Shown here: one piece after another, positions 1-64,000 of the stretch
Position numbering within the stretch: position 1 is the first letter of the stretch
Layout of the letters: every line of letters begins with the position of its first letter
Source of the DNA: Lophium mytilinum
Taxonomy: Eukaryota; Ascomycota; Dothideomycetes; Mytilinidiales; Mytilinidiaceae
DNA: 64,000 nucleotides
Assembly: GCA_010093605.1 (NCBI GenBank)
Contig: MU004186.1
Coordinates: 699,765 to 763,764, forward strand
Direction: 5' to 3'
Notes under the pieces: generated by a model
Databases searched by the model: none
What the model was told of the DNA's origin: nothing
Seen by the model: only the letters and a program-made list of their open reading frames with translations
Translations under genes and position numbers: made by a program

Positions 1-137
1 AGTTCACAGGCAGCCCTCACCGGCCACCAAGGACACCAGAGTTTTCCTCAACCTCTGCACGACTCTAGTACTTCGCTCCAAGAAGTACTTCAGCCCATCC
101 ACTTCAGTTCGTGTCATCAACCAAAACTTCAAGCACC

Positions 138-1431
138 ATGTCTGCACCTGTCGAAAGTGTTACCGCCCAGTTGGCAAACACCACCCTCAATGAGCCTTCC
201 GCCGGCGCGGAGGGCGACAAGTCCACCAGCGCTGCCCAGGACGAGGCAGTCATCGCCAGCGCTGCTGAGGGCAGGAGACTCTATATCGGGAACCTCGCCT
301 ACGCGACCACCGAGGGGGAGTTGAAGGAGTTCTTCAAGGATTACCTCGTGTGAGTTCGGCCCCAACACTGACTCCCTTGCGTGTGTTTGACTGAAACTGA
401 CCTCCTACTCTCCAGCGAATCCACCTCTATCCCCACCAACCCTCGCACTACCCGCCCCGTTGGCTATGCCTTCGTTGATCTCTCCACCTCCAACGAGGCC
501 GAGCGCGCCATCCAGGAGCTCAACGGCAAGGCCATCCTTGACCGTAAGGTCTCCATCCAGCTGGCCCGCAAGCCGGAGGCTCACGAGGGAGCTGGCAGCG
601 GCGCAGAGGGCGCCAACGGCGAGACTCGTCGCCGCTCATCCACCCGTGGCCGTGGTCGCGGTCGTGGACGCGGTGGGCGTGCTGGCCGTGGAGGCCGCTC
701 GGTATGTTTGGCAACATCCGTCGCATAGCTTAGATCTAGACTGACAAATCTCGCAGCAGAAGGACGGCGCCGAGGGCGCTGAAGCTGTCGAGGGCGAAGC
801 CGCTGCTCCTGTCGAGAGCGCACCGACAAATGTACCCGGCCAAGTTATTCCACTCACCGACAGCACGAACGAATCGCTTACAGCTGATAAGGGCGCTGAG
901 ACTGGTGCCACTGCTACCGCCAAGTCCAGCAAGCCTCGCGTTCCCCGCGAGCACAAGCAGCGTGGTCCTCCCGAGGACGGCGTTCCTTCCAAGACCAAGG
1001 TCATGGTTGCCAACCTGCCGTATGACCTGAAGGAGGACAAGGTAATCATGCCGGTTTAAGTTCCAGATGGACATGGCTAACCCTACCGACAGCTCATGGA
1101 AATCTTCAAGGACTACGAACCCTCTTCAGCCAAGATCGCGCTCCGTCCCATTCCCCGCTTCATGGTCAAGAAGCTCCAGGCCCGCAACGAGCCCCGCAAG
1201 GGCCGTGGCTTCGGCTTCGTTACTCTGGCTTCCGAGGACTTGCAACAGAAGGCTTGCTCTGAGATGAACGGCAAGGAGATCGAGGGCCGCGAAATTGCTG
1301 TCAAGGTCGCCATTGACTCTCCCGGCAAGGAGGACGAGCACCCCGAGACCCACACCGAGGGCGAGGAGGCTACCGCGACCACCACCGAGGCCACCACCGA
1401 GACCCCAGCTGCTGTCGAGGCTGCTGCTTAG
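138..1431 (+). CDS. Two-RRM RNA-binding protein with central RGG box
   Basis: Predicted 373-residue RNA-binding protein. Exons 138-349, 416-701, 757-1041 and 1093-1431; all introns have GT/AG ends and the joined exons stay in frame. RRM1 is split by intron 1: RNP2 (LYIGNL) lies near residues 48-53 and RNP1-like (GYAFVDL) near 88-94. An Arg/Gly-rich tract follows at about residues 145-166. RRM2 has RNP2-like VMVANL near 247 and RNP1 (GRGFGFVTL) near 298-306. The tail is rich in Glu, Thr and Ala. The start is the first ATG; the frame is open to a GTG nine codons upstream, but no earlier ATG exists. This layout is common in ascomycete proteins of the nucleolin/Nsr1 or Gar2-like kind, so a role in RNA processing is an inference. 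The exact orthologue is not identified. Confidence 0.9.
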
Positions 1432-3267
1432 ACAAACTTCCAGCACCCCGGGAGCAAGCCGGTGAATATCTAGTTGTGCCTTCACTGGCAACAGCTACGC
1501 TTATGCATCACGTTTAGTTCCCCGCATGGAGTTTGTTTAGGAACGTTGGAGGACATGAGTGGTAAGGTATCTTACTTTTTTTTCTCGGTGGTTTTCCCTC
1601 CTCACGTCTTGTCTCATTGCATTTCGGGGGGAACAAAACTTAAAATTCCGGGATTGCGCTTCTTTAGTGATGCAGCCTCGGCAGGTCTGGGAAAGGCTTA
1701 GGATACTTTATTCACGAAACACAGACTTTCACTTGATGGATTGAGAGTGGGGAAATCTTAAGCGGATTTTGAATTAGTTTAGCATCTTCTCACACCAATA
1801 CCTGATAGGAAAACAAGAAAAACTTCGTCCAACTCTTGTTGTCTTTCTCTTAATCTGATTTCACTTCTTTCTTGGTTGCGAAGGGGATGAAAATGAGTGA
1901 AAGCTCCACGTGTACGATTAGAATTTCTCTTTTCCCTTGGGCTTTTGGCAAAAGGAAATGGGAGTTTTGGCGCGTACGGTAGTGCTTTGCTATGGTTTTC
2001 GAACCCTTTCGGACTTGTTATGTAGGCCTTTCGATCGGGCGAACGGGCAATGGAAAAGCTGGTTTGCTATGGTATTTGGACTGAGTACGTGCGTACTTAC
2101 CAGCCCTTGTGAGAAAGTATTGCAGAGTATCAGCGCATGTTCCATTACCGAAGATATTGAAACCTAGAGTCCAGGATGTGGAAGGCTTTAGATCCTTGCA
2201 TCTCTATTAATATTGCCGCTTCTTAGCATCTAGACGACCCGCCCATAGACAACCATCAGGCACCTAGAACAAAAGGGAACGCTTCAGATACCAGCTTCGA
2301 TTTCCGCTATCAGCTCACCCAACAAGCGTGAACGAACAGATACTACGGCGCCAACCAAAACTCCCATTCTCGACGCCCTCCCTCCCCCCGAACAAACCCC
2401 ATCGGCTGCTGCCCGCCCCGCGCTGAAACCAACTCACGCCATGTGAAACCGCACAGTAACGTAGCGGCGCCGCACCGAGCGTACCCGTATCGATATCTTC
2501 GTCTTCGCGAGATGTGGAACGTATGTTACTTTCGTACTCCTTGTCGCGTGCGTGTTTACCGAGCAATCGAGCTCTCGCGTGTCGTTTAGGTGGCTTAGTC
2601 GCGTAGCGGATCTATATTTTGAGTGAGCTGGTACATCAATCCGTCCACGGTAGACCTTTTTGCTGGGTGAGCGACGATGCTGCGGGTTGCGGGGCTGAGC
2701 TTTTGCGAGTTGCGTGGTAGCTGCGACGAGGAGTCGGGAGAAATTCGAGTGGAGGGTAGAGAGTGGGAGCGATCGGAGGTACTCTGGATTTATCAGTCGA
2801 AGGGCAGTACCGGGAAGCATGAAGGAGTGGTAGCGTGTAGGAAGATCCTGCGCATTGTGGAGGGCTTGGGTCTAGACGGGGCCTAGTAGAGAAAGCGTAG
2901 AGGTTGAGTAAAACAACACAAACGTGTCCCAAGGCACTACCTAGGCTGATTACACGGGGTATATTTCCCATAGGTACGGGAAATTGCGGAAAGGTTTGGG
3001 GGGATGACACGTGACGGGGGGTGATGACAGAAGCGCAGAGTGTACATTTCGTGAAAACAATCTTGAGGGGCTTGATGGCAAGAATCGTTGCGGTTTATGG
3101 AGCCTGCTACTAAGCCTAGGTGGCGTTCAGGTACGTACACAGGTGACAGGCTGAGAACCAACGCCTGCTAAGTTGCAACACCTAGCGCCATTGAACCCGC
3201 AGGCAACCTCCATTTGAGACAGAAGAGACACGGGATATTTACAAAAGGAGCCCTCGTTTCCAAAACA
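1432..3267. other. Intergenic stretch, no supported gene
   Basis: About 1.8 kb between the RRM gene and the convergent DUF155 gene. The first few hundred bases are presumably 3' untranslated sequence of the RRM gene. Short open frames on both strands near 2300-3000 lack recognisable protein motifs. A CACGTGAC hexamer-plus-flank lies at 3008-3015. Confidence 0.6.
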
Positions 3268-4961
3268 TCAATCCGCGGCATGTAAATCGACGAAGATGTT
3301 AATCGCAGCGACAACGATTTCGGCAAAGATAAGAATAATAACAATCCATTCTAGCAGCTCGCCCTGCACGAGGTAGTTAGCAATGAGGGCGTGGCGATGT
3401 CTGTGGGGTCCTTACATGTGTCACAGTGAGTTGGTCTTTCAAGACAGCCAGTAAGTCGCCAATGACATTGAGTCGTTCTGTGAGCAGGCCAACCCTCTGG
3501 TCCATCTCCAGATAGCTGCGAACAGCCTGGTAGATCGGGTCCAGCTGTGGCTCGGCCCACATCAGTTCAGGGGCGTCCAGCACGGAGCCTTGGAGATGAA
3601 TGTTGATCCTCAAGATGAACAATTCACCGATTTGCATGTTGATCTGCTTCTTGTTGAGATTGATTGTCCCGGATGCCGCAATCTGTGAAGGAATGTCTTT
3701 GGTTGTTTCAATGGTGTTGTCCACAAGGTCTTCGTATAACGAAGTCTGTAGCGCCTGTCAGCATAATTCCTCGAGTCAAACACAGCAAGAAGCTTACCTT
3801 GACGCTCTGCGACAATGCATGGCTAATTGCCAGCTTTGTCATGTAGTTCTTCTTGTCTCTCAAGCTGATGAAGTCGTTGTAGATTCTCGCTTGGTACTCC
3901 CGGGTATAGTAAAAGTTGAAATCCTCCGTCTGCACGTCGTCCTTCCCGAGCTTCTCGCCCTCAAATTTGGCGATTTCCTTTAGGAATCGCTGTTCTTGCA
4001 ACAATGTCATGCCCCAGATAACCACTGTGCCGTAATCAAATAAGAACACCTCCGGCGTATGCACTTGCGTATCGAAGTCTAGGGTATCCAACGTAGGTTC
4101 CGATGGCTGCTCCATCTCCAAAGCCGTGTGGTTTGGAACCGAACTCTCTCCATTATCCAAAGATATATCACCGCCCTGGTTGTGCAGATCTATCAGGTCC
4201 TCCCGCCTGTGCCCACTGTGAGCTTCCACCTCAATGGCACTGTCCGAAAATCGACGCTGTCTTTCCTGAGGAGGAAAGTCTTCCTGCGAGCTGGAGCTGG
4301 CAGCCTGCGTGTTTTGTGCTTTTGGGTGATTATAATTATACGGCGTGTATATACACTCATCGAATAGTTTCGGAAGAGCGCCTCTTAGCTTGGCTTTCCC
4401 TTTCAAATATCGCATCAGGTCATCCATCCGGTAGGAGCCTGCGGTACAGTATGCAGTGACTCTCGGCAGGCGTTCTCGATCTGCTTTACCAAGCCGTGCA
4501 GCATCTCGCCTTGCAGTGGGATCTTTTATGCGAGTGTACTGGGCATAGACGTCTCGCCCGCTTTCTTCGTCGGGTCCATCCTCGCCATGTTCCGGATCCG
4601 GCAAAAGCTTCAGCTTCTGGACGATTCTTGTTGTTCTCTGGGGACCGAGCTTGGGCGCGGGGACATGAGGTGTCATTACAGCCGCTCCTGAACTGTTTCG
4701 CCTGCGGAGCCTGCTGTTGAGGGTAGATAGCATCGGCTGCCCGCCATGATGGCTGGGTACTGTGGACACGGCGGAGGCCACGGGGAAGTGTGAGGATGGG
4801 CGCAAGGGCGTATGCTGGGGAGTAGGGCTGCTACTCAAGACAGTAGAGCTGAAAGTCACATTCCGTTGCGGCTTGGGGGGAATTGGCTGACTCGAAGGCT
4901 GGGGGTGGGCCAGTGAAGATATCAGCGGCGTGCTTTCAGTGGCTGAGGACGCCGAGGCCAT
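3268..4961 (-). CDS. DUF155 family protein (RMD1/RMD8-type), C-terminal membrane anchor
   Basis: Predicted 529-residue protein. Exons (in coding order) are 4961-3798, 3745-3416 and 3363-3268, with both introns in phase 0. The first ~120 residues are Ser/Pro-rich and low in complexity. From about residue 165 the protein matches the DUF155 (PF02582) pattern: ATAYCTAGSY-like start (VTAYCTAGSYRMDDL), then FLFDYGTVVIWGM near the middle, then the conserved FYYTREYQARIYNDFISLRDKKN segment in shorter form (key residues Tyr-Tyr and Asp-Lys-Lys). The last exon encodes a hydrophobic helix (WIVIILIFAEIVVAA) typical of the C-terminal transmembrane segment. Yeast relatives are Rmd1, Rmd8 and mitochondrial Rmnd1/Sif-like proteins; their biochemical role is poorly known. 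The lack of an obvious mitochondrial presequence favours the cytoplasmic Rmd8-like branch, which is an inference. Confidence 0.9.
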
Positions 4962-5236
4962 GGCTGGATGGTGGGATGGTACAAGTCGAGGGCGATGCGG
5001 AGGACAACCTGCACGCTACGAGGGCGAGGGCGATCTGAAGGCGGGTTTTGCGTAGTCGAGCATTGGAGTGGTGAATTGCGGTGGCAGGGAGAGAAGGGTT
5101 GGTGCAGATAGAGGTGCAGCCCGCGAGCAAAGCTTAACCGCGACATGACGTTCCTCTGCACCCAAAAACGTGGGCTGGCCCGTGCGCAAACTCCTCCTGC
5201 GACCTCCACAACGGCCGCCTCGCATCTGTATTTACT
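4962..5236. promoter_or_regulatory. Upstream region of the DUF155 gene
   Basis: Presumed leader and promoter of the minus-strand DUF155 gene. Overlapping short open frames here share no family motifs. A CACGTGAT element lies slightly further out at 5284-5291, about 320 bases before the start codon. Confidence 0.35.
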
Positions 5237-5649
5237 TCAACTACACTTCATCCACTCTTTATCGACTCTCCATCTGCACCGTACACGTGATGGAATATTA
5301 GCTAGGCAAAACAGTTCTTTGGAGCGGCTTGCAACTTGCTCTCGGTCAAAGATCCTTTCGCCTTGACGATATGCATAGTATTCTTGAAGCAAAAATGATC
5401 TCACCAAAGTCCAATACCGCTCTAACTGAGCGAAAGGCGATTTAAGCTTAGCAGTGACTAAGCGAGCATCATGATCCAACATGGCACGCTAAGCATCAAA
5501 GAAGTAGCACTCTCTAGCAGTTCAACACCTTCTGAGGTGCCCTGGAGAGCTATCAGGTTTGTCAAAGCTGGTACTTCATGCGGAGCAATAGCGTACTGGG
5601 GGATCTCAAACGGTACTAAATAAGCATAAAAGTAGTGGGTATACCTCAC
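5237..5649 (-). pseudogene. Possible decayed protein-coding relic, family unknown
   Basis: Two overlapping minus-strand open segments (5649-5458 and 5482-5237, in different frames) read like parts of one protein. The first includes PQYAIAPHEVPALTNLI and the second QLERYWTLVRSFLLQEYYAY. The composition is protein-like, but stops surround both segments and upstream minus-strand sequence to about 6128 is heavily interrupted. I do not recognise the family. It could also be chance, since each segment is under 85 codons. Confidence 0.3.
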
Positions 5650-6177
5650 GGGTTTGTGGACTGCTAATTTCTACTGCCACTCATCTACCACGCTCTCTCA
5701 TGGCTGTTCTACCTAATCCCGCGCGCTCCTCGGGCACTAAAGCATCAATGGCTTCTACCTCGAGAACATTGCGACGAGGGCGAAATTCTACCACTCAATT
5801 CTATAGCCTAAGCTACGAGGCTGAATCACATTGCCTAGAACATGACATAGAGTTTCGATCAGCCCAGTGCGCTAAAGCACCCCTAGCAATGGCAAACCGC
5901 TGTCAGCCTTGCCAGCATCGAGCTTAAATCGAACTCTAAAGGCTATTCTTTACTTGGATCTGCCACAACGCGAGAAGACTTAGAGTCGAAGTTTGGGTCG
6001 ATCAAAACGGACGCGACATCTAAGTCTGGTAGCGAGGTACAAGCACACACGAAAAGCTGGCCGAAGCCTATGCTGCATCCTTCCTTTAACCCTAGCTTCT
6101 TGTGAAGGGTGCACACCCCAGGTCCCAAAATTATCTCTTTGACCCTTCCTGTCGAGCGACTTTCAAGCCTTCTAAAA

Positions 6178-7400
6178 TGCTTTGGATATCATTTGCTGTC
6201 GAGCTCCAACAGATGATTCTGGTCGCACTGGCCCAGGATGGAGATGATTCATCTCCTTATGCTTCGGTGTGTCGAAAGTGGCGAGACGTTATCGAAAACA
6301 AACCTTTAGTAGCCTTAGTCTCACAGTTCCACGTCTTGCAAACTTGAACATCGCAACTCGAAGAAGAAGCCAAGTAAAATATCTTTAACTTTGCATAGAG
6401 CTTCAACAGTACGATTGCTCAAAATGGAAAAAAGAAGAAAGGGAAATGTGCTCTGAATACATCACGGATATCATTCAAGACGTTGTTAGGGCAACACTTC
6501 GCGCTCTCAGCAACTGGAATGCCAAGGATTCTTTGACCCTGGACTTCAGCGATCATTCTCCCAGTAATTCGAAACATTGACTGAGAAATGCGCATTTCGG
6601 ATTGGATGTTGTGCCGAGCTTCGAAGGCGAGCAAGGTCTAGGACTATTCAGCGTTCAGGATCAGCGGCATGGTTGGGTTGACGGTATGCAAGTTTCTCGC
6701 CCCGCCATTCCATCTGTAGACGGACTATTCGTGGATATCTAATTTGCGCAAGAAGACTTCTGGCGAGAATTGTCCCAAGTTACCGCTGTACCCGCCTTCT
6801 TCTGCGCCGCCAGACTCGCCGTCGATGGGAGCTGAGAACTCTTATCCAACTCTTCAACCGTCTTCCAGATCTGCAGGTGCTACACTGTGAGCCCTGGAGA
6901 GAATGGGGTCAGTAGATCAACGCTTGCTTATCAAATTGGGCTTGAAAAGTACTCGTGTCCCTCACTGTACCCTCTCGTTAGCCGGTGCCTGATGGCGATC
7001 CGATAAATATTAATAGTCTGCTTCAACTGTCAGCAGAGACTGCTTAGAAAATGCTGAAGCTGAAGAGTATGGAGTTGTAAAGTGGCGGGAGATTGTTCGC
7101 TTGCGTCTTTAGATACTAGGCGCCTAACCATTCTATCTACAGACCGGCTAGAATCACCTAGAGAAGCAATTGGGACCTAGGCCTAGATCCCAGGGTGACT
7201 CGACCCTAGAATACTGTGGCGCAACAGTCCTATCTGTGTGAGCTTCAAGTCACTAAAGAGTTATTGGGGTAGATACCGTGATCAAGTCTCACAGTGATGC
7301 GGTCCGTGTTGTGGAACTTTCGCTTCACGTGGGTTGTCCTGTCTCTTTGTGGTAAATCCAAGTAGAGAACGGCCTTCCAGTATCTATTTGCTAAGACTAA
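6178..7400 (+). pseudogene. Broken F-box protein gene
   Basis: Reading the plus strand gives ordered blocks of a large ascomycete F-box family. The F-box-like start is at 6178 (AVELQQMILVALAQDG, then PYASVCRKWRDVIE). IELQQYDCSKWKKEE and EYITDIIQDVV follow from 6395, LTLDFSDHSPSNSKH near 6550, HFGLDVVP and HGWVDG near 6595-6690, DFWRELSQVTAV near 6750, RRQTRRRWELRTLIQLF near 6810, and VLHCEPWREWG near 6875-6905. A segment near 7280-7355 may be the following block. The blocks are separated by in-frame stops (for example TGA at about 6578-6580) and frame changes (one between the blocks near 6750 and 6810), so no continuous product is possible. Neighbouring DNA is also gene-poor. The intact F-box-like gene at 8056 is a different subfamily, so this is not simply its decayed tandem copy. 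Confidence 0.7.
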
Positions 7401-8055
7401 GCAGAAAGTCGGGAATAAGTATCTTACAAAGCTTCTAGTCTGGTAGGCAAACGCTATGGTTGTTACGTTCTAGGGTGTTGCGCAGCTGGAAGAGACGCGA
7501 GTGTCTAATGGTGCGAAGGTTAGCGAATTGGAGCACTTGGCCGCTGGAAAGCGTGTTGAGCTGGCATGACACGGTTGGCATATTGCTTGATTGGTGCGTA
7601 ACAAAGCCTTATCGGGGACAATCATTGGCCTGCAGGGAATGCTGGGGATAGTTGGTGTGTTTTGGAAGCTGTGTCGATGCAACTCGCAAGCCACCGCTAT
7701 CTTAAAATGTCAGCACATCTCTCGCGTCAATCCGTGAACGAGCCTTAGGTATGGCCACTTCAAATGCAACTTACTGCCCCTCAATGTTATGGCAGATTTC
7801 CGCCCTCCACGCGCTCAATACTACTGTCCAACGGCCGTTAAGTAATCAGGGATGATCACGTGACAGACTCTGCGAAACCACCCTAGAGCGCCCTAGCTGA
7901 AGGTTCAGGCGACCCACTACTCCTACGCCCGCAGCTGTCTCACTGCATACCGGTACCGCCACCATTTCGTCGCGCCCCAATACCAACTCTTGATATACGG
8001 GTCACGAACCCTTAGGCCTCCTGTATTCTCTCCCTCACATTCGCCCACTTTCAGA
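7401..8055. other. Decayed or intergenic stretch and upstream region of the F-box-like gene
   Basis: Near 7480-7570 the plus strand reads as a charged coiled-coil-like segment (KVSELEHLAAGKRVELA) that then meets stops, so it may be a further relic. A perfect ATCACGTGAC element lies at 7855-7864, about 190 bases upstream of the next start codon. Confidence 0.4.
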
Positions 8056-9318
8056 ATGTCAGCGACGCAGTACTCGCCGTTTCTTGCTTTGCCAGTTGAA
8101 TTGCGCATCCAGATATACGAAGAGCTCCTCGACAAGAACAGACCAAGCCATTTGTACAACTACTCTGCAATTACCTCAACCAATCGCCAGATCCGCAATG
8201 AGTCTATTGAGTTGCTCCTTAAGCAGCCTCGCCACTTCAGCAGTCTTCCTCGTTTAGCCGAATGCATCGCAAAAGCCCCGCCCAATCTCGTACATTTAGT
8301 GAAGGACATCTCCATCCACTTGCACAACGACTCTCTATCAGGATTCGCAGGATGCTTGGAAACGTATTTCTCCAACCCTATCAAGATGCAGCCCAATACG
8401 GCAGAGTGGTGGGAGTATCAGTACGCAACACAAGTCAGGGCAGCACCGCCATGCTCGTATCGCGCCCTACCCTCTGAGCATAAGTTGCTCTATGCCTCTG
8501 TCTCGCAAGGGCTGCGGCTTTTCACAACTCGTCGAAACGGGCCGCCCAAGAAAGGCAGCATCGCCGAGACATGGTCGACACTGAAGACTCTCCGGAACCT
8601 CCGAATCCTCCGAATCAACCATGGCCCCTCGTATCCCGGGTCATTCACATTGCGTTGGGACTTAGAGCTCACATTACTTCACTCTATGATCGCGGCGGCC
8701 TGTCCGGGCCTGCAAGACCTAACCTATCCGTCCAGACCACTGCCCATGGACTTTCTCACATCATTTCCTGAACTACGAGCCCTACAGTTCGAAGGCTTCT
8801 CTTCAACCCCTGCTGCTGCTGCACTCCCCATTCTTCAAGGTCACAAACACCTAGACTCGTTGGCTCTGTATGGTTTCCCCTCTCTCTACGGCTCCCATCA
8901 CAGCAACCGCTCGGGCCCGGACGATGGGTCCAGCATCACACCGGACGTTGTCAAAGCCATGAACCCCCTTCGATCGTTCGAGATTGCTCATATGTCTTCT
9001 GATGGCAACTCACCATATCTCACCAGCGAGATGGTTGTGGCGATGCGTGCACACTGCTCTACACTACGGCGGTTGAAGGTGCACTCCGGCGTTGCACTAG
9101 AGACCGAGGTGTTGATGGATTTACTGATTTTCATCAAGGCATCTAGACTCACAGAATTGTATCTTGCCATCTATTTGCCCGAGGACATGGAAGATATCGA
9201 CATCGAGGCGCACCTACCGAGCACGATCAAGATATGGGAATGTCATCTACGGACGTCTACAATGTACATCCCGAAGGGCTCATCGAACCCGGCGATTAAT
9301 GGCATGACTTGGAAGTAG
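8056..9318 (+). CDS. F-box-like/leucine-rich domain protein
   Basis: Single-exon gene, 420 residues. The first ATG in the frame is 8056; the open frame reaches a TTG at 7990 with no earlier ATG. Residues 7-20 (SPFLALPVELRIQIYEEL) give the fungal F-box-like signature of leucine, Pro-Val-Glu-Leu-Arg and Ile-Tyr. The segment after it (TSTNRQIRNESIELL) is the common continuation in ascomycete hypothetical proteins annotated as F-box or 2EXR-like. The rest contains irregular leucine-rich stretches, e.g. LKTLRNLRILRIN and FLTSFPELRALQFEGF, consistent with a substrate-binding solenoid. A role as an SCF ubiquitin-ligase adaptor is inferred from the family only. The reading frame is intact, unlike the F-box relic upstream. 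Confidence 0.8.
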   Translation: MSATQYSPFLALPVELRIQIYEELLDKNRPSHLYNYSAITSTNRQIRNESIELLLKQPRHFSSLPRLAECIAKAPPNLVHLVKDISIHLHNDSLSGFAGCLETYFSNPIKMQPNTAEWWEYQYATQVRAAPPCSYRALPSEHKLLYASVSQGLRLFTTRRNGPPKKGSIAETWSTLKTLRNLRILRINHGPSYPGSFTLRWDLELTLLHSMIAAACPGLQDLTYPSRPLPMDFLTSFPELRALQFEGFSSTPAAAALPILQGHKHLDSLALYGFPSLYGSHHSNRSGPDDGSSITPDVVKAMNPLRSFEIAHMSSDGNSPYLTSEMVVAMRAHCSTLRRLKVHSGVALETEVLMDLLIFIKASRLTELYLAIYLPEDMEDIDIEAHLPSTIKIWECHLRTSTMYIPKGSSNPAINGMTWK

Positions 9319-9455
9319 ATGGCTTAGTATACCCTCACTTTCATTGGCAATCCTCGGCCACGTCTATGAAAATTATGCATCTAAGATTGCTTATTGAATG
9401 AGACTCTGCGTGACAAAAGGTTACACTAAAATAAAAGCTTGAAACATGAGCGAAA

Positions 9456-12400
9456 TCAGTCCTCGGCCTTCACCGAACTTTCCCTAATTCTAGCACTTCG
9501 TCTTGGTGGACGACGCGCCTCTGGCTCAGGCGTGTACTCTGCATCCTCTGTCTTCGCTTTCTTCCTCCTTTTTGCCGTTGCCGGAAGGGCCCTTGCTTTC
9601 GTCGCTTTCGGTTGCGCTTCCTCTTCCTCCTGTAAGTTGTCTTCATGAGTGCGCTTGACGCCTTGATTGGCTTTCACACCGCCCTCGGCATCAGCAGCCA
9701 TATCTGCCTCCTTAAGCGCCTCCACAATCTGCGCCTTGCGGCTTAGCCCGGTCTGTGGGATTTGGCGTTCCTTCATCAGCGCTCTAAGCTCCTTGACAGT
9801 TTGTTTATCGTATATCGACTCAGAAGGCTCCGTCTTTTTCTGCAGAGCGGACTCATTTTCTATTTCCTTTTTCATAGGGGGAATTTCTAGCAGATCAATC
9901 ACCGACTCTTCCTCTTCTAGCGGAGGACCGAAGAGACGTCGGATCTCTGACGACCTCCTCCGCTTCTCGCGGATTATCTCATGCACCCACTTCAACCCCC
10001 TTGCCTCCTTTCGAGCAAACCCCTCGAACTTTCTCCTCTCATCCTCGTTGGTCGCGGTCGCTACCTGATCATTCGCCACGATCGCGCGCACCCTGTATAC
10101 CATGAGTGCCTGCTCTTCTCTTAGGCGCTCTGCAGCTTCCTCTGCTAGCTCGGCTGCTGTCTTGACTTCCTTCACAGTAGCCTTCACTTGGTCGGCAGTG
10201 TGTGTGACTTGCTCAGTGGTATCCGTTGCTTTTGCGGCGGTAGTGTTATGGACTGGATTACGGAGTTTGATTTGCTCTAATTCTGACTTAGCCTTTTCTA
10301 GCTTTTCTTCGGCTTCTTGCGTCTTTTGCACCAGCTTGGTGAGGTTTGAAGACCTTCTTCTGGACCTTGGGGTGATCTCCTCGGATGTACGTCTAATCAC
10401 TTCGACCTCCTCGGCGGTGATGTTTTCCTCTGCCTGGTTCGCCTCTTGGACAATGTCTTTTGTCTCCATTTCAGATACTGGTAGCTGTGGGGAAGCCGGC
10501 GGAGAGTGGTGATTCGAGGGAGATTGTCGAGTCGGTGAAGGCTCTTGAGGAGTTGAAGTACCGGTCGAAGATGAAGAATCGTGAGAAGATAGGGAGGCCT
10601 GAGGAGCTGGGGGTTGCTGAGGTTGATGCTCGAGGGGCTGTTCTTCGGACTCTATCAGCACATACACGGTTTTGGTCTGCTTCGACGCCAGCCACTTTTC
10701 AAGGGAGACTGCCCATCTTGTCAGGAAGCCCTGTCTCACATCCTCGCCTCTATCCCTGTGCTCTTCGACAAATTGCTCGAAAGCCTCCTTGCTCTCTCGG
10801 ACTATCCTGTCCTCTTCTAGTCTCGCCTCTTCTTCCTCTCTGGCTCTCCTTTCCTCGTTCCTGATTCTCTCTTCCTCTTCTCGTCGTCTCCAAGATATCT
10901 CTGCTTCCCTTATCTGTTGTAACCTTTCTTCCTCAGCATGCATTCTCTCCTCCTCTTCAATAGCCCGTTGCTCTTCGTCTTCTTGTGCTTCTTGGGCAGC
11001 TCTCAGTTCGCGATCAGCCTTCGCTTTTTCCGCAGCTAGTCTCGCCTGTCTAGCCGCCTCTGCGTTCTGTTCCGCCAACTGAGCAGCGATCCTCCTGTTC
11101 TCTGCCTCTTCAGCCTTCATCTGCTCCATATGCTCTCTTGCCCACTCGGCTTCTCTCCAAGCAGCCTCTTCCTCCTCCTTCTGCCGCCTTTCCTCTGCAG
11201 CTTGTGCCTCAGCAGCTTGTCTCACCTTCTCTGCCGCCAATCTCTCCTCTTCTCGTCTCCTTGCCTCATGGAATTCTCTGCGCTTCTCCTCTAAGATCTT
11301 TTGAAGGCGCTCCTCCTCAGCCTTTTCCCTCACCTCTCGCTCAATTCTCGCTGCCTCTGCCGTAATCCTATTGGTCTCCTCTGTTCTTCTGTGCCTCTCT
11401 CTCGGGTCTGCTTGAGCGGTGGACGCAGGGCCACGTGGATTCGCAGAGAAGAACAGTCGCACACCAGACTCAGTCTGTACCACCATATCGCTCACCTCCG
11501 GGCGTTCCAACTCATCCATAAGACCTAGAGGATCTTCCTGTGGGCCTAGCTGGACAGACTCTCTTGGAGCCAGCCGTGTAACTCGCTGATGCGTTTGCGG
11601 AGGCCTTGGCTCGGACTCTGTATCCGTCGTCTCATCGTGGCTCGTATCCTGGCTCTCAGTAGCCTCGAACGCGATGCCGTCAATCGTGACAGTATTCCGC
11701 CGCCCATTCGGATCATCCAGATCGGCGTCAACGCCCTCAGCACCATGGACATAGCTCGCTCGGACAGGACCAAACCTACCCAACGGCACCTCCGCAGTCG
11801 TCGTCCTAGCAAGCTGCGCCCTCACCCTCGCCGCCCTCTCCGCCGGACTCAGCCACCCAACCTCCGCCCTCCTCGCATTATCCGCCCGATTCTGCGCCTT
11901 CCTCTCCTCCTTCACCTCCTCCGCCTCCGTCACGTCCCAATCCCCCTGCCCAAACCCCCTAACCCCAAACTCCACCCCCCTCACCCTCCTCTTCCCCTTC
12001 TCCCCCCTCAGCCAACTCAAATCCCACACCCAACTCCGCCTTACAAACGTCAACCCGGGCCTCGTCCTCACCGGCTGCGCCCCCCTCCCCTTCAAGGGTG
12101 GGTGGGTAGAATCCGCCGCCCACACCCGCTCGTCAAAATAAAGCAACATCCCCCACCCGACCTCCCGCTCCAGCAACCTCGCCAACCGCCAGCTGCTCAC
12201 GTTATCGAAGCTCTTGGGCATTCGTATCCGCAGCGCCCGTAGCGCCCCGAACTCCAGCGCGTACGCCCGCCAGAACCGCTGCCAGCCCAGCGCCTCGCGC
12301 TCGTAGGCCGCGGCGCGCGCGAGCGCGTGCAGCGAGTGCGGGTCGTGCGGGTCGGTGTCGGGAAAGGCGGCGTCGGGCCCGCCGGCGAGTTTCGTGTGCG

Positions 12401-15029
12401 GGAGTGGGAAGGGGATGGCGCCGGGTGGGGGCGCGAGGGGGCAGTTGCGGGCGTGGAGGACGGGGTAGGGGGAGCGGCGGAGGTGGCGGGGGGGCGCGAG
12501 GGGCGCTTTGTTTGCCATGATTTGTTGGCTGGTGCCTGGGGGCGAGGCGCGGCGGGCGAGGGTGGAGGGGGGGATGGTGTCGAGGAGAGGGTCGCGGGCG
12601 GCGATGGTGGAGAGGGTGGGGGTGGAGAGGGGGTCGGCGAGGGCGTAGAAGATGCTGAGGGTTTGGATGAGGGGGGCGATGGGTTTGAGGTGCAGGTTGA
12701 AGGGGGTGGTGAGCCAGGTTTGCCAGGGAGTAGGGAGGAAGGGGGAGCCCCAGTAGAGAGTCGAAGCATGATCGGGGCGGTTGCCGAGGAGGAGGTGGAG
12801 GGGGATGGAAGCGTCGCGGAGCATGTCGAAGTAGGCCTTGATCGAGGCGAGCTGCTGGGGGGTTGGGACGGCTGGGGTTGGGAGGTCGGGGGAGGGGTCG
12901 TGGGTTGGTAGAGTATGTTCTATGAGGGGCGTCCAGTCGAAGATGGGCTGCCAGTCGAGGTTGTCGTGTAGCCATCTGAAGATGATGGGCAGGCGGAAGG
13001 TTGGGCGGAAGTCTGTAGCTGACATGTCCTGGGCTTTTGTTCCCCACTCACTCATTCTGACAGGTCGTCTGGCTGCATCAAACCATTCGACTAGCGTTAG
13101 TGGAGATAGGACGGACGTACAAGATGGATTGGGCCAGAGAATATTCTTATAATGCAAGGGTTGGGCATCGACCTCTCTCGTATCTGGAATCTCTGGCGAG
13201 AGTGGGAATGCTCTGATAGCTAGCCACAGCTCGAAGGCTCTGGTGATTCGGCCAAGGCACTGTGCTGCGGTCTTCGCTCTATCGAAGTCGTTACGTTCTA
13301 CGATAGCCTCGTGCTTTCGCTCGCAGCGTAGTTCCTCCATGTTGATCTCGTTATGCACACTAGCTGCAATGACTTGTGCTGAAATGTTGAGGGGCCTTGG
13401 CTTCTCGAGTTCATATTTGCTGTACGCGTCCAAGGGGTACGTCTGCAGCCAGGCTCCGAGATCTATGCCGACTTTGGTGATATTTGTTGTCGAGACGATG
13501 TGCTCGAGGAGTAGGCTTAGCCATTCCATAGATTGCCGCAACTCCAGTCGAGACACCGTTGGGGATACATTCTCCACAAGGCAATCGATGAAGGCGCAGA
13601 TATTCCAGTGGACTTGCGACGGCGTTGTCTTCTGGTCATCCGGTTCGTAAAAGCCCCGTATGGACAACGTTTCTAGGTTCTCGCACTTGCTCAAAAACGT
13701 CCAGGATCCGTAAGTCGGCCTCAGCATATCACTCTTCCGCAACGTATAATCATCCCAAGGCTGTCCAGGCTCAGATTTGTAGCATTCAAGCTGATGATAT
13801 CGCATATCCGCCCAGTTTCTGAGGCTCAGCCATTTCAGTCTCTTGAACAAGGGTGGCGGTCCTTTTCGTCTGAAGAGAGCACGGAGTCTTGAGTCGTCCG
13901 GCGGCTCTTCAGTTGTTATGCTGTCATCCAGTCCATACGTTCCCTCCTTCTGGGGAGCTTGATATTGACCATCAGACTTCCATGCTTCTCTGACCCTCGC
14001 AACCTTCGCTTTTATCGGCGGTTCTTGGTTGTCCCAAGAAGACTCTTGTGCTAAAACTTTCATGCTCAGGCTAGTTAACAGCGCTCCAGCCGTTTCAGCG
14101 CGCGCTTTGTCTCTAACCCAGTTGTGGACATCCGCATACAGCGGGTCGGCCTCAGCTCGATACCGTGCTTTCTCGGCATCTGTGAGCTCGGGGAGAAGGC
14201 TGAGATCGTCTTCAGATAGCTTCACAGGCCAGGTCCCAGCATCCACGATAGCGCGCTCAATCTCGTCCCAATAAGGCGGATAGGAGTCATCGATGATTCT
14301 TTCCCTCTTATACGACATAGAGTGCTTCTTAGACTTAAAGCCATACCCGTCTTCAGGTGTGATATATTCATCATCTGTGTCCTCGGGATACCAGACGTAG
14401 TCGCTCAGGTCACTCAAATCCAGCGCCTCTAACGCGGGAAGCTCCTTAGCGATCCAGCGGAAGTCGTCTAGGAGCATCCAGTGAGAGACAGCGATGCGCC
14501 GGACAGACCAGCGGCTCTCGTCACATTTGCTGATGGCAGCTTTGAAATCCATCCATCGCTGTCTTCCGCGTTGTTTTTGGCCTGGTCTGCGATTGAGGCC
14601 GAGTAATGCTCGACGGTCGGTACCCGTTTGCCATTGTTGCTGGGTCAGGCCTTTCCAGTCGGCATAGGTGAACGGTTCGTAGTACTGGCCTTCAAGAGAC
14701 ACAGCCGACCGAGTATGGTACAAGTGTTTGCAGGTGCTCCGTAGGAGGTAGCTAGCCTCGCGACCGCAGAGCAGGAATATTTCGCGGAGGATGTTGTCTG
14801 GTTGGCGACATAGGATATTTCTTACGTTATCGATAGAGGTGATCTTCCGAAGTGGGGATGAGGGGCCCCCTACATTCGTGGTTGGAGAGTTGCGAGTGGG
14901 CGCCTGATTGCCACTTATCGAAAATATATTGAAGCCAGGGGGTATATTGCTGGCTCCTAGTCCTGGTATCTGCGGGGGGCTAGGAGGTATGTTGCTCTGG
15001 CTCCCTCTTGATGATTGGCCGTAGTCCAT
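9456..15029 (-). CDS. Giant F-box / coiled-coil / SAP-domain protein
   Basis: One uninterrupted frame of 1857 codons with no intron, which is unusual here. An F-box-like segment lies around residues 70-110 (PDNILREIFLLCGREASYLL, STCKHLYHTR). A folded region with tryptophan-rich repeats follows to about residue 1080. Residues ~1210-1450 form a long charged coiled coil of Glu/Arg/Ala heptads (EEERLQKILEEKRREFHEA and similar). A Ser/Pro/Thr-rich linker and a second coiled coil (~1560-1660) follow. Near residue 1735 a SAP motif appears (TVKELRALMKERQIPQTGLS then KAQIVEALKEA), and the C-terminus is basic (AKRRKKAKTED, RRPPRRSARIRES), like a nuclear localisation signal. SAP domains bind AT-rich or scaffold DNA, so a chromatin-linked ubiquitin adaptor is a reasonable inference, but no single known gene matches. 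The SAP call is good; the F-box call is moderate. The GC-rich third positions open many false frames on the other strand. Confidence 0.85.
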   Translation of the reverse strand: MDYGQSSRGSQSNIPPSPPQIPGLGASNIPPGFNIFSISGNQAPTRNSPTTNVGGPSSPLRKITSIDNVRNILCRQPDNILREIFLLCGREASYLLRSTCKHLYHTRSAVSLEGQYYEPFTYADWKGLTQQQWQTGTDRRALLGLNRRPGQKQRGRQRWMDFKAAISKCDESRWSVRRIAVSHWMLLDDFRWIAKELPALEALDLSDLSDYVWYPEDTDDEYITPEDGYGFKSKKHSMSYKRERIIDDSYPPYWDEIERAIVDAGTWPVKLSEDDLSLLPELTDAEKARYRAEADPLYADVHNWVRDKARAETAGALLTSLSMKVLAQESSWDNQEPPIKAKVARVREAWKSDGQYQAPQKEGTYGLDDSITTEEPPDDSRLRALFRRKGPPPLFKRLKWLSLRNWADMRYHQLECYKSEPGQPWDDYTLRKSDMLRPTYGSWTFLSKCENLETLSIRGFYEPDDQKTTPSQVHWNICAFIDCLVENVSPTVSRLELRQSMEWLSLLLEHIVSTTNITKVGIDLGAWLQTYPLDAYSKYELEKPRPLNISAQVIAASVHNEINMEELRCERKHEAIVERNDFDRAKTAAQCLGRITRAFELWLAIRAFPLSPEIPDTREVDAQPLHYKNILWPNPSCTSVLSPLTLVEWFDAARRPVRMSEWGTKAQDMSATDFRPTFRLPIIFRWLHDNLDWQPIFDWTPLIEHTLPTHDPSPDLPTPAVPTPQQLASIKAYFDMLRDASIPLHLLLGNRPDHASTLYWGSPFLPTPWQTWLTTPFNLHLKPIAPLIQTLSIFYALADPLSTPTLSTIAARDPLLDTIPPSTLARRASPPGTSQQIMANKAPLAPPRHLRRSPYPVLHARNCPLAPPPGAIPFPLPHTKLAGGPDAAFPDTDPHDPHSLHALARAAAYEREALGWQRFWRAYALEFGALRALRIRMPKSFDNVSSWRLARLLEREVGWGMLLYFDERVWAADSTHPPLKGRGAQPVRTRPGLTFVRRSWVWDLSWLRGEKGKRRVRGVEFGVRGFGQGDWDVTEAEEVKEERKAQNRADNARRAEVGWLSPAERAARVRAQLARTTTAEVPLGRFGPVRASYVHGAEGVDADLDDPNGRRNTVTIDGIAFEATESQDTSHDETTDTESEPRPPQTHQRVTRLAPRESVQLGPQEDPLGLMDELERPEVSDMVVQTESGVRLFFSANPRGPASTAQADPRERHRRTEETNRITAEAARIEREVREKAEEERLQKILEEKRREFHEARRREEERLAAEKVRQAAEAQAAEERRQKEEEEAAWREAEWAREHMEQMKAEEAENRRIAAQLAEQNAEAARQARLAAEKAKADRELRAAQEAQEDEEQRAIEEEERMHAEEERLQQIREAEISWRRREEEERIRNEERRAREEEEARLEEDRIVRESKEAFEQFVEEHRDRGEDVRQGFLTRWAVSLEKWLASKQTKTVYVLIESEEQPLEHQPQQPPAPQASLSSHDSSSSTGTSTPQEPSPTRQSPSNHHSPPASPQLPVSEMETKDIVQEANQAEENITAEEVEVIRRTSEEITPRSRRRSSNLTKLVQKTQEAEEKLEKAKSELEQIKLRNPVHNTTAAKATDTTEQVTHTADQVKATVKEVKTAAELAEEAAERLREEQALMVYRVRAIVANDQVATATNEDERRKFEGFARKEARGLKWVHEIIREKRRRSSEIRRLFGPPLEEEESVIDLLEIPPMKKEIENESALQKKTEPSESIYDKQTVKELRALMKERQIPQTGLSRKAQIVEALKEADMAADAEGGVKANQGVKRTHEDNLQEEEEAQPKATKARALPATAKRRKKAKTEDAEYTPEPEARRPPRRSARIRESSVKAED

Positions 15030-16117
15030 TGTGAACAGTATTCAAGTCCACGTAAGAAGGTCTCAGTTGAATGTGTGCCACCTGTCCCATGAACATGTTA
15101 GAGAATGCTCATACTGGACTGGTATCTCCCACTGGCTGTTACATACAGTCTCAATTGCGTGGTATTTCCACGTCTTAGCCTGAAAAAAGAAAATCGCGGA
15201 AGTGGTCTCAGAGAGGAAATTTTGTAGGTAATGTCTCGATCGATAGCACAGGAAGGCGAGTGATCGAGAAGCGGAAGAAACAGCTATAGCAAACGTGAAA
15301 AGCTTCCATCTCGGCACCTCTGGATGCGACCGGCGCTCTTTGTTCCCATCTGCAGTCTTCTGATGTCCACCTCGTTAACGTGGCTGAGGGACAAGCGACA
15401 CAAAGAATGCGGCACCCGGATCAGGAATGTAAAAGCTGCTCGCGACACCCTGCGCAATGCGCCATTTCGGGAATCGTCGTTTTAAGTAACAAAGAACATT
15501 GTCGCGATCGTGATACAATAAAATCAGTAAGTATTGGCCACACCCGAGCTTTTAGTTGCAGAGTTTGGATCGAAGTGACAAGACAAGAAATGCTTCAATT
15601 TCAACACTTACTAATCTGCGTCTTCTCGGCAGGTATCGACCTTCCATAGGTTTCGACTTTAAATCTTTTCGGTCAAGCTCACATTACATACACGTGACGT
15701 CCACGTGACTCGGGGGAAACACAGAGTCAGATGGACGGACTAGCATAATTAGAGGAAGATCAATAGCCCTCTCCTGTTTGTGCGACACGAATGAAATACG
15801 GTATGCTGTATGTCGGTTAACATCATAAGAACGACCTTGCTCTGTTAGTTTCCTGTAGGAACTTGGAAGCCAAGATAGACAAGTTGCACCAAAACAGATT
15901 CAGATATTGCAGTGCACCACAGGAGACGTGGGATTGAGGATATCTGAAATCGAAACACGGAACAAAATGAGTTGGTCAGGGTAGGAATTCAAAGTCTCAA
16001 AAGCATCCGGTGCCTCTGTGGATATACTAAGCCCTTAACCATTGCCGAGGTCCCTCAAACAAATCATCCTAGAGGAAGGTGTAATCGTTACTCCATGCCG
16101 AACTGTCCTACACTACT
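15030..16117. other. Intergenic, upstream of the giant gene and 3' of calmodulin
   Basis: About 1.1 kb that should hold the promoter of the minus-strand giant gene and the calmodulin 3' untranslated region. No coding region is supported. The only clear motif is the paired CACGTGAC element listed separately. Confidence 0.6.
15691..15709. promoter_or_regulatory. Paired CACGTGAC elements (bHLH/Cbf1-type)
   Basis: CACGTGAC occurs twice in direct orientation, at 15691-15698 and 15702-15709. The 11-base start-to-start spacing is close to one helical turn. The reverse complement, GTCACGTG, is the CDEI-type site bound by Cbf1-like bHLH factors. It lies about 660 bases upstream of the giant F-box/SAP gene. 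Function is inferred from the motif alone. Confidence 0.4.
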
Positions 16118-17071
<954 letters not shown>

Positions 17072-17472
17072 TGCTGGGGGAAGGGAGTCGCGGGGTTTCG
17101 AGTGGTCGAGGAGTGTGTCGGTATGGGTGCAGGAGAGACAGTGGGCAGTATGAGGAGAGTGTCAGGAGAGTGAGAGCTGGGGAGAAGGGCCCTGGGCTGA
17201 GAGAAGGAAGGAAATGAATTGGCGGGGCCAAACGGTTCTAGCCGCACTGAATACGACTGCCCCTAATAGCGGAGGAAGCAGCGGAAAAGTCCGCTAATTA
17301 AGCTCTTGCACGTGATGTCCGTGATGCGGCTCTGTGAGTGCACCACAGGCCACCGGCGACGCCAGGCTGACATTATTGCTTGCCCGAAGGTTGACAGCTC
17401 CTGGAAATCGACCGAACTGCGCCCTCGACACCTGCAATGCCATAAGGGCCGCCGCTCTTCCACCCCGACGCT
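17072..17472. promoter_or_regulatory. Bidirectional promoter, calmodulin / Tlg2-type syntaxin
   Basis: 401 bases separate the two divergent start codons. The sequence contains a CACGTGAT element at 17309-17316. No clear TATA box is seen. Confidence 0.5.
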
Positions 17473-18769
17473 ATGTGGCGGGACCGCACCAATCTGTTCG
17501 TGACCGACCTCCCTTGAGACGAGACCCAGGAACGAGCTGACTTTGATACAGCTTCATTTCCTACCGCCAATCCTACTCGCATCACCCGCAGAAGAAGCCA
17601 CGGTATGGCGGACCCTCGAACGGGTTCGGCGACGATGCCGGCGACGAGCGCAGGGGGCTCATGTCCGCCGGGGCCTTTGAAGACGACGGCGATGCCGTGA
17701 TAGAGATGGATCTGCTGCCTCCGCGGTGGCTCGACATCCAGGATGAGGTCACCGAGTACCTGGCCGAGATATCCAAACAGAACCGACGCCTGGAGCAGCT
17801 CCACCAGAAGCATGTTTTGCCCGGCTTCGACGACGATGACGTGAAGAAGCGGGAGGAACGCGAGATCGAACAGTTGACCCAGGAGATCACTCGCGGCTTT
17901 CAGAACTGCCAGAAGGCTATCAAGCGCATCGAGAAGATGGTGCGAGACTCGAAGCAGAATGGCACCATCAGCAAAGGCGAGGAGACCATGGCCAAGAATC
18001 TCAAGATATCCCTGGCTTCGCGGGTGGGAGACGTCAGCGCCATGTTCCGGAAAAAGCAGTCTGCGTATCTCAAGAGTAGGCTCCTCTCAAAACAACCGGA
18101 TAACGAGTATATCTGACTGTATAATTAGAGCTCCGTGCCCTCGGAGGCCTCGCCTCGCCATCCGGCCTCCGCTCCCCAACGCCCGTCCAAAATCCATACA
18201 ACGACCCAGCACTCCAAGAATCTGACGCAGATCGCTCGTTCTCGCAATCTACTCTCCTACAAACGGCCCAGAAAAGGCTGACGCATGACCCGAATGCCAC
18301 TCTAATCGCACAACGAGAGCGCGAAATTGAAGACATTGCCCAGGGCATCATCGAGCTGGCCAACATTTTTCAGGAGCTACAGACTATGGTCATCGACCAA
18401 GGGAGTATGCTCGACCGAATCGATTACAACGTGGAGCGCATGGCAACGGACGTAAAGGCTGCCGACAAGGAATTGACTGTCGCCACAGGGTACCAGAAAC
18501 GAAGCGTGAAGAGGAAGATTATGCTATTACTAGTGATTCTGGTGGCAGGAATGTTCATCCTCCTATCGCTAAAGTTGAGTCGGAAGGGTGGGAGCACTTC
18601 GCCTCCAGCAACCCCGCCACCAGCTGCCCCAGAAGTTCCACCTCCGACATTCCAGATCACCGCGAGGAGCATTCGCGCAGAGCGTCAAGATTTAGCAAAG
18701 CCGAGCAGGGACTGGCACCGGCGCAAAAGACGATTATGGAGGGGCCTGGAAGATCCGGCGCTTCTATGA
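17473..18769 (+). CDS. TLG2: Qa-SNARE syntaxin of the Tlg2 / syntaxin-16 type
   Basis: t-SNARE for endosome-to-trans-Golgi fusion. Exons 17473-17495, 17552-18075 and 18129-18769 give 395 residues. The N-terminus MWRDRTNLFISYRQSYSHHP is typical of fungal Tlg2; joining it requires a 5' splice site GTTCGT at 17496, which is weaker than usual. An Habc-like helical region lies around residues 50-170. The SNARE motif (~residues 240-300) includes REREIEDIAQGIIELANIF followed by Gln in the zero layer (QELQTMVIDQG). One transmembrane helix follows (IMLLLVILVAGMFILLSL, ~residues 313-330). About 60 residues lie beyond the membrane, Pro-rich then basic; a lumenal extension of this size is also known for yeast Tlg2. 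The gene shares its upstream region with calmodulin. Confidence 0.92.
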
Positions 18770-19409
18770 TGATGTAACACTTCTGTACCATAACTTAATG
18801 AAAGATCGCTTCGCGCTGGCGGGTCCAAGGGTCTCTAATGCTTGCATGTCTAGATCTCGGCTGTGAAAAGGTGTTGACTGGGGGTTGGTTGGCTTCTCAG
18901 CTATAGAGCTCCCGCCATCCTATCGCTTACCCGGTTAAAATCGTCGAACCCAGCTTCCTTATGCACTCGTCCCGGTTTTCCGACTGGGCGCCAGGAGACT
19001 AGTTGTGCGGAGAAGCGCCGTCGGCCCTCAAAATCCGGTGATGGAGTACGTGTCTTAAAGAATCTGGAAACCCTCTTCTCGCAAGGCTTGCTCTCAGCCC
19101 AGCTATAGCTAACATGCATATATTTCACCTCTAGCTTGAATGCTAATAGAAGCTCACTTTTAGTACCTAATAGTGCTACTAGATTTCATCTTCTAGCAAG
19201 GTTTGTTTGGCGATTTCATAGATTCCTTGAATCCCGTATTCGTATCCCTTTCTGGACACATCATGCTAGCCAGGATCGTTATCCTTCCCAGTGGTGTAAC
19301 ACACAATATGTACTAGCCTCATGTTGGCTGCTGGTATATATGTGAATGTTGTCCTCCCGCCAATCTTGTCCGAAAATCGCACACGTTCGATCGCAGTTGG
19401 TTCGTGGTC
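18770..19409. other. Intergenic, no supported gene
   Basis: About 640 bases, AT-rich in the second half. A short minus-strand open frame near 18901-19128 has no recognisable domain. The last part should hold the promoter of the GMC oxidoreductase. Confidence 0.5.
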
Positions 19410-21351
19410 ATGCATTTCAACTACTCCTTAGTGGCTGGCGCACTTTCCATTCTACAGTGTGAGTAGTCCGCTACCATCCAACGAGAGAAGAGAATTCGAG
19501 TCATTAATGACTATCCACAGACCTCCCAAAAGCAGTCACAGCGTCCGTCTCGAATACTACATGGGACTACATAGTGGTCGGCGGTGGCGCCTCTGGCATA
19601 CCTCTTGCGGACAAGCTCTCCGAGAGCGGTAAAACGGTCCTGTTGCTTGAGCGAGGCTTTGCGTCCTCCTACCGGTGGGGCGGAAGTAGGTATACCCTCC
19701 CATCGTCATAGCGTTCGTATTTCTACAGTATTCCGACTGACCGTACTAATCAGAGCTCCGGCCACAATGGCTTGAAGGCAGCAATCTCACGCGCTTCGAC
19801 GTGCCGGCTCTGTATCAATACATATTGGAAAATCCGGCTGATGCGGCAGCGGCCAACATACTCTGCTCAGACTACGTAGCGACCGCCAGTTGCGTCCTAG
19901 GAGGCGGCACGGCTATCAACGCAGGCTTGTGGTGGAAGGTCAGCGCGAAAGTATTCTTTATCTGACCTCAGCGCAACAGCACGAGTCATCAACACATTTG
20001 GCTGACGAGTTTGCAGCCTGGAAGCGCTGACTGGGACACCATCATGCCCATTGGCTGGAATTCTGCCGACATGAGAGCAGCGACCGAGGAGGTCTTTGCC
20101 CGTCTCCCAGGGACAGACATACCGTCGTCGGACGGAAAGTTGTATCTGCAGAAAGGTGCAGAGATCCTCAAGAAGGCACTGACTTCCGCCGAACCACCTT
20201 ATGAGTTTCAGAAAGCAAACGATTCCCCCGATGCTAAAGACGGGACTGTCTCAAATGCTGAACACTTCTTTATGCATGGCGAGAGGGGTGGAGTAATGGA
20301 GACATTCCTAGTGAGCGCAAGTAAACGAGCAAACTTCAAACTACAACTAGAAACCACCGTTACTCGAGTCATCCGACAAGGCAAACAAATCACCGGCGTA
20401 GAAGTCGAAACGCCAGAAGGCTCAGGCACCATCAACGTCACACCCAACACCGGCAAAGTCATCCTCTCCGCCGGCGTTTTCGGAACCAGCAAGATACTTT
20501 TCCGCAGCGGCATAGGTCCTAAAGACCAGCTCTCCCTCCTCAAAGCGAGCCCGGACGGCGTCAACATGGTCGTCGAGGCCGAGTGGATCGACCTTGCCGT
20601 CGGCCACAACCTTGATGACAACCCTAGCATTTACGGAATAATAATAGCCTTGGACGTCGAGACCTACGATTACGTCGGCGCTTTCAACACACCCGTCCCC
20701 GAAGACGCCGCAAAGTATCTAGCCAACCGCTCAGGCCCTCTTGCGCAAATCGAACCTCCCCTGAACCCCTTCTGGTGGGACATCGTCACTGGCACCGATG
20801 GCATTGCGCGGGCGATCCAGTGGTCTGCTATCAGTGGCCAGCTGAATGACACTACCGGGATGGTGCTCACTGCTTCATTAGGCCGCGGGAAGACGTCTCG
20901 CGGGCGTCTAGGGCTGTCTCTCGACCCCTCAACCCCCTTGACCATCAACGTAACTCAAGTTCCCTACTTCAATGACGCCACCGGCGCCGACTTCGCTGCT
21001 GTCGTCTCTTCGCTCGAGAACGTCCTCAAGATCGCGAGAGCGATACCGAATGCCACGATCGTGCTGCCGCCCGAGGGGCAAGACGTCGCTGAATATCTGC
21101 GGGCGGATTTCCCCCCGAGTATGGCGCTGAACTCGAATCATTGGGTTGGGAGCACGAAGATGAGGAGGCGTTGCGGCAAGGGTGTCGTTGTGGATGGTGA
21201 GACGAGAGTTTGTGGAGTTGAGGGTTTGCATGTTGTGGATGCGGGAATTGTTGGAGGTGTGCCGGCCGCGAATCCACAGGCGGTGTTCGTGGCTGTGGCC
21301 GTGAGGGCTGGTGAGAAGATTTTGAAGTTGGATGGGGGGCATGAGTGGTGA
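19410..21351 (+). CDS. GMC oxidoreductase, cellobiose-dehydrogenase-like flavodomain (AA3)
   Basis: Predicted secreted FAD enzyme of 577 residues. Exons 19410-19458, 19521-19685, 19754-19938 and 20017-21351. A hydrophobic N-terminus (YSLVAGALSILQ) looks like a signal peptide. The ADP-binding motif DYIVVGGGASG is at residues 32-42. The segments QWLEGSNLTRFDVP and CVLGGGTAINAGLWWKPG, then RVILSAGVFGTSKILF-like sequence, resemble the flavodomain of cellobiose dehydrogenases more than aryl-alcohol or glucose oxidases. The catalytic pair is His508 (NSNHW) and Asn552 (AANPQA). There is no N-terminal haem cytochrome domain and no C-terminal CBM. In CDHs the flavodomain oxidises cello-oligosaccharides and passes electrons to a cytochrome and then to LPMOs. 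Substrate here is unproven. Confidence 0.88.
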
Positions 21352-22094
21352 GTATGTGTGTTTATATGGGCCATCTTTACCGTCCGCCCCTGAATCGGTC
21401 CTTGCCTTCTATAATGGCCACTTGCGGGGCAGCGCACCGTGGGACCTCTTGCCAGGTTTGATGGTCGGGTCTTTTAAGTTCGTGGGCGATGCTGAGGCGA
21501 ACCCCTCGTTCTTCAACCACTCTAAATTTTTGAATTCCTACGGGTTAGCGGGCGGTACGTGTAGCACTTTACGCGTCTTTGTTCGACGATTTCCTTTTCA
21601 ATATGCCAAGTCTTACCATGTTAGTCGATCCTAAGTTTTATACGCTTGGCTTCATCATGCCCGTATCTTCTCCTCTACCCAGTCATTAGCCCTCTGGAAG
21701 AACAGAACGTATAAAGTTTCATCACCAGAGTATCATCACGTGTTCAACTTCGCAAGTCAAGATAGATTACATTCATATGCAGAACGTGTGTGCAAAGTTG
21801 GAAAACAAGACATAACCCCTCTCCAGCATCTCCGTCCCCAGAGAAACAAGAATGAAAAACTCGGTCTAGACACGTCCTGAGACGTGCTGGTAACAGATGT
21901 ACAAAGAGAAAATATACAGGTATAAATAAAAGAAAGAGAGCCGCAATTTCCACTCCTCCATTCCCTAGGAAAACAAGAAAGACTCGATCTAAACACATCC
22001 TACGGACGTGTTGGTAAAAGACATACAAGAAGTAGAAATACAGGTATAAATGAAAGAAACAGGTCCAGAAATTCCGCCTCCGCATTCACGATTC
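21352..22094. other. Intergenic between convergent genes
   Basis: Holds 3' ends of the GMC gene and of the minus-strand cysteine-rich gene, plus the tandem duplication listed separately. ATCACGTG occurs at 21735-21742. No gene is supported. Confidence 0.5.
21830..22080. repeat. Imperfect tandem duplication, ~125-bp unit, two copies
   Basis: Two adjacent copies share the same order of blocks: AAACAAGAA, CTCGRTCTARACAC, CCTRMGRACGTGYTGGTAA, ATACAGGTATAAATRAAAGAAA and CCGCMWYYTCC-like ends. CAGGTATAAAT recurs at 21917 and 22041, 124 bases apart. The copies differ by scattered substitutions and small indels, so the duplication is not recent. It lies just 3' of the minus-strand gene ending at 22095. 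Confidence 0.75.
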
Positions 22095-22670
22095 CTAAGA
22101 GGAGCCCCCGACTTTCCCTTTCCCTTTTCCTTTGCCGAGTGGCATTGTTAGACCTCCATCCGACGAATCTTCGCTGCTTTCGTTCTTCTGCACAACATAC
22201 TCATCCGGCTTGCCCTTCATCATGAGTCCCTCATCTGATGAAGACTTGTCGCTAAGATCGCTCTCGTTCATAAGACGCGAGTCATCTATGCCGTGCTCCC
22301 TGTAGATAGCGTTCACGTTCCGTGTGACTGTCTGGCAAACGTCGCATCCAAAGCACCGAATTGCCCAGTCTTTAGGTGGATTTTCCAGGTTAACCTCGAT
22401 TAGCTTCCGAAATTCGTTGGTCCAGTACTGATTTCTGCCTTCCAACTTCGGCTGGCAGGTAGGGCATCCGTGTGTGTGAACCTGTATTTCTTCCTCTTCC
22501 TTTCCTGCAAGGCAAGGAGAGGTATTTGGGTCGATCGATTGATCGTCGGCTTCAGCCAGCTTTCCTTTGTGATCCGGGCAACGGTATTGGATGTTATTGT
22601 CCCTGGCTTTCGTGACCGGCCCTCCGTGGCATTCACAGAGCAGGTAGGTGTTGTAGTATATGATGCACAT
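22095..22670 (-). CDS. Small cysteine-rich hypothetical protein (MC-start type)
   Basis: Predicted 191-residue protein of unknown function. The chosen ATG at 22670 gives an N-terminus MCIIYYNTYLLCECHGG, a pattern (Met-Cys..., then Tyr-x-Cys-x-Cys-His) that recurs in many short ascomycete hypothetical proteins and in the gene at 24144. The upstream frame is open to 22760, so a 221-residue form is possible. Cysteine/histidine pairs continue (YRCPDHKG, HTHGCPTCQ, CFGCDVCQ), suggesting one or two zinc-binding knuckles. The C-terminus is Ser/Asp/Glu-rich, then ends with a Gly-Lys alternation. No signal peptide is seen. Function is unknown. Confidence 0.6.
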   Translation of the reverse strand: MCIIYYNTYLLCECHGGPVTKARDNNIQYRCPDHKGKLAEADDQSIDPNTSPCLAGKEEEEIQVHTHGCPTCQPKLEGRNQYWTNEFRKLIEVNLENPPKDWAIRCFGCDVCQTVTRNVNAIYREHGIDDSRLMNESDLSDKSSSDEGLMMKGKPDEYVVQKNESSEDSSDGGLTMPLGKGKGKGKVGGSS

Positions 22671-24143
22671 GGTGGAATCGGAGACGATATTCGTTCGTAG
22701 TGGAAGTGTTGATGCAGGGTAGGCAGACTTCGACTTGAAGGTCGCAGGCAAGTTGGTCAAGAGGGGAAGGATATGTGTGTTTCGAGCGTGGGTTCGGAAG
22801 AATGGCCGTGGAAAATGTTTAGAAGTTCTTGGAGCTTGATAGTATAGACAGAGTATTATGTTCGAGGTTTGGTGGCTGGAAAACGTTCGGGAGAGGGTCT
22901 ACTTATACCAGTAGGAGATTGGCCATTGACGCATCGCACACCCGCTGACTGAATATAGCAATATCATTGAAACAAAGACTCAACGATTGAAACGCAACGA
23001 GTTAAGGAATATGAATCAAAAGTCTGTGTTCAAGAGGTGGAAGAGTCAGCCCCGAGCATTGATGCTCAGCGCATGCGCATTCCTACGCACACGCTTTTTC
23101 CGCGAAACATCTACTCCTTCGAGAGTAGCAACATTGAAACAAAGACTCAACAGTTAAGCACGGAAAGGGAGAGGAAACAGCAATCAAAAGTCCGAGTTCG
23201 AGAGGCGGAAGAGTCAAACCGGAGCATTGATGCTCAGCACATACGTTCTTCTACGCAAATGCCATCTCCTCGAAACTTCTACCCCTTCGAGAGTCATAAC
23301 TTCGAAACGATGACAGCAACTGAGACATGCAAAAGGATCAGAGTTATAATTGAAAGGTCTGTGTTTAAAAAGTGGAAGAGTCAACCCAAAGCGTTAATTC
23401 TCAGCCCATGCGTATTCCTACGCAAACGCTATCTCCTCGGAACTCCAACTTTTCCTTCTGAGTAAGTTAGATACGCTACGAAGGCATATACCTACACATT
23501 CCAGCGATACGTCTGACCATTGGCTCATGCGACGTACCAACATCGTTCTAATCGTAGAGGCTTTGATGGAAGTCCTGTCGCGGCACTCCGGACACTTGTG
23601 ATCATGATACACGTCTAGGCTTGAAGTCGGTGCGTATGGTTTGAGTCTTGAGAACTCGGGCTGTCTCGTCTAGGGGGAATGACTGCACCAATATAACTGA
23701 CTATGTGCGCGCATGAGTAAAACTCCGTGTAATGTGACGCATATGATAATGTTGGCGAACGAGTCGTGGGTTTTGAATGGGCGATATGAGAGGTTAAAGC
23801 GGTGACAACGAAATGTGGACATGACCTGCGAAGAACAATTGAATTGCGGTATGAAGTAAGCGTTACTTCTGGAGTGAAAGTTTGCTGACGATACCCGGAA
23901 CATGGGCTATCCTGAGGCACCGTTGTTCAAAGAGCGACACGTAGGGTGAAAGAGTGAAGTGCTTGATGAAAACGGCATATAAGAAACTATTCAAGGAGAA
24001 CAAACTCGATATCGGAAACTACCAGTAACTATAAACCACTGTAAGCTTTCCAGAAGAGAACCAGTAGTCTCTCACAAGAAAGGCCATCAAAGATAACAAA
24101 CTTCGCTCACACCACCGACAAAAGCACCACGTCCCGAGAGAAT
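22671..24143. other. Repeat-bearing spacer between two cysteine-rich genes
   Basis: Spacer between the divergent genes at 22095-22670 and 24144-24530. It contains the three-copy ~167-bp repeat listed separately. A short minus-strand frame near 23612-23418 starts with HDHKCPECRDR, a further Cys-x2-Cys pattern that could be a relic of the same family, but it is too short to call. Confidence 0.5.
22961..23465. repeat. Three imperfect tandem copies of a ~167-bp unit
   Basis: Units begin near 22961, 23129 and 23297. Each has, in order, ATTGAAACAAAGACTCAAC or a variant, an AGTCYGWGTTYRAGAGGYGGAAGAGTCA block, GCATTGATGCTCAGCRCATRCG, CTACGCAMAYG, and a block ending CCTTCGAGAGT or similar. Units 1 and 2 are the most alike; unit 3 is more diverged. 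One plus-strand frame (23037-23465) stays open across them and repeats SIDAQ and NxxSFES-like words about 56 residues apart, but it shows no family match. Whether it is translated is unclear. Confidence 0.75.
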
Positions 24144-24530
24144 ATGTGCTACCGGATAGTGTGCTCTTTTGAGGATTGCCCTCATACTTTCAAGCAGAGA
24201 GTGGTATGCCCAAATCAAGTCCGTCAAGAGGAGTGTCCGCGTTTCGAGCGCGAAAGCCGGATTCACACTCATCCAGGTAGATGCCTAAATGATTCTCGGA
24301 GAACAATCTCGTCTGCTCAACTTCCTAGTCGGTCGAAGAAGCGCACCCCCGAGGAACAAGAGGAGAGGAGACTGAAGAGGGAGATTGAAGACAAGGCGAA
24401 GGCCAAAGCCAAGGCAAAGGCGGAAGCGAAGGCGCAGCAGGACGAGGAGAAGGAAGCCAAATGTGAAGAGCGTCGGTCAATGATGGAAAATAGTAGGTAT
24501 GAAGGCGACAAAGAGGTTAGTAGCCAATAG
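24144..24530 (+). CDS. Small Cys/His-rich hypothetical protein with charged helix
   Basis: 128-residue frame from ATG 24144. The N-terminus MCYRIVCSFEDCPHTF and later VVCPNQ, EECPRF and HTHPGRC repeat the Cys/His spacing style of the minus-strand gene at 22095, so the two are probably distant relatives. From about residue 70 the chain is a highly charged helix (EERRLKREIEDKAKAKAKAK) of Lys, Ala and Glu, likely a coiled coil or single alpha-helix. No membrane or secretion signal is seen. Function is unknown, and a short lineage-restricted protein is likely. An unseen intron at the 3' end cannot be excluded. Confidence 0.5.
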   Translation: MCYRIVCSFEDCPHTFKQRVVCPNQVRQEECPRFERESRIHTHPGRCLNDSRRTISSAQLPSRSKKRTPEEQEERRLKREIEDKAKAKAKAKAEAKAQQDEEKEAKCEERRSMMENSRYEGDKEVSSQ

Positions 24531-24997
24531 GAGACATCTTATATAGCGTTGAGTTTACCGAGGTTCTGGGGCAAAGTGGTAGCCTTTCCTTAACTCTCAA
24601 CTGATTGAATGGAAAGAAAAATCGCAGCCTGACGAATCTTAGTAAAACAGCGTGATCTAACCCACTCTTCTTTGTATGGCAGGATGTTATGTACTCGTAT
24701 TCGGCATGTTCACGTGATCGAGTTTTCAGCTCCCTTCCCCGCAACACGCCTTTGTCCTTTGTCTTGTTGGCGAGTAAGCCTTCGCTGCACGCCTCGAACC
24801 CTCCCATTTCCTAACCACGAATCTTTTAAGGACGATCTGAGGTAAGGCGTTCACATGTCGAAGTTCTCAAGCTGTATTTAACTTGAGTGATCTTAACACA
24901 GTTGTCTGTTCCTTCGCTCTCGTCACTAAATCCTAATTTGAACCCCCGCTCCCCCACGCACTACCTAAAAAAAGAGATCACTTCTCGATTCTTGAAT
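24531..24997. other. Upstream region of the polytopic membrane protein gene
   Basis: About 470 bases without a supported gene. TTCACGTGATC at 24709-24719 is another copy of the CACGTGAY element, about 280 bases before the start codon. Confidence 0.45.
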
Positions 24998-26199
24998 ATG
25001 TCAAAAGTAGCCTTCTATACACTCAGTCTCCTCGGCACATGTGGGATCTGGGGTCGCAACGTCTTGGATGGCAGCTTCGCCCTCGTTTTCGACGCCATTA
25101 ATAGCGAGAGCACCCACATTCCCGGGACAAAAGAGCAATTGCTGACTTCCATCACTGGAATACGATATCCTATCGACTATCAGCTGGGATTTCTCGTCTT
25201 ATATTTCTGGGAATCAGTCGATGGCTCGCATCCGGCAACATCCGCTGTAGGCATATACTTTCTCGGACAATACCTAAGTATTCTCACGGTCGTATTGACC
25301 GATAGTCTTCGCAAAGGCCAAGTGTCGGGATTCGGGAAGTGAGTGCATCCCGTCTCTGCACGGTTGAGGAGATACTGACCGCTTGATTCCTCAGAGCTAT
25401 CGCCTGGTTTCTTCTCTTCCAGGCATCAGCAATAGGCTGCTCAAGCGGCATCTGGGCAGCCCTATACACCGGCAGCTCTCCGCTAGTTTACAAAAACCTA
25501 CCATTTAGCTCATTACAACAAGCATCTCTCACGCCGCCTTCGTCAACCGTATTCCTCATCCCCGCTCTAACCTTCGGCTTCATCGCCCCATCCATTATCA
25601 TGGCTATCCCGTCCCCATCCCTCGTGTCCAACCGCTTCCAGCAGCTCGCTGTTGTCGTTTGGAACGTATTTCCGCTTGTAGTCTTAGCACTGCACAAGAC
25701 ATTCTCCGTCCTCCTCCCAACCAAAGGCTTCCTGAAACAAACATCCCCAACTTCCCACCTCAAAGCCATCCGCATAACCAACGGATGCGCCCTTGCAACC
25801 AGCTTCGCCGTCCACATTGCTGTGTCTAGCCTCAGCCTCGCCACCGTCTTGTTCCCCGCTGTTTTTGCGCCTGGATACGCGGAGGAGCTTGGTCCGACGT
25901 CTGTCTTTGTGCCGCCGATTGCCATCTCCAAGAGCAAGACGGTGGGCGAGGGGTTCAGGAGTTTCTTGCTGTGGGATCAGGTATTTGGGTACTCGATTAT
26001 GCTGGTCGTTGCACTGATGCAGCTGGAGACATCGGTCAAGGCCCATGGAAAGACATTCAGTTGGGTAAAGACGGTTCCGGTTGCTTTGGTTGGAGCGGTG
26101 GTTGCTGGACCGGGCAGTGTGTCACTGGCTGTCAGTTGGGTTAGGGATGAGATTTTGTTTGAGTATGGGAAGGATTCCGCCGTGGCGAAGAAACGTTGA
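24998..26199 (+). CDS. Polytopic membrane protein of unknown function
   Basis: Predicted 381-residue integral membrane protein. Exons 24998-25338 and 25395-26199. The first ATG in frame is 24998. Seven or so hydrophobic segments can be seen, including VAFYTLSLLGTCGIWG at the start, YQLGFLVLYFWESVDG, AVGIYFLGQYLSILTVVL, AIAWFLLFQASAIGCSSGIW, VFLIPALTFGFIAPSIIMAI, LAVVVWNVFPLVVLAL, and late helices near TVPVALVGAVVAGPG. A conserved-looking polar motif YFWESVDG sits at the edge of an early helix. Fungal proteins of this general shape occur near secondary-metabolite genes, but I cannot name the family and see no core biosynthetic gene nearby. Transporter or membrane enzyme are both possible. Confidence 0.8.
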
Positions 26200-27114
26200 G
26201 GGGTGGTATGAGATGATGGAGATAGCCACTATGCGTGGCGGTAAGTTGTTGGTAAGATGCGTCATCTTACGCATATGCGGTCTTTCCTACTACTCTCTAA
26301 TGTAATTTGATGAGTCTTGAAAAACTGAACAAGATGAAAATTCGCTAATTGAAAAACTGGAAATTCGACATTATGAATGACGGGCTCCTTGAAAACTGGT
26401 TAGCTGCGAGATAACTCTTTCTACCACGACCCACGCGAAATTCTCGCAGTGCTAGGTGCGGCGCATGTGTTCAAATAGCTGTGAAGGAGCGTCTAGGAAT
26501 GCAAGATATCAGACTGGACAGAACGTTCCGATTACGACACTCCTGCTCTCTAAAGGATCGTGAAATTGGAACGCTTTAAAAAACGAGCTATACAATGTAG
26601 AGGCTGTGGACATAGTGCACTTGTAAGCATATCGCGTTGCCAAGAGCTATGCTTCCCTCCAACGAGGTACTTGATATACTTTGAACTCCTTCCGTGGTGG
26701 GGCATCTACGGAAATAGGAGATAAGCCATCTTGGTCGTATGTTAGAAATACAAAGCAACTTGATGTTGCAGCATCTAGAAAATATCATTGAACGCCGTTA
26801 AGCTAACACCGACTATTTCCACCAATGACGTCAGCGTGGAGAAGGTCGTGCATGGGGCGACGATACTAGAAGTAGCGTGCTTAAGTCAGTCAGCTTCGAG
26901 GCTAAACTAACCTGTATAATCTTCGGATCTAGTCGGTAGAAGGAGATAAGTCAAGTGCTAGAATGGACTACGAGTATATAGTCTCAGACTATCTCAGGTC
27001 TTCAGGATATCGAAGGCAAGTCAGCATTGTATTCAACGGCCCACTCGAGTTCTACTACAATCCATAGACCTGATAATTGAGGTCATTCTATTACACGCAA
27101 CAAAACCAACAGTC
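26200..27114. other. Intergenic, no supported gene
   Basis: About 900 AT-rich bases between two plus-strand genes. A GAGTATATAG stretch near 26970 is a weak TATA candidate for the downstream dehydrogenase. No coding region was recognised. Confidence 0.5.
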
Positions 27115-28265
27115 ATGTCTCCTCCATACGGCGCCGAAACCACAGGCGAGGAGCTCGTCCAGGCCTTCGCCAGCCAGATTAAAGGCAAAGTCATATTGAC
27201 CACTGGCGTCTCCCCAGGAGGCCTAGGCGCTTTCTTCGTCGAAGTCATAGCGAAAGCTCAGCCCGATCTACTAATTCTTGCTGGTCGGGACACGACGAAA
27301 GTCCAAAAGACCGCCGACACGATTACGGCCGCACATAAGGATGTGAAAGTTCGCGTTCTTAAGCTGGACCTCGCCTCCCTGAAGCAAATTCGGGAGGCCG
27401 CCGCTACTGTCAATTCATGGACCGACGTTCCGCATATCGATGTGCTGATGAACAATGCGGGAATCATGGCCTGCGATTACGGGAAGTCTGAGGAGGGCTT
27501 CGAAAAGCAATTTGCGACAAACCATCTTGGACCTTTCCTATTTACCAACCTGATTATCGAGAAAGTGATCGCAGCTAGCAGGCCGAGGGTCGTGATGGTC
27601 AGTAGTGACGGGCATCGTTTAGGTGCTATCCGATTCGATGACTACAACTTCGACGTGCGTAGTTTCTGGCTCGCTCATATTCATTCCCAAAGCTAACATA
27701 TAACTTTAGAATGGCGAGACCTACGACAAATGGCGGAGCTATGGACAAAGTAAAACTGCGAATATGCTGTTTGCTCTCTCCTTAGCCGAGAAACTGGGGA
27801 AGCGCGGACTCAGTGCTTACAGCTTGCATCCTGGCGTCATTGGCACCAATCTAGGAGCGAAGTTGGACTGGGAAGTAGATTTTAACGATCTTCGTGAGCG
27901 TTTCTTCCAGATTTTGTGAGCTTCTTGACTGACTAATTCCAAGGTGCTCTGGACAAGGTACAGGGCAACAAGGAGGGCTGGGCCGATTTCAAGTTTAAGA
28001 CAGGTGACAGTGGCAGTGGCGTCGCGACACACGTCTATGCAGCGTTCGATCCAAGCCTGTCAGGTAATTATATCCCATGACGTATTCTTCTCTAGAAAGC
28101 AAAGCATTTTAACGGGGAACAGGTCGCAATGGCGCGTATCTCCAGGACTGTCATGTTGGAGATCCGTGGACGGACACAGTGAAGCCGTGGGCGACAAATG
28201 GTGTTGAGGCGGAGCGTTTATGGTTACTGAGTGAAAAGCTAGTTGGGGAGACGTTCAAGTATTGA
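27115..28265 (+). CDS. Short-chain dehydrogenase/reductase (retinol-dehydrogenase-like)
   Basis: Predicted 328-residue cytosolic NAD(P)-dependent oxidoreductase. Exons 27115-27654, 27710-27893, 27944-28063 and 28123-28265. The Rossmann nucleotide loop is TTGVSPGGLG (residues 29-38), a TGxxxGxG variant. The adenine-site Asp-containing motif KLDLASL, the NNAG motif (MNNAGIMA) and the catalytic YxxxK (Tyr191, Lys195 in SYGQSK) follow, with a catalytic serine in VMVSSDGH. The HPGV motif (SLHPGVIGTNL) is present. This order matches the family that includes human RDH11-14 and WW-domain oxidoreductase, and many uncharacterised fungal members. The substrate cannot be told from sequence. All introns are short with consensus ends. 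Confidence 0.92.
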
Positions 28266-28924
28266 ACAACCGAAACTTATGAATGGAGATTGGAAGAGTG
28301 AGAAGGGTGAGAAGGAAGATGGTGCAAGGTTCGAAACCGCTAATACACATTCAGACGAGCCGAGGCATCGAAAAGTTTAATACCACCTCCTGAGCTTCCA
28401 TCTTCATCATCTTAACAGGAGCTATCAATTCTGCCTTCATCTCGGATGAATCTATGGATCCCCTTAGCATTCCAATGTGGAAGGGGTCAATATGCTCTGA
28501 TTTGATATACCAATATCGACCCAGTTATATATTCTACGTCCCCAGCCTTACCTCTTTCGACACGGAAGAACCCCATTGATTTCACAAGGTTTCTCAGAAC
28601 AGTATAGAGCTTCCCGTCGCTCCACACTTTGGCGAATACCCCGGAACTACGGTTTCGGCATGGCGGCAAGAAGCCGCGTCGCTTAACGATATGGGCTCAC
28701 GGAAAGCAGGCCCCTCGGAACCGTCAGATATATCAGATCGTGTGATCAAAAGAGATACTGCAATTTGGCTCCAATGCCTACGAGCGGCTGAATACGAAAT
28801 TGTCACTGTGCTCAAATTTACTTTAGGAGCCTAAGTTGTGGATGTCCCGTAGCTTCTGTATTCTCCAATGGTCCCGCTCAATCACTTCCGGATTTGATCC
28901 CAAAACTCATTTTCCTAGTGAATC
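28266..28924. other. Intergenic, no supported gene
   Basis: About 660 bases between the dehydrogenase and the mannanase. Short antisense frames here have no motif. GGTTCGAAACC at 28328-28338 resembles a tRNA B box, but there is no A box or cloverleaf. Confidence 0.5.
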
Positions 28925-30469
28925 ATGAAATTTATACCCGTGTTGTCTCTGACTGCTGTGGCTGTCGCTCAGCAGGCAGCGTATGGGCAGTGTGGTGGTA
29001 ATGGTTGGTCCGGGGGAACTACTTGTGTTTCAGGATATTACTGCAGATTTTCCAGCGACTATTACTCCCAATGCGTTCCTGGTACTGGTGGGCATCCATT
29101 TCTTCAAAAAACTTTAGTGTTGCGTCTGACCTTTCAAGCGTCTGGTGGAGCAACGACGCTCTCGACTGTTGTAGGAGTTGGTACAAGCACCACGCCACCC
29201 ACCACTGGAGCAACAGGCACGATCTCTAAAGCTAGCGGGACGAAATTCACTATTGATGGAGTGACGAAATGTTAGTGGCATTGTACCGTCTTTAGAAGAC
29301 TACCTGTTGACTGGAGTAGATTTCGCTGGTACCAATGCTTACTGGATCGGCTTCCTTACGAACAATGCGGATGTCGACACCGTAATGAGCCATTTGCAAT
29401 CGTCCGGACTAAAGATCCTTCGCGTATGGGGTTTCAACGATGTCACTTCTGTTCCTGGCTCTGGAACGGTGTACTACCAGTCATTCTCCGGCTCCTCTGC
29501 TACGATCAACACGGGCGCAGATGGTCTTCAGCGACTTGACTACGTAGTTCAAAGCGCCGCTGCCCATGGCATCAAGCTCATCATAAATTTTGTTAACAAC
29601 TGGACCGACTATGGCGGTATGGCAGCATATATGAAAGCTTGCGGTGGGTCCACCAACAAGGATTGGTATCAAAGTTCTTCGTGCCAGGCCTTATACAAGA
29701 ATTACATCAAGGCAGTCGTGAGCAGATACTCGAGCTCTCCGGCTATTTTTGCCTGGGAGTTAGCAAATGAGCCGAGATGTAATGGCTGCGATACGTAAGT
29801 GCCGCATCTTCAGAACTATCCCCATCATTTTCCTTCGAGTACGCCATAGCTGATTCGCGGAACAGATCGATTTTAACAAACTGGATCAAAACAACTAGCG
29901 CTTACATCAAGAGCTTAGATTCGACACACATGGTGACTGTTGGTGACGAGGGCTTCGGTGTATCCGGAGGCGATGGAAGCTACCCTTATAGTGAGTCAAT
30001 GCAATATCCTAACGTCACTCCTCGCTAACTTGCTGAAGCATCTGGCGAGGGTTGGGACTGGGATACCAATCTCGCAATCTCTACCATCGATTTCGGCACA
30101 TTCCATCTCTATCCATCAAGCTGTGAGTAACTTCGTCTAGCTTCGGAGGATCATGTGATACTAATATCAATCTTAGGGGGCACTTCTAACGATTGGGGTA
30201 ACGGCTGGATTCAAGCACACGCTGCAGCATGCGTCAAAGCGAACAAACCTTGTCTTCTCGAGGAATACGGTGTCTCTTCTGACCATTGCACCATCGAAGG
30301 TGCTTGGCAAAAGACCTCCTTGTCCACCACTGGCATGGCAGCAGATCTTTTCTGGGATGAGGGTGACCAACTTACCTCGGGCAAGACTTCCGACGATGGG
30401 AACACCATTTTCTACGGTACCAGCGATTGGACTTGTTTAGTTACGAACCATGTAAGCGCTATCGGATAG
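28925..30469 (+). CDS. Secreted endo-1,4-beta-mannanase, CBM1 + GH5_7
   Basis: Mannan endo-1,4-beta-mannosidase, cutting plant mannans, predicted 423 residues. Exons 28925-29087, 29139-29270, 29320-29794, 29866-29990, 30039-30122 and 30177-30469. A signal peptide ([15 protein letters not shown]) precedes a fungal CBM1 ([16 protein letters not shown], then YYC and QCVPG; four Cys, aromatic binding residues). A short Thr/Gly linker follows. The GH5_7 core starts [26 protein letters not shown]. The acid/base is Glu249 in ELANEPRC and the nucleophile lies in the EE pair 355-356 of LLEEYG. The C-terminus FWDEGDQL...TIFYGTSDW is typical. N-terminal CBM1 placement contrasts with the C-terminal CBM1 of Trichoderma Man5A. 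The LPMO gene follows 760 bases downstream on the same strand. Confidence 0.95.
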
Positions 30470-31230
30470 GGCAGTCTGTTTTCTGGTGGGCTTCCAACCT
30501 TGCAATTTTCTGCACGATGTGGAGAAATGAGAAAGAATTGCGGACTATGAGCCATTCGAAATGATCCACTTGTGCACTTGCTCAATAATAATCTTGAACG
30601 ATGTTGCCAGGCTACAGAATTGTAGCTCACCTTACAGTGTACTATAAACATCTCAGACGGAGTCCGACTTTCCTCATCGTCCCTTTCGAACTTCCGAGGG
30701 TCTACCTAAATAAGCTTGCTACGCCATTCTCCTACGTATCATGGCGGTTCCCCGCCTGTTCGTCTCTTTCAGGCAAATCTCCCCTGCACCGGTAGCGGCT
30801 CCGCCGGGATATCATGAAGCCAGGCATCAGCAGGGGCTCTAATATATACCCACCAATAGGACCAACCAGCCGGACTCCAGATTGTATATTAATATAACCC
30901 GGCCGTCTTCCCCTCTGTTACAGCTCGCGTTGTTCTTCACGTCACCTGCCAAACCATGTTTGAATCAGCTCGGCATTGACCATCGTCCAGACGTGTCTAC
31001 TCGCTAGCTTTGGTTGGCGAATCTCAGCTCCTATTATTAATATATCTGAAAATAAGAACACAGAGCACTGTCCAGCATGACTCTCTCCAGGAAAGTTCTA
31101 CGGCAGATAGAGTATCTCCATGACGCAGAAAGAAAAGACCCGCAGAGTCTCCAACCCCATATAAAGCTCCAATGCCTTCATCTAAGCCATGGACACATTT
31201 TCAATTCCACATCGTCTCTGCCAGCTCACG
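30470..31230. promoter_or_regulatory. Mannanase 3' region and LPMO promoter
   Basis: No gene is supported. TATAAA at 31160-31165, 66-71 bases upstream of the LPMO start codon, is a good TATA box, with CCAAT at 31169-31173. Additional TA-rich stretches lie near 30840 and 30885. Confidence 0.5.
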
Positions 31231-32124
31231 ATGAAGTGTCTCCTTATCCTCCTAGCCACGGCCTCATCCATCACTGCCCACTCCACATGGCAAGAACTTT
31301 GGGTCGGCAGCACCGACGAAGCCGGCACCTGTGTCCGCCTCCCGCCCAACAACAACCCCGTGACAGATGTCACATCCAACGACCTCCGCTGCAATGTCGG
31401 CGGCACGACAGGCGTCTCTGGCGTCTGTGAAGTTGCCGGTAAGCCCACGACAGACCTCTCACTCCGCCAATACCAACATCTCTAACCAACCTCCCCAGCC
31501 GGCAACACCCTCACCGTAGAAATGCACGCCCAACCCGGCGACCGCTCCTGCGCCAACCCCGCCATCGGCGGCAACCACTACGGACCTGTAATGGTCTACA
31601 TGTCCGCCGTCGCCGACGCCACCACCGCCGACGGCTCATCGTCCTGGTTCAAGGTTGCGCAGGACTCGTACGCCGGCACGACAGAGAGCTGGGGGACGGA
31701 GATCCTGAACGCGAACTGCGGGAAGCGCACGTTTACGGTGCCAAAGACGCTGGCGAGTGGGAACTATCTGGTTAGGGCGGAGGCAATTGCGCTGCATGCG
31801 GCGAGCAGTTCCGGCGGGGCGCAGTTTTATATGAGCTGTTATCAGAGTAAGTGGTTTCATGATGTGTGTGATGGAAGGGGAAGGGGGGTTTGAGGATGTG
31901 GGCTAATGGGCGCGTGTTAGTTAATGTTACTGGCGGTGGTTCAGCGAAGCCTACGGGGGTGCTGTTTCCGGGGGCGTATAAGGCGAGGTGAGTGATGCTT
32001 TCTGATATGAATGGAGAAGATAAGTAGGAATGCTGATGTGTACAGCGATCCTGGAATTCTCATCAATATTTATCAAACACCGCTCACATACACGGCTCCG
32101 GGACCTGCTGTGTGGACAGGTTAG
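31231..32124 (+). CDS. Lytic polysaccharide monooxygenase, AA9 family
   Basis: Copper enzyme that oxidatively cleaves cellulose or related glucans, predicted 233 residues. Exons 31231-31438, 31499-31846, 31921-31987 and 32046-32124. The ATG at 31231 (MKCLLILLATASSITA) gives a signal peptide whose cleavage after Ala would expose His as residue 1 (HSTWQELWVG), as the histidine brace needs; an ATG 14 codons upstream would spoil this less neatly. The second brace His is in IGGNHYGPVMVYM, and the axial Tyr in QFYMSCYQ. LVRAEAIALHAASSSGGAQ is the usual AA9 core. The last exon ends LTYTAPGPAVWTG with no linker, CBM1 or GPI tail. Cleavage regioselectivity cannot be judged from sequence. Confidence 0.95.
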
Positions 32125-32431
32125 TGACTGCGGAGGAATGGCATATCAACTTCTTTCGGGGTCGCAGAGAGTAGTCAGTCGTCATCGATCAACAGAGGAA
32201 CACGTGAGACAAGTATGTTATGATACTTGAATTTTGTATGATGGTTGTTCTCCCTGCCGCCGTTGGTAAACCACGACAGAACAAGAGAAGAAGAGTAGCA
32301 CCAATGAAACAGGAAATCAGAATGTGTAAACACCTCCAGATGTATGCCTTACTTGTCGTCTAAGCTTCTTCATCCACCTAGAATCTTTTGCAAGACTCTG
32401 TACTGCTCGTCGAATTGAGCTGCAAGCAGCA
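32125..32431. other. Gap between convergent LPMO and GHKL-like gene
   Basis: About 300 bases holding the two 3' ends. Nothing else is seen. Confidence 0.5.
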
Positions 32432-35088
32432 TCAAGTTTTGCTGCCAGTGTTAGGTCGGCGGCGTTTTGGGGTCGGAGTGCTGGGCTCTCCGTTCTTAGC
32501 CTTCGCAGATCGCTTCTTAGAAGCGTTTGACCTAGCTGACGGTATATCTGGCTCCTGGCCTTCAGGCTCCTGGTCTTTTGGCTGTGCAATGATACCCTTC
32601 CCACCCAGTGAATTGCTGGCATGGTACCAGTCATGGTTTCCAGGAAATCGCCCGCCCCAATCCTGTGTTCGGATATCAAGCTTGCCTCCCTGAGCTGAGT
32701 GTATGTTAGTTGAAGTTACGCAAAGGTTCAGATTGGCTCAAACTTACTCCATTTCGGTGGACCAGCACTGGGAGCAGATATGTTAGGATCAGCTACCGGC
32801 CAGGCACCCTTTGGAGGCAGTCCGTAGAAAGCGCCGCTCTCAGCCCTCGATATCATCGGGAAATATGCTTTCGTTGGATCGAGATCTTTGAAGAGAGCAG
32901 ATCGATCGCGCAGGGAACGTGCCTGTTTGATGCAGCCACATGTATCTGTACTTAGTTAGTTATCCTGCCGTGATAGAACTTGCTGACAAATTAGAGAGAA
33001 GGTTTCCAAAAGTCGCAATTATGAATAACATTACCTTCTTTGAACAGGAGGCTCGCCCGCGTGTGTGCGCATGTTTCTGCTCGATGGAGAACGACTTGCA
33101 ACATCTTCTGCGTGCGATCAGCCACCGCATTCCGCTCCGCACAGGTCCATGTCACGAGCAACTCGCCGTCTTTGCTAGTTCTCGATACCTCCACTGCCCG
33201 GGGCATCTGTGAGATCCGGATCGAGACGATACTTCCAAGACATGCTTTTAGCTCGCCCAAAGAGACATCGCCTATGTCTCGAGCCTCGAACACGTCCATC
33301 ACTTTGTGACAGAGAGACGCAACGGCGTGGTCGCACAGAAAGAGGCCTGCAGCTTTCCCCTTGAGAAGGCCTTCCATCTCCTCCTTTCCAAAATCGCACA
33401 TGTTTTGTTCATGTGCTCCTTCATAGGTCAGCCACTTGTCGTCGATCTTCAATTCTTTGCTTGATCGCGTATAGACAGCATCAATCCTTAGATTCTCGGT
33501 ATGGACAAAGCTGATGCCCATATCTGCGGTGACAGGGTGGGATGCAAGGCAAGCTTTGAGACACCTCGATATATGCTCGAAGAAGCAAGTCGACGGCAAC
33601 ACAGTCTTCTTCGCTTGAAGAAACAGATGATGACGCTCGCGTTCCGGCGTACGGCAAAGGCTGTACTTGGTGAACATGTCCCAAAGTTGTTTTGAGAGCA
33701 GGACCGGTTCGCGCTTTAGGCATTCGCGAATAATATGGGCATCCTGCTCACGTTAGTAAGAAATTTTGAAATAGATACATAAACTTACATGTGTTCCTCC
33801 GCTTGAGAAATAGTAGAATGGACGAAGATTGTCTCCATTTCCGTGATTACTCCCAATCAGATATGCCCAGATCTTCTTAACGGCAGACTCTGGGACGAAT
33901 TGGTCGGCCTCACTAACGTCTGCAGAGGATTGCAGTTCTTCTCGCAACATGCGGGTGTACTTTGCGACAAGAGAAGTCTCAGAGGAGTCGTTGTCGGTGC
34001 TCAATGCCTCTCCCCAAATTCCAGCCAGTTTGCGGGCTTCATCTCTGGCATTGGCCAGGTTGGCTCTATCACGGCCTGTTGTACCGTTTAGGAAGTTGTA
34101 CCCAAACCGAAACTTCTTTCCGCTGGCACTCGGATTCAAAAGCAAGAGACCTTTCAGGTATGTCTTATTTTCGAATTTCGGATCCAGTATGAGATCTCCA
34201 TGGGAGGTCCGGATCTTCTCCGAGGGCGGACTCACGTCAATGGTGACCGTCAGCCAGTCTCTGAACGCTTGCAGAGAAACTTTGACACTGTTTCGTTTTT
34301 CTCCACTCGAAGTTCTGCCGATGCGACTAGCACCAATAGTGACTGCTACGTCCTCCCAAATGTGGCTTTTGAGTTCTCGTGGCTGTCCTTTACTGATGCG
34401 CTCTTTCTCCGCCGACTTTTCTCGTCTGATGGTAATGTCCTTGGCCCTCCTGAGCTGACAGTGAAGGGTTTTATCCCGAGCACTGAATAGGAAAGTCCAC
34501 ATGTACTTTGAGGCTCCGAGTTGAACGGCATGATTTAGAGGGGATCTCTTCAAGACCAACGCCGCGATTTTCATTCCTTCGCCAAACTGACCAGCCTGGT
34601 TGTTGTCCGTTGCTTTTGTGGTTCCGCCCAAGCCAAGGTGTTGAAGTTGAAGGGAGGCTTTGAAATTGACCAACTTCAAAACACCGACCTCATCTTTGTC
34701 CCATCTGAACCTGATATAGCCCATCAACATGTTGTCACTAGGATGACGAGCTTCGATGACAATGGCGCGGCTAGTTTCCTTGTAGGTTGTCTTGAAATCC
34801 CGAACATCATGGACTATATCACTGAGGAACTTTTTGACGATCCCATCTCGCCTTTCTCTTGTTAGCCATGCGCAAGATGTTAGACGAAGAGAGCTCTTAC
34901 CAATTTTGATAGAACTCACGAAACGCTTCTTTGCCTCCCCAGTTTGGTTGGTACGTGGTCTTGATATTGAGCGCTTTCGTCGTGCTCTGCCCCACTCCTT
35001 CGAGATCGTCTTCCCCAGATTCTTCTCCGCCGGAGTGCTCGTACTGTAAGTCTTCATCCACCGCGCCGACGCCCTCGGAATCCGACAT
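32432..35088 (-). CDS. GHKL-ATPase-like protein, paralogue A
   Basis: Predicted 806-residue protein of unknown function. Exons in coding order 35088-34901, 34851-33789, 33743-33035, 32945-32748 and 32694-32432. An acidic N-terminus leads to GKEAFREFYQNWRDGI, whose Glu58, Asn62 and Asp65 fit the GHKL N-box (ExxxNxxD, as in Hsp90/MORC/GyrB). LGLGGTTKA and GQFGEGMKIAAL (residues ~136-160) fit the ATP-lid and G2 box. The usual DxGxG of the G1 box is replaced by VNFKASL. A transducer-like region (IWEDVAVTIG, YLKGLLLLNPS, FRFGYNFLNG) follows. The C-terminal part has TCGCIKQARSL, FPMISRAESGAFYGLPP, WGGRFPGNHDW and a basic tail (TPKRRRPN) like a nuclear signal. The splice choices are supported by the parallel structure of the neighbouring paralogue. 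Catalytic activity is unproven. Confidence 0.85.
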
Positions 35089-36156
35089 TGCGAGGGGCGT
35101 GTTGAGTTGTCGCAGGGAAAGTATAGCGTTGTTGTTCTTGTTGAAGAAGAGAAGAAGGCTAAAGCGAAGGTAAGAGAAGAAGCGGGTGGCACGAGCATAA
35201 AAGTGAAGTGAAAAGCAGCGGCAAGTGAAGATTGAAAGGCGGTGAGACTTCGATTGGACTAAAGGTCTAAATGAGAGAGGTACCGACTTAGCGAGACATG
35301 TTGAGACTTTCGCAAGGCATCCATTCGTTGGATACTAGCGACAAGACTTCAGCTAAGTGCCGCTCTTGGTGGCCTGCACATGCGTGCAAAGGACATACAA
35401 ACTTCGCCACTTCTAGGGTCGAGATTAGCGCTATTGTGAGTGAGGTAGACAAGATGACAGCTCTTATAAGATAGTACCTACCACGCAAAATACTTTCTGT
35501 ACCAAGATAGAAGCACTAACCTCTGCTTTGATGAGAAAATCTGTCTGAAAGTCATACCTGCCAGTCTCAAATCCAACACAGCTCTGTTATGGTTACACTC
35601 GGCGCCGAAGGCTGTGCTCCGAACTATGCCTCATCACTCTGGTGATACTCCATGAATTGACTAGTCACTTCACATTGCTTCTCTTCTTCCTTCGTAGTAT
35701 CTCCTCAAAGTCCTAAGCACTTCTGTGGGCGGACGCGAGTGTTCTAATCGATCATGATTCGCAAGATGACGAGGCCCTTGGAGCACAAGCAGAACGCTCA
35801 CGCTGACTATGTTCTACTCGTATTTGAGTCGAATGAGAAATGGAAGATTGAGATGATTTCTTGTTAAGCTATGCTCAGCACCATCCATGGTCTTCGGTGG
35901 CGTCCACTTACTATGCATCCTAACACCAAGGGGAGATGCTACATACCAAAATTACCCTAACAGCAAGTCGTGGCTCAAAGACCTCTAAACAACCTCCTCA
36001 AAAGAAATCACTCAAAGGTGTGAATCGAGGAAAGCGAAAGATCCACTATCGTGATATGCGCATCATATTACTCAATCCAATTACAACCTGACACCATGTG
36101 CTATCACAATGAATCCATCCCCATCACACAACTTTCAAAATCATCCCGAAAATGGA
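35089..36156. other. Spacer between the two GHKL-like paralogues
   Basis: About 1.07 kb holding the promoter of paralogue A and the 3' end of paralogue B. No coding region is supported; short frames show no similarity to the flanking genes. Confidence 0.5.
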
Positions 36157-39100
36157 CTACCTGCCGAATCTTGGCAATTGGCGGAAGCGCTTAGTCGGCG
36201 AATACCCTCCGTCCTCAGTCGCCCCATCATGGCTGGATACGCTCTCACAGTAAGCGCGCTTGCTGTGGGGAGAAGGCGTACAAGCAGACTGGGTAACGCT
36301 AGGTCTAATTCGAATTGGGTTGTTCTCGCTGGTCCCTAGACCCGAATTCTGAACTGGACCTTGATCTCGAAGCTGTGGCCTTTCTCGAGGCCTCGGCGTC
36401 GAGCCGTAAAGACTATCATGACTTGCAGCCCTGTCTTCATGTGCACTGCCATTGACACCTACAGCAGCAAGGCGGTTCGCTATGGTAGGTTTGGCTATCA
36501 CGGTAGCTGGAGCTTTGGTGGTGGTGAAGGTGGTAGGCTTTGAAGAGCGGGATTCTCGAAGCTCCTTCAGTTTTTCATTGCGAGCTGAAAGGGTGAGCAT
36601 GCAGTGCTCCATCTCTTGCAAGGCAATAGCGGCGGATTTGGCGGTGACCTGGTAGTCACTATCGGCGGGTGTCTCAACTTCAGTGACTGGCGCCTGGGAA
36701 CGTGCAAAAAAGCCTCTTTGGCCGTTGCCGTTAATCGCGCGAAACCAGTCGTGGTCACCAGGGAAGGCGCCCCAGCCAAGGTCCTTGCGATCAATTTGTG
36801 TGTCAAACAAAATTCCTAGGTGATGTTAGTGGCATTACAAGTGGCCAAGATGACTTTGCATAAAACAATGGAACTACAAACTTACTCCATGTTGCATCAG
36901 TGTTCATAAATTTGAAAGCTTCTTGTGCTTTCGTATTGTAGTCTCTGAGCTGACTCAGGACGTCATCGATATCCGAAACATCTTTATCGGGAGTTACTCT
37001 AACTGGAGGAGAGGGCGGAGTACGTTCAAGTGTTGCTGACTCCGGGGACGAGTGTCTAGTTGACGCACGACTTGAAATATGGGGACCCTCGATTGGAGTT
37101 TGCGAGCCTGGAGAGAAAGGATCGGACATGTCGACATCAGAGTCGGATGATGAATCTCCGGATGATATATCGACGATGTCATAATCTAAAGGCTCAACCT
37201 TCAGACCTGCAGCTTCTGTTTCTTCAGCATTGAGGGGCCGTTTACCCGGGGGAGGAACGGCGTAAAATGAGCCATGCTCGGTCGTACAGATCATGGGGAA
37301 GTAGAAATGATCTGCGCTAAGATTTTCGAACACCGCTTTCCGACATGTAGGAGGGATTATCTGCCTGGGACAGTCGCAGGGCTCTATGCACTATTAGAAC
37401 TGGGCGCATTTTCTCCTTGGAGACAAATCATGCATGATGACACAGGGAAGAGACTCAAGGTTCGCTTACCTTCAGATCCCCTATACAAAGATATCTTCCG
37501 CTTATCTCTACATGTATCCGTACGATGAAGAATGACTAATTTCTGCTGATTGGAATGACCTGGTATCATAGCTAGCGGTCCAGACGATTTCCATTTGACC
37601 ATCAAAGCTTGAGGTTTGACACTCAGCGTCACTGCGCGAACCATCTGGGGGATCCGAATGGAACTAATGCTTTCTAGACGAATCTTGAGTTCCTTGACGG
37701 AAGTGCTGTGAGTGTCTTCGGCGGACAGCTCGTCTATCATAATCCTGAACAGGGAGGCAGCTGCATGGTCGCAGAGGAAGAGGTCGTGGAGAAGATACAA
37801 CTTGGTGTCATCTTGGTTCAAAACGCACGATGTATGCTCATGGGCTCCATCGAATGTTAGCCATTTGTCATTTATTTTCCACTCTTTTCCTTCTCTCTCT
37901 TTCCCTGCTCTCTCTTTTCCTTCTCTCAAGTAGATGACGTCGAGGCCTAGATCTCCCGTGTTTACAAATTTAAACTTCATGTCGCTAGTAGCTGGGTCGG
38001 AGTGGAGGCAAGCTGCAAGAGTTTGCAGCATGTGCTTTGCGAAACAAGTGGCGTTCGAAAGATCGGAGAGGGCCGCTTTGTGGAATCTGTGGTAGCGCTC
38101 CTCATCTGGCGTGCGGCACAGTTTGTGATGGCGGAACATATCCCACAGACGCTTTCCAACGTTGACCGGCTCGAGCTTCAGGCAATCTCGAATTATGCTA
38201 GCCGCCTATACACGAGTCAGCTGAGCAAAGTCCACGGTCAATCATTTTACAGCACTAACGTCGGAGCTGCTATCAGCTTGATTGTAGTAGAACGGAGCTT
38301 TTCCATTTCGATAATTGACTGGACTGAGCTTGTATGTCCACACTTTCTTGACTGTGGACCGTGAGGCATAGCTGTCAGCGTCGTGAACATCCGCATAGCG
38401 TTTGCATCCGCTAAACGACTCTTCTAAAAGCTGCGTGTATTTCGCAACAAGCGAAGTTTCAGTGAGGATGTCTCCGTCAGCGCTCAGCGCCTCTCCCCAG
38501 ATTCCTGCAATTATACTAGCCTCTTCGTGTGCAAACGTCATGCTGGCTCTGTCCAGACTCGTCTCACCGTTCCGGAAGTTGTACCCGTATCTCAAGGGCT
38601 TCCCGCTAACGCTTGCGTTAGGTAGTAGTAACCCCTTTAAGTAGGCCTTGTTCACGTATTCGAGAATCAGGTCGCCTTCCCGGGTTCGTATAATGTTTGT
38701 CGGGGGCGCTATGTCAATCGAAACTTCGAGCCAATTTTTGAAGTCGGAAAGATGGATCTTATCACTCTTCTTCTTCCTCTTATCCTGCTCGTCTTGCGTT
38801 CTTTCGCTGCGACCGCTCCCAATCAGCACGGCGACATCTTCCCAGATATTGGCCTTCAATCCTCGAGGCTTGCCTTCGTTCTTGCGATCCTCCTCTTTTG
38901 TTTTCAGTCTTCGTAAAGTGTCTTCTTTCTCTTTTGTTAGACTGCATGTTAATTCTACTTTGGAATTGAACTTAAAATTCCACTTGAAGCATGAACTGAG
39001 TATCCGAACAGTGTGGTTTTGGGGATATCTTCGCATTGCCAGAGCCGCAATCTTCATACCCTCACCATATTGACCGCTCTGTGTTCCGTCGTTATGGGCT

Positions 39101-39574
39101 TTTGTCGTCCCGCCTGTCTTCAAATGGTCCTTATGGAGAGAAGCGTTGAAGTTCACAATCTGCAGGGTGCCAAGTTCGTTCTTGTCCCACTTGAACTGGA
39201 TATATCCCATAAGGCATTTCGTGTGAGGGTTTATGGCCCTGATGATGATTTGAGTCTTCAGCGTCTGCTTCTCTGTACGGAAGTCAGACAGGTTAATGTT
39301 GAAACTACGCACGATGCCATCACGCCTGTCGATTGTTATGGTCTGATCTCCATGTGCGGTAAGTGACTGACCAGTTCTGATAGAACTCTCGGAAAGCTTC
39401 TTTGCCCTTCCAGGATTTCCGGTAGTCGTTTCCGTAGTTTAGACCCTTGGACGTCGATGTCCTGGAAACATCAAACCCATTTTCATCCACCAGAGCGAAG
39501 TCCTCGTTGTCGGAGGCAACTGAAGACTCAATGCCATCATAGAGTTCATCGAAAGCATCCGGGTTCTCTGCCAT
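36157..39574 (-). CDS. GHKL-ATPase-like protein, paralogue B
   Basis: Predicted 1053-residue protein. Exons in coding order 39574-39372, 39325-38260, 38205-37470, 37383-36886 and 36815-36157. Four introns fall at the same places in the protein as in paralogue A. N-box GKEAFREFYQNWRDGI (Glu63, Asn67, Asp70), GGTTKA and GQYGEGMKIAAL are kept; the G1 position reads VNFNASL. The transducer-like region has IWEDVAVLIG, YLKGLLLPNAS and LRYGYNFRNG. It shares with A the segments IRDCLKLEPV, LWDMF, CRTPDEERYHRF, DDKWLT-like NDKWLTFDGAHEH, LFLCDHAAASL and, near the C-terminus, WGAFPGDHDWFRAI. It differs by a longer acidic Ser/Asp stretch (SSGDSSSDSDVDMSDPFSP) and a Ser/Pro-rich basic tail (SPTKRFRQLPRFGR). 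Function is unknown; ATP binding is inferred. Confidence 0.85.
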
Positions 39575-40039
39575 ATGTACGAACCGTCCGTAGACAGTGA
39601 TTTAGATACTATATAGGAATACGACCGGCTTAGACAAACACTGGAAAAATCTTGTCAGCCGCTATGAAGGACTTAAAATACGTGATTCCCTCACCAATAC
39701 ACTACTGTCCTTGGAAGAAGTCCAGATCAAGGTCAATCAACGCGATATGTAGTGACAGTGCGACGCAGCCTTCAACAGGCGTACAACCTCTCCTCGGCGG
39801 GCCACAAGTATGAAGTTGAAAGGAGCAAGTTCTTCGGTTGAGGATCGTGATACAGCAGCCTTCACGAGTGGGTTCGGGCTCTGATGAAGCGACAGGTGAG
39901 TTTGAAATTAGGAGGGATTGGGCAGCAGGCAGAAGGGAAGTGAGATGACGGCTGAGGGGCATGACGGGCTACCTGCAGCTACCTACATACAATCACTCTG
40001 GTTGCTGTGCCGCATTAGGCGCTGTGACCTCTAAGCGCC

Positions 40040-40063
40040 CCCCTAACCCTAACCCTAACCCCT
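40040..40063. repeat. Interstitial telomere-type repeat, (CCCTAA)3
   Basis: CCCTAACCCTAACCCTAACC, flanked by extra C residues, equals three TTAGGG units on the minus strand. TTAGGG is the usual telomere repeat of filamentous ascomycetes. The block is internal, with ordinary genes on both sides. Confidence 0.85.
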
Positions 40064-40076
40064 CCGTTGGGCACTT

Positions 40077-40150
40077 CGCGTACAGTTGAGAATTTGGCGT
40101 ACAGTTGAGCATTTGGCTTACAGTTGAGCATTTGCGTACAGTTGGGCAAA
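40077..40150. repeat. Minisatellite, four copies of a ~19-bp unit
   Basis: The unit GGCGTACAGTTGAGCATTT recurs four times with small changes (GAGAATTT, GGCTTACAG, GTTGGGCA). It starts only about 15 bases after the telomere-like block. Such sub-repeats can mark the end of a DNA transposon, and the following sequence is ordinary A/C-rich DNA, but no inverted partner copy was seen within a few kilobases. Confidence 0.75.
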
Positions 40151-41135
40151 CGGTTAGAACGCGAAGTCGCGAAACCCCGTGACTACCACGTTATTGAATC
40201 AAATGGCCGCCCCATCCAATCAAATAGCCGCGTCATTCTGCTGTCTTATTCATCATGATCTCTCGAGCTTCTGCGTACTCCTCAAGATGGTTGAGAGCGC
40301 CATACCACGCCGCCCTCTGACACAATCTCTAGTCATGACAGAACCTATTCCGGCGGAAGCAAACATTCATGCAGCCACTTGTTTCATAGTAGATATCACC
40401 CGTCCGTCATTGGCTTCGACTGACGCAGGAGGCTGCGCGGATGCTGTAACTTTCCGCATCCCTGTCTGTCCGAGTCTCAGCCTTGGGACGTGCTGGCTGA
40501 GGGAGGTGATCATTGTTGCGCACACTGGCTTGGGCAATGACTGAATCTAAAGCAACTTTCGAATACGAACGATGTCGAGCTTGCAAATCGGGAATTATTC
40601 CGTCGTAGTTGGAGGAAGGAGACCTAGAGATGAAGTGTGAAGTTGGGACAGGACGTGCGCTGAACCCAAGCCCGTGACTTTATTGGGGGTTCGAAAACAC
40701 GAAGTGGGACAATCTATCCTAGACTTATCTTGGATCTCAGGAAACCTTCTCTCCATGTTCGTACTACTTTCATTAGGCATTCTCACTTCCTCTAGCATGT
40801 CAAAGTCACATGAGCCACGATATCTCACATTGGCGTCATCGTAGGTGTAGGCCATCTGACGTCCATAAAGCATCGGCAAAGACTAGCGAAATGATTTAAA
40901 GGTTTGCCATTCTACGCATTCTTCCACAGACCTTTTATAAAGGGTATATATAAAATCGTTTCAAGCAACAACGCACAAGAAAGAGAACCCACCTCCCAAT
41001 CTGCCCAAAAACCAAACTTGCAGCTCCATGAACCAGCCACGAGACCATATCAAAACCCCATATCAACCCCCAAACTCCTATCGCCGGGTATAATATCACC
41101 CTGCCCTCTCACACCACATCCCCGCCAGCCCCACA

Positions 41136-43300
41136 TCACCCCCCATAAGACCCCAGATTCCCCGTCACCGCCCTTGTCGCCAGAATCGTAATCCTCTTAT
41201 TATACAACTTCATCATATGGCACACCGGATCCCCAAACACAACCTGGCGCAGTGTCTGATCGTTAACCGTAACCGCCTCCACATCTTCCTGATCGCTGCT
41301 CCCTGGCCTCACCCTAAGCACCACAATCCGGCCAGCCGTAGAAAGAAAAGCCTCCGGGATCGTCCACGAGGGCGCAGGACCCGAGAAGGAGTTCGCCTTA
41401 CCGCCGAGCTGCAGCTGTGGCCTCTGTTTCTCCTTCCGCTTCGCGATCTTGCCCAGTCCGTTCGGCGTTAGTGCGATAGTGCTGACGTTCGCCATCTTCA
41501 GGTTGCCGATCTGGCTGACGCTGTTGCCGATACTGCAATTTGAGCCTGGCGCCGGGGTGGCGTAGAGCTTTAGTAGACTGCCGACTACATTTCTGTCCGC
41601 GCGGCACACAGGATCGCCCTCGTTGACGAAGCCGAAGAAGAGGCTCTTGGCGTGCCTCTTGCCCGGCGGCTTTTGGAGCGGGAGGAGGCTGACGGGTGGC
41701 GCGCCGAAGGTGATGCAGTGGACGCGTTTGAAGAAGCCGGTTAGGTAGGTGAGTTCAGAAGTGACGGTTTCGGAGAGCATGTGGGCGTATAGTAGCGCAG
41801 CAACGGCGCCTCCAGCAGAGTGGCCAGTGATGAGCAGAGAGGAGGCACTGCGTGAGGGATTCTCGGAGAGGAGGGTGCGGAGGCGGGCGGCTACGGGGGT
41901 AATCATTTGGCGGGCGACGTGGAGGAAGCCGCTGTGGCATTTGTTCCCGGGATCGTCCTGAAACTCCTTTTTAGCTTTGAAGTGGTGTTTGAGTGTATGA
42001 GGATAGGCAGCAAAGATTTGAAAATTGATAGTGTGCAAAGGCATCTTCAGACCCTTCTCGTATGTTTGATCGACAAAGTGATAAAAAAAATGAAAGTACA
42101 AAGCAGAATGCGAAGGTCTGAGAATCTAAAGCTTACCAAGAATCCAGTAGCCATCGAAGGCTCAGGTCGAAAATTGACAGCCCAATCCATGAACGTCTGG
42201 CTCCCTCTGATAGCGAAAACAACAGTGTTCATGTCATCGATAGGCAGGCTCTTCAGTACCATGGCTTTCGTGCCCTGCCGCCAATTGGCTTCGACGTGTG
42301 CCTCACGCTCCGATCCCGTCGGCCGTGAGTAAACATTCTCCGAGAACTGAGCCGCTAGACACAGGAGTGGGTAAGTTGGCATGTACCTAGAAACGCTTAG
42401 TAGCCATTACTGACAAAGATATGGAAATGTGCTTACACTTTGAGAGGTGGAAGATGCGGCGGCAACCTCGAGTTGGAATACAGCCAGACTTTAGAAAAGT
42501 AATTCGACCCAGAAACCTGACCCCGATTCGCAGTAGCACTTGGGTAGACATTGTGGATACCTCGAGTTTGCTCCGAAGGGAACGATGAGTCTGTAGGATA
42601 CTGCTCGTACACGACTACTTATCCATCAGCATACAGTTCCCATAGCGACTATCATGTGACAAGTCCACTTACTCAGCTCCTTCTCATCCCCACTAAAGCC
42701 CTCCCCATCAATCGACGTAATCACAGCATCGAACTTCGACGAAATAAGATCACACAGCGCGGCCCCTTGGTTCAGGTAGACAGTGCTCTTCGAGTGCAGA
42801 TTCCCTTGTAAATGACTAACAGAATTGGACGCCGCGTGCAGATTTCCTTGCAAATGACTAACAGAACTGGACGCCGCGTGCACGGGATGCTTGACGACGT
42901 TCAGCGACGATTTCCACTTGCTGTCCTTGTGCGGCAGCGTTGCTAGATGAGCTGTAGACTGATGGCTCGTCAGATACGGCCCGCTGTTCATCTGCGATGT
43001 CACCGGTCGCACGGGTAAGGAAGGCTGAGAAGGCTGCTGTTGCTGATACGGCTGCGTGTACGGCCTCGGACTCGCACTCCCTGACCAGCCCGAATATGGA
43101 GGCGTCGGTGCTGTTGCTTGATTCAAGACAAAAGCAGGAGTAGGTGGCATGAACACCGTGGATTGAGTTGACTGCACTGTTGCGCTTGATTGTGAAGGTT
43201 GGTACCCATTTGGCATTAGCATTGGCGCAGGCTGCGCAGGCTTTTTGGACCCATGCTTCTTCCGTCCCTTGAACTCTTTGCCTAGGAAATGGATCGGCAT
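41136..43300 (-). CDS. Class 3 lipase (alpha/beta hydrolase)
   Basis: Predicted 626-residue lipase. Exons in coding order 43300-42673, 42617-42437, 42386-42137 and 41957-41136; the third intron is long (179 bases). Residues 1-200 are low in complexity, rich in Pro, Gln and Ser, and contain a duplicated word (ASSSVSHLQGNLH / ASNSVSHLQGNLH). The lipase_3 domain has the oxyanion/strand motif TVVFAIRGSQTFMDW and the nucleophile elbow GHSAGG (Ser ~400). The acid is likely in NEGDPVCRAD and the base His in VCHMMKLYN near the C-terminus. There is no signal peptide, so an intracellular lipid hydrolase is likely, as for cytosolic plant-type or fungal lipase_3 proteins. Substrate is not predictable. 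Confidence 0.92.
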
Positions 43301-44445
43301 TGGTGACGGTAGTGCTGTGAGGGTTCTTTTTGCTTGAATGGCTTGGATAGCCTCGTGAGGATCATGCTTCTGCGCTCGCTACCAACGGTCCTGCGGTGGC
43401 CAAAGCGCGATTCTCTGCTTACTCGTGCTAGATAGCTATTAGGGGAAATTGAAAGAGATGGTTAGGAATGAAGGGCTGAGGCGGGAATTGTAAGTCAATA
43501 TAATGAGTGTGGTGCAGTGCATGAGATGTAGTTCAACTTCGGCGGCATAGCCACGCTGCCTTTACTGCTCCCGGCTCTCTGCTAGGCGCATTCCCGCACC
43601 GCTGTCGGGCCGGTGGCTATGATTAGACAAGATCAAAAACAAGCGTAGGACGAGGCGTCGACCGAGTTCCCAGGGGGGCACATCCAGCCTGTAATTGGCT
43701 CCCTCGTTCGCACAGTCAACCAATGCCTCCTTCGTGTGATGCAAACACCCAGCCAGCGCGGCCGATCACATGCAGCGCTGGTGCCCCTCACACCAGATCA
43801 TGCGAGTCACCAAGTTGCAGGTACCATATACATGCTAGGAACCTCGTGGTAGATAGATATTCCGTAGGTAAATTATTCCCGCCCTCAGCCCCAAACAAAC
43901 TGTTTTGTGCGCAAAAGCTTCTTTTAGACCCGCCTCAACGCCAGCTAGGAAATTCCAAGACCACAGTACACATACGGGGCATCGGACGTCGATGATAAAC
44001 GTACAGGGACGCAACATAAGAGACGAAAAAGCGCAAGTGAACAGGTTGTTCCACAGTGGGCCACCAGCCGGTAGGCAAACAAAGGCTTAACGATAACAGC
44101 AGAAATAAGAGGGTTCGAAGCCTAGCTATGCAACAGTCCTAGACAGGGGCCCCTGTTCCCAAACAATCAAGCCTAGCACGTTCTCCGCGTGCTGGTCCTC
44201 CGTGATCCCAGTGAAGAATAGTAGTAAAGTAGCGGCTTTGCAGAAACCCATATCACACTCATTTCGCCATCTTGCCTCAGCGGAGCCACTGCTGTTGCAG
44301 GTGCAGAGGCAATGCTACAGTCACTCTAGCCGATGAATTGGCATTCCCGATGGCGAAGTTCGTATCCTCCAGTCTATCCAACTAGAGTCGTATTCGATCC
44401 AAGGTCGTAAAAGATCCGAATCGGTTCATCAGTATTGAAGTTTCT
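43301..44445. other. Intergenic, no supported gene
   Basis: About 1.1 kb between the lipase promoter and the 3' end of the PKA gene, both on the minus strand. No domain-bearing frame was found. Confidence 0.55.
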
Positions 44446-46033
44446 CTAGAAGTCCATGAAAAGATGTTTGTGCCTGTAGGTAAACCTGTTAGCAAATATA
44501 AATGTTCGTCTTCTTAAGGATTTAACATACGGGTCATCACCAGCTTGCCCATATGCCTCTGTCTCTTCCGGGTATTTGTCAAACTGGCTTGAATCACCCA
44601 CACCAGCTCGCACCGGAGGCACGTATGGCGCATCAATGTCCTTCTTCGACAACCGCTCCCACGTCACCTCAGCGAACCAAGGGTGCTGCATAACTTCTCT
44701 GCTCCCCCCATGCAAGTTGCCTAGTCGCTTGGTGAGGTCGGGAGTAATGAGCTGTTGCAATAGATCTTGCGCATCGGGGTGGATGTATGGAGGGTATTTC
44801 ACTTTGCCCTTGAGGATATTTTCGTAAATCTTCATTGGCGATCCAGCGTCCCAGAAGGGTGTAAAACCGGAGAGCATTTCAAAGATGAGAATGCCAAGCG
44901 ACCACCTAAAAACAAAAGTTAGCGGATTCGATTTTCAGTTCAACAAGAATCATCCTACCAATCAACAGACTTGTTGTAGCCTTTCGAAGCAACAACCTCT
45001 GGTGCGAGATAGTCAGGCGTGCCACACAGCGTCCAGGTGATGTCTGGCACTTCTTTGGCGAATCCGAAATCGGTAATCTTGAGGTGGCCATGACGGTCCA
45101 ATAGCAAATTCTCAGGTTTCAAGTCGCGGTAGATGATGTTCATTCCATGGAGGTAGTCCAGCGCCAGAGTGACTTCGGCGGCGTAAAATTTGGCAACTGG
45201 GTTTGGAAAACGCTATTGAGGTTAGCAAAGACAGTCACATGCAACAAAGCGGCGGGGGCGGGGAGGCTCACTTGGGACTTGCGAAGCAGACTGAACAGTT
45301 CACCGCCCTCGACAAAGTCCATGACCATGTATAGATTCTTTGAGTCTTGGAAAGTGCCCCATAGGGTGATCAGAAATGGGTGTTTCACTTGTTGCAACAT
45401 CCGGCGTTCGTCGTTTGTGTGCTCCACCTGCTTCATTTTGACGACCTGCGCCTTCTTCAGGACCTTGACGGCATAGAAGCGCTGATTGTGCTTTGACTGC
45501 ACGAGATGGACTCTGCCAAAGCTACCCGTCCCGAGCGTTCTTTGGATCGTGAAGTCCGTAAGGGTGTATTTGCCCTTTGTCGTCCGCGCCACCTGCGGGA
45601 CCGGCTGGGTAGGCACGGGCGATATGGCGCCGCCATTTGAGGCATCATTCCTCTGTGATCTCTGCTGGGTGCCGGGCGAGGATGTAGTATTGTTTGGGTG
45701 GATGAGGTTCTGTATGCTTGGCAGGTTGTGCTGCGACTGCTGATAAGGTTCCGGGGTGGCTTGCGGCGTCGCATACGGCTGGGAATAGGTGGAGGGGTTC
45801 ATGGGGTCGGCGGACTTGGACGGGGCCGTCGAGGCCGTCGTGGAATGCGAGGCGGCGGCCGAGTCCTGGGTGGTGGTCGACTTGCCGACAGAGAAGGACC
45901 CAGAGGTCTTGGAGAGGGTCGGGGTAATGGGCGATGCCGTGTCTTTGACGGGCGAGGTCGGAGAGTCCAGGTCACGCGAGCCCGCGGAGTCCTTCGTCCT
46001 CTTCTTCTTCAAGAATGACCCGAGAGTAGGCAT
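44446..46033 (-). CDS. cAMP-dependent protein kinase catalytic subunit (PKA)
   Basis: AGC-family Ser/Thr kinase released by cAMP from its regulatory subunit; in fungi it governs growth, sporulation and nutrient response. Predicted 472 residues. Exons in coding order 46033-45272, 45212-44959, 44905-44531 and 44473-44446. The first ~155 residues are a Ser/Thr/Pro/Gln-rich extension, usual in fungal PKA. The glycine loop is GTGSFGRV (168-175) and the ATP lysine Lys190 (YAVKVLKKA). The catalytic loop is [11 protein letters not shown], then DFGFAKEV, and the activation loop [15 protein letters not shown] carries the phosphorylatable Thr. The AGC tail ends HKHLFMDF, close to the FxxF-like C-terminus of PKA. 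The last exon encodes only eight residues. The intact active site supports an active kinase. Confidence 0.95.
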
Positions 46034-46727
46034 AAGAGCGGCTTGCAGGAATGCACCCAGCCCAGGCCTGACCGGGGAGCCAGCGGACGTCTCTGGCGCT
46101 CAATGTACGGGGCGAGGAATGCGCGGGACTGGCGGAGTTCAGTAGCAGCGGTAGGGATGGCTAGCGATAGGAATTGGGGGCGAGGTTAGGGGAGTAAGGG
46201 CATGGGAGAGCGATCAGAGCGTTGGGGATGTGAGGCGGGTGGGCGAGTGGAGAGGTGATAGAGCTGCGGGGCCTGTGACGGCCTGCAGGCTGGGTGGGAG
46301 AGAGCTTGGTCGGGATGTGATGTACGCAGGGGGGCAGAACAGCCAGGCGCTTCCGTCAAAGAAAAGGCAGCCTTGCATCATAAAAAGCAAATCGCCATGC
46401 CCAGACGCTGCCCGCCGGAAGCGTTGATGGTGCATCGGACTCGCACACGCCGGGGCGACGAGGTGCATGGTGCTCTAGCAGCAGGCGGGCTTAGCACTGC
46501 AGCTAGGGACAGATAGGGTAGCCGTGATAGGTGCAAAATGAACGAAAATTTGAAGCGCAAACAGTATAGTACAGTACATCAGAGGCATCTCGTCGTTGAC
46601 CCGTATCCTGGCCGTGGGGATGCGCTATCCTGTCGACTCCGGCCACTCAAACGCCAGCCCATGCTCCCACAATACTCGAGACCCATATCAAGACCCATAT
46701 GCACAGCTCCGCGGCGCATCATCGCAT
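46034..46727. other. Upstream region of the PKA gene
   Basis: About 700 bases, GC-rich, containing the PKA leader and the end of the glycosyltransferase-like gene. Open frames on both strands here carry no recognisable motif. Confidence 0.5.
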
Positions 46728-48004
46728 CTACAGGTCCTGCACCTGCAACTCTTCACTCTCTGCCCGTTGCTCCTCCCCCGGTCGTTGCTTTTCCTCTGGC
46801 ACCTCGTCCTGGCTCGCCTCCTCCGCCTGCAGCACAGGGGTCGTCCACGTCTCCAGGTCCAGACCGCAGATCTCCATTCGCCGCTCCCTGAAGGTATCGT
46901 ACAGCTTCGCCCAGACCGCTCCGGCTTCTTCGTTCTGCGGCCGGAGGCGAACGCGGTCGTAGTACGGCACGTCGTACTCAGGGCCTGGCAACTCGGGGTC
47001 CGAGAGTCGCACGTACGCTGTCGCCTCAATGAAGATGGTGGCATTGAAGCCGTCGATCGCGTCTCGCAGAGTCCCCGACTCGTAGACGAGGTTGCCCAGC
47101 GACAACGACCACGTTGAAAGCAGCGACTCCGGGGCCGCAAAGGATCTGCGGAAGAGATTGAGGTCTGTCATAGGCTCCGTTGCGCGCAACTCTCGTAGTT
47201 TGCGGTAATCGCTCACTGTTGGATGGACCAGGAAGAGCGATGTCGAGATGTCGTTCCTCTCCGATGTGGCCGGGAATGCCGCCAGCGGCTGTGATTTCGA
47301 AAACGCAAGTAAGGAATCAAGGGGACCTGCGTCTAATATGACTCCCGGAGCAGCTAAATGTATGACACGCTCGTAGTCCACCAACGAATAGATGCTCGCA
47401 AGGGAGTAGGAAGAAGGCAGAGAATCTTCGACACAAGTAAGTATGCGTACTTCCAGTTTGGGAGACATATATTACCATCACTCCCCTCAACAATCGTCTG
47501 CATGGGCATCAGCACAACACCATATCGCCGAGCCACCGCCCTCAGTAATCTTCGACTCGTCGTCAGAGAAGAACTCGGAGACTCTCCTTCTTTCTCCTGC
47601 AGCCATGCCCTTGGGAACAGCAGTATCCTCTTCGCGGGGCTCTTTAACCGATTCAGGTCGGCAAACACCATCATAGCGCTGCATAGCTCCACATGCTCCT
47701 TCACCACCTGGACATATCCCAACCTGCTCCAATCTATCGTCTGCTGGCTTATGTACTCGTGGAAATCGGCATCGGAGCCAACTCTCTGTCCAATCGGTCT
47801 TGCCCACTTGACATTCAAACTAGGCGCAGCGACGGGCTTCGGCGCGGGCAGTGGTTTGGGTAACCGCGGTTTTATGGCAGCTTGGAGGCTGTGAACCGTC
47901 CTCTGCTGAAGGACGTAGCCCGAGAGGAATAATATGAGCGTGAATAGAAGTACTGTGACATACATTAGCACTTGAATCGTAACTTCTGCGGGGAAAGGTA
48001 CCAA
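46728..48004 (-). CDS. Type II membrane glycosyltransferase-like protein
   Basis: Predicted 408 residues. Exons in coding order 48004-47476 and 47425-46728. One N-terminal transmembrane helix (VLMYVTVLLFTLILFLSGYVL, shown in part, residues ~12-32) with a short cytosolic end gives a type II topology. The lumenal part follows the layout of fungal GT8-like or N-acetylglucosamine-transferase-like proteins: RILLFPRAWLQEK, an ARRYGVVLMPM strand, then YERVIHLAAPGVILDAGPLD, then LFLVHPTVSDYRKL and DLNLFRRSF. At the position where GT8 enzymes have DxD (as in a LDSDG-like strand) this protein reads LAAPG, so the metal-binding Asp residues seem lost. It may be inactive, or use a metal-independent mechanism. 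The family call is moderate. It is divergent from the Prp38-like gene. Confidence 0.75.
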
Positions 48005-48300
48005 TGGAAGAAGATATGGCCATTGAGACCTGGCCTTGGGTGAGCAGCATCCTTCAGCTCATCAAACTCGTCATAAAAGGGATCCGTACATTCCACAGCT
48101 CGTGCAAGACAGTCTTGAAGTTTCAAAATGACGCGGTGTCATGTTGGCGACGGCAGGGCGGGCTGTTTACGGCCTCTCCCGTGTTGCTCGAGCAACGCGC
48201 CGCACGTGAAGGTCTTGGCATCAAATCTAATTCACGACCACCGCTTTAACTCCACCTAAAAGCCACCCCCCCTCAAGCTCCAACCTCCCGCCCTGCCACG
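48005..48300. promoter_or_regulatory. Bidirectional promoter, glycosyltransferase-like / Prp38
   Basis: 296 bases between two divergent start codons. No TATA box is clear. GCACGTGAA occurs near 48202. Confidence 0.45.
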
Positions 48301-49158
48301 ATGAGCTCGAAATTCAAGCCCGAAACCACCCACAAGGCCGACGCGACCGCCCTCCTCGACGACCGCGGCTACTCCGGCCTCCTCATTCGCGGCCAGAACC
48401 CCGCGCTCCTCTTCGAAAAGGCCGTGCGCGACCGCATCACGGAGTCCTACTACTGGAAGGAGCAGTGCTTCGGGCTCAATGCCGCCACACTATGCGACCG
48501 CGCCGCAGAGCTCACTGCCATCGGCGGGACATACGGCGGCGTGGGCAAGCCGACGCCGTTCCTATGCCTCGCGTTTAAGCTGCTGCAGCTCGTGCCCCAG
48601 CGCGAGGTCATACTCGAGTACCTGAACTTCCACGGGGATGAGGAGGGCGGGGAGGATGGAGACACAAACGGCGAGGGCGATGTCGAGGGTGGGGCGGTGC
48701 AGGATCCCCAGGCGTTGGGGAAGCGCGGGGAGTTCAAGTACCTGCGCGCGCTGGCGGCCTTCTATATCCGGCTTGCGTGGGAGCCGGTGGATATCTACAC
48801 GACGCTGGAGCCGTTGCTGGCGGATTTCCGGAAGCTGAGAAGGCGGACGAGGGAGGGGTTTGCGCTGACGTATGTGGATCAGTTTGTGGATGATCTGTTG
48901 ACGAAGGATCGGATTTGTGCGACGAGTTTGTGGAAGTTGCCGAGTCGGGCGAACTTGGAGGATCTGGAGATGCTGGAGCCGAGGGTTAGTCCGCTGGGGG
49001 ATGAGATTGAGGAGTTGGATCGGGATGATGAGGAAATAGAGGGTGGGAGTGATGGAGAGGTCGAAGAGAGGCGGAATGGAGAGCGGGATGGGTCGTCGGA
49101 GAAGTCGCGGAATGGGTTTATGAGGCGGTATTCCGACAGTGGGAGCGAGAATGATTGA
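48301..49158 (+). CDS. PRP38: Pre-mRNA-splicing factor, PRP38 family
   Basis: Component of the U4/U6.U5 tri-snRNP needed for spliceosome activation. Single exon, 285 residues. The PRP38 domain runs from the N-terminus: NPALLFEKAVRDRITESYYW, KEQCFGLNAATLCDRA, then IGGTYGGVGKPTPFLCLAFKL (shown in part), LLQLVPQREVILEYL, and after an acidic insert FKYLRALAAFYIRL, VDIYTTLEPLLADFRKLR and THVDQFVDDLL-like YVDQFVDDLL. An insert of about 25 Glu/Gly/Asp residues (near residues 118-140) splits the domain. The C-terminus after residue ~235 is acidic then Arg/Ser/Glu-rich. Orthology to yeast Prp38 is well supported. Confidence 0.95.
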   Translation: MSSKFKPETTHKADATALLDDRGYSGLLIRGQNPALLFEKAVRDRITESYYWKEQCFGLNAATLCDRAAELTAIGGTYGGVGKPTPFLCLAFKLLQLVPQREVILEYLNFHGDEEGGEDGDTNGEGDVEGGAVQDPQALGKRGEFKYLRALAAFYIRLAWEPVDIYTTLEPLLADFRKLRRRTREGFALTYVDQFVDDLLTKDRICATSLWKLPSRANLEDLEMLEPRVSPLGDEIEELDRDDEEIEGGSDGEVEERRNGERDGSSEKSRNGFMRRYSDSGSEND

Positions 49159-49719
49159 AGTCTGCGAGAAGCGAGGTACCTGTAAGATAGAAATGATACC
49201 CCGGACTGTGATGTCCATGGAAAGTCAAAGCAACCTGAATATGCTCACAATTTCAAAGAAAGTGACTGGCGTCAGGCTGGCTGACGAGATACTCCCTAAT
49301 AGTGTTAGTATCAGCTTCGTTGACGAATTTCATGGCTGCTTTCAGCAATAATCGGAGAGCAGCATATTATAGACATCAAGTCGCAGACACTTCCACAACC
49401 AAGAGCATAAAGGCAGTCCCATTAACAAAGGTTTGGACGCAAGGTGGACCACTCGTAGTGAAGAGCGTTGATATTTCTGACACTAGTCGACCCAACAGTC
49501 AATAAATACAAGACAACGAGTCCACGACAGATAGGAGATTTGAACCCATTCAATACCCACTTCGCCGACGCTGTGAAACCCTCACCGACAATCGGACATT
49601 CCCATCCACTCCTCTACCAGAACTCCAGTTATCGCACCTCCAATCCGCAGCCGTAGTCACTTTGACTGCCACATCGTACTTCTCAAACCACCTTTGACAG
49701 AACTTGTAGCACAAGGAGC
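49159..49719. other. Gap between convergent Prp38 and Atg33-like genes
   Basis: About 560 bases with no supported gene. Confidence 0.5.
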
Positions 49720-50285
49720 TCACGACCCGTCCCCCCAGATTCCAACAACACCCATCGCGAACGCAATGCCGGACACAGCAGTCCTCACGCCCTCCGTGTA
49801 CCGCATCCCCTCTACAGCCTGCCGCACCTGCTCCCCATTGAGGTCCTCGGGTGTCTCGACATTCAGATCCGCAATGGACGCGCGGGATCTGCTGCCACCT
49901 GCCCGCTTGTCCTGGGCCGCAAGGGCAAGGTCGACGCCGGAACCAGAGGCGAGAGCGAGTAGGCTGGTGTAGAACAGATACGGATGCCGGGAGCTGCGGG
50001 GGGATAGGGCGTAGGCGGCGAAGAGCGAGATTAGGGCGGTGTTGCGGAGATAGGCCGTGACAGTCCGCGTGCGGGTAGAGAGATAAGTTAAGGCGTCCCG
50101 TGCATTGACGGCACTCGGGAGGTTAAATAGCGAAGGAAGGGTGAGGCTCGTCAGGGAGGCGGAGACGCCCTGGGAACTGTTAGCTGGTGGAATGCGGGGA
50201 GTGGCGGGAGAGCGGCGCGTACAGTGAGGAGTCCCAGGCTGATTGTGCCGACGAATTTGCAGATGGCGACGGTGGGGGACGCCAT
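49720..50285 (-). CDS. ATG33: Atg33-like mitochondrial membrane protein
   Basis: Predicted 170-residue protein. Exons in coding order 50285-50223 (21 codons) and 50169-49720. The N-terminus MASPTVAICKFVGTISLGLL then TGVSASLTSLTLPSLFNLPSA matches my recollection of the conserved start of fungal autophagy-related protein 33 homologues. In yeast Atg33 is a mitochondrial outer-membrane protein needed for mitophagy in stationary phase. Several hydrophobic segments are visible (VGTISLGLL, AYLRNTALISLFAAYAL, YLFYTSLLALASGSG, AVSGIAFAMGVVGIWG), about four in all. The open frame extends a little past the ATG (to 50307), but the N-terminal motif fixes the ATG at 50285. The gene is divergent from the dienoyl-CoA reductase. 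The symbol is by family resemblance. Confidence 0.72.
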
Positions 50286-50563
50286 GGTAGAGCTCGGGGT
50301 CTATCAAGCTAAATTGGAAGGCAGTGAGCCAGAATGCGATGGTGTCGTGGTGGTGTTGGAGTTGCGATGCTGTCGAGATGCTTCGACCAGCTCATCGTCC
50401 TAAAACCACTTATTCTGCGGCATTGGGTCATCGCAGCTCCCATTGGTGGAGCGGGCATTGGCCTGTGAAGGTCCCCAATTCCACGACAGTTTCGCATCTT
50501 GCTTGTCACTAGCAGCCTAGGGATCCAGTGAATACATTGAGCTCGCCATGACACACCGCGACG
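50286..50563. promoter_or_regulatory. Short bidirectional promoter, Atg33-like / dienoyl-CoA reductase
   Basis: Only 278 bases separate the two divergent start codons if the upstream ATG of the reductase is used. No clear TATA box. Shared control of a mitophagy gene and a fatty-acid oxidation gene is an inference. Confidence 0.4.
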
Positions 50564-51991
50564 ATGGCTTCACTAGCACTGCGATTCCCCAGCCTTTCAA
50601 GGTCCCCTCGTGCTGCCAGACTAATCTTCCATTCTGACCTCGGCACGAAACTCGCTGACCCTCATACACCGAGATGGCCGTCATGGCGTCGTACCGCGTA
50701 TCACTCGAGCTCCAACCGGCACTTCTCCAAGGCGTAAGCCATTGTTTCTACTTCTAATCACTTCCAACTTCACACCTTGTCTCATCACCTTTCCCAGTGC
50801 TGTCTCTCAACAAACTACGAGCAACGAGCCTTGGAGATCCCCGAGGACAATGCCACTTCCGAAGAGCGAGTACCTCAGCGAGGTGTGGAAGGATGGGATC
50901 TTTAGTACGTTATATCCAGCCAAAAACCACCAAGCCTCTTCTTTAGAAGCTATACTAACACCCTCCCAGACAACAAAGTAGTCTTCTGCACCGGCGGCGC
51001 AGGCACCATCTGCTCCGCTCAAGTCCGCGCCCTCGTCCACCTCGGCGCCAACGCCTGCATCATCGGCCGTAATGTCGAAAAAACTGAGAACATGGCCAAA
51101 GACATTGCCACCGCGCGGCCTGGCGCGAAAGTAATCGGGCTTGGAGGCGTAGACGTGCGGAAACCAGAGGCGCTGAACGAAGCCGCGGCGAAATGTGTCA
51201 AAGAGCTTGGAAGCTTGGATTTCTGCATTGCGGGCGCGGCGGGAAACTTCCTGGCGCCGATGAACCAGATCTCGTCCAATGCGATGAGGTCCGTCATAGA
51301 GATCGACGTGCTCGGGTCGTACAATACCGTCAAGGCTACTCTGCCGTATCTAGTAGAATCAGCGGCGAAGCACAAGACTGATGGGAAGACTCGTGAGTAG
51401 CCATGTTTGCTTATGTGTGCGGAAGTGCTAATGACTGGTAACAGCACCACGAAATGGCACAGGCGGTCGGATCATATTCGTCAGCGCAACCCTACACTAC
51501 GCCGGTACTCCCCTCCAGAGCCACGTCTCTGTCGCGAAAGCCGGCGTCGATGCCATGGCACACGCAGTAGCTATTGAGCAGGGCCCTCGAGGCATAACGT
51601 CGAACGTCATTGCGCCTGGACCTATTGCTGACACCGAGGGCATGGCACGGCTATCAAAACACAGCAGTGCGAAGGATAGCATGAAGAAGGTGCCTTCGGG
51701 CAGATTCGGTACCGTCAAGGAGATTGCGGATGCCACTGTGTACTTGTTCTCGGATGCAGGGAACTTTGTGAATGGAGAGATTCTCGTTGGTCAGTCTACA
51801 TCTACTTCTCTACCTGATCGGCCATATGTTACTGCCAGAGATGACAACGCTAACACGATCGCCTGGCAGTTGACGGAGGCGCGTGGCATACAGCTTTCGG
51901 CGGCACTGAGGAATCATTCAAGTACCCAGACTTCTTGCTCACAGATGAGGTGGTTACGGGTGTTGCAGGCGGTAAAAAGTCCAAACTATGA
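50564..51991 (+). CDS. 2,4-dienoyl-CoA reductase (Sps19-type), C-terminal SKL
   Basis: NADPH-dependent auxiliary enzyme for beta-oxidation of unsaturated fatty acids. Exons 50564-50733, 50798-50904, 50970-51392, 51445-51789 and 51870-51991, 388 residues. The SDR domain has VVFCTGGAGTICSAQ (nucleotide loop), AGAAGNFLAP, and GGRIIFVSATLHYAG with SVAKAGVDA, matching the family lacking the classical YxxxK; GPIADTEG and VDGGAWH close it. The C-terminus GGKKSKL is a PTS1 peroxisomal signal. The first exon is Arg/Ser-rich (MASLALRFPSLSRSPRAARL, then RRTAYHSSSNRHFSK) and joins in phase, giving a mitochondrial-type N-terminus. A shorter product could start at the internal ATG 50850 (MPLPKSEYLSEVWKDGIF), the usual N-terminus of the peroxisomal enzymes. 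The enzyme call is firm; the extension is less certain. Confidence 0.9.
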
Positions 51992-53375
51992 TAGGCTGGC
52001 ATTGACTAGTTACATATGGCTAGAGAAACAACCAAGACACTGCTTACTAAAACAAGTCCCACCGAGGTGCAGGCAATCCCACGATTCTGGCTGAGAAATA
52101 ATGAGCATTGAAGCTGTGAATGCAGCTGCTACTAATTTAGAGTAATAGGAGTAATAGGAGTAATAGGAGTAATAGGAGTAAAGGGAGTAATAGGAGTAAA
52201 GGGAGTAGAGTAAGTTAAGGGAGTAGGATAAGTAAAGGGAGTAAAGTAAGTAAAGGGAGTAAAGTAAGTAAAGGGAGTAAAGTAAGTAAAGTAAGTAATA
52301 GGAGTAAAGGGAGTAAAGTAAGTAAAGCAAGTAATAGGAGTAATAGGAGTAAAAGAAGTAAAGGGAGTAAAGAGAGTAAAGCAAGTAATGCGAGTAAGAC
52401 AAGTATTAGGAGTATTGGGAGTATTGGGAGTATTGGGAGTATTGGGAGTATTGGGAGTATTGGGAGTAAAGCGGGTTTTGGGAGTAATGGTGGTAGCATG
52501 CTACCTTTCGTCTCGAGCTCCGTGCTCAAGTGATTTAGCAATGCGATTACGGATTTGCAAAAGGCCTACCTAACACAAGAGTTTACGTATGGGGATGAGG
52601 ATTAAGAGATACCTACCTACACATCAAAAGCATATAGAACTGCAGAGATTTCCTTAGGGTCGATGAAGCTTCGAAAGGTACAAGTATCCATCAATATTCA
52701 AACTGGAGTGTATTGCTAAAAAGGCTGCGTGATAGACTGGGTAGAGTTCCAGGCTGCCTTGCGGGTGTGTAACCCTGCACGATGTACTGTACGTATGTAT
52801 GTACAACCTCAGTAACCTCGTCCAAAATGTCAGAAATTCGTGAGCGTATACGAAGTCCTCAATTGGTCTAGCCAGTAAGCCTCGATGGATGAAAGGAGAA
52901 TCTAAGAATCTCATATGCCGGTTCATGGTCCCATCCTCGTAGCTAGCCATCTTCATTGGTGAACTGACGTCGTGCCTCGCTCCAACACCATCACCCCGCA
53001 TCTTGGGTTCCACCCCCGCGGTCTCCAACCCCACAAAGGCGACCCTGCTGCCTATCAGAGTGCTAGCCATGTTGCCAATTCAAGTAGTCTTCCATCCTAG
53101 TGCTGGCGTACGGAATGCTTCCGTCTTCATGCAGCGCCAAGTTACGATTCTTGTACGCTGAGTCGTGAGAAGGACTGGCTCAGAGCGCGTCGCCGACGCG
53201 GGAGGTACTGCGCAGCTGGTGAGGGGGAGCTTCCTTAAACTTTAGGGTTAAAAGGCAACAAGTCCCCAATGCGCGACTTGTGTTTTCCTCTCCTCATTCT
53301 CAATTATTGTCAACTCCAAAGCTCAAATTTCGACTTCTTCATCTGTCTACCTTTCCTGATCATTCGCATCTCAAA
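51992..53375. other. Intergenic with minisatellite
   Basis: About 1.4 kb. The 9-bp minisatellite is listed separately. A minus-strand frame at 53070-52654 (138 codons) has no recognised domain and was not accepted. The last part holds the alcohol dehydrogenase promoter. Confidence 0.55.
52140..52492. repeat. 9-bp minisatellite (GAGTAATAG / GAGTAAAGG / GAGTATTGG)
   Basis: Roughly 35-40 copies of a 9-base unit built on AGTAATAGG. Variants come in blocks: AGTAATAGG first, AGTAAAGGG with AGTAAGTAA-like shorter units in the middle, and six perfect AGTATTGGG copies at 52411-52464. Homogeneous blocks suggest local slippage. It starts about 150 bases after the reductase stop codon. The leucine- and tyrosine-rich frames over it are artefacts. 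Confidence 0.95.
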
Positions 53376-54647
53376 ATGGGCGAGCCACATTTCGATATAC
53401 CGAAAGAATGCAAGGCCGGCGTTGTAGTGAACGAAGGTCCTGACTTCCACGTCGAGGTGCGGATGGTGCCAGTCCCAGAGATCAGTAAGGCCATTTTCGC
53501 TGTCCATATTTCGTGTCTGCACGTCAAATTCCTACGCTTTGAGTTCTCTCTTATTTCTCTGTGCCTTCTCAAACCTGCCGAGATCTGACCTGTCGCTACC
53601 TCCAGAGCCAAATGAAGTTCTCATCAAGCTCAATGCCACCGGCATCTGCCACTCCGACATCCACTTCATGGCCAGCGACTGGGAAATGCCCCCAATGTCC
53701 ACCTTCAACGTCCAATGCGCGGGCCACGAAGGCGCCGGCGTGATCGTAAAAGTTGGCGACGCCGTGCAATCGCTAAAAGTCGGCATGCGGGCCGGCCTCA
53801 AGGTAATCCCCTACCCTTCATTCCCTTCCCCTATCAAGCATCTCCTAACAGCCTATTCCTTTAGCCCATCCAAGACACCTGCGGTACCTGCAACCTCTGC
53901 CGCAGCGACAATGAATGCTACTGCGCCAAAGCCGTCTTCACCGGTCTCATGTGCGACGGCAGTTACAAGCAATACATTGTCTCACCCGAGCGTTACACGA
54001 CACTCATCCCAGACGGCGTCTCCGACTTCATCGCCGGCCCAATCATGTGCTCGGCCAGCACCATCTACACGTCGATCCGAGAAAGTGGCCTCCAGCCAGG
54101 CGACTGGGCCGTGTTCCCCGGCGCAGGCGGCGGCGTCGGCATACAAGGACTGCAGCTGGCAAAAGCCATGGGTCTCCGCCCTATCGCAGTCGACACGGGC
54201 GCGGACAAGAAGAAGCTCTGCCTCGAGATGGGGGCCGAGCACTTCATCGACTTCAAAGAGGAGAAGGACGTTGCCGCCAAGGCGGTCGAGCTGTGCGAAG
54301 GCGTCGGCGCGCACGCCGTGTTCGTCACGGCAGTGCAGACGTATCCGACCAGTCTGAAGTTCTTGGGCAGCCGGGTCGGCGGGAAGGTTATGTGCATTGG
54401 GCTGCCGCCGGCGGGTACTTGCCATATTGATGTCGAGCCGAATCAGATGTGCTTCCGGAAGTGGAGCGTGCAAGGGACTTTGGTGAGCAGCATGCGCGAT
54501 GTGGATAAGACGTTGGACTTTGCGCGGCGGGGGCTGTTGAAGCCGATTTATACGGTGTATCCCATGAGTAAGTTCGATGAGGCGGTGCAGAAGCTGAGGA
54601 AGGGTGAGATTGCGGGAAGAGCGGTTGTGGATTTCAACACCGACTAG
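53376..54647 (+). CDS. Zinc-dependent alcohol dehydrogenase (MDR superfamily)
   Basis: Cytosolic NAD-dependent medium-chain alcohol dehydrogenase, 362 residues. Exons 53376-53484, 53606-53802 and 53865-54647. Catalytic zinc ligands are Cys51 (GICHSD) and His77 with Glu78 (GHEGAG). The structural-zinc lobe is DTCGTCNLCRSDNECYC with the four spaced Cys. The Rossmann loop is GAGGGVGIQGLQLAKAMGLR, followed by a likely NAD-type Asp (VDTG). PIMCSASTIYTS and GTCHIDVEPNQMCF-like (shown in part) and GTLVSSMRDVDKTLDF are typical of fungal Adh1-like enzymes. It is a complete gene. The physiological substrate (ethanol or a longer alcohol) is not determined by sequence. Confidence 0.95.
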
Positions 54648-55287
54648 GCTACGTGCTGGCTTCTGAACGTTGTTTGTGGAATGTATATAGATATGTTGAG
54701 GGGCTGGGAGTAAGAGTGAGATGAACGCGTAAAGAAATACCTATTATAGTATTGCCATTGAACCGAAGTCGATCACCTATTCGTGTAATCTAACGCTACC
54801 ACTTCGTCTAAGAATTTCTAGTGCTTTCACCACTCTGCGGTCAGCAACTTTGCGCTTTCCTTCTTGTTATTCAGTCCTCCTGAAAGCGGTATCGTCGATC
54901 TCCTTCAATGGTTCTTGGATCATTGGAGACATGCTAGGACACGCGTCATTGTATACTTTTTGACAATTTTGGGCTCTTGCTGTTACGAAGGGGGCACTTC
55001 TTTCATGCCCAGCGTAAGGGCCTACCTTTACATCTGCGCTCTACTCCGCCATCCCGAGCTTTAGACCGCTAGACCCACAGCATCCGGTGAGGCTGTGCTT
55101 AGGTAACAAAAGCTGTGTGCTAGGCTCCCCAATTATTTAAGAAGGAACCTGCACCACTACTTCTAATTTCCTATAGCGTTTCCCTTTCCAGTCTGTTTCA
55201 TCGTTTTCTAATTCGAATTTCTCGCCTCAAGCTTCACGCTCTCTTCGTCTTGTCAGCATCCCTCCAAAAGTCAAACCATCAATACCG
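54648..55287. other. Intergenic, no supported gene
   Basis: About 640 AT-rich bases between two plus-strand genes. No coding or RNA feature was recognised. Confidence 0.5.
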
Positions 55288-56388
55288 ATGAAATGTATAA
55301 TTCCTTTTCGCATACGAGGACATCTTCAACCTGTCCTCAGTTCCCTCCATTCCTAAACCCGCACCTACGCAGCCGTTAGCAATGCTGCTCTTCCACCCTT
55401 CAATCCCATCAATCCCCCAACGGCCTGGAAACGGAACCTCGCCGAAAGCGCTCTCATTATCAAGCAACCGGACCTCATTGTAGAGCACGGCAGCCGCTAC
55501 ATCGACCTCGTCCCCGATGACTACCCCCCCTGGGATAAGGATACCACGCACAACCCCACCTGCGCAGAGCAACTCACCGCCGTCCTCTCCGGCCTAAGTG
55601 CTTGCACCGCCATCTCCGGCATCACACTCCACCTCTCCGACATCCTCACCGTTCCCATCGACCACAACCACCCCTCGTCCTCGTCCTCCCCCTCGAACAC
55701 CCCCATCATCCGCACCCCGAACACCATCCTCTCCACCCTCTCCATCCCCGCCCTCTGCACCTCCCTCGGCCGCTGGACCCTCCCCTCCCACCCCCGCATC
55801 TCCGTCACCGACCCCCAAACCCTCACCCTCCTCCATCACCTCCACACCTCCTCCGACATCCCCACCTTCCTCGCCCAAGTCGCCGCTAGCGGCGCCCCCC
55901 TACTCCAAGCCGGCGAATACACCGCCGACTTCTACTCCCGCGACCTGCGCCACGCGCGCCCGCCGCCCGAGTCCGACCCCTCCGTCCGCATCTCCCTAGG
56001 CCCGTACGGTGCGGGGACCGTCGCGCGCGCCGAGGCCGACGAGCTGAGCGTTGTGATCGCGGGAGACCTCGCTGCGAATACGGCGTTTTACGAGAGCGGG
56101 AAGGGCGTGTGGCAGGCTGGATTGTACGACGTGTACCGCAAGGAGCGGGGGCAGGTGGGATCGAGGTTGGAGACGGCGGCGGGGGAGCAGAGGATGGGGG
56201 CGGCGACGAGTGTGGTGATTAAGGGGATGCCGGAGGGGATGACGGGGGCGCAGTTGGAGGCGTTTAGGGCGCGGGTGGGGGAGATGATGGGGGTTGGGGA
56301 GGATGAGGAGGTGGTATTTGTGGGGAGTGTTGGGACGGTGAGGAAGAAGGTTGGGTGGGTGGGTGGAGAGGGGGAGAGGGGGGTTTGA
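55288..56388 (+). CDS. Unidentified protein, two exons
   Basis: Predicted 340 residues. Exons 55288-55294 (ATG AAA T) and 55373-56388, joined by an intron of GTATAA...ACGCAG. The large exon is one open frame with no ATG, GTG or TTG over its first ~225 codons (first GTG at 56053), which points to a spliced start. The frame reads as a folded protein: NPPTAWKRNLAESALII, HGSRYIDLVPDDYPPW, then a Ser/Pro-rich loop, ISVTDPQTLTLLHHL, IPTFLAQVAASGAPLL, VRISLGPYGAGTVARAEAD, ELSVVIAGDLAANTAFYES and GKGVWQAGLYDVYRKERGQ. The last 60 residues are Gly/Glu/Met-rich. I do not recognise the family and see no membrane helix or signal peptide. Codon use is very GC-rich at third positions. The start exon is inferred. 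Confidence 0.65.
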
Positions 56389-56917
56389 GATGGGGGATGC
56401 TGTGGTGTGATGATATGTGGGTTTTGTAGGGTTACTGGTTTTATACCCCTCTGCTTGTTCGATATGTAGATAAGTCCACTCTTCTAAAAAGTCTACATTT
56501 GATGAGCTTCAACTGCGGCGATGGACTTATGGTCTACCACTGTAACTCCTCACAAAAAACCCTTGCAAAGGTGAGTCGAACGGCTCCCATCTTATTGCTT
56601 CACCATTTCACAAACCGAGAGGCACAGCAGAATTGCAATATCAGTATCTTTCATTGTCTGTCAAGTGGTATTCCTGCACGTAGCAAGCCGTATCCATGCC
56701 ATCATTCCTTGACCTAGAAACCACCTAAACAGCCCCAGAAAAGAAAAAGAAAATCACACCCAAGTTTTCTGATAGTGAAAAGAAGGAAGAAACAGTCCAT
56801 ACCTGTATCGTTCCCGGAAGAGAAGGCCAAGACCTTGCTCATCCTTCACAGACGAACCCAAATCATTGCAGTATCTGAAAGAGTACTGTCGTTGAAGCTG
56901 AAGGTTCCAATCCCGAC
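56389..56917. other. Gap between convergent genes
   Basis: About 530 bases with the two 3' ends and no supported gene. Confidence 0.5.
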
Positions 56918-59145
56918 CTAATCGTCAAGGTGGATGCCGCTGTGGACATCGCAGGGGTCTGGGGCATAGACGATGGTAGTCGGCTCCCAGTCCTCGTCGT
57001 CCATGAGTTCTTTCTTGAAGACAAGTGCCTCGTAGACGCTGCTGAATCGAAACTCCACGAAATTGCGCTGTGGAGAGGTTAGCAAGACCATGCAAAGTCC
57101 AAACAGTCACACATACGCCTTTCTCTTTGCCAATCTTGATCTTGTCAAGTTTACGGTCCTTGCCCCTAGCGATGCGGGTCAAGGTGGGCATGCTCCAATC
57201 CTCCTCTGCGTCAAGCGCGCGGACGCAGCGAGTGACACCGCTCTCAACCATGCTGCTGAGAAGGTCGTTGGTGGAGTTAGGGCCCTCATCAGGTTCGGCA
57301 AGGATGAGGCGAGTTGAGCCGGCGACCTCGATTCCATTCGCAGTGTCAGCGAAGTACTTGTTGTACCCCTCCATCGTCATGAACTTGACCCAAGCGGTCG
57401 AGCTGTCAGCAGTCCTCTCAATACGCTCGATGCGCCCGCCCCAGATGTGAGCCTGGACCTGGTCCAGCTTCCAATCGGAGGGGATCCCCTTGAGGATAGC
57501 ACGACGATGTTGGGCCCCTGTAGAAGATAAGCACATGTCTTATTAAACAATCGTAGCTCTCCGCATGGTGCTGTGAAAGCGCCAAAAGTGTGGAGGGCTT
57601 ACGATTCTCGCGCTTCTGCTGGGAAGGCCAGGCGGCCATGTTGGCCGGAGCTATGTCTTGTTTCGGAGTCCAAATGCCAGAGGGTGCTGCAGACGCTGAC
57701 GTCTCGCCTCTCAGAGCAGCCTTCACAGGAGTAGACGGCTGAGCTCCAACAGTCGGCTTAGTCTGCACGACCGGCTTGGTGCTGATGGTTGGTTGGGTAG
57801 GGACGACTGGCTTGGTGTCAATCTTTGGCTGGGTGTCCACATCCGGCTGCGCCTTCGTCGAAAGATTCGTCATATTGATCTTGGGAGAAGAACCATTCTC
57901 GGTAGATGTCTCTCGAGTAGACGTGGCATCCTTTCGCGTTAACCAGAGCTTGTCCTCGGCAGCTTGGATTGCATTGTTCAAGTTGAAGATCTCGTCCTCG
58001 CTAGCACCCATAACTCCAAGAGACACAAGGCGTGCACAGAGATTCAAGTAGTTCCGGCCATTGCTAGTGAGGACGTTCTGGATGAGGGCTGCCGTAATAG
58101 GTTGTCCGGGATTGCAATCCAGTGAATTCAAGTAGTCGGCTATCGCTGTCACCATGGCCTTCCTGAACTGATCTGATTTGTAAAACGCAGCAGGTCGGGC
58201 AATCAGCTCCGTGCGTATGCGCTGGGCAGATTCATCAATTTCAGCTTTGGTGAACGGCTTGTGCTTGCCCTCGGAAAGGGAGTCGAGATGTGCAGCGACT
58301 TTGCCCTGTACCTGCTCGACGTCTTTCTTTGTCAACCCGATAACGTCATCATTGGAAGTGGCAGCTGCACCATTTGAGTCAATATAGTTCTTGTAAAGAG
58401 GCGCGTGTGAAACAGGGGCTGGAGGACCACCAGATTTCTTCTCAGTGGCTTGAGGACGATCTTGACTGCGCTCCCGGCTTGGTGTAATGCCCTGCAGCTT
58501 GGCAAACTTGGCAGCCAATTCATCATCCTCGTCGTCACTGGATGATTCAATCTTGATGGTGGGTTTCGTAGTTGGCTTGGTGCTAAGCATACCAGGAGTA
58601 TTCTTGTTGGCTGCAGCGATAGCTCCCGATGCCTGCTCCACCTTCGCTTCGACAGCCTTCACATTGAGAGCCGCTTTGAATTGCTCCGTGGCCTCCTTAG
58701 CCTCCTTCAGTGCGTCAGACGACTGGAGGTTCTCCTTGTTGATGTCGCTACCCTTGGGCTTGTCGCTATTCAGGACCATCTTCACGGTGGGTTTCTTGAC
58801 GAAGGTGGTTGTCGGAATTGGCTTGGGCTGGTTCAGGCTCTCTCCAAAGACGGACTGGCCACCAGGCATAGGGGCAGGAGCCGTAGGGCCACGAGCCGCC
58901 GGGCCAGTAGTGTTGCTACCTGGCCAAGGCCAGAGACCACCAGCATCCTTGACGACCGCTCTCGGGGTCTGCGGGCCGCTCCGAGCATCTTGGCCGGAGA
59001 AGGGAGCCCCGTTGTTGAAGGCGGCATTCTGAGCCGCGCGCACTGCGTGCTGAGCAGGACGAGAGGGCGGGTTTGTGATGCCAGAGGGCGCGCGCTGTTG
59101 TCCAGGGCCGTTGGCGGCCGGAGTGGCGTACTTGCTCTTGTGCAT
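56918..59145 (-). CDS. Fungal hypothetical protein with C-terminal RRM-like domain
   Basis: Predicted 697 residues. Exons in coding order 59145-57603, 57517-57117 and 57067-56918. The first ~530 residues are largely disordered: Pro/Gln/Ala-rich start, a Lys/Thr/Val-Pro repeat (TKPTTKPTIKIE; TKPVVPTQPTISTKPVVQTK) and an acidic SSSDDEDDELAAKF. A helical region at about 290-400 contains IRTELIARPAAFYKSDQFRK and VTAIADYLNSLDCNPG. The C-terminal part (~515-697) has HRRAILKGIPSDWKL, IWGGRIERIERT, STAWVKFMTMEGYNKYF and RNFVEFRFSSVYEALVFKKE (in part), the beta-alpha-beta order of an RRM-like fold, ending DDEDWEPTTIVYAPDPC. Many ascomycetes have such an uncharacterised protein. A 5' untranslated intron (GTAAGC near 59201-59206 to TCAGAAG near 59152) is likely. 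RNA binding is inferred. Confidence 0.82.
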
Positions 59146-60675
59146 CGCTGCTTCTGACGAGACAAATTAGAGATGAAAGAGGTGAGGCAGGTGACGGTAG
59201 GCTTACCTGGATGCTGCTCGTCTGGTGACGCGACGTGCGGTGGTAGGTGGAAGAGGGAGAGGCCGCGAGCGCGGGTTGAGGTGTTTTGTTGTTGGTCTGC
59301 GCGACGAAGCGAGGTTAGAGGGTGAAGTGCAGCAGCTTGCCCACCACGTGAAAGGCGGCAGGCCGGCTCGATAGTTGCCAGAGGGCACTCACCTTCGGCA
59401 GAGATATTGAACAGTACAAGTGAGGTGATGCAATCGTCCAGCTGGGTGTGGTAGGCGCGTGGCGGCTTGCTTTTTCTGTGATCGTGCGCTTGAGCTTCGG
59501 AAAAGGCGCGTCGAGGACCGGACACGCGCATCCCTAGCCGTACATTACAGGCCAAGCAGAAAAGTCGATTGCGGCCGAGGTAGGAGTTGGAGACTGGGAA
59601 AGGTAGGAGAGGGCGTCGAGGAGACGCGCGTGCGATGAAGAAGCTCGGCGGGTTGCCTGGGAGATGGCGGAGAAGGGGATTCAGGCCGGCAGGAACTTCA
59701 ACGCTCCTGAGCAACGCTCGACATGTATGCTTGCAGACGAATGTGCATCAACATCGCATCACGACACTGCAATGCGATGAAAGAAACGGAGACGGTTTTG
59801 CTGTTTTCTTTCTACGAAACGCATGCTGCTTCTCTACACTCCTGGCCCAAAGTTGAAGCGGAAAACTACCGCAAGCGCACACCGGAAAGAGACGAAGGGT
59901 GCAACAAATTCAAGAGACTTATGCCTTGTACCTACAGAAGGAATGCCCAGCTTGGGTGAGTCGTGTCATGTTCAGGCCCTCTGGCTAGTGACCTGGGCCT
60001 GCGCCAACTTCTTCATTTTCTTTAAGTCTTCGAGGCACTGTTACACCCACTGGCACTGAATTTAAATCTCTTCTATATCTTAGCTAGTCAATTTTCCACA
60101 GATAGATCTGCTCCAGACTCAGATTTTCCGCATGATAGGCGGAGGTATCATCAAGGCGCGTCATCGGTCATTGTCCAACAGAGTTAAACATCAAATGATG
60201 CCAAAGTCCATGTTGAGCGCGGATTGCCAACCTCGAGCCCGCATCACCACTACAGCACCTAGTTCAGCAACCATGAGAGACGCTGGCCGCACGTCGACAA
60301 AGGATGGGGTTTTCGGGCGGAGTGATGTTGAGGTTGACGTGTTATGTAAGGAGCTGAGCCATGGGCACAATACCCCGACTCCAGTCTAACGGCATATCGG
60401 TCAATTTGCGACAGCCATGTCGCTGCTATGCTCTGATTCGACCGGAGGGCTCCGTGCGTCTCGGTCCTCTGGCCACTTGATGCACGGTTAAGGCAGATTC
60501 GGCAGAGTCGGTTATTTGGCTACGGCGCGTTTCATTCGTGCCCAGCCTGCGATCACCGCAAGTCCAGGGTCCGGAAGACTGGTTCACTGCACTGCCTCGC
60601 CCACCACCACGTCCGCATCTTACGCCCATGCGGTATTAATACATTTTCTTCCTCCTCCTACCTGCGTGCGCTCGT
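59146..60675. other. Bidirectional intergenic region
   Basis: About 1.5 kb between the divergent RRM-like and GT69 genes. The first part holds the long 5' leader of the minus-strand gene, with a likely untranslated intron. Short frames near 59600-60630 have no motif. Confidence 0.5.
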
Positions 60676-62456
60676 ATGGCCACGCACTCATATACCCAGT
60701 CTCACGCCCGTCGTCGCTCTAAACCCTCGGTTCCCCTTGCTCTCCATGTAGATGCGCCAGGGCCCAACTCCGAATCCCCCCCCTCGCGAATGCCCTCCAT
60801 GGCCTCCTTCCTGCGCCGCTCTTCGGCCAATTATGAGTTGCTCCCCCGGACCTCCTCAGACACCGGCGACCGCCATGAAATCGAAGAATCGGCCTACACT
60901 CATCGAACGCCCCCAGCCATTCTCTCGTGGCTCCCGTTCTTTCGCACCAGCCGACGGCCCTCGAACTCCAAAGGAACAACTGCATACAGATTTCTCCGCC
61001 CTCGGAGGCACAGAGGATCTTTATTTCGCTATACAAAATGGGCCTTGATTGTGCTTCCGTACTTTCTCGCTGCCCTGGTCTTGTTCGTGGCAGCCTTTCT
61101 ACCATCTTATACCCACCGCCCGAAGCATTACAACGAACTTCGCGCAAGAGCTGAGGCCTCCTCTGAGCCAGGACGAGCCAATATAAATCAGGAAAAGGTC
61201 TTCATTGCGGCTAGTGTATATGACAACGATGGCATGCTGGCCGGAGGGGCCTGGGGAGATGCTCTGATCGGTCTTGTGGATCTGCTTGGACCGGAAAATG
61301 TCTACCTGAGCGTGTACGAGAACGATCCAGATCCAGGGTCGAGAAAAGCCCTAGAGAACTTTGAGAAGAGAGTCACATGTAAGGCGCTTTCTTGCGCTTC
61401 GTAAACTGCCTAGCTGACCAAACAGGCAATTCATCCATAGTTGCAGAGCACCTTGAGCTCGACAGCATCCCCCGCGTTACTCTGCCCTCGGGCGAAAAGC
61501 GTGTAAAGCGAATCGCCTTCCTGGCAGAAGTACGGAACCGCGCCTTACGTCCTCTCGAAACCGCTGGCATCACATTCGACAAGCTGTTCTTCATAAACGA
61601 TGTCGTCTTCGATCCCATCGAAGCCGCACAACTCCTCTTTTCGACCAAAGTGGACTCGAACGGGCGCACTCAATACGGTGCCGCTTGCGCCGTCGACTTC
61701 ATCAACCCCTTCAAATTCTACGACCGTTTCGCTACCCGCGACCTCGACGGCTACAGCATGGGCATCCCCTTCTTCCCCTGGGTCACCGATGCTGGCTCTG
61801 CGGGGAGTCGACGCGACCTCATCGCCAATAAGGACGCCGTCCGCGTTCGCAGCTGCTGGGGCGGCATGACTGCCTTCGAAGCACGCTGGTTCCAGACCGC
61901 TAGCATCACCTCCGCACTTTCCATCTCCGAATCACCCCCTCCTACCTCTCCACTCCGTTTCCGCTTCGAAAAGGACATATTCTGGGACTCTTCTGAATGC
62001 TGCCTCATAAACGCCGACCTGCAGCATCGCCGCTCTGGGCTCAACGTGACCGAAGATACAGGCATTTACATGAACCCGTTCGTGCGTGTCGCGTATGACT
62101 CAAACACCCTCTCCTGGCTCGCCCTCACCCGTCGCCCCGAGCGCCTTTACTCATTGATTCACAACATCCTGAGTCACATGGTGGGCATGCCACTTTTCAA
62201 CCCACGTCGCACGGAGCAGCCTGGCGAGCAAGCGACGGACAAAGTCTGGCAGTATGACAACCCTGATGCCGTCTTCTCCGGGAATTCGACTGTGGAGGGC
62301 TTTAAAGGCGCATATCACGACGTTGAGCGCCTAGCGAGCCCAGGCGGCTTCTGTGGTGGCAGGAAGCTGTTGCTTATTAACGAAAACTCAGCGCAAGGGG
62401 AGGGGAAATGGGTTAATCTACCTATCCCTATACCTGCTGGAGGACAAGCCACGTAG
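60676..62456 (+). CDS. GT69 mannosyltransferase, CAP59/CMT1 type
   Basis: Predicted 577-residue type II membrane glycosyltransferase of the CAP59_mtransfer family (PF11735), which includes cryptococcal alpha-1,3-mannosyltransferase Cmt1 and Cap59. Exons 60676-61378 and 61426-62456. A long Ser/Arg-rich cytosolic N-terminus precedes a single transmembrane helix at residues ~121-142 (KWALIVLPYFLAALVLFVAA). The catalytic domain starts EKVFIAASVYDNDGML, with ALIGLVDLLGPENVYLSVYE. KLFFINDVVFDP carries the DxD-like Asp residues (in NDVVFD), and DFINPFKFYDRF, DLDGYSMG, CWGGMTAFEARWF and EDTGIYMNPFVRVAYD follow the family order. Probable role in Golgi mannosylation of wall or surface glycans. Substrate is not known for ascomycetes. 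Confidence 0.93.
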
Positions 62457-63105
62457 TAACGGATTTTGCTTTGCATGTAAATGGTTGGGCCTCAGGCTTG
62501 TACGATACCATGGCGATCTCGGTTACCTTTTGTTTTTAGATGCATAGCGAAGGCGTTTACTGGAATGGATTGGATCGGAGGCATTTGAAGTCGAGACCCT
62601 GTTGTATCTTCTCATTGGTGGTTATGACGGTGTTTTAATGCTGGATTCTGTTACTTATAACGAAGTGGAACTCTGGCAATTCGACGATCACTGCCATATA
62701 GATACCCAGAGCATAAACATATATCTGCGGCTTGTACCTTGAACTGGAGATGTGACAGAGTGACCAGCTTCAAAATCGACCTTTGTGTAATAAGCGCGCG
62801 GTGAATGGCTGCGGTGTTTCCGGCTAGAACAAATGAAGTTAGCGAGCCGAAGGCAAACTTGGCTGAATTGGACATCAAGGTAGGTGCTTTCATGATGCAG
62901 CAGCAAGTGGCCATCACGACTCATTCCAACATCCTCGTCTCCCCCAACCTTTACGACGTAACTTCATCAAGCTCTAAGCTGTTTTGTGTTTCATCGGGAT
63001 ATTGGATACCGTTCTCCCAAGCACAGTAGCACCTGCAAGTACCCGTCAGACGAGCCACCTGCTGTTGGTACCCGGACGAGGCGAGCCGCCTCAGTTGGGC
63101 CCACG
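62457..63105. other. Intergenic and upstream region of ZIP transporter
   Basis: About 650 bases. Short antisense frames near 62650-62920 have no motif. The sequence directly before the ZIP start codon is open in frame but contains no earlier ATG. Confidence 0.5.
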
Positions 63106-64000
63106 ATGCCGTTAGATAATGACACGCGCGGGTGGATCATGTCTACTATAAGCGGGATAGGTACCGTCGCCCAAGAACCCTTTGATTGTGCCTTGCTAAC
63201 GCTGTGTCTGTCTTGAAGCTTGCATCGCTGGAGGTAACGTGATCTCCAGATCGGCACTTTGTGTACAGCAGGCTAACGGCTACAACAGCGTCGGTAATAT
63301 GCATAGACGTTATAGTACGACAGTTTCCAGGGCAAAAGAACTTCAAGATCCAAAACAGCAACAACTTCCTATCATGTTCGTTAAGCTTGAGCTTTGGCGT
63401 CATGGTATGCAAATACTCTGTCGATGAGTGGATTTCCTCACTGACTGACCCGTGACTAGATTTTCTCATCACTATACAGTATGCTTCCTTCCGCAAAACA
63501 GTATTTAAATAGGTCTGGACTCTCTCCCAAAGCTGCTGCTTGGATCACTATTGGGTGCTTTTTGGCCGGAGTCGTTGGCATCCAACTTATTTCACGTCTC
63601 ATACATCGTTATATTCCTCACGAAACAGTCGACTGCGACCATGCTCACGATGAAGAGGAAGGAGAAGAAATTCAAGAATGTGACGAACACCAGAAGAGCC
63701 CAAAGTGGATGCGGGATCCTGGATTTCGGAAACAACATCATTCCTATATTGGCTCAGAGTCTGCCGTTAGCACAGATCTTGATTCAGAGCATGTAAACGG
63801 CGAACACTCCCACGTCGGCAACGGAACCCATCACAGCGATACAGACCATAGAAGACCATCATTACAACAAATGGTTAGCGGTCTCGTTACTGGATCAAAA
63901 CGGCTCTGTGATGAGGACGGCCAATGTTTTGGCTACTCAGATCCATGCGGTCAGGACTGCTTCAAAATCGTCCAATCCAGAGGAGGCACCAGAGCCCATC
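63106..64000 (+). CDS. ZIP-family zinc transporter, 5' part (runs off the window)
   Basis: Membrane transporter of the ZIP family, carrying zinc or related metals into the cytosol. Exons visible: 63106-63160, 63219-63233 (15 bases), 63289-63404 and 63460 to the window end. Introns have good branch sites (TGCTAAC, GCTAAC). The product starts MPLDNDTRGWIMSTISGI, then a first membrane helix (CIAGASVICIDVIV), RQFPGQKNFKIQNSNNFLS, LSLSFGVM and SSLYSMLPSA, the pattern of fungal ZIP proteins related to yeast Yke4/Zrt3-type transporters. A second helix group (AAAWITIGCFLAGVVGIQLI) is followed by a His/Asp/Glu-rich cytosolic or lumenal loop (CDHAHDEEEGEE, HVNGEHSHVGNG) and RLCDEDGQCFGYSDPCGQDC. The remaining transmembrane helices lie beyond position 64000. 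Subcellular location is unknown. Confidence 0.88.

Follow-up and report, generated by a model that had tools for sequence, protein, structure and literature searches.

The window analysed here, a 64-kb stretch (64,000 nucleotides) of Lophium mytilinum DNA, carries two tandem minus-strand genes, A and B, together with their neighbours. Both genes were spliced and translated in silico, which reproduced the coordinates, strand, product lengths of 806 and 1053 residues, five-exon layout and motifs that an earlier note on this DNA had assigned to the pair. All introns (8/8) are GT-AG, 45-89 nt long, and follow the phases 2,0,1,1 in each gene under the predicted splicing, and internal stops are absent from the spliced frames of both predicted gene models. 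The features are as follows.

35088-32432, minus strand: gene A, 806 residues, five exons (35088-34901, 34851-33789, 33743-33035, 32945-32748 and 32694-32432), with the stop at 32432
34839-34935, minus strand: N-box of gene A, GKEAFREFYQNWRDGI (E58, N62, D65), split within a Trp codon by intron 1 (34900-34852)
34557-34592, minus strand: G2 box of gene A, GQFGEGMKIAAL, residues 150-161
33594-34977, minus strand: region of gene A matching nearly the whole phage protein by hhalign, residues 38-467, interrupted by introns 1 and 2
32432-33593, minus strand: C-terminal half of gene A, residues 468-806, conserved with B to about residue 700
39574-36157, minus strand: gene B, 1053 residues, five exons (39574-39372, 39325-38260, 38205-37470, 37383-36886 and 36815-36157)
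39313-39406, minus strand: N-box of gene B, GKEAFREFYQNWRDGI, which intron 1 (39371-39326) interrupts at the position equivalent to that in A
39040-39075, minus strand: G2 box of gene B, GQYGEGMKIAAL, residues 152-163
38053-39448, minus strand: region of gene B matching nearly the whole phage protein in the same hhalign comparison, residues 43-474
36157-38052, minus strand: C-terminal half of gene B, residues 475-1053, with a longer tail than that of A

The two proteins share 323 identical residues over 694 BLASTP alignment columns (47%; E 0.0), and genome searches found no further copy in the 43.2 Mb genome. Differences at codon positions 1/2/3 are 0.358/0.302/0.649 in the core (A 38-470) and 0.396/0.369/0.622 in A 471-700. 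Silent sites are near saturation: of the 134 four-fold sites within conserved codons, 93 differ between A and B. Because divergence at positions 1 and 2 is lower than at position 3, where silent sites are near-saturated, the proteins have been kept under purifying selection; the same codon-position pattern excludes chance as the source of their likeness. Past residue 700 of A, in the tail, identity is 28%, much looser than upstream. We see the pair as a probable old tandem duplicate. Diversifying use of the copies, raised in the earlier note, is not borne out, as silent sites are saturated and the codon positions that can still be read indicate constraint; with dS saturated, positive selection is beyond judgement.

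The same note placed the genes in accessory DNA next to repeats, a description that our results do not support. Other genes in the window are of the PRP38, RMND1/Sif2, SNARE, kinase and CAP59 types. Stretches 35100-36150 and 39600-41100 were each found once in the genome, by a search that ignores simple repeats and highly frequent words. Between 32000 and 41000, direct repeat families of at least 25 nt are absent; the repeat scan of this region gave one imperfect inverted pair, and the tandem arrays in it are three, all short (37, 46 and 83 bp).

Conventional annotation does not name the pair. Neither protein has a Pfam match at E 10, and searches of NCBIfam, PADLOC and PDB sequences assign no family to either; the seven hits from the PDB are all ribosomal uS19/S15, with E no better than 1.5. 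A family was found in PHROGs, where phrog_6077, listed there with its function unassigned, matches both proteins (best E 3.6e-15); a genome search with it recovers the A and B loci only (E 1.1e-10 and 3.2e-7). Phage and plasmid relatives were then assembled, comprising 91 family ORFs (88 distinct), of which the 84 shorter than 500 residues were used for a profile and for column counts. Among 79 viral loci, 67 entered alignment A4 and 12 were excluded as near-duplicates, truncated or of unclear start. The profile from the 84 relatives matches A at E 1.8e-27 and B at E 1.4e-20, compared to E 0.059-1.1 for the four other PF13589 (GHKL) loci of the genome; among 1,000 shuffles, none scored better than E 3. 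In the reverse test, which drew on 2051 phage and plasmid ORFs, a profile of spliced A and B recovered 87/91 family ORFs and 0/1960 other ORFs at E 1e-3. Aligning the A/B pair with the 84 relatives by hhalign gave a probability of 99.4 and E 1.4e-21 over 331 columns, covering template positions 15-361 of 409. Profile searching, which the earlier note had proposed, thus places both proteins in phrog_6077, and we regard their membership of a phrog_6077-type family as almost certain. That note had also stated that no role is assigned to proteins of this type, which agrees with the lack of a function in PHROGs and with the results listed by our literature searches, none of which named a fungal member.

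Direct sequence comparison gave much less. With A as the tblastn query, 9/50,697 phage records matched, the best with E 6e-6 and the other eight with E 0.4-0.9; B 1-423 matched 4/50,697 at E 0.09-0.1 and found nothing among plasmids. The exact pattern GQ[FY]GEGMKIAA occurs in neither the viral nor the prokaryotic collection, while a looser pattern hit 40 stretches in the viral collection, of which 29 lie on contigs that the relative set includes. The exon 2 pair gave 46 and 22 pattern matches in the viral and prokaryotic collections, none of which was confirmed. As these searches are weak, the link between the fungal and phage proteins rests on profiles.

By profile alignment, the front ~470 residues of A and B are homologous along almost the entire length of the ~370-residue phage proteins. 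The phrog_6077 family, whose members include proteins of Pectobacterium phage DU_PP_IV, Erwinia phage pEp_SNUABM_01 and Pseudomonas phage QdP_Psa3, is collinear with A and B and carries the same motif set. By contrast, the fungal genes contain four introns, and their products have additional segments in the head, basic stretches and a long C-terminal half that is conserved between them. Residues 38-467 of A correspond to a GHKL head followed by a transducer-like part. In the collections searched, family members other than A and B come from phages, from plasmids and from a small number of bacterial genomes; among 14 bacterial control genomes, phrog_6077 matched two (Thermus composti and Deinobacterium chartae).

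Both fungal proteins have the N-box Glu/Asn/Asp and the G2 GxxGxG of the GHKL superfamily, and both have the lid element GxTTK and the G2 box GQ(F/Y)GEGMK. The N-box columns are conserved in the 84 relatives as Glu in 82, Asn in 82 and Asp in 83, and in the G2 box G150, G153 and G155 are found in 84/84 and K157 in 83/84. Overall, the near-invariant set E58, N62, D65, G138, K142, G150, G153, E154, G155, K157 and R165 (81-84 of 84 relatives) is complete in A and B. In an ungapped comparison, the first Asp-Arg of LDRDR after the YxF strand is kept in A and B and the second is lost, although the aligner gapped the two proteins differently here. The G1 motif DxGxG is absent, being replaced by NFKAS in A and NFNAS in B, so that Asp becomes Asn. 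Replacement of this Asp is shared with most phage relatives, where the column holds Asn in 42, Ser in 34, Asp in 4, Thr in 3 and a gap in 1. Asn at this position in both proteins, with Asp in only 4/84 relatives, makes ATP binding by A and B uncertain, and we file them by descent in the GHKL fold superfamily and not as canonical GHKL ATPases.

Loss of the G1 Asp and glycines would fit a pseudo-ATPase, in which ATP hydrolysis has been lost and the fold is kept as a scaffold for binding protein or ligand, and the failure of Pfam ATPase models to reach A or B at E 10 points the same way. Against this, the relatives show almost no variation in the N-box triad, the lid Lys or the G2 glycines, and A and B have kept all of these at 47% identity, which is hard to explain unless nucleotide is bound. 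Asn or Ser is also able to contact adenine. We consider a pseudo-ATPase rather unlikely.

The fold was approached through a phage relative. For the complete phage protein L030, an AlphaFold prediction made with a 69-row alignment reached a pLDDT of 91.2. Foldseek against the PDB gave a best E of 3.4e-9, with the best 50 matches all Hsp90, TRAP1 or GRP94 by title. This phage protein is predicted to have a Bergerat-type head and then a transducer-like part, resembling the N and middle domains of Hsp90. Exon 2 of the fungal genes, 19 and 21% identical to L030, was predicted alone at a pLDDT of only 32. Sensitivity of the Pfam HATPase models within the family is uneven: HATPase_c_3 or HATPase_c scored above cut-off in 3/6 longer plasmid relatives (L096, L098 and L099), L054 fell below cut-off, and phage relatives L013, L014, L015 and L030 were missed. 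Descent bears out the GHKL reading of the earlier note, through phrog_6077, the profile, the phage-relative fold and the Pfam HATPase scores of three plasmid relatives; the missing G1 DxGxG and the low pLDDT of fungal exon 2 taken alone count against it. Structure prediction, suggested there as a check, returned an Hsp90-class Bergerat fold for the phage relative and a low-confidence model for fungal exon 2.

The fold matches could be taken to indicate a cytoplasmic chaperone-like or signalling ATPase of the Hsp90/Sacsin sort, with the duplicates serving different clients. Weak, below cut-off matches to Sacsin in phage relatives L014 (E 0.089) and L015 (E 0.29) lean in this direction. Because Hsp90 entries make up a very large share of the two-domain GHKL structures in the PDB, the fold ranking need not mirror function. 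A and B have no Pfam HSP90 match, the C-terminal tail of A is basic, and a gene of DNA or RNA replication or metabolism lies in the flanks of 4/5 phage stretches viewed. A chaperone-like role seems improbable, on a par with a pseudo-ATPase. Membership of Hsp90 itself was rejected, as there is no Pfam or PDB sequence match and no Hsp90 C-terminal domain by Pfam.

When the L030 model was compared with a viral structure library, RIIA or its synonyms made up 17 of the best 50 matches, the commonest named neighbour. RIIA/RIIB of five phages are described in PMC11879866 as counteracting RexAB. A RIIA-related protein could have been domesticated against mobile elements, or could act in fungal incompatibility or drive, and a tandem, diverged pair would suit such a counter-defence or self/non-self function. 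T4 RIIA has an N-box of the form REL..N..D, like the A/B family, and differs in retaining DFGPG at G1. Its sequence similarity is non-significant (family against T4 RIIA, hhalign probability 25.9%; E 0.24 for T4 RIIA scored by the prokaryotic profile), for which reason orthology to RIIA was dropped. The readable codon positions also show constraint and not rapid change. We judge this explanation improbable, more so than either of the preceding two.

Rows left out of the tree were L037, L069 and L088, which are cut short by a contig edge, and duplicates with identical sequence; each of L096 to L101 was reduced to a single head. With 3.25 changes per column, the branch leading to the fungal pair is very long. 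Only its separation from the side holding six plasmid and two viral rows is supported (99/96), and the tree program warned of long branches meeting on that side, opposite the fungal pair. Given the very long branch and its unsupported place among the phage rows, we do not claim a transfer from phage to fungus.

Some plasmid proteins of the same wider family by profile (Salinibacter L100 and Streptomyces L098) join a GHKL head to a zincin-like part. They differ from A and B in their canonical G1 (DYGRG and DEGPG), C-terminal HExxH and position on the opposite side of the tree. The distant L100 lies in a type I restriction operon, flanked by the genes for its S and R subunits, a context that transfers only weakly to the fungal pair because of the canonical G1, the zincin-like tail, the opposite tree side and the fact that this ORF is one of the 4/91 missed by the A/B profile. 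No relative emerged when viral sequences were scanned with L100.

Over A 471-700 the two fungal proteins are 43% identical, which upholds the conserved C-terminal half first described in the earlier note. This half has no relative outside the A/B pair in the collections searched. A 331-760 aligned with B 333-890 gave no significant match among the 2051 phage and plasmid ORFs (best E 0.063), the exon 3 pair gave 169 pattern matches in viral contigs of which none was confirmed, and hhalign against four cellular relatives returned a probability of 0.3. A decayed zincin was considered from the resemblance of IDDKWL ... FLCDHAVASL to IVIHRPVL ... LLHELAHP of L100, and was rejected as statistical support is absent. 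The tail of A is basic, with PKRRR at residues 795-799 as a candidate nuclear import signal. The end of B lacks PKRRR and has only KRFR; its KRKKK, at residue 250, lies inside the head.

Overall, we favour a reading in which A and B are a phage-type GHKL-fold pair with an extra C-terminal half, probably acting as an ATP-gated clamp that, for A, is perhaps nuclear, and consider this whole explanation somewhat probable. ATP entering the head would close the lid and allow two heads to join (A-A, B-B or A-B), and the C-terminal halves and tails would select what the clamp holds. Clamp-type ATP-dependent action is the firmer part, and we think it fairly probable. In the nucleus the clamp might hold nucleic acid or chromatin, and so restrain or handle DNA that is foreign or repetitive. 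A clamp on nuclear nucleic acid is judged the likeliest setting from the PKRRR of A, the DNA/RNA genes near phage members and the plasmid relative in a type I operon; a nuclear DNA role as such is put forward tentatively, and may well prove wrong.

MORC and paraMORC proteins resemble the A/B type in having a GHKL head with an S5-type transducer downstream, some with an extra C-terminal module; PMC2292703 also places prokaryotic members in restriction systems and reports MORC as absent from fungi. A and B differ from MORC in the loss of the G1 motif and in matching neither Morc6_S5 nor any other Pfam model at E 10, and MORC membership was dropped for want of a Pfam S5 match. Morc6_S5 itself has no match in this genome or in the control genomes, and Pfam also misses the GHKL head of A and B. 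It is a long shot that a phage-type GHKL clamp has become a nuclear protein that does MORC's job in fungi, compacting or silencing foreign and repetitive DNA in an ATP-gated way, the two tandem copies being subunits of a heterodimer. If a nuclear DNA role were true, the pair would join MORC as an example of a bacterial-conflict-type GHKL ATPase recruited into eukaryotic chromatin biology, in organisms that PMC2292703 reports to have lost MORC.

These data suggest a virus- or bacterium-type protein working in a fungal cell. An unnamed fungal pair is tied to a phage family that lacks an assigned function, and the shared fold and motif set offer a means to test both. The results also expose an annotation gap, for although no Pfam model reaches the fungal members, a search with a single member as query, at a cut-off of E 0.01, finds the family in 111/50,697 phage records.

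Hand splicing bore out the two genes proposed in the earlier note, which both lie on the minus strand and comprise five exons each.

35088-32432, minus strand: gene A, 806 aa
39574-36157, minus strand: gene B, 1053 aa

The introns are 45 to 89 nt long, with phases 2, 0, 1 and 1 and corresponding positions in the two genes, and intron 1 splits the N-box within a Trp codon in A and B alike. The proteins are 47% identical (694 alignment columns). Differences are far rarer at codon positions 1 and 2 than at position 3, and substitutions have accumulated at 93 of 134 four-fold sites; the duplication is therefore old, and purifying selection has acted on both copies. No further copies were detected in the 43.2 Mb genome using A, B and phrog_6077, a PHROGs family of phage proteins of about 370 aa, as queries (E 10).

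Neither protein has a match in Pfam, NCBIfam or PADLOC at E 10, and a sequence search of the PDB gave no match of note. In PHROGs, phrog_6077 ('unknown function') matches A at E 3.6e-15, and B as well; it is also found in 2 of 14 control genomes. A tblastn search with one phage member (P0001) picked up family members in 111 of 50,697 phage records (E 0.01) and 9 of 72,556 plasmid records (E 0.1), including an archaeal plasmid (Halorussus). Among the 60 phage records listed of the 111, two carry the annotation RIIA lysis inhibitor and four that of a histidine kinase or histidine kinase-like ATPase, the others being mostly hypothetical or without annotation. From viral and plasmid loci L013 to L103 (IMG/VR was the source of 79 viral loci), 2051 ORFs of 80 aa or more were taken, of which an iterated family profile marks 91. 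A profile of A and B only recovers 87 of these and 0 of the 1960 others (E 1e-3), missing those of L091, L100, L101 and L103. In the reverse search, a profile of the 84 family ORFs shorter than 500 aa gave E-values of 1.8e-27 for A and 1.4e-20 for B, against 0.24 for T4 RIIA, 0.059 to 1.1 for frames of the four other PF13589 loci in the genome, and 3 for the best of 1,000 shuffles. The alignment for this profile was built together with A and B, which were then removed; phrog_6077 is independent. Using hhalign, residues 38-467 of A align to almost the whole phage protein (probability 99.4%, E 1.4e-21).

What is new is the occurrence in a eukaryote of a GHKL-fold family known from phages, in a form that has introns and its own C-terminal half. 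Among the matches listed from open-licence PMC articles, none dealt with a fungal member or with phrog_6077, and fungal relatives may well be present as hypothetical proteins in fungal sequence databases. The C-terminal halves of A and B both contain conserved His/Cys positions (LHR..TC ... C.C), which could possibly form a small metal site.

33086-33035 with 32945-32932, minus strand: His/Cys positions in A, aa 637-658
37527-37470 with 37383-37370, minus strand: His/Cys positions in B, aa 650-673

The N-box, the lid and the G2 box are kept in both fungal proteins, as is Arg 165 (84 of 84 relatives). Among the same relatives, the N-box has Glu in 82, Asn in 82 and Asp in 83, the lid (G.TTK) has its Lys in 82, and all three glycines of the G2 box are present in every one. 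The G1 box (DxGxG) is lost, reading NFKAS in A and NFNAS in B; its Asp column holds Asn in 42 relatives, Ser in 34, Asp in 4, Thr in 3 and a gap in 1. A canonical G1 is retained in L098 and L100, plasmid relatives whose C-terminal part carries HExxH. In the tree, six plasmid sequences (L096-L101) and two viral sequences split from the rest with support of 99/96, leaving the fungal pair with the remaining phage and viral sequences and one from a plasmid (L095). The altered G1 is thus common to the fungal pair and the mostly phage side, within which the long fungal branch has no fixed position.

The complete phage member L030 (370 aa) was modelled with AlphaFold at a pLDDT of 91.2, from an alignment of 69 rows that included the exon 2 sequences of A and B. 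Foldseek gave 151 PDB matches at E 0.001 or better, and the best 50 are all Hsp90, TRAP1 or GRP94 (top E 3.4e-9). The listed matches have TM-scores (by query length) of just 0.36 to 0.48 and rmsd of at least 9, which makes the likeness one of shared two-domain plan without close superposition. Against viral models, none of the top seven rows is a named, characterised protein, and RIIA or its synonyms name 17 of the 50 listed. Pfam HATPase cut-offs are passed by three of the six longer plasmid relatives (L096, L098, L099); L097 and L100 fall narrowly under and L101 further under. Phage relatives L013, L014, L015 and L030 have no Pfam HATPase match, L054 has one under the cut-off, and T4 RIIA itself falls below it. 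AlphaFold of fungal exon 2 alone was uninformative (pLDDT 32), and we infer a Bergerat fold for A and B from homology.

In GHKL proteins, ATP binding shuts the lid and drives head-to-head dimerisation; a downstream part supplies a basic residue and C-terminal parts hold the target. By analogy, ATP bound in the head would close the lid and pair the heads of the fungal proteins, the downstream part would supply the basic residue, and the C-terminal parts would hold the target. The intact N-box and G2 elements lead us to favour such an ATP-gated clamp; the altered G1 is the chief reason for doubt. Several observations bear on its possible target. PKRRR lies near the end of A, and the end of B has only KRFR, with KRKKK inside the head. 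Four of the five phage stretches examined have, in the DNA flanking the relative, genes that serve DNA or RNA replication or metabolism. The distant plasmid relative L100 is encoded between the S and R subunit genes of a type I system of restriction, and an SprT-type metalloprotease gene follows R; L100 is a candidate accessory part of the restriction system. Aside from the question of target, two further plasmid proteins each have two GHKL heads in a single chain.

3956-5398, Salinibacter ruber plasmid pSR56 (L100): GHKL-plus-HELAH (zincin-like) gene, in the S to R interval
1976-5290, Alkaliphilus plasmid (L096): single protein of 1104 aa, two HATPase stretches
2411-5287, Aneurinibacillus plasmid (L099): single protein of 958 aa, two HATPase stretches

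Prokaryotic MORC-type GHKLs are likewise found in restriction systems, and fungi are reported to be without MORC (both in PMC2292703). RIIA has been described as a counter-defence factor that is poorly understood, with a GHKL domain and a variable C-terminus (PMC7824862), and in five phages RIIA/RIIB act against RexAB (PMC11879866). Given the basic stretches, phage flanks, L100 context and MORC and RIIA parallels, a candidate role for A and B is one that is nuclear, DNA-related or conflict-related.

The surroundings do not support the earlier description of accessory DNA next to repeats. The intergenic DNA on each side of B was located once in the genome, by a search that passes over simple repeats and very frequent words. 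The interval 32000-41000 showed no direct repeat family of at least 25 nt, one imperfect inverted pair and three short tandem arrays. Neighbours with Pfam matches include, nearby, enzymes of the AA9 and GH5 families and a class 3 lipase and, farther out, PRP38, RMND1/Sif2, SNARE, kinase and CAP59-type genes. Telomere-like units and a 19-bp array lie about 470 bp upstream of the start of B, and are possibly a repaired break or old insertion scar.

29265-31890: adjacent GH5 cellulase and AA9 polysaccharide monooxygenase exons, adjoining the 3' end of A
40041-40058: three telomere-like CCCTAA units, followed by the array
40066-40148: 19-bp tandem array, 4.4 copies

Elsewhere in the window, a 42-bp unit occurs 2.1 times (93% matches) at 42794-42882, within a stretch partly open in two frames, and 52140-52490 is a 350-bp array of G-rich repeats of 9, 18 and 27 bp, lying in a kilobase whose GC skew is 0.28.
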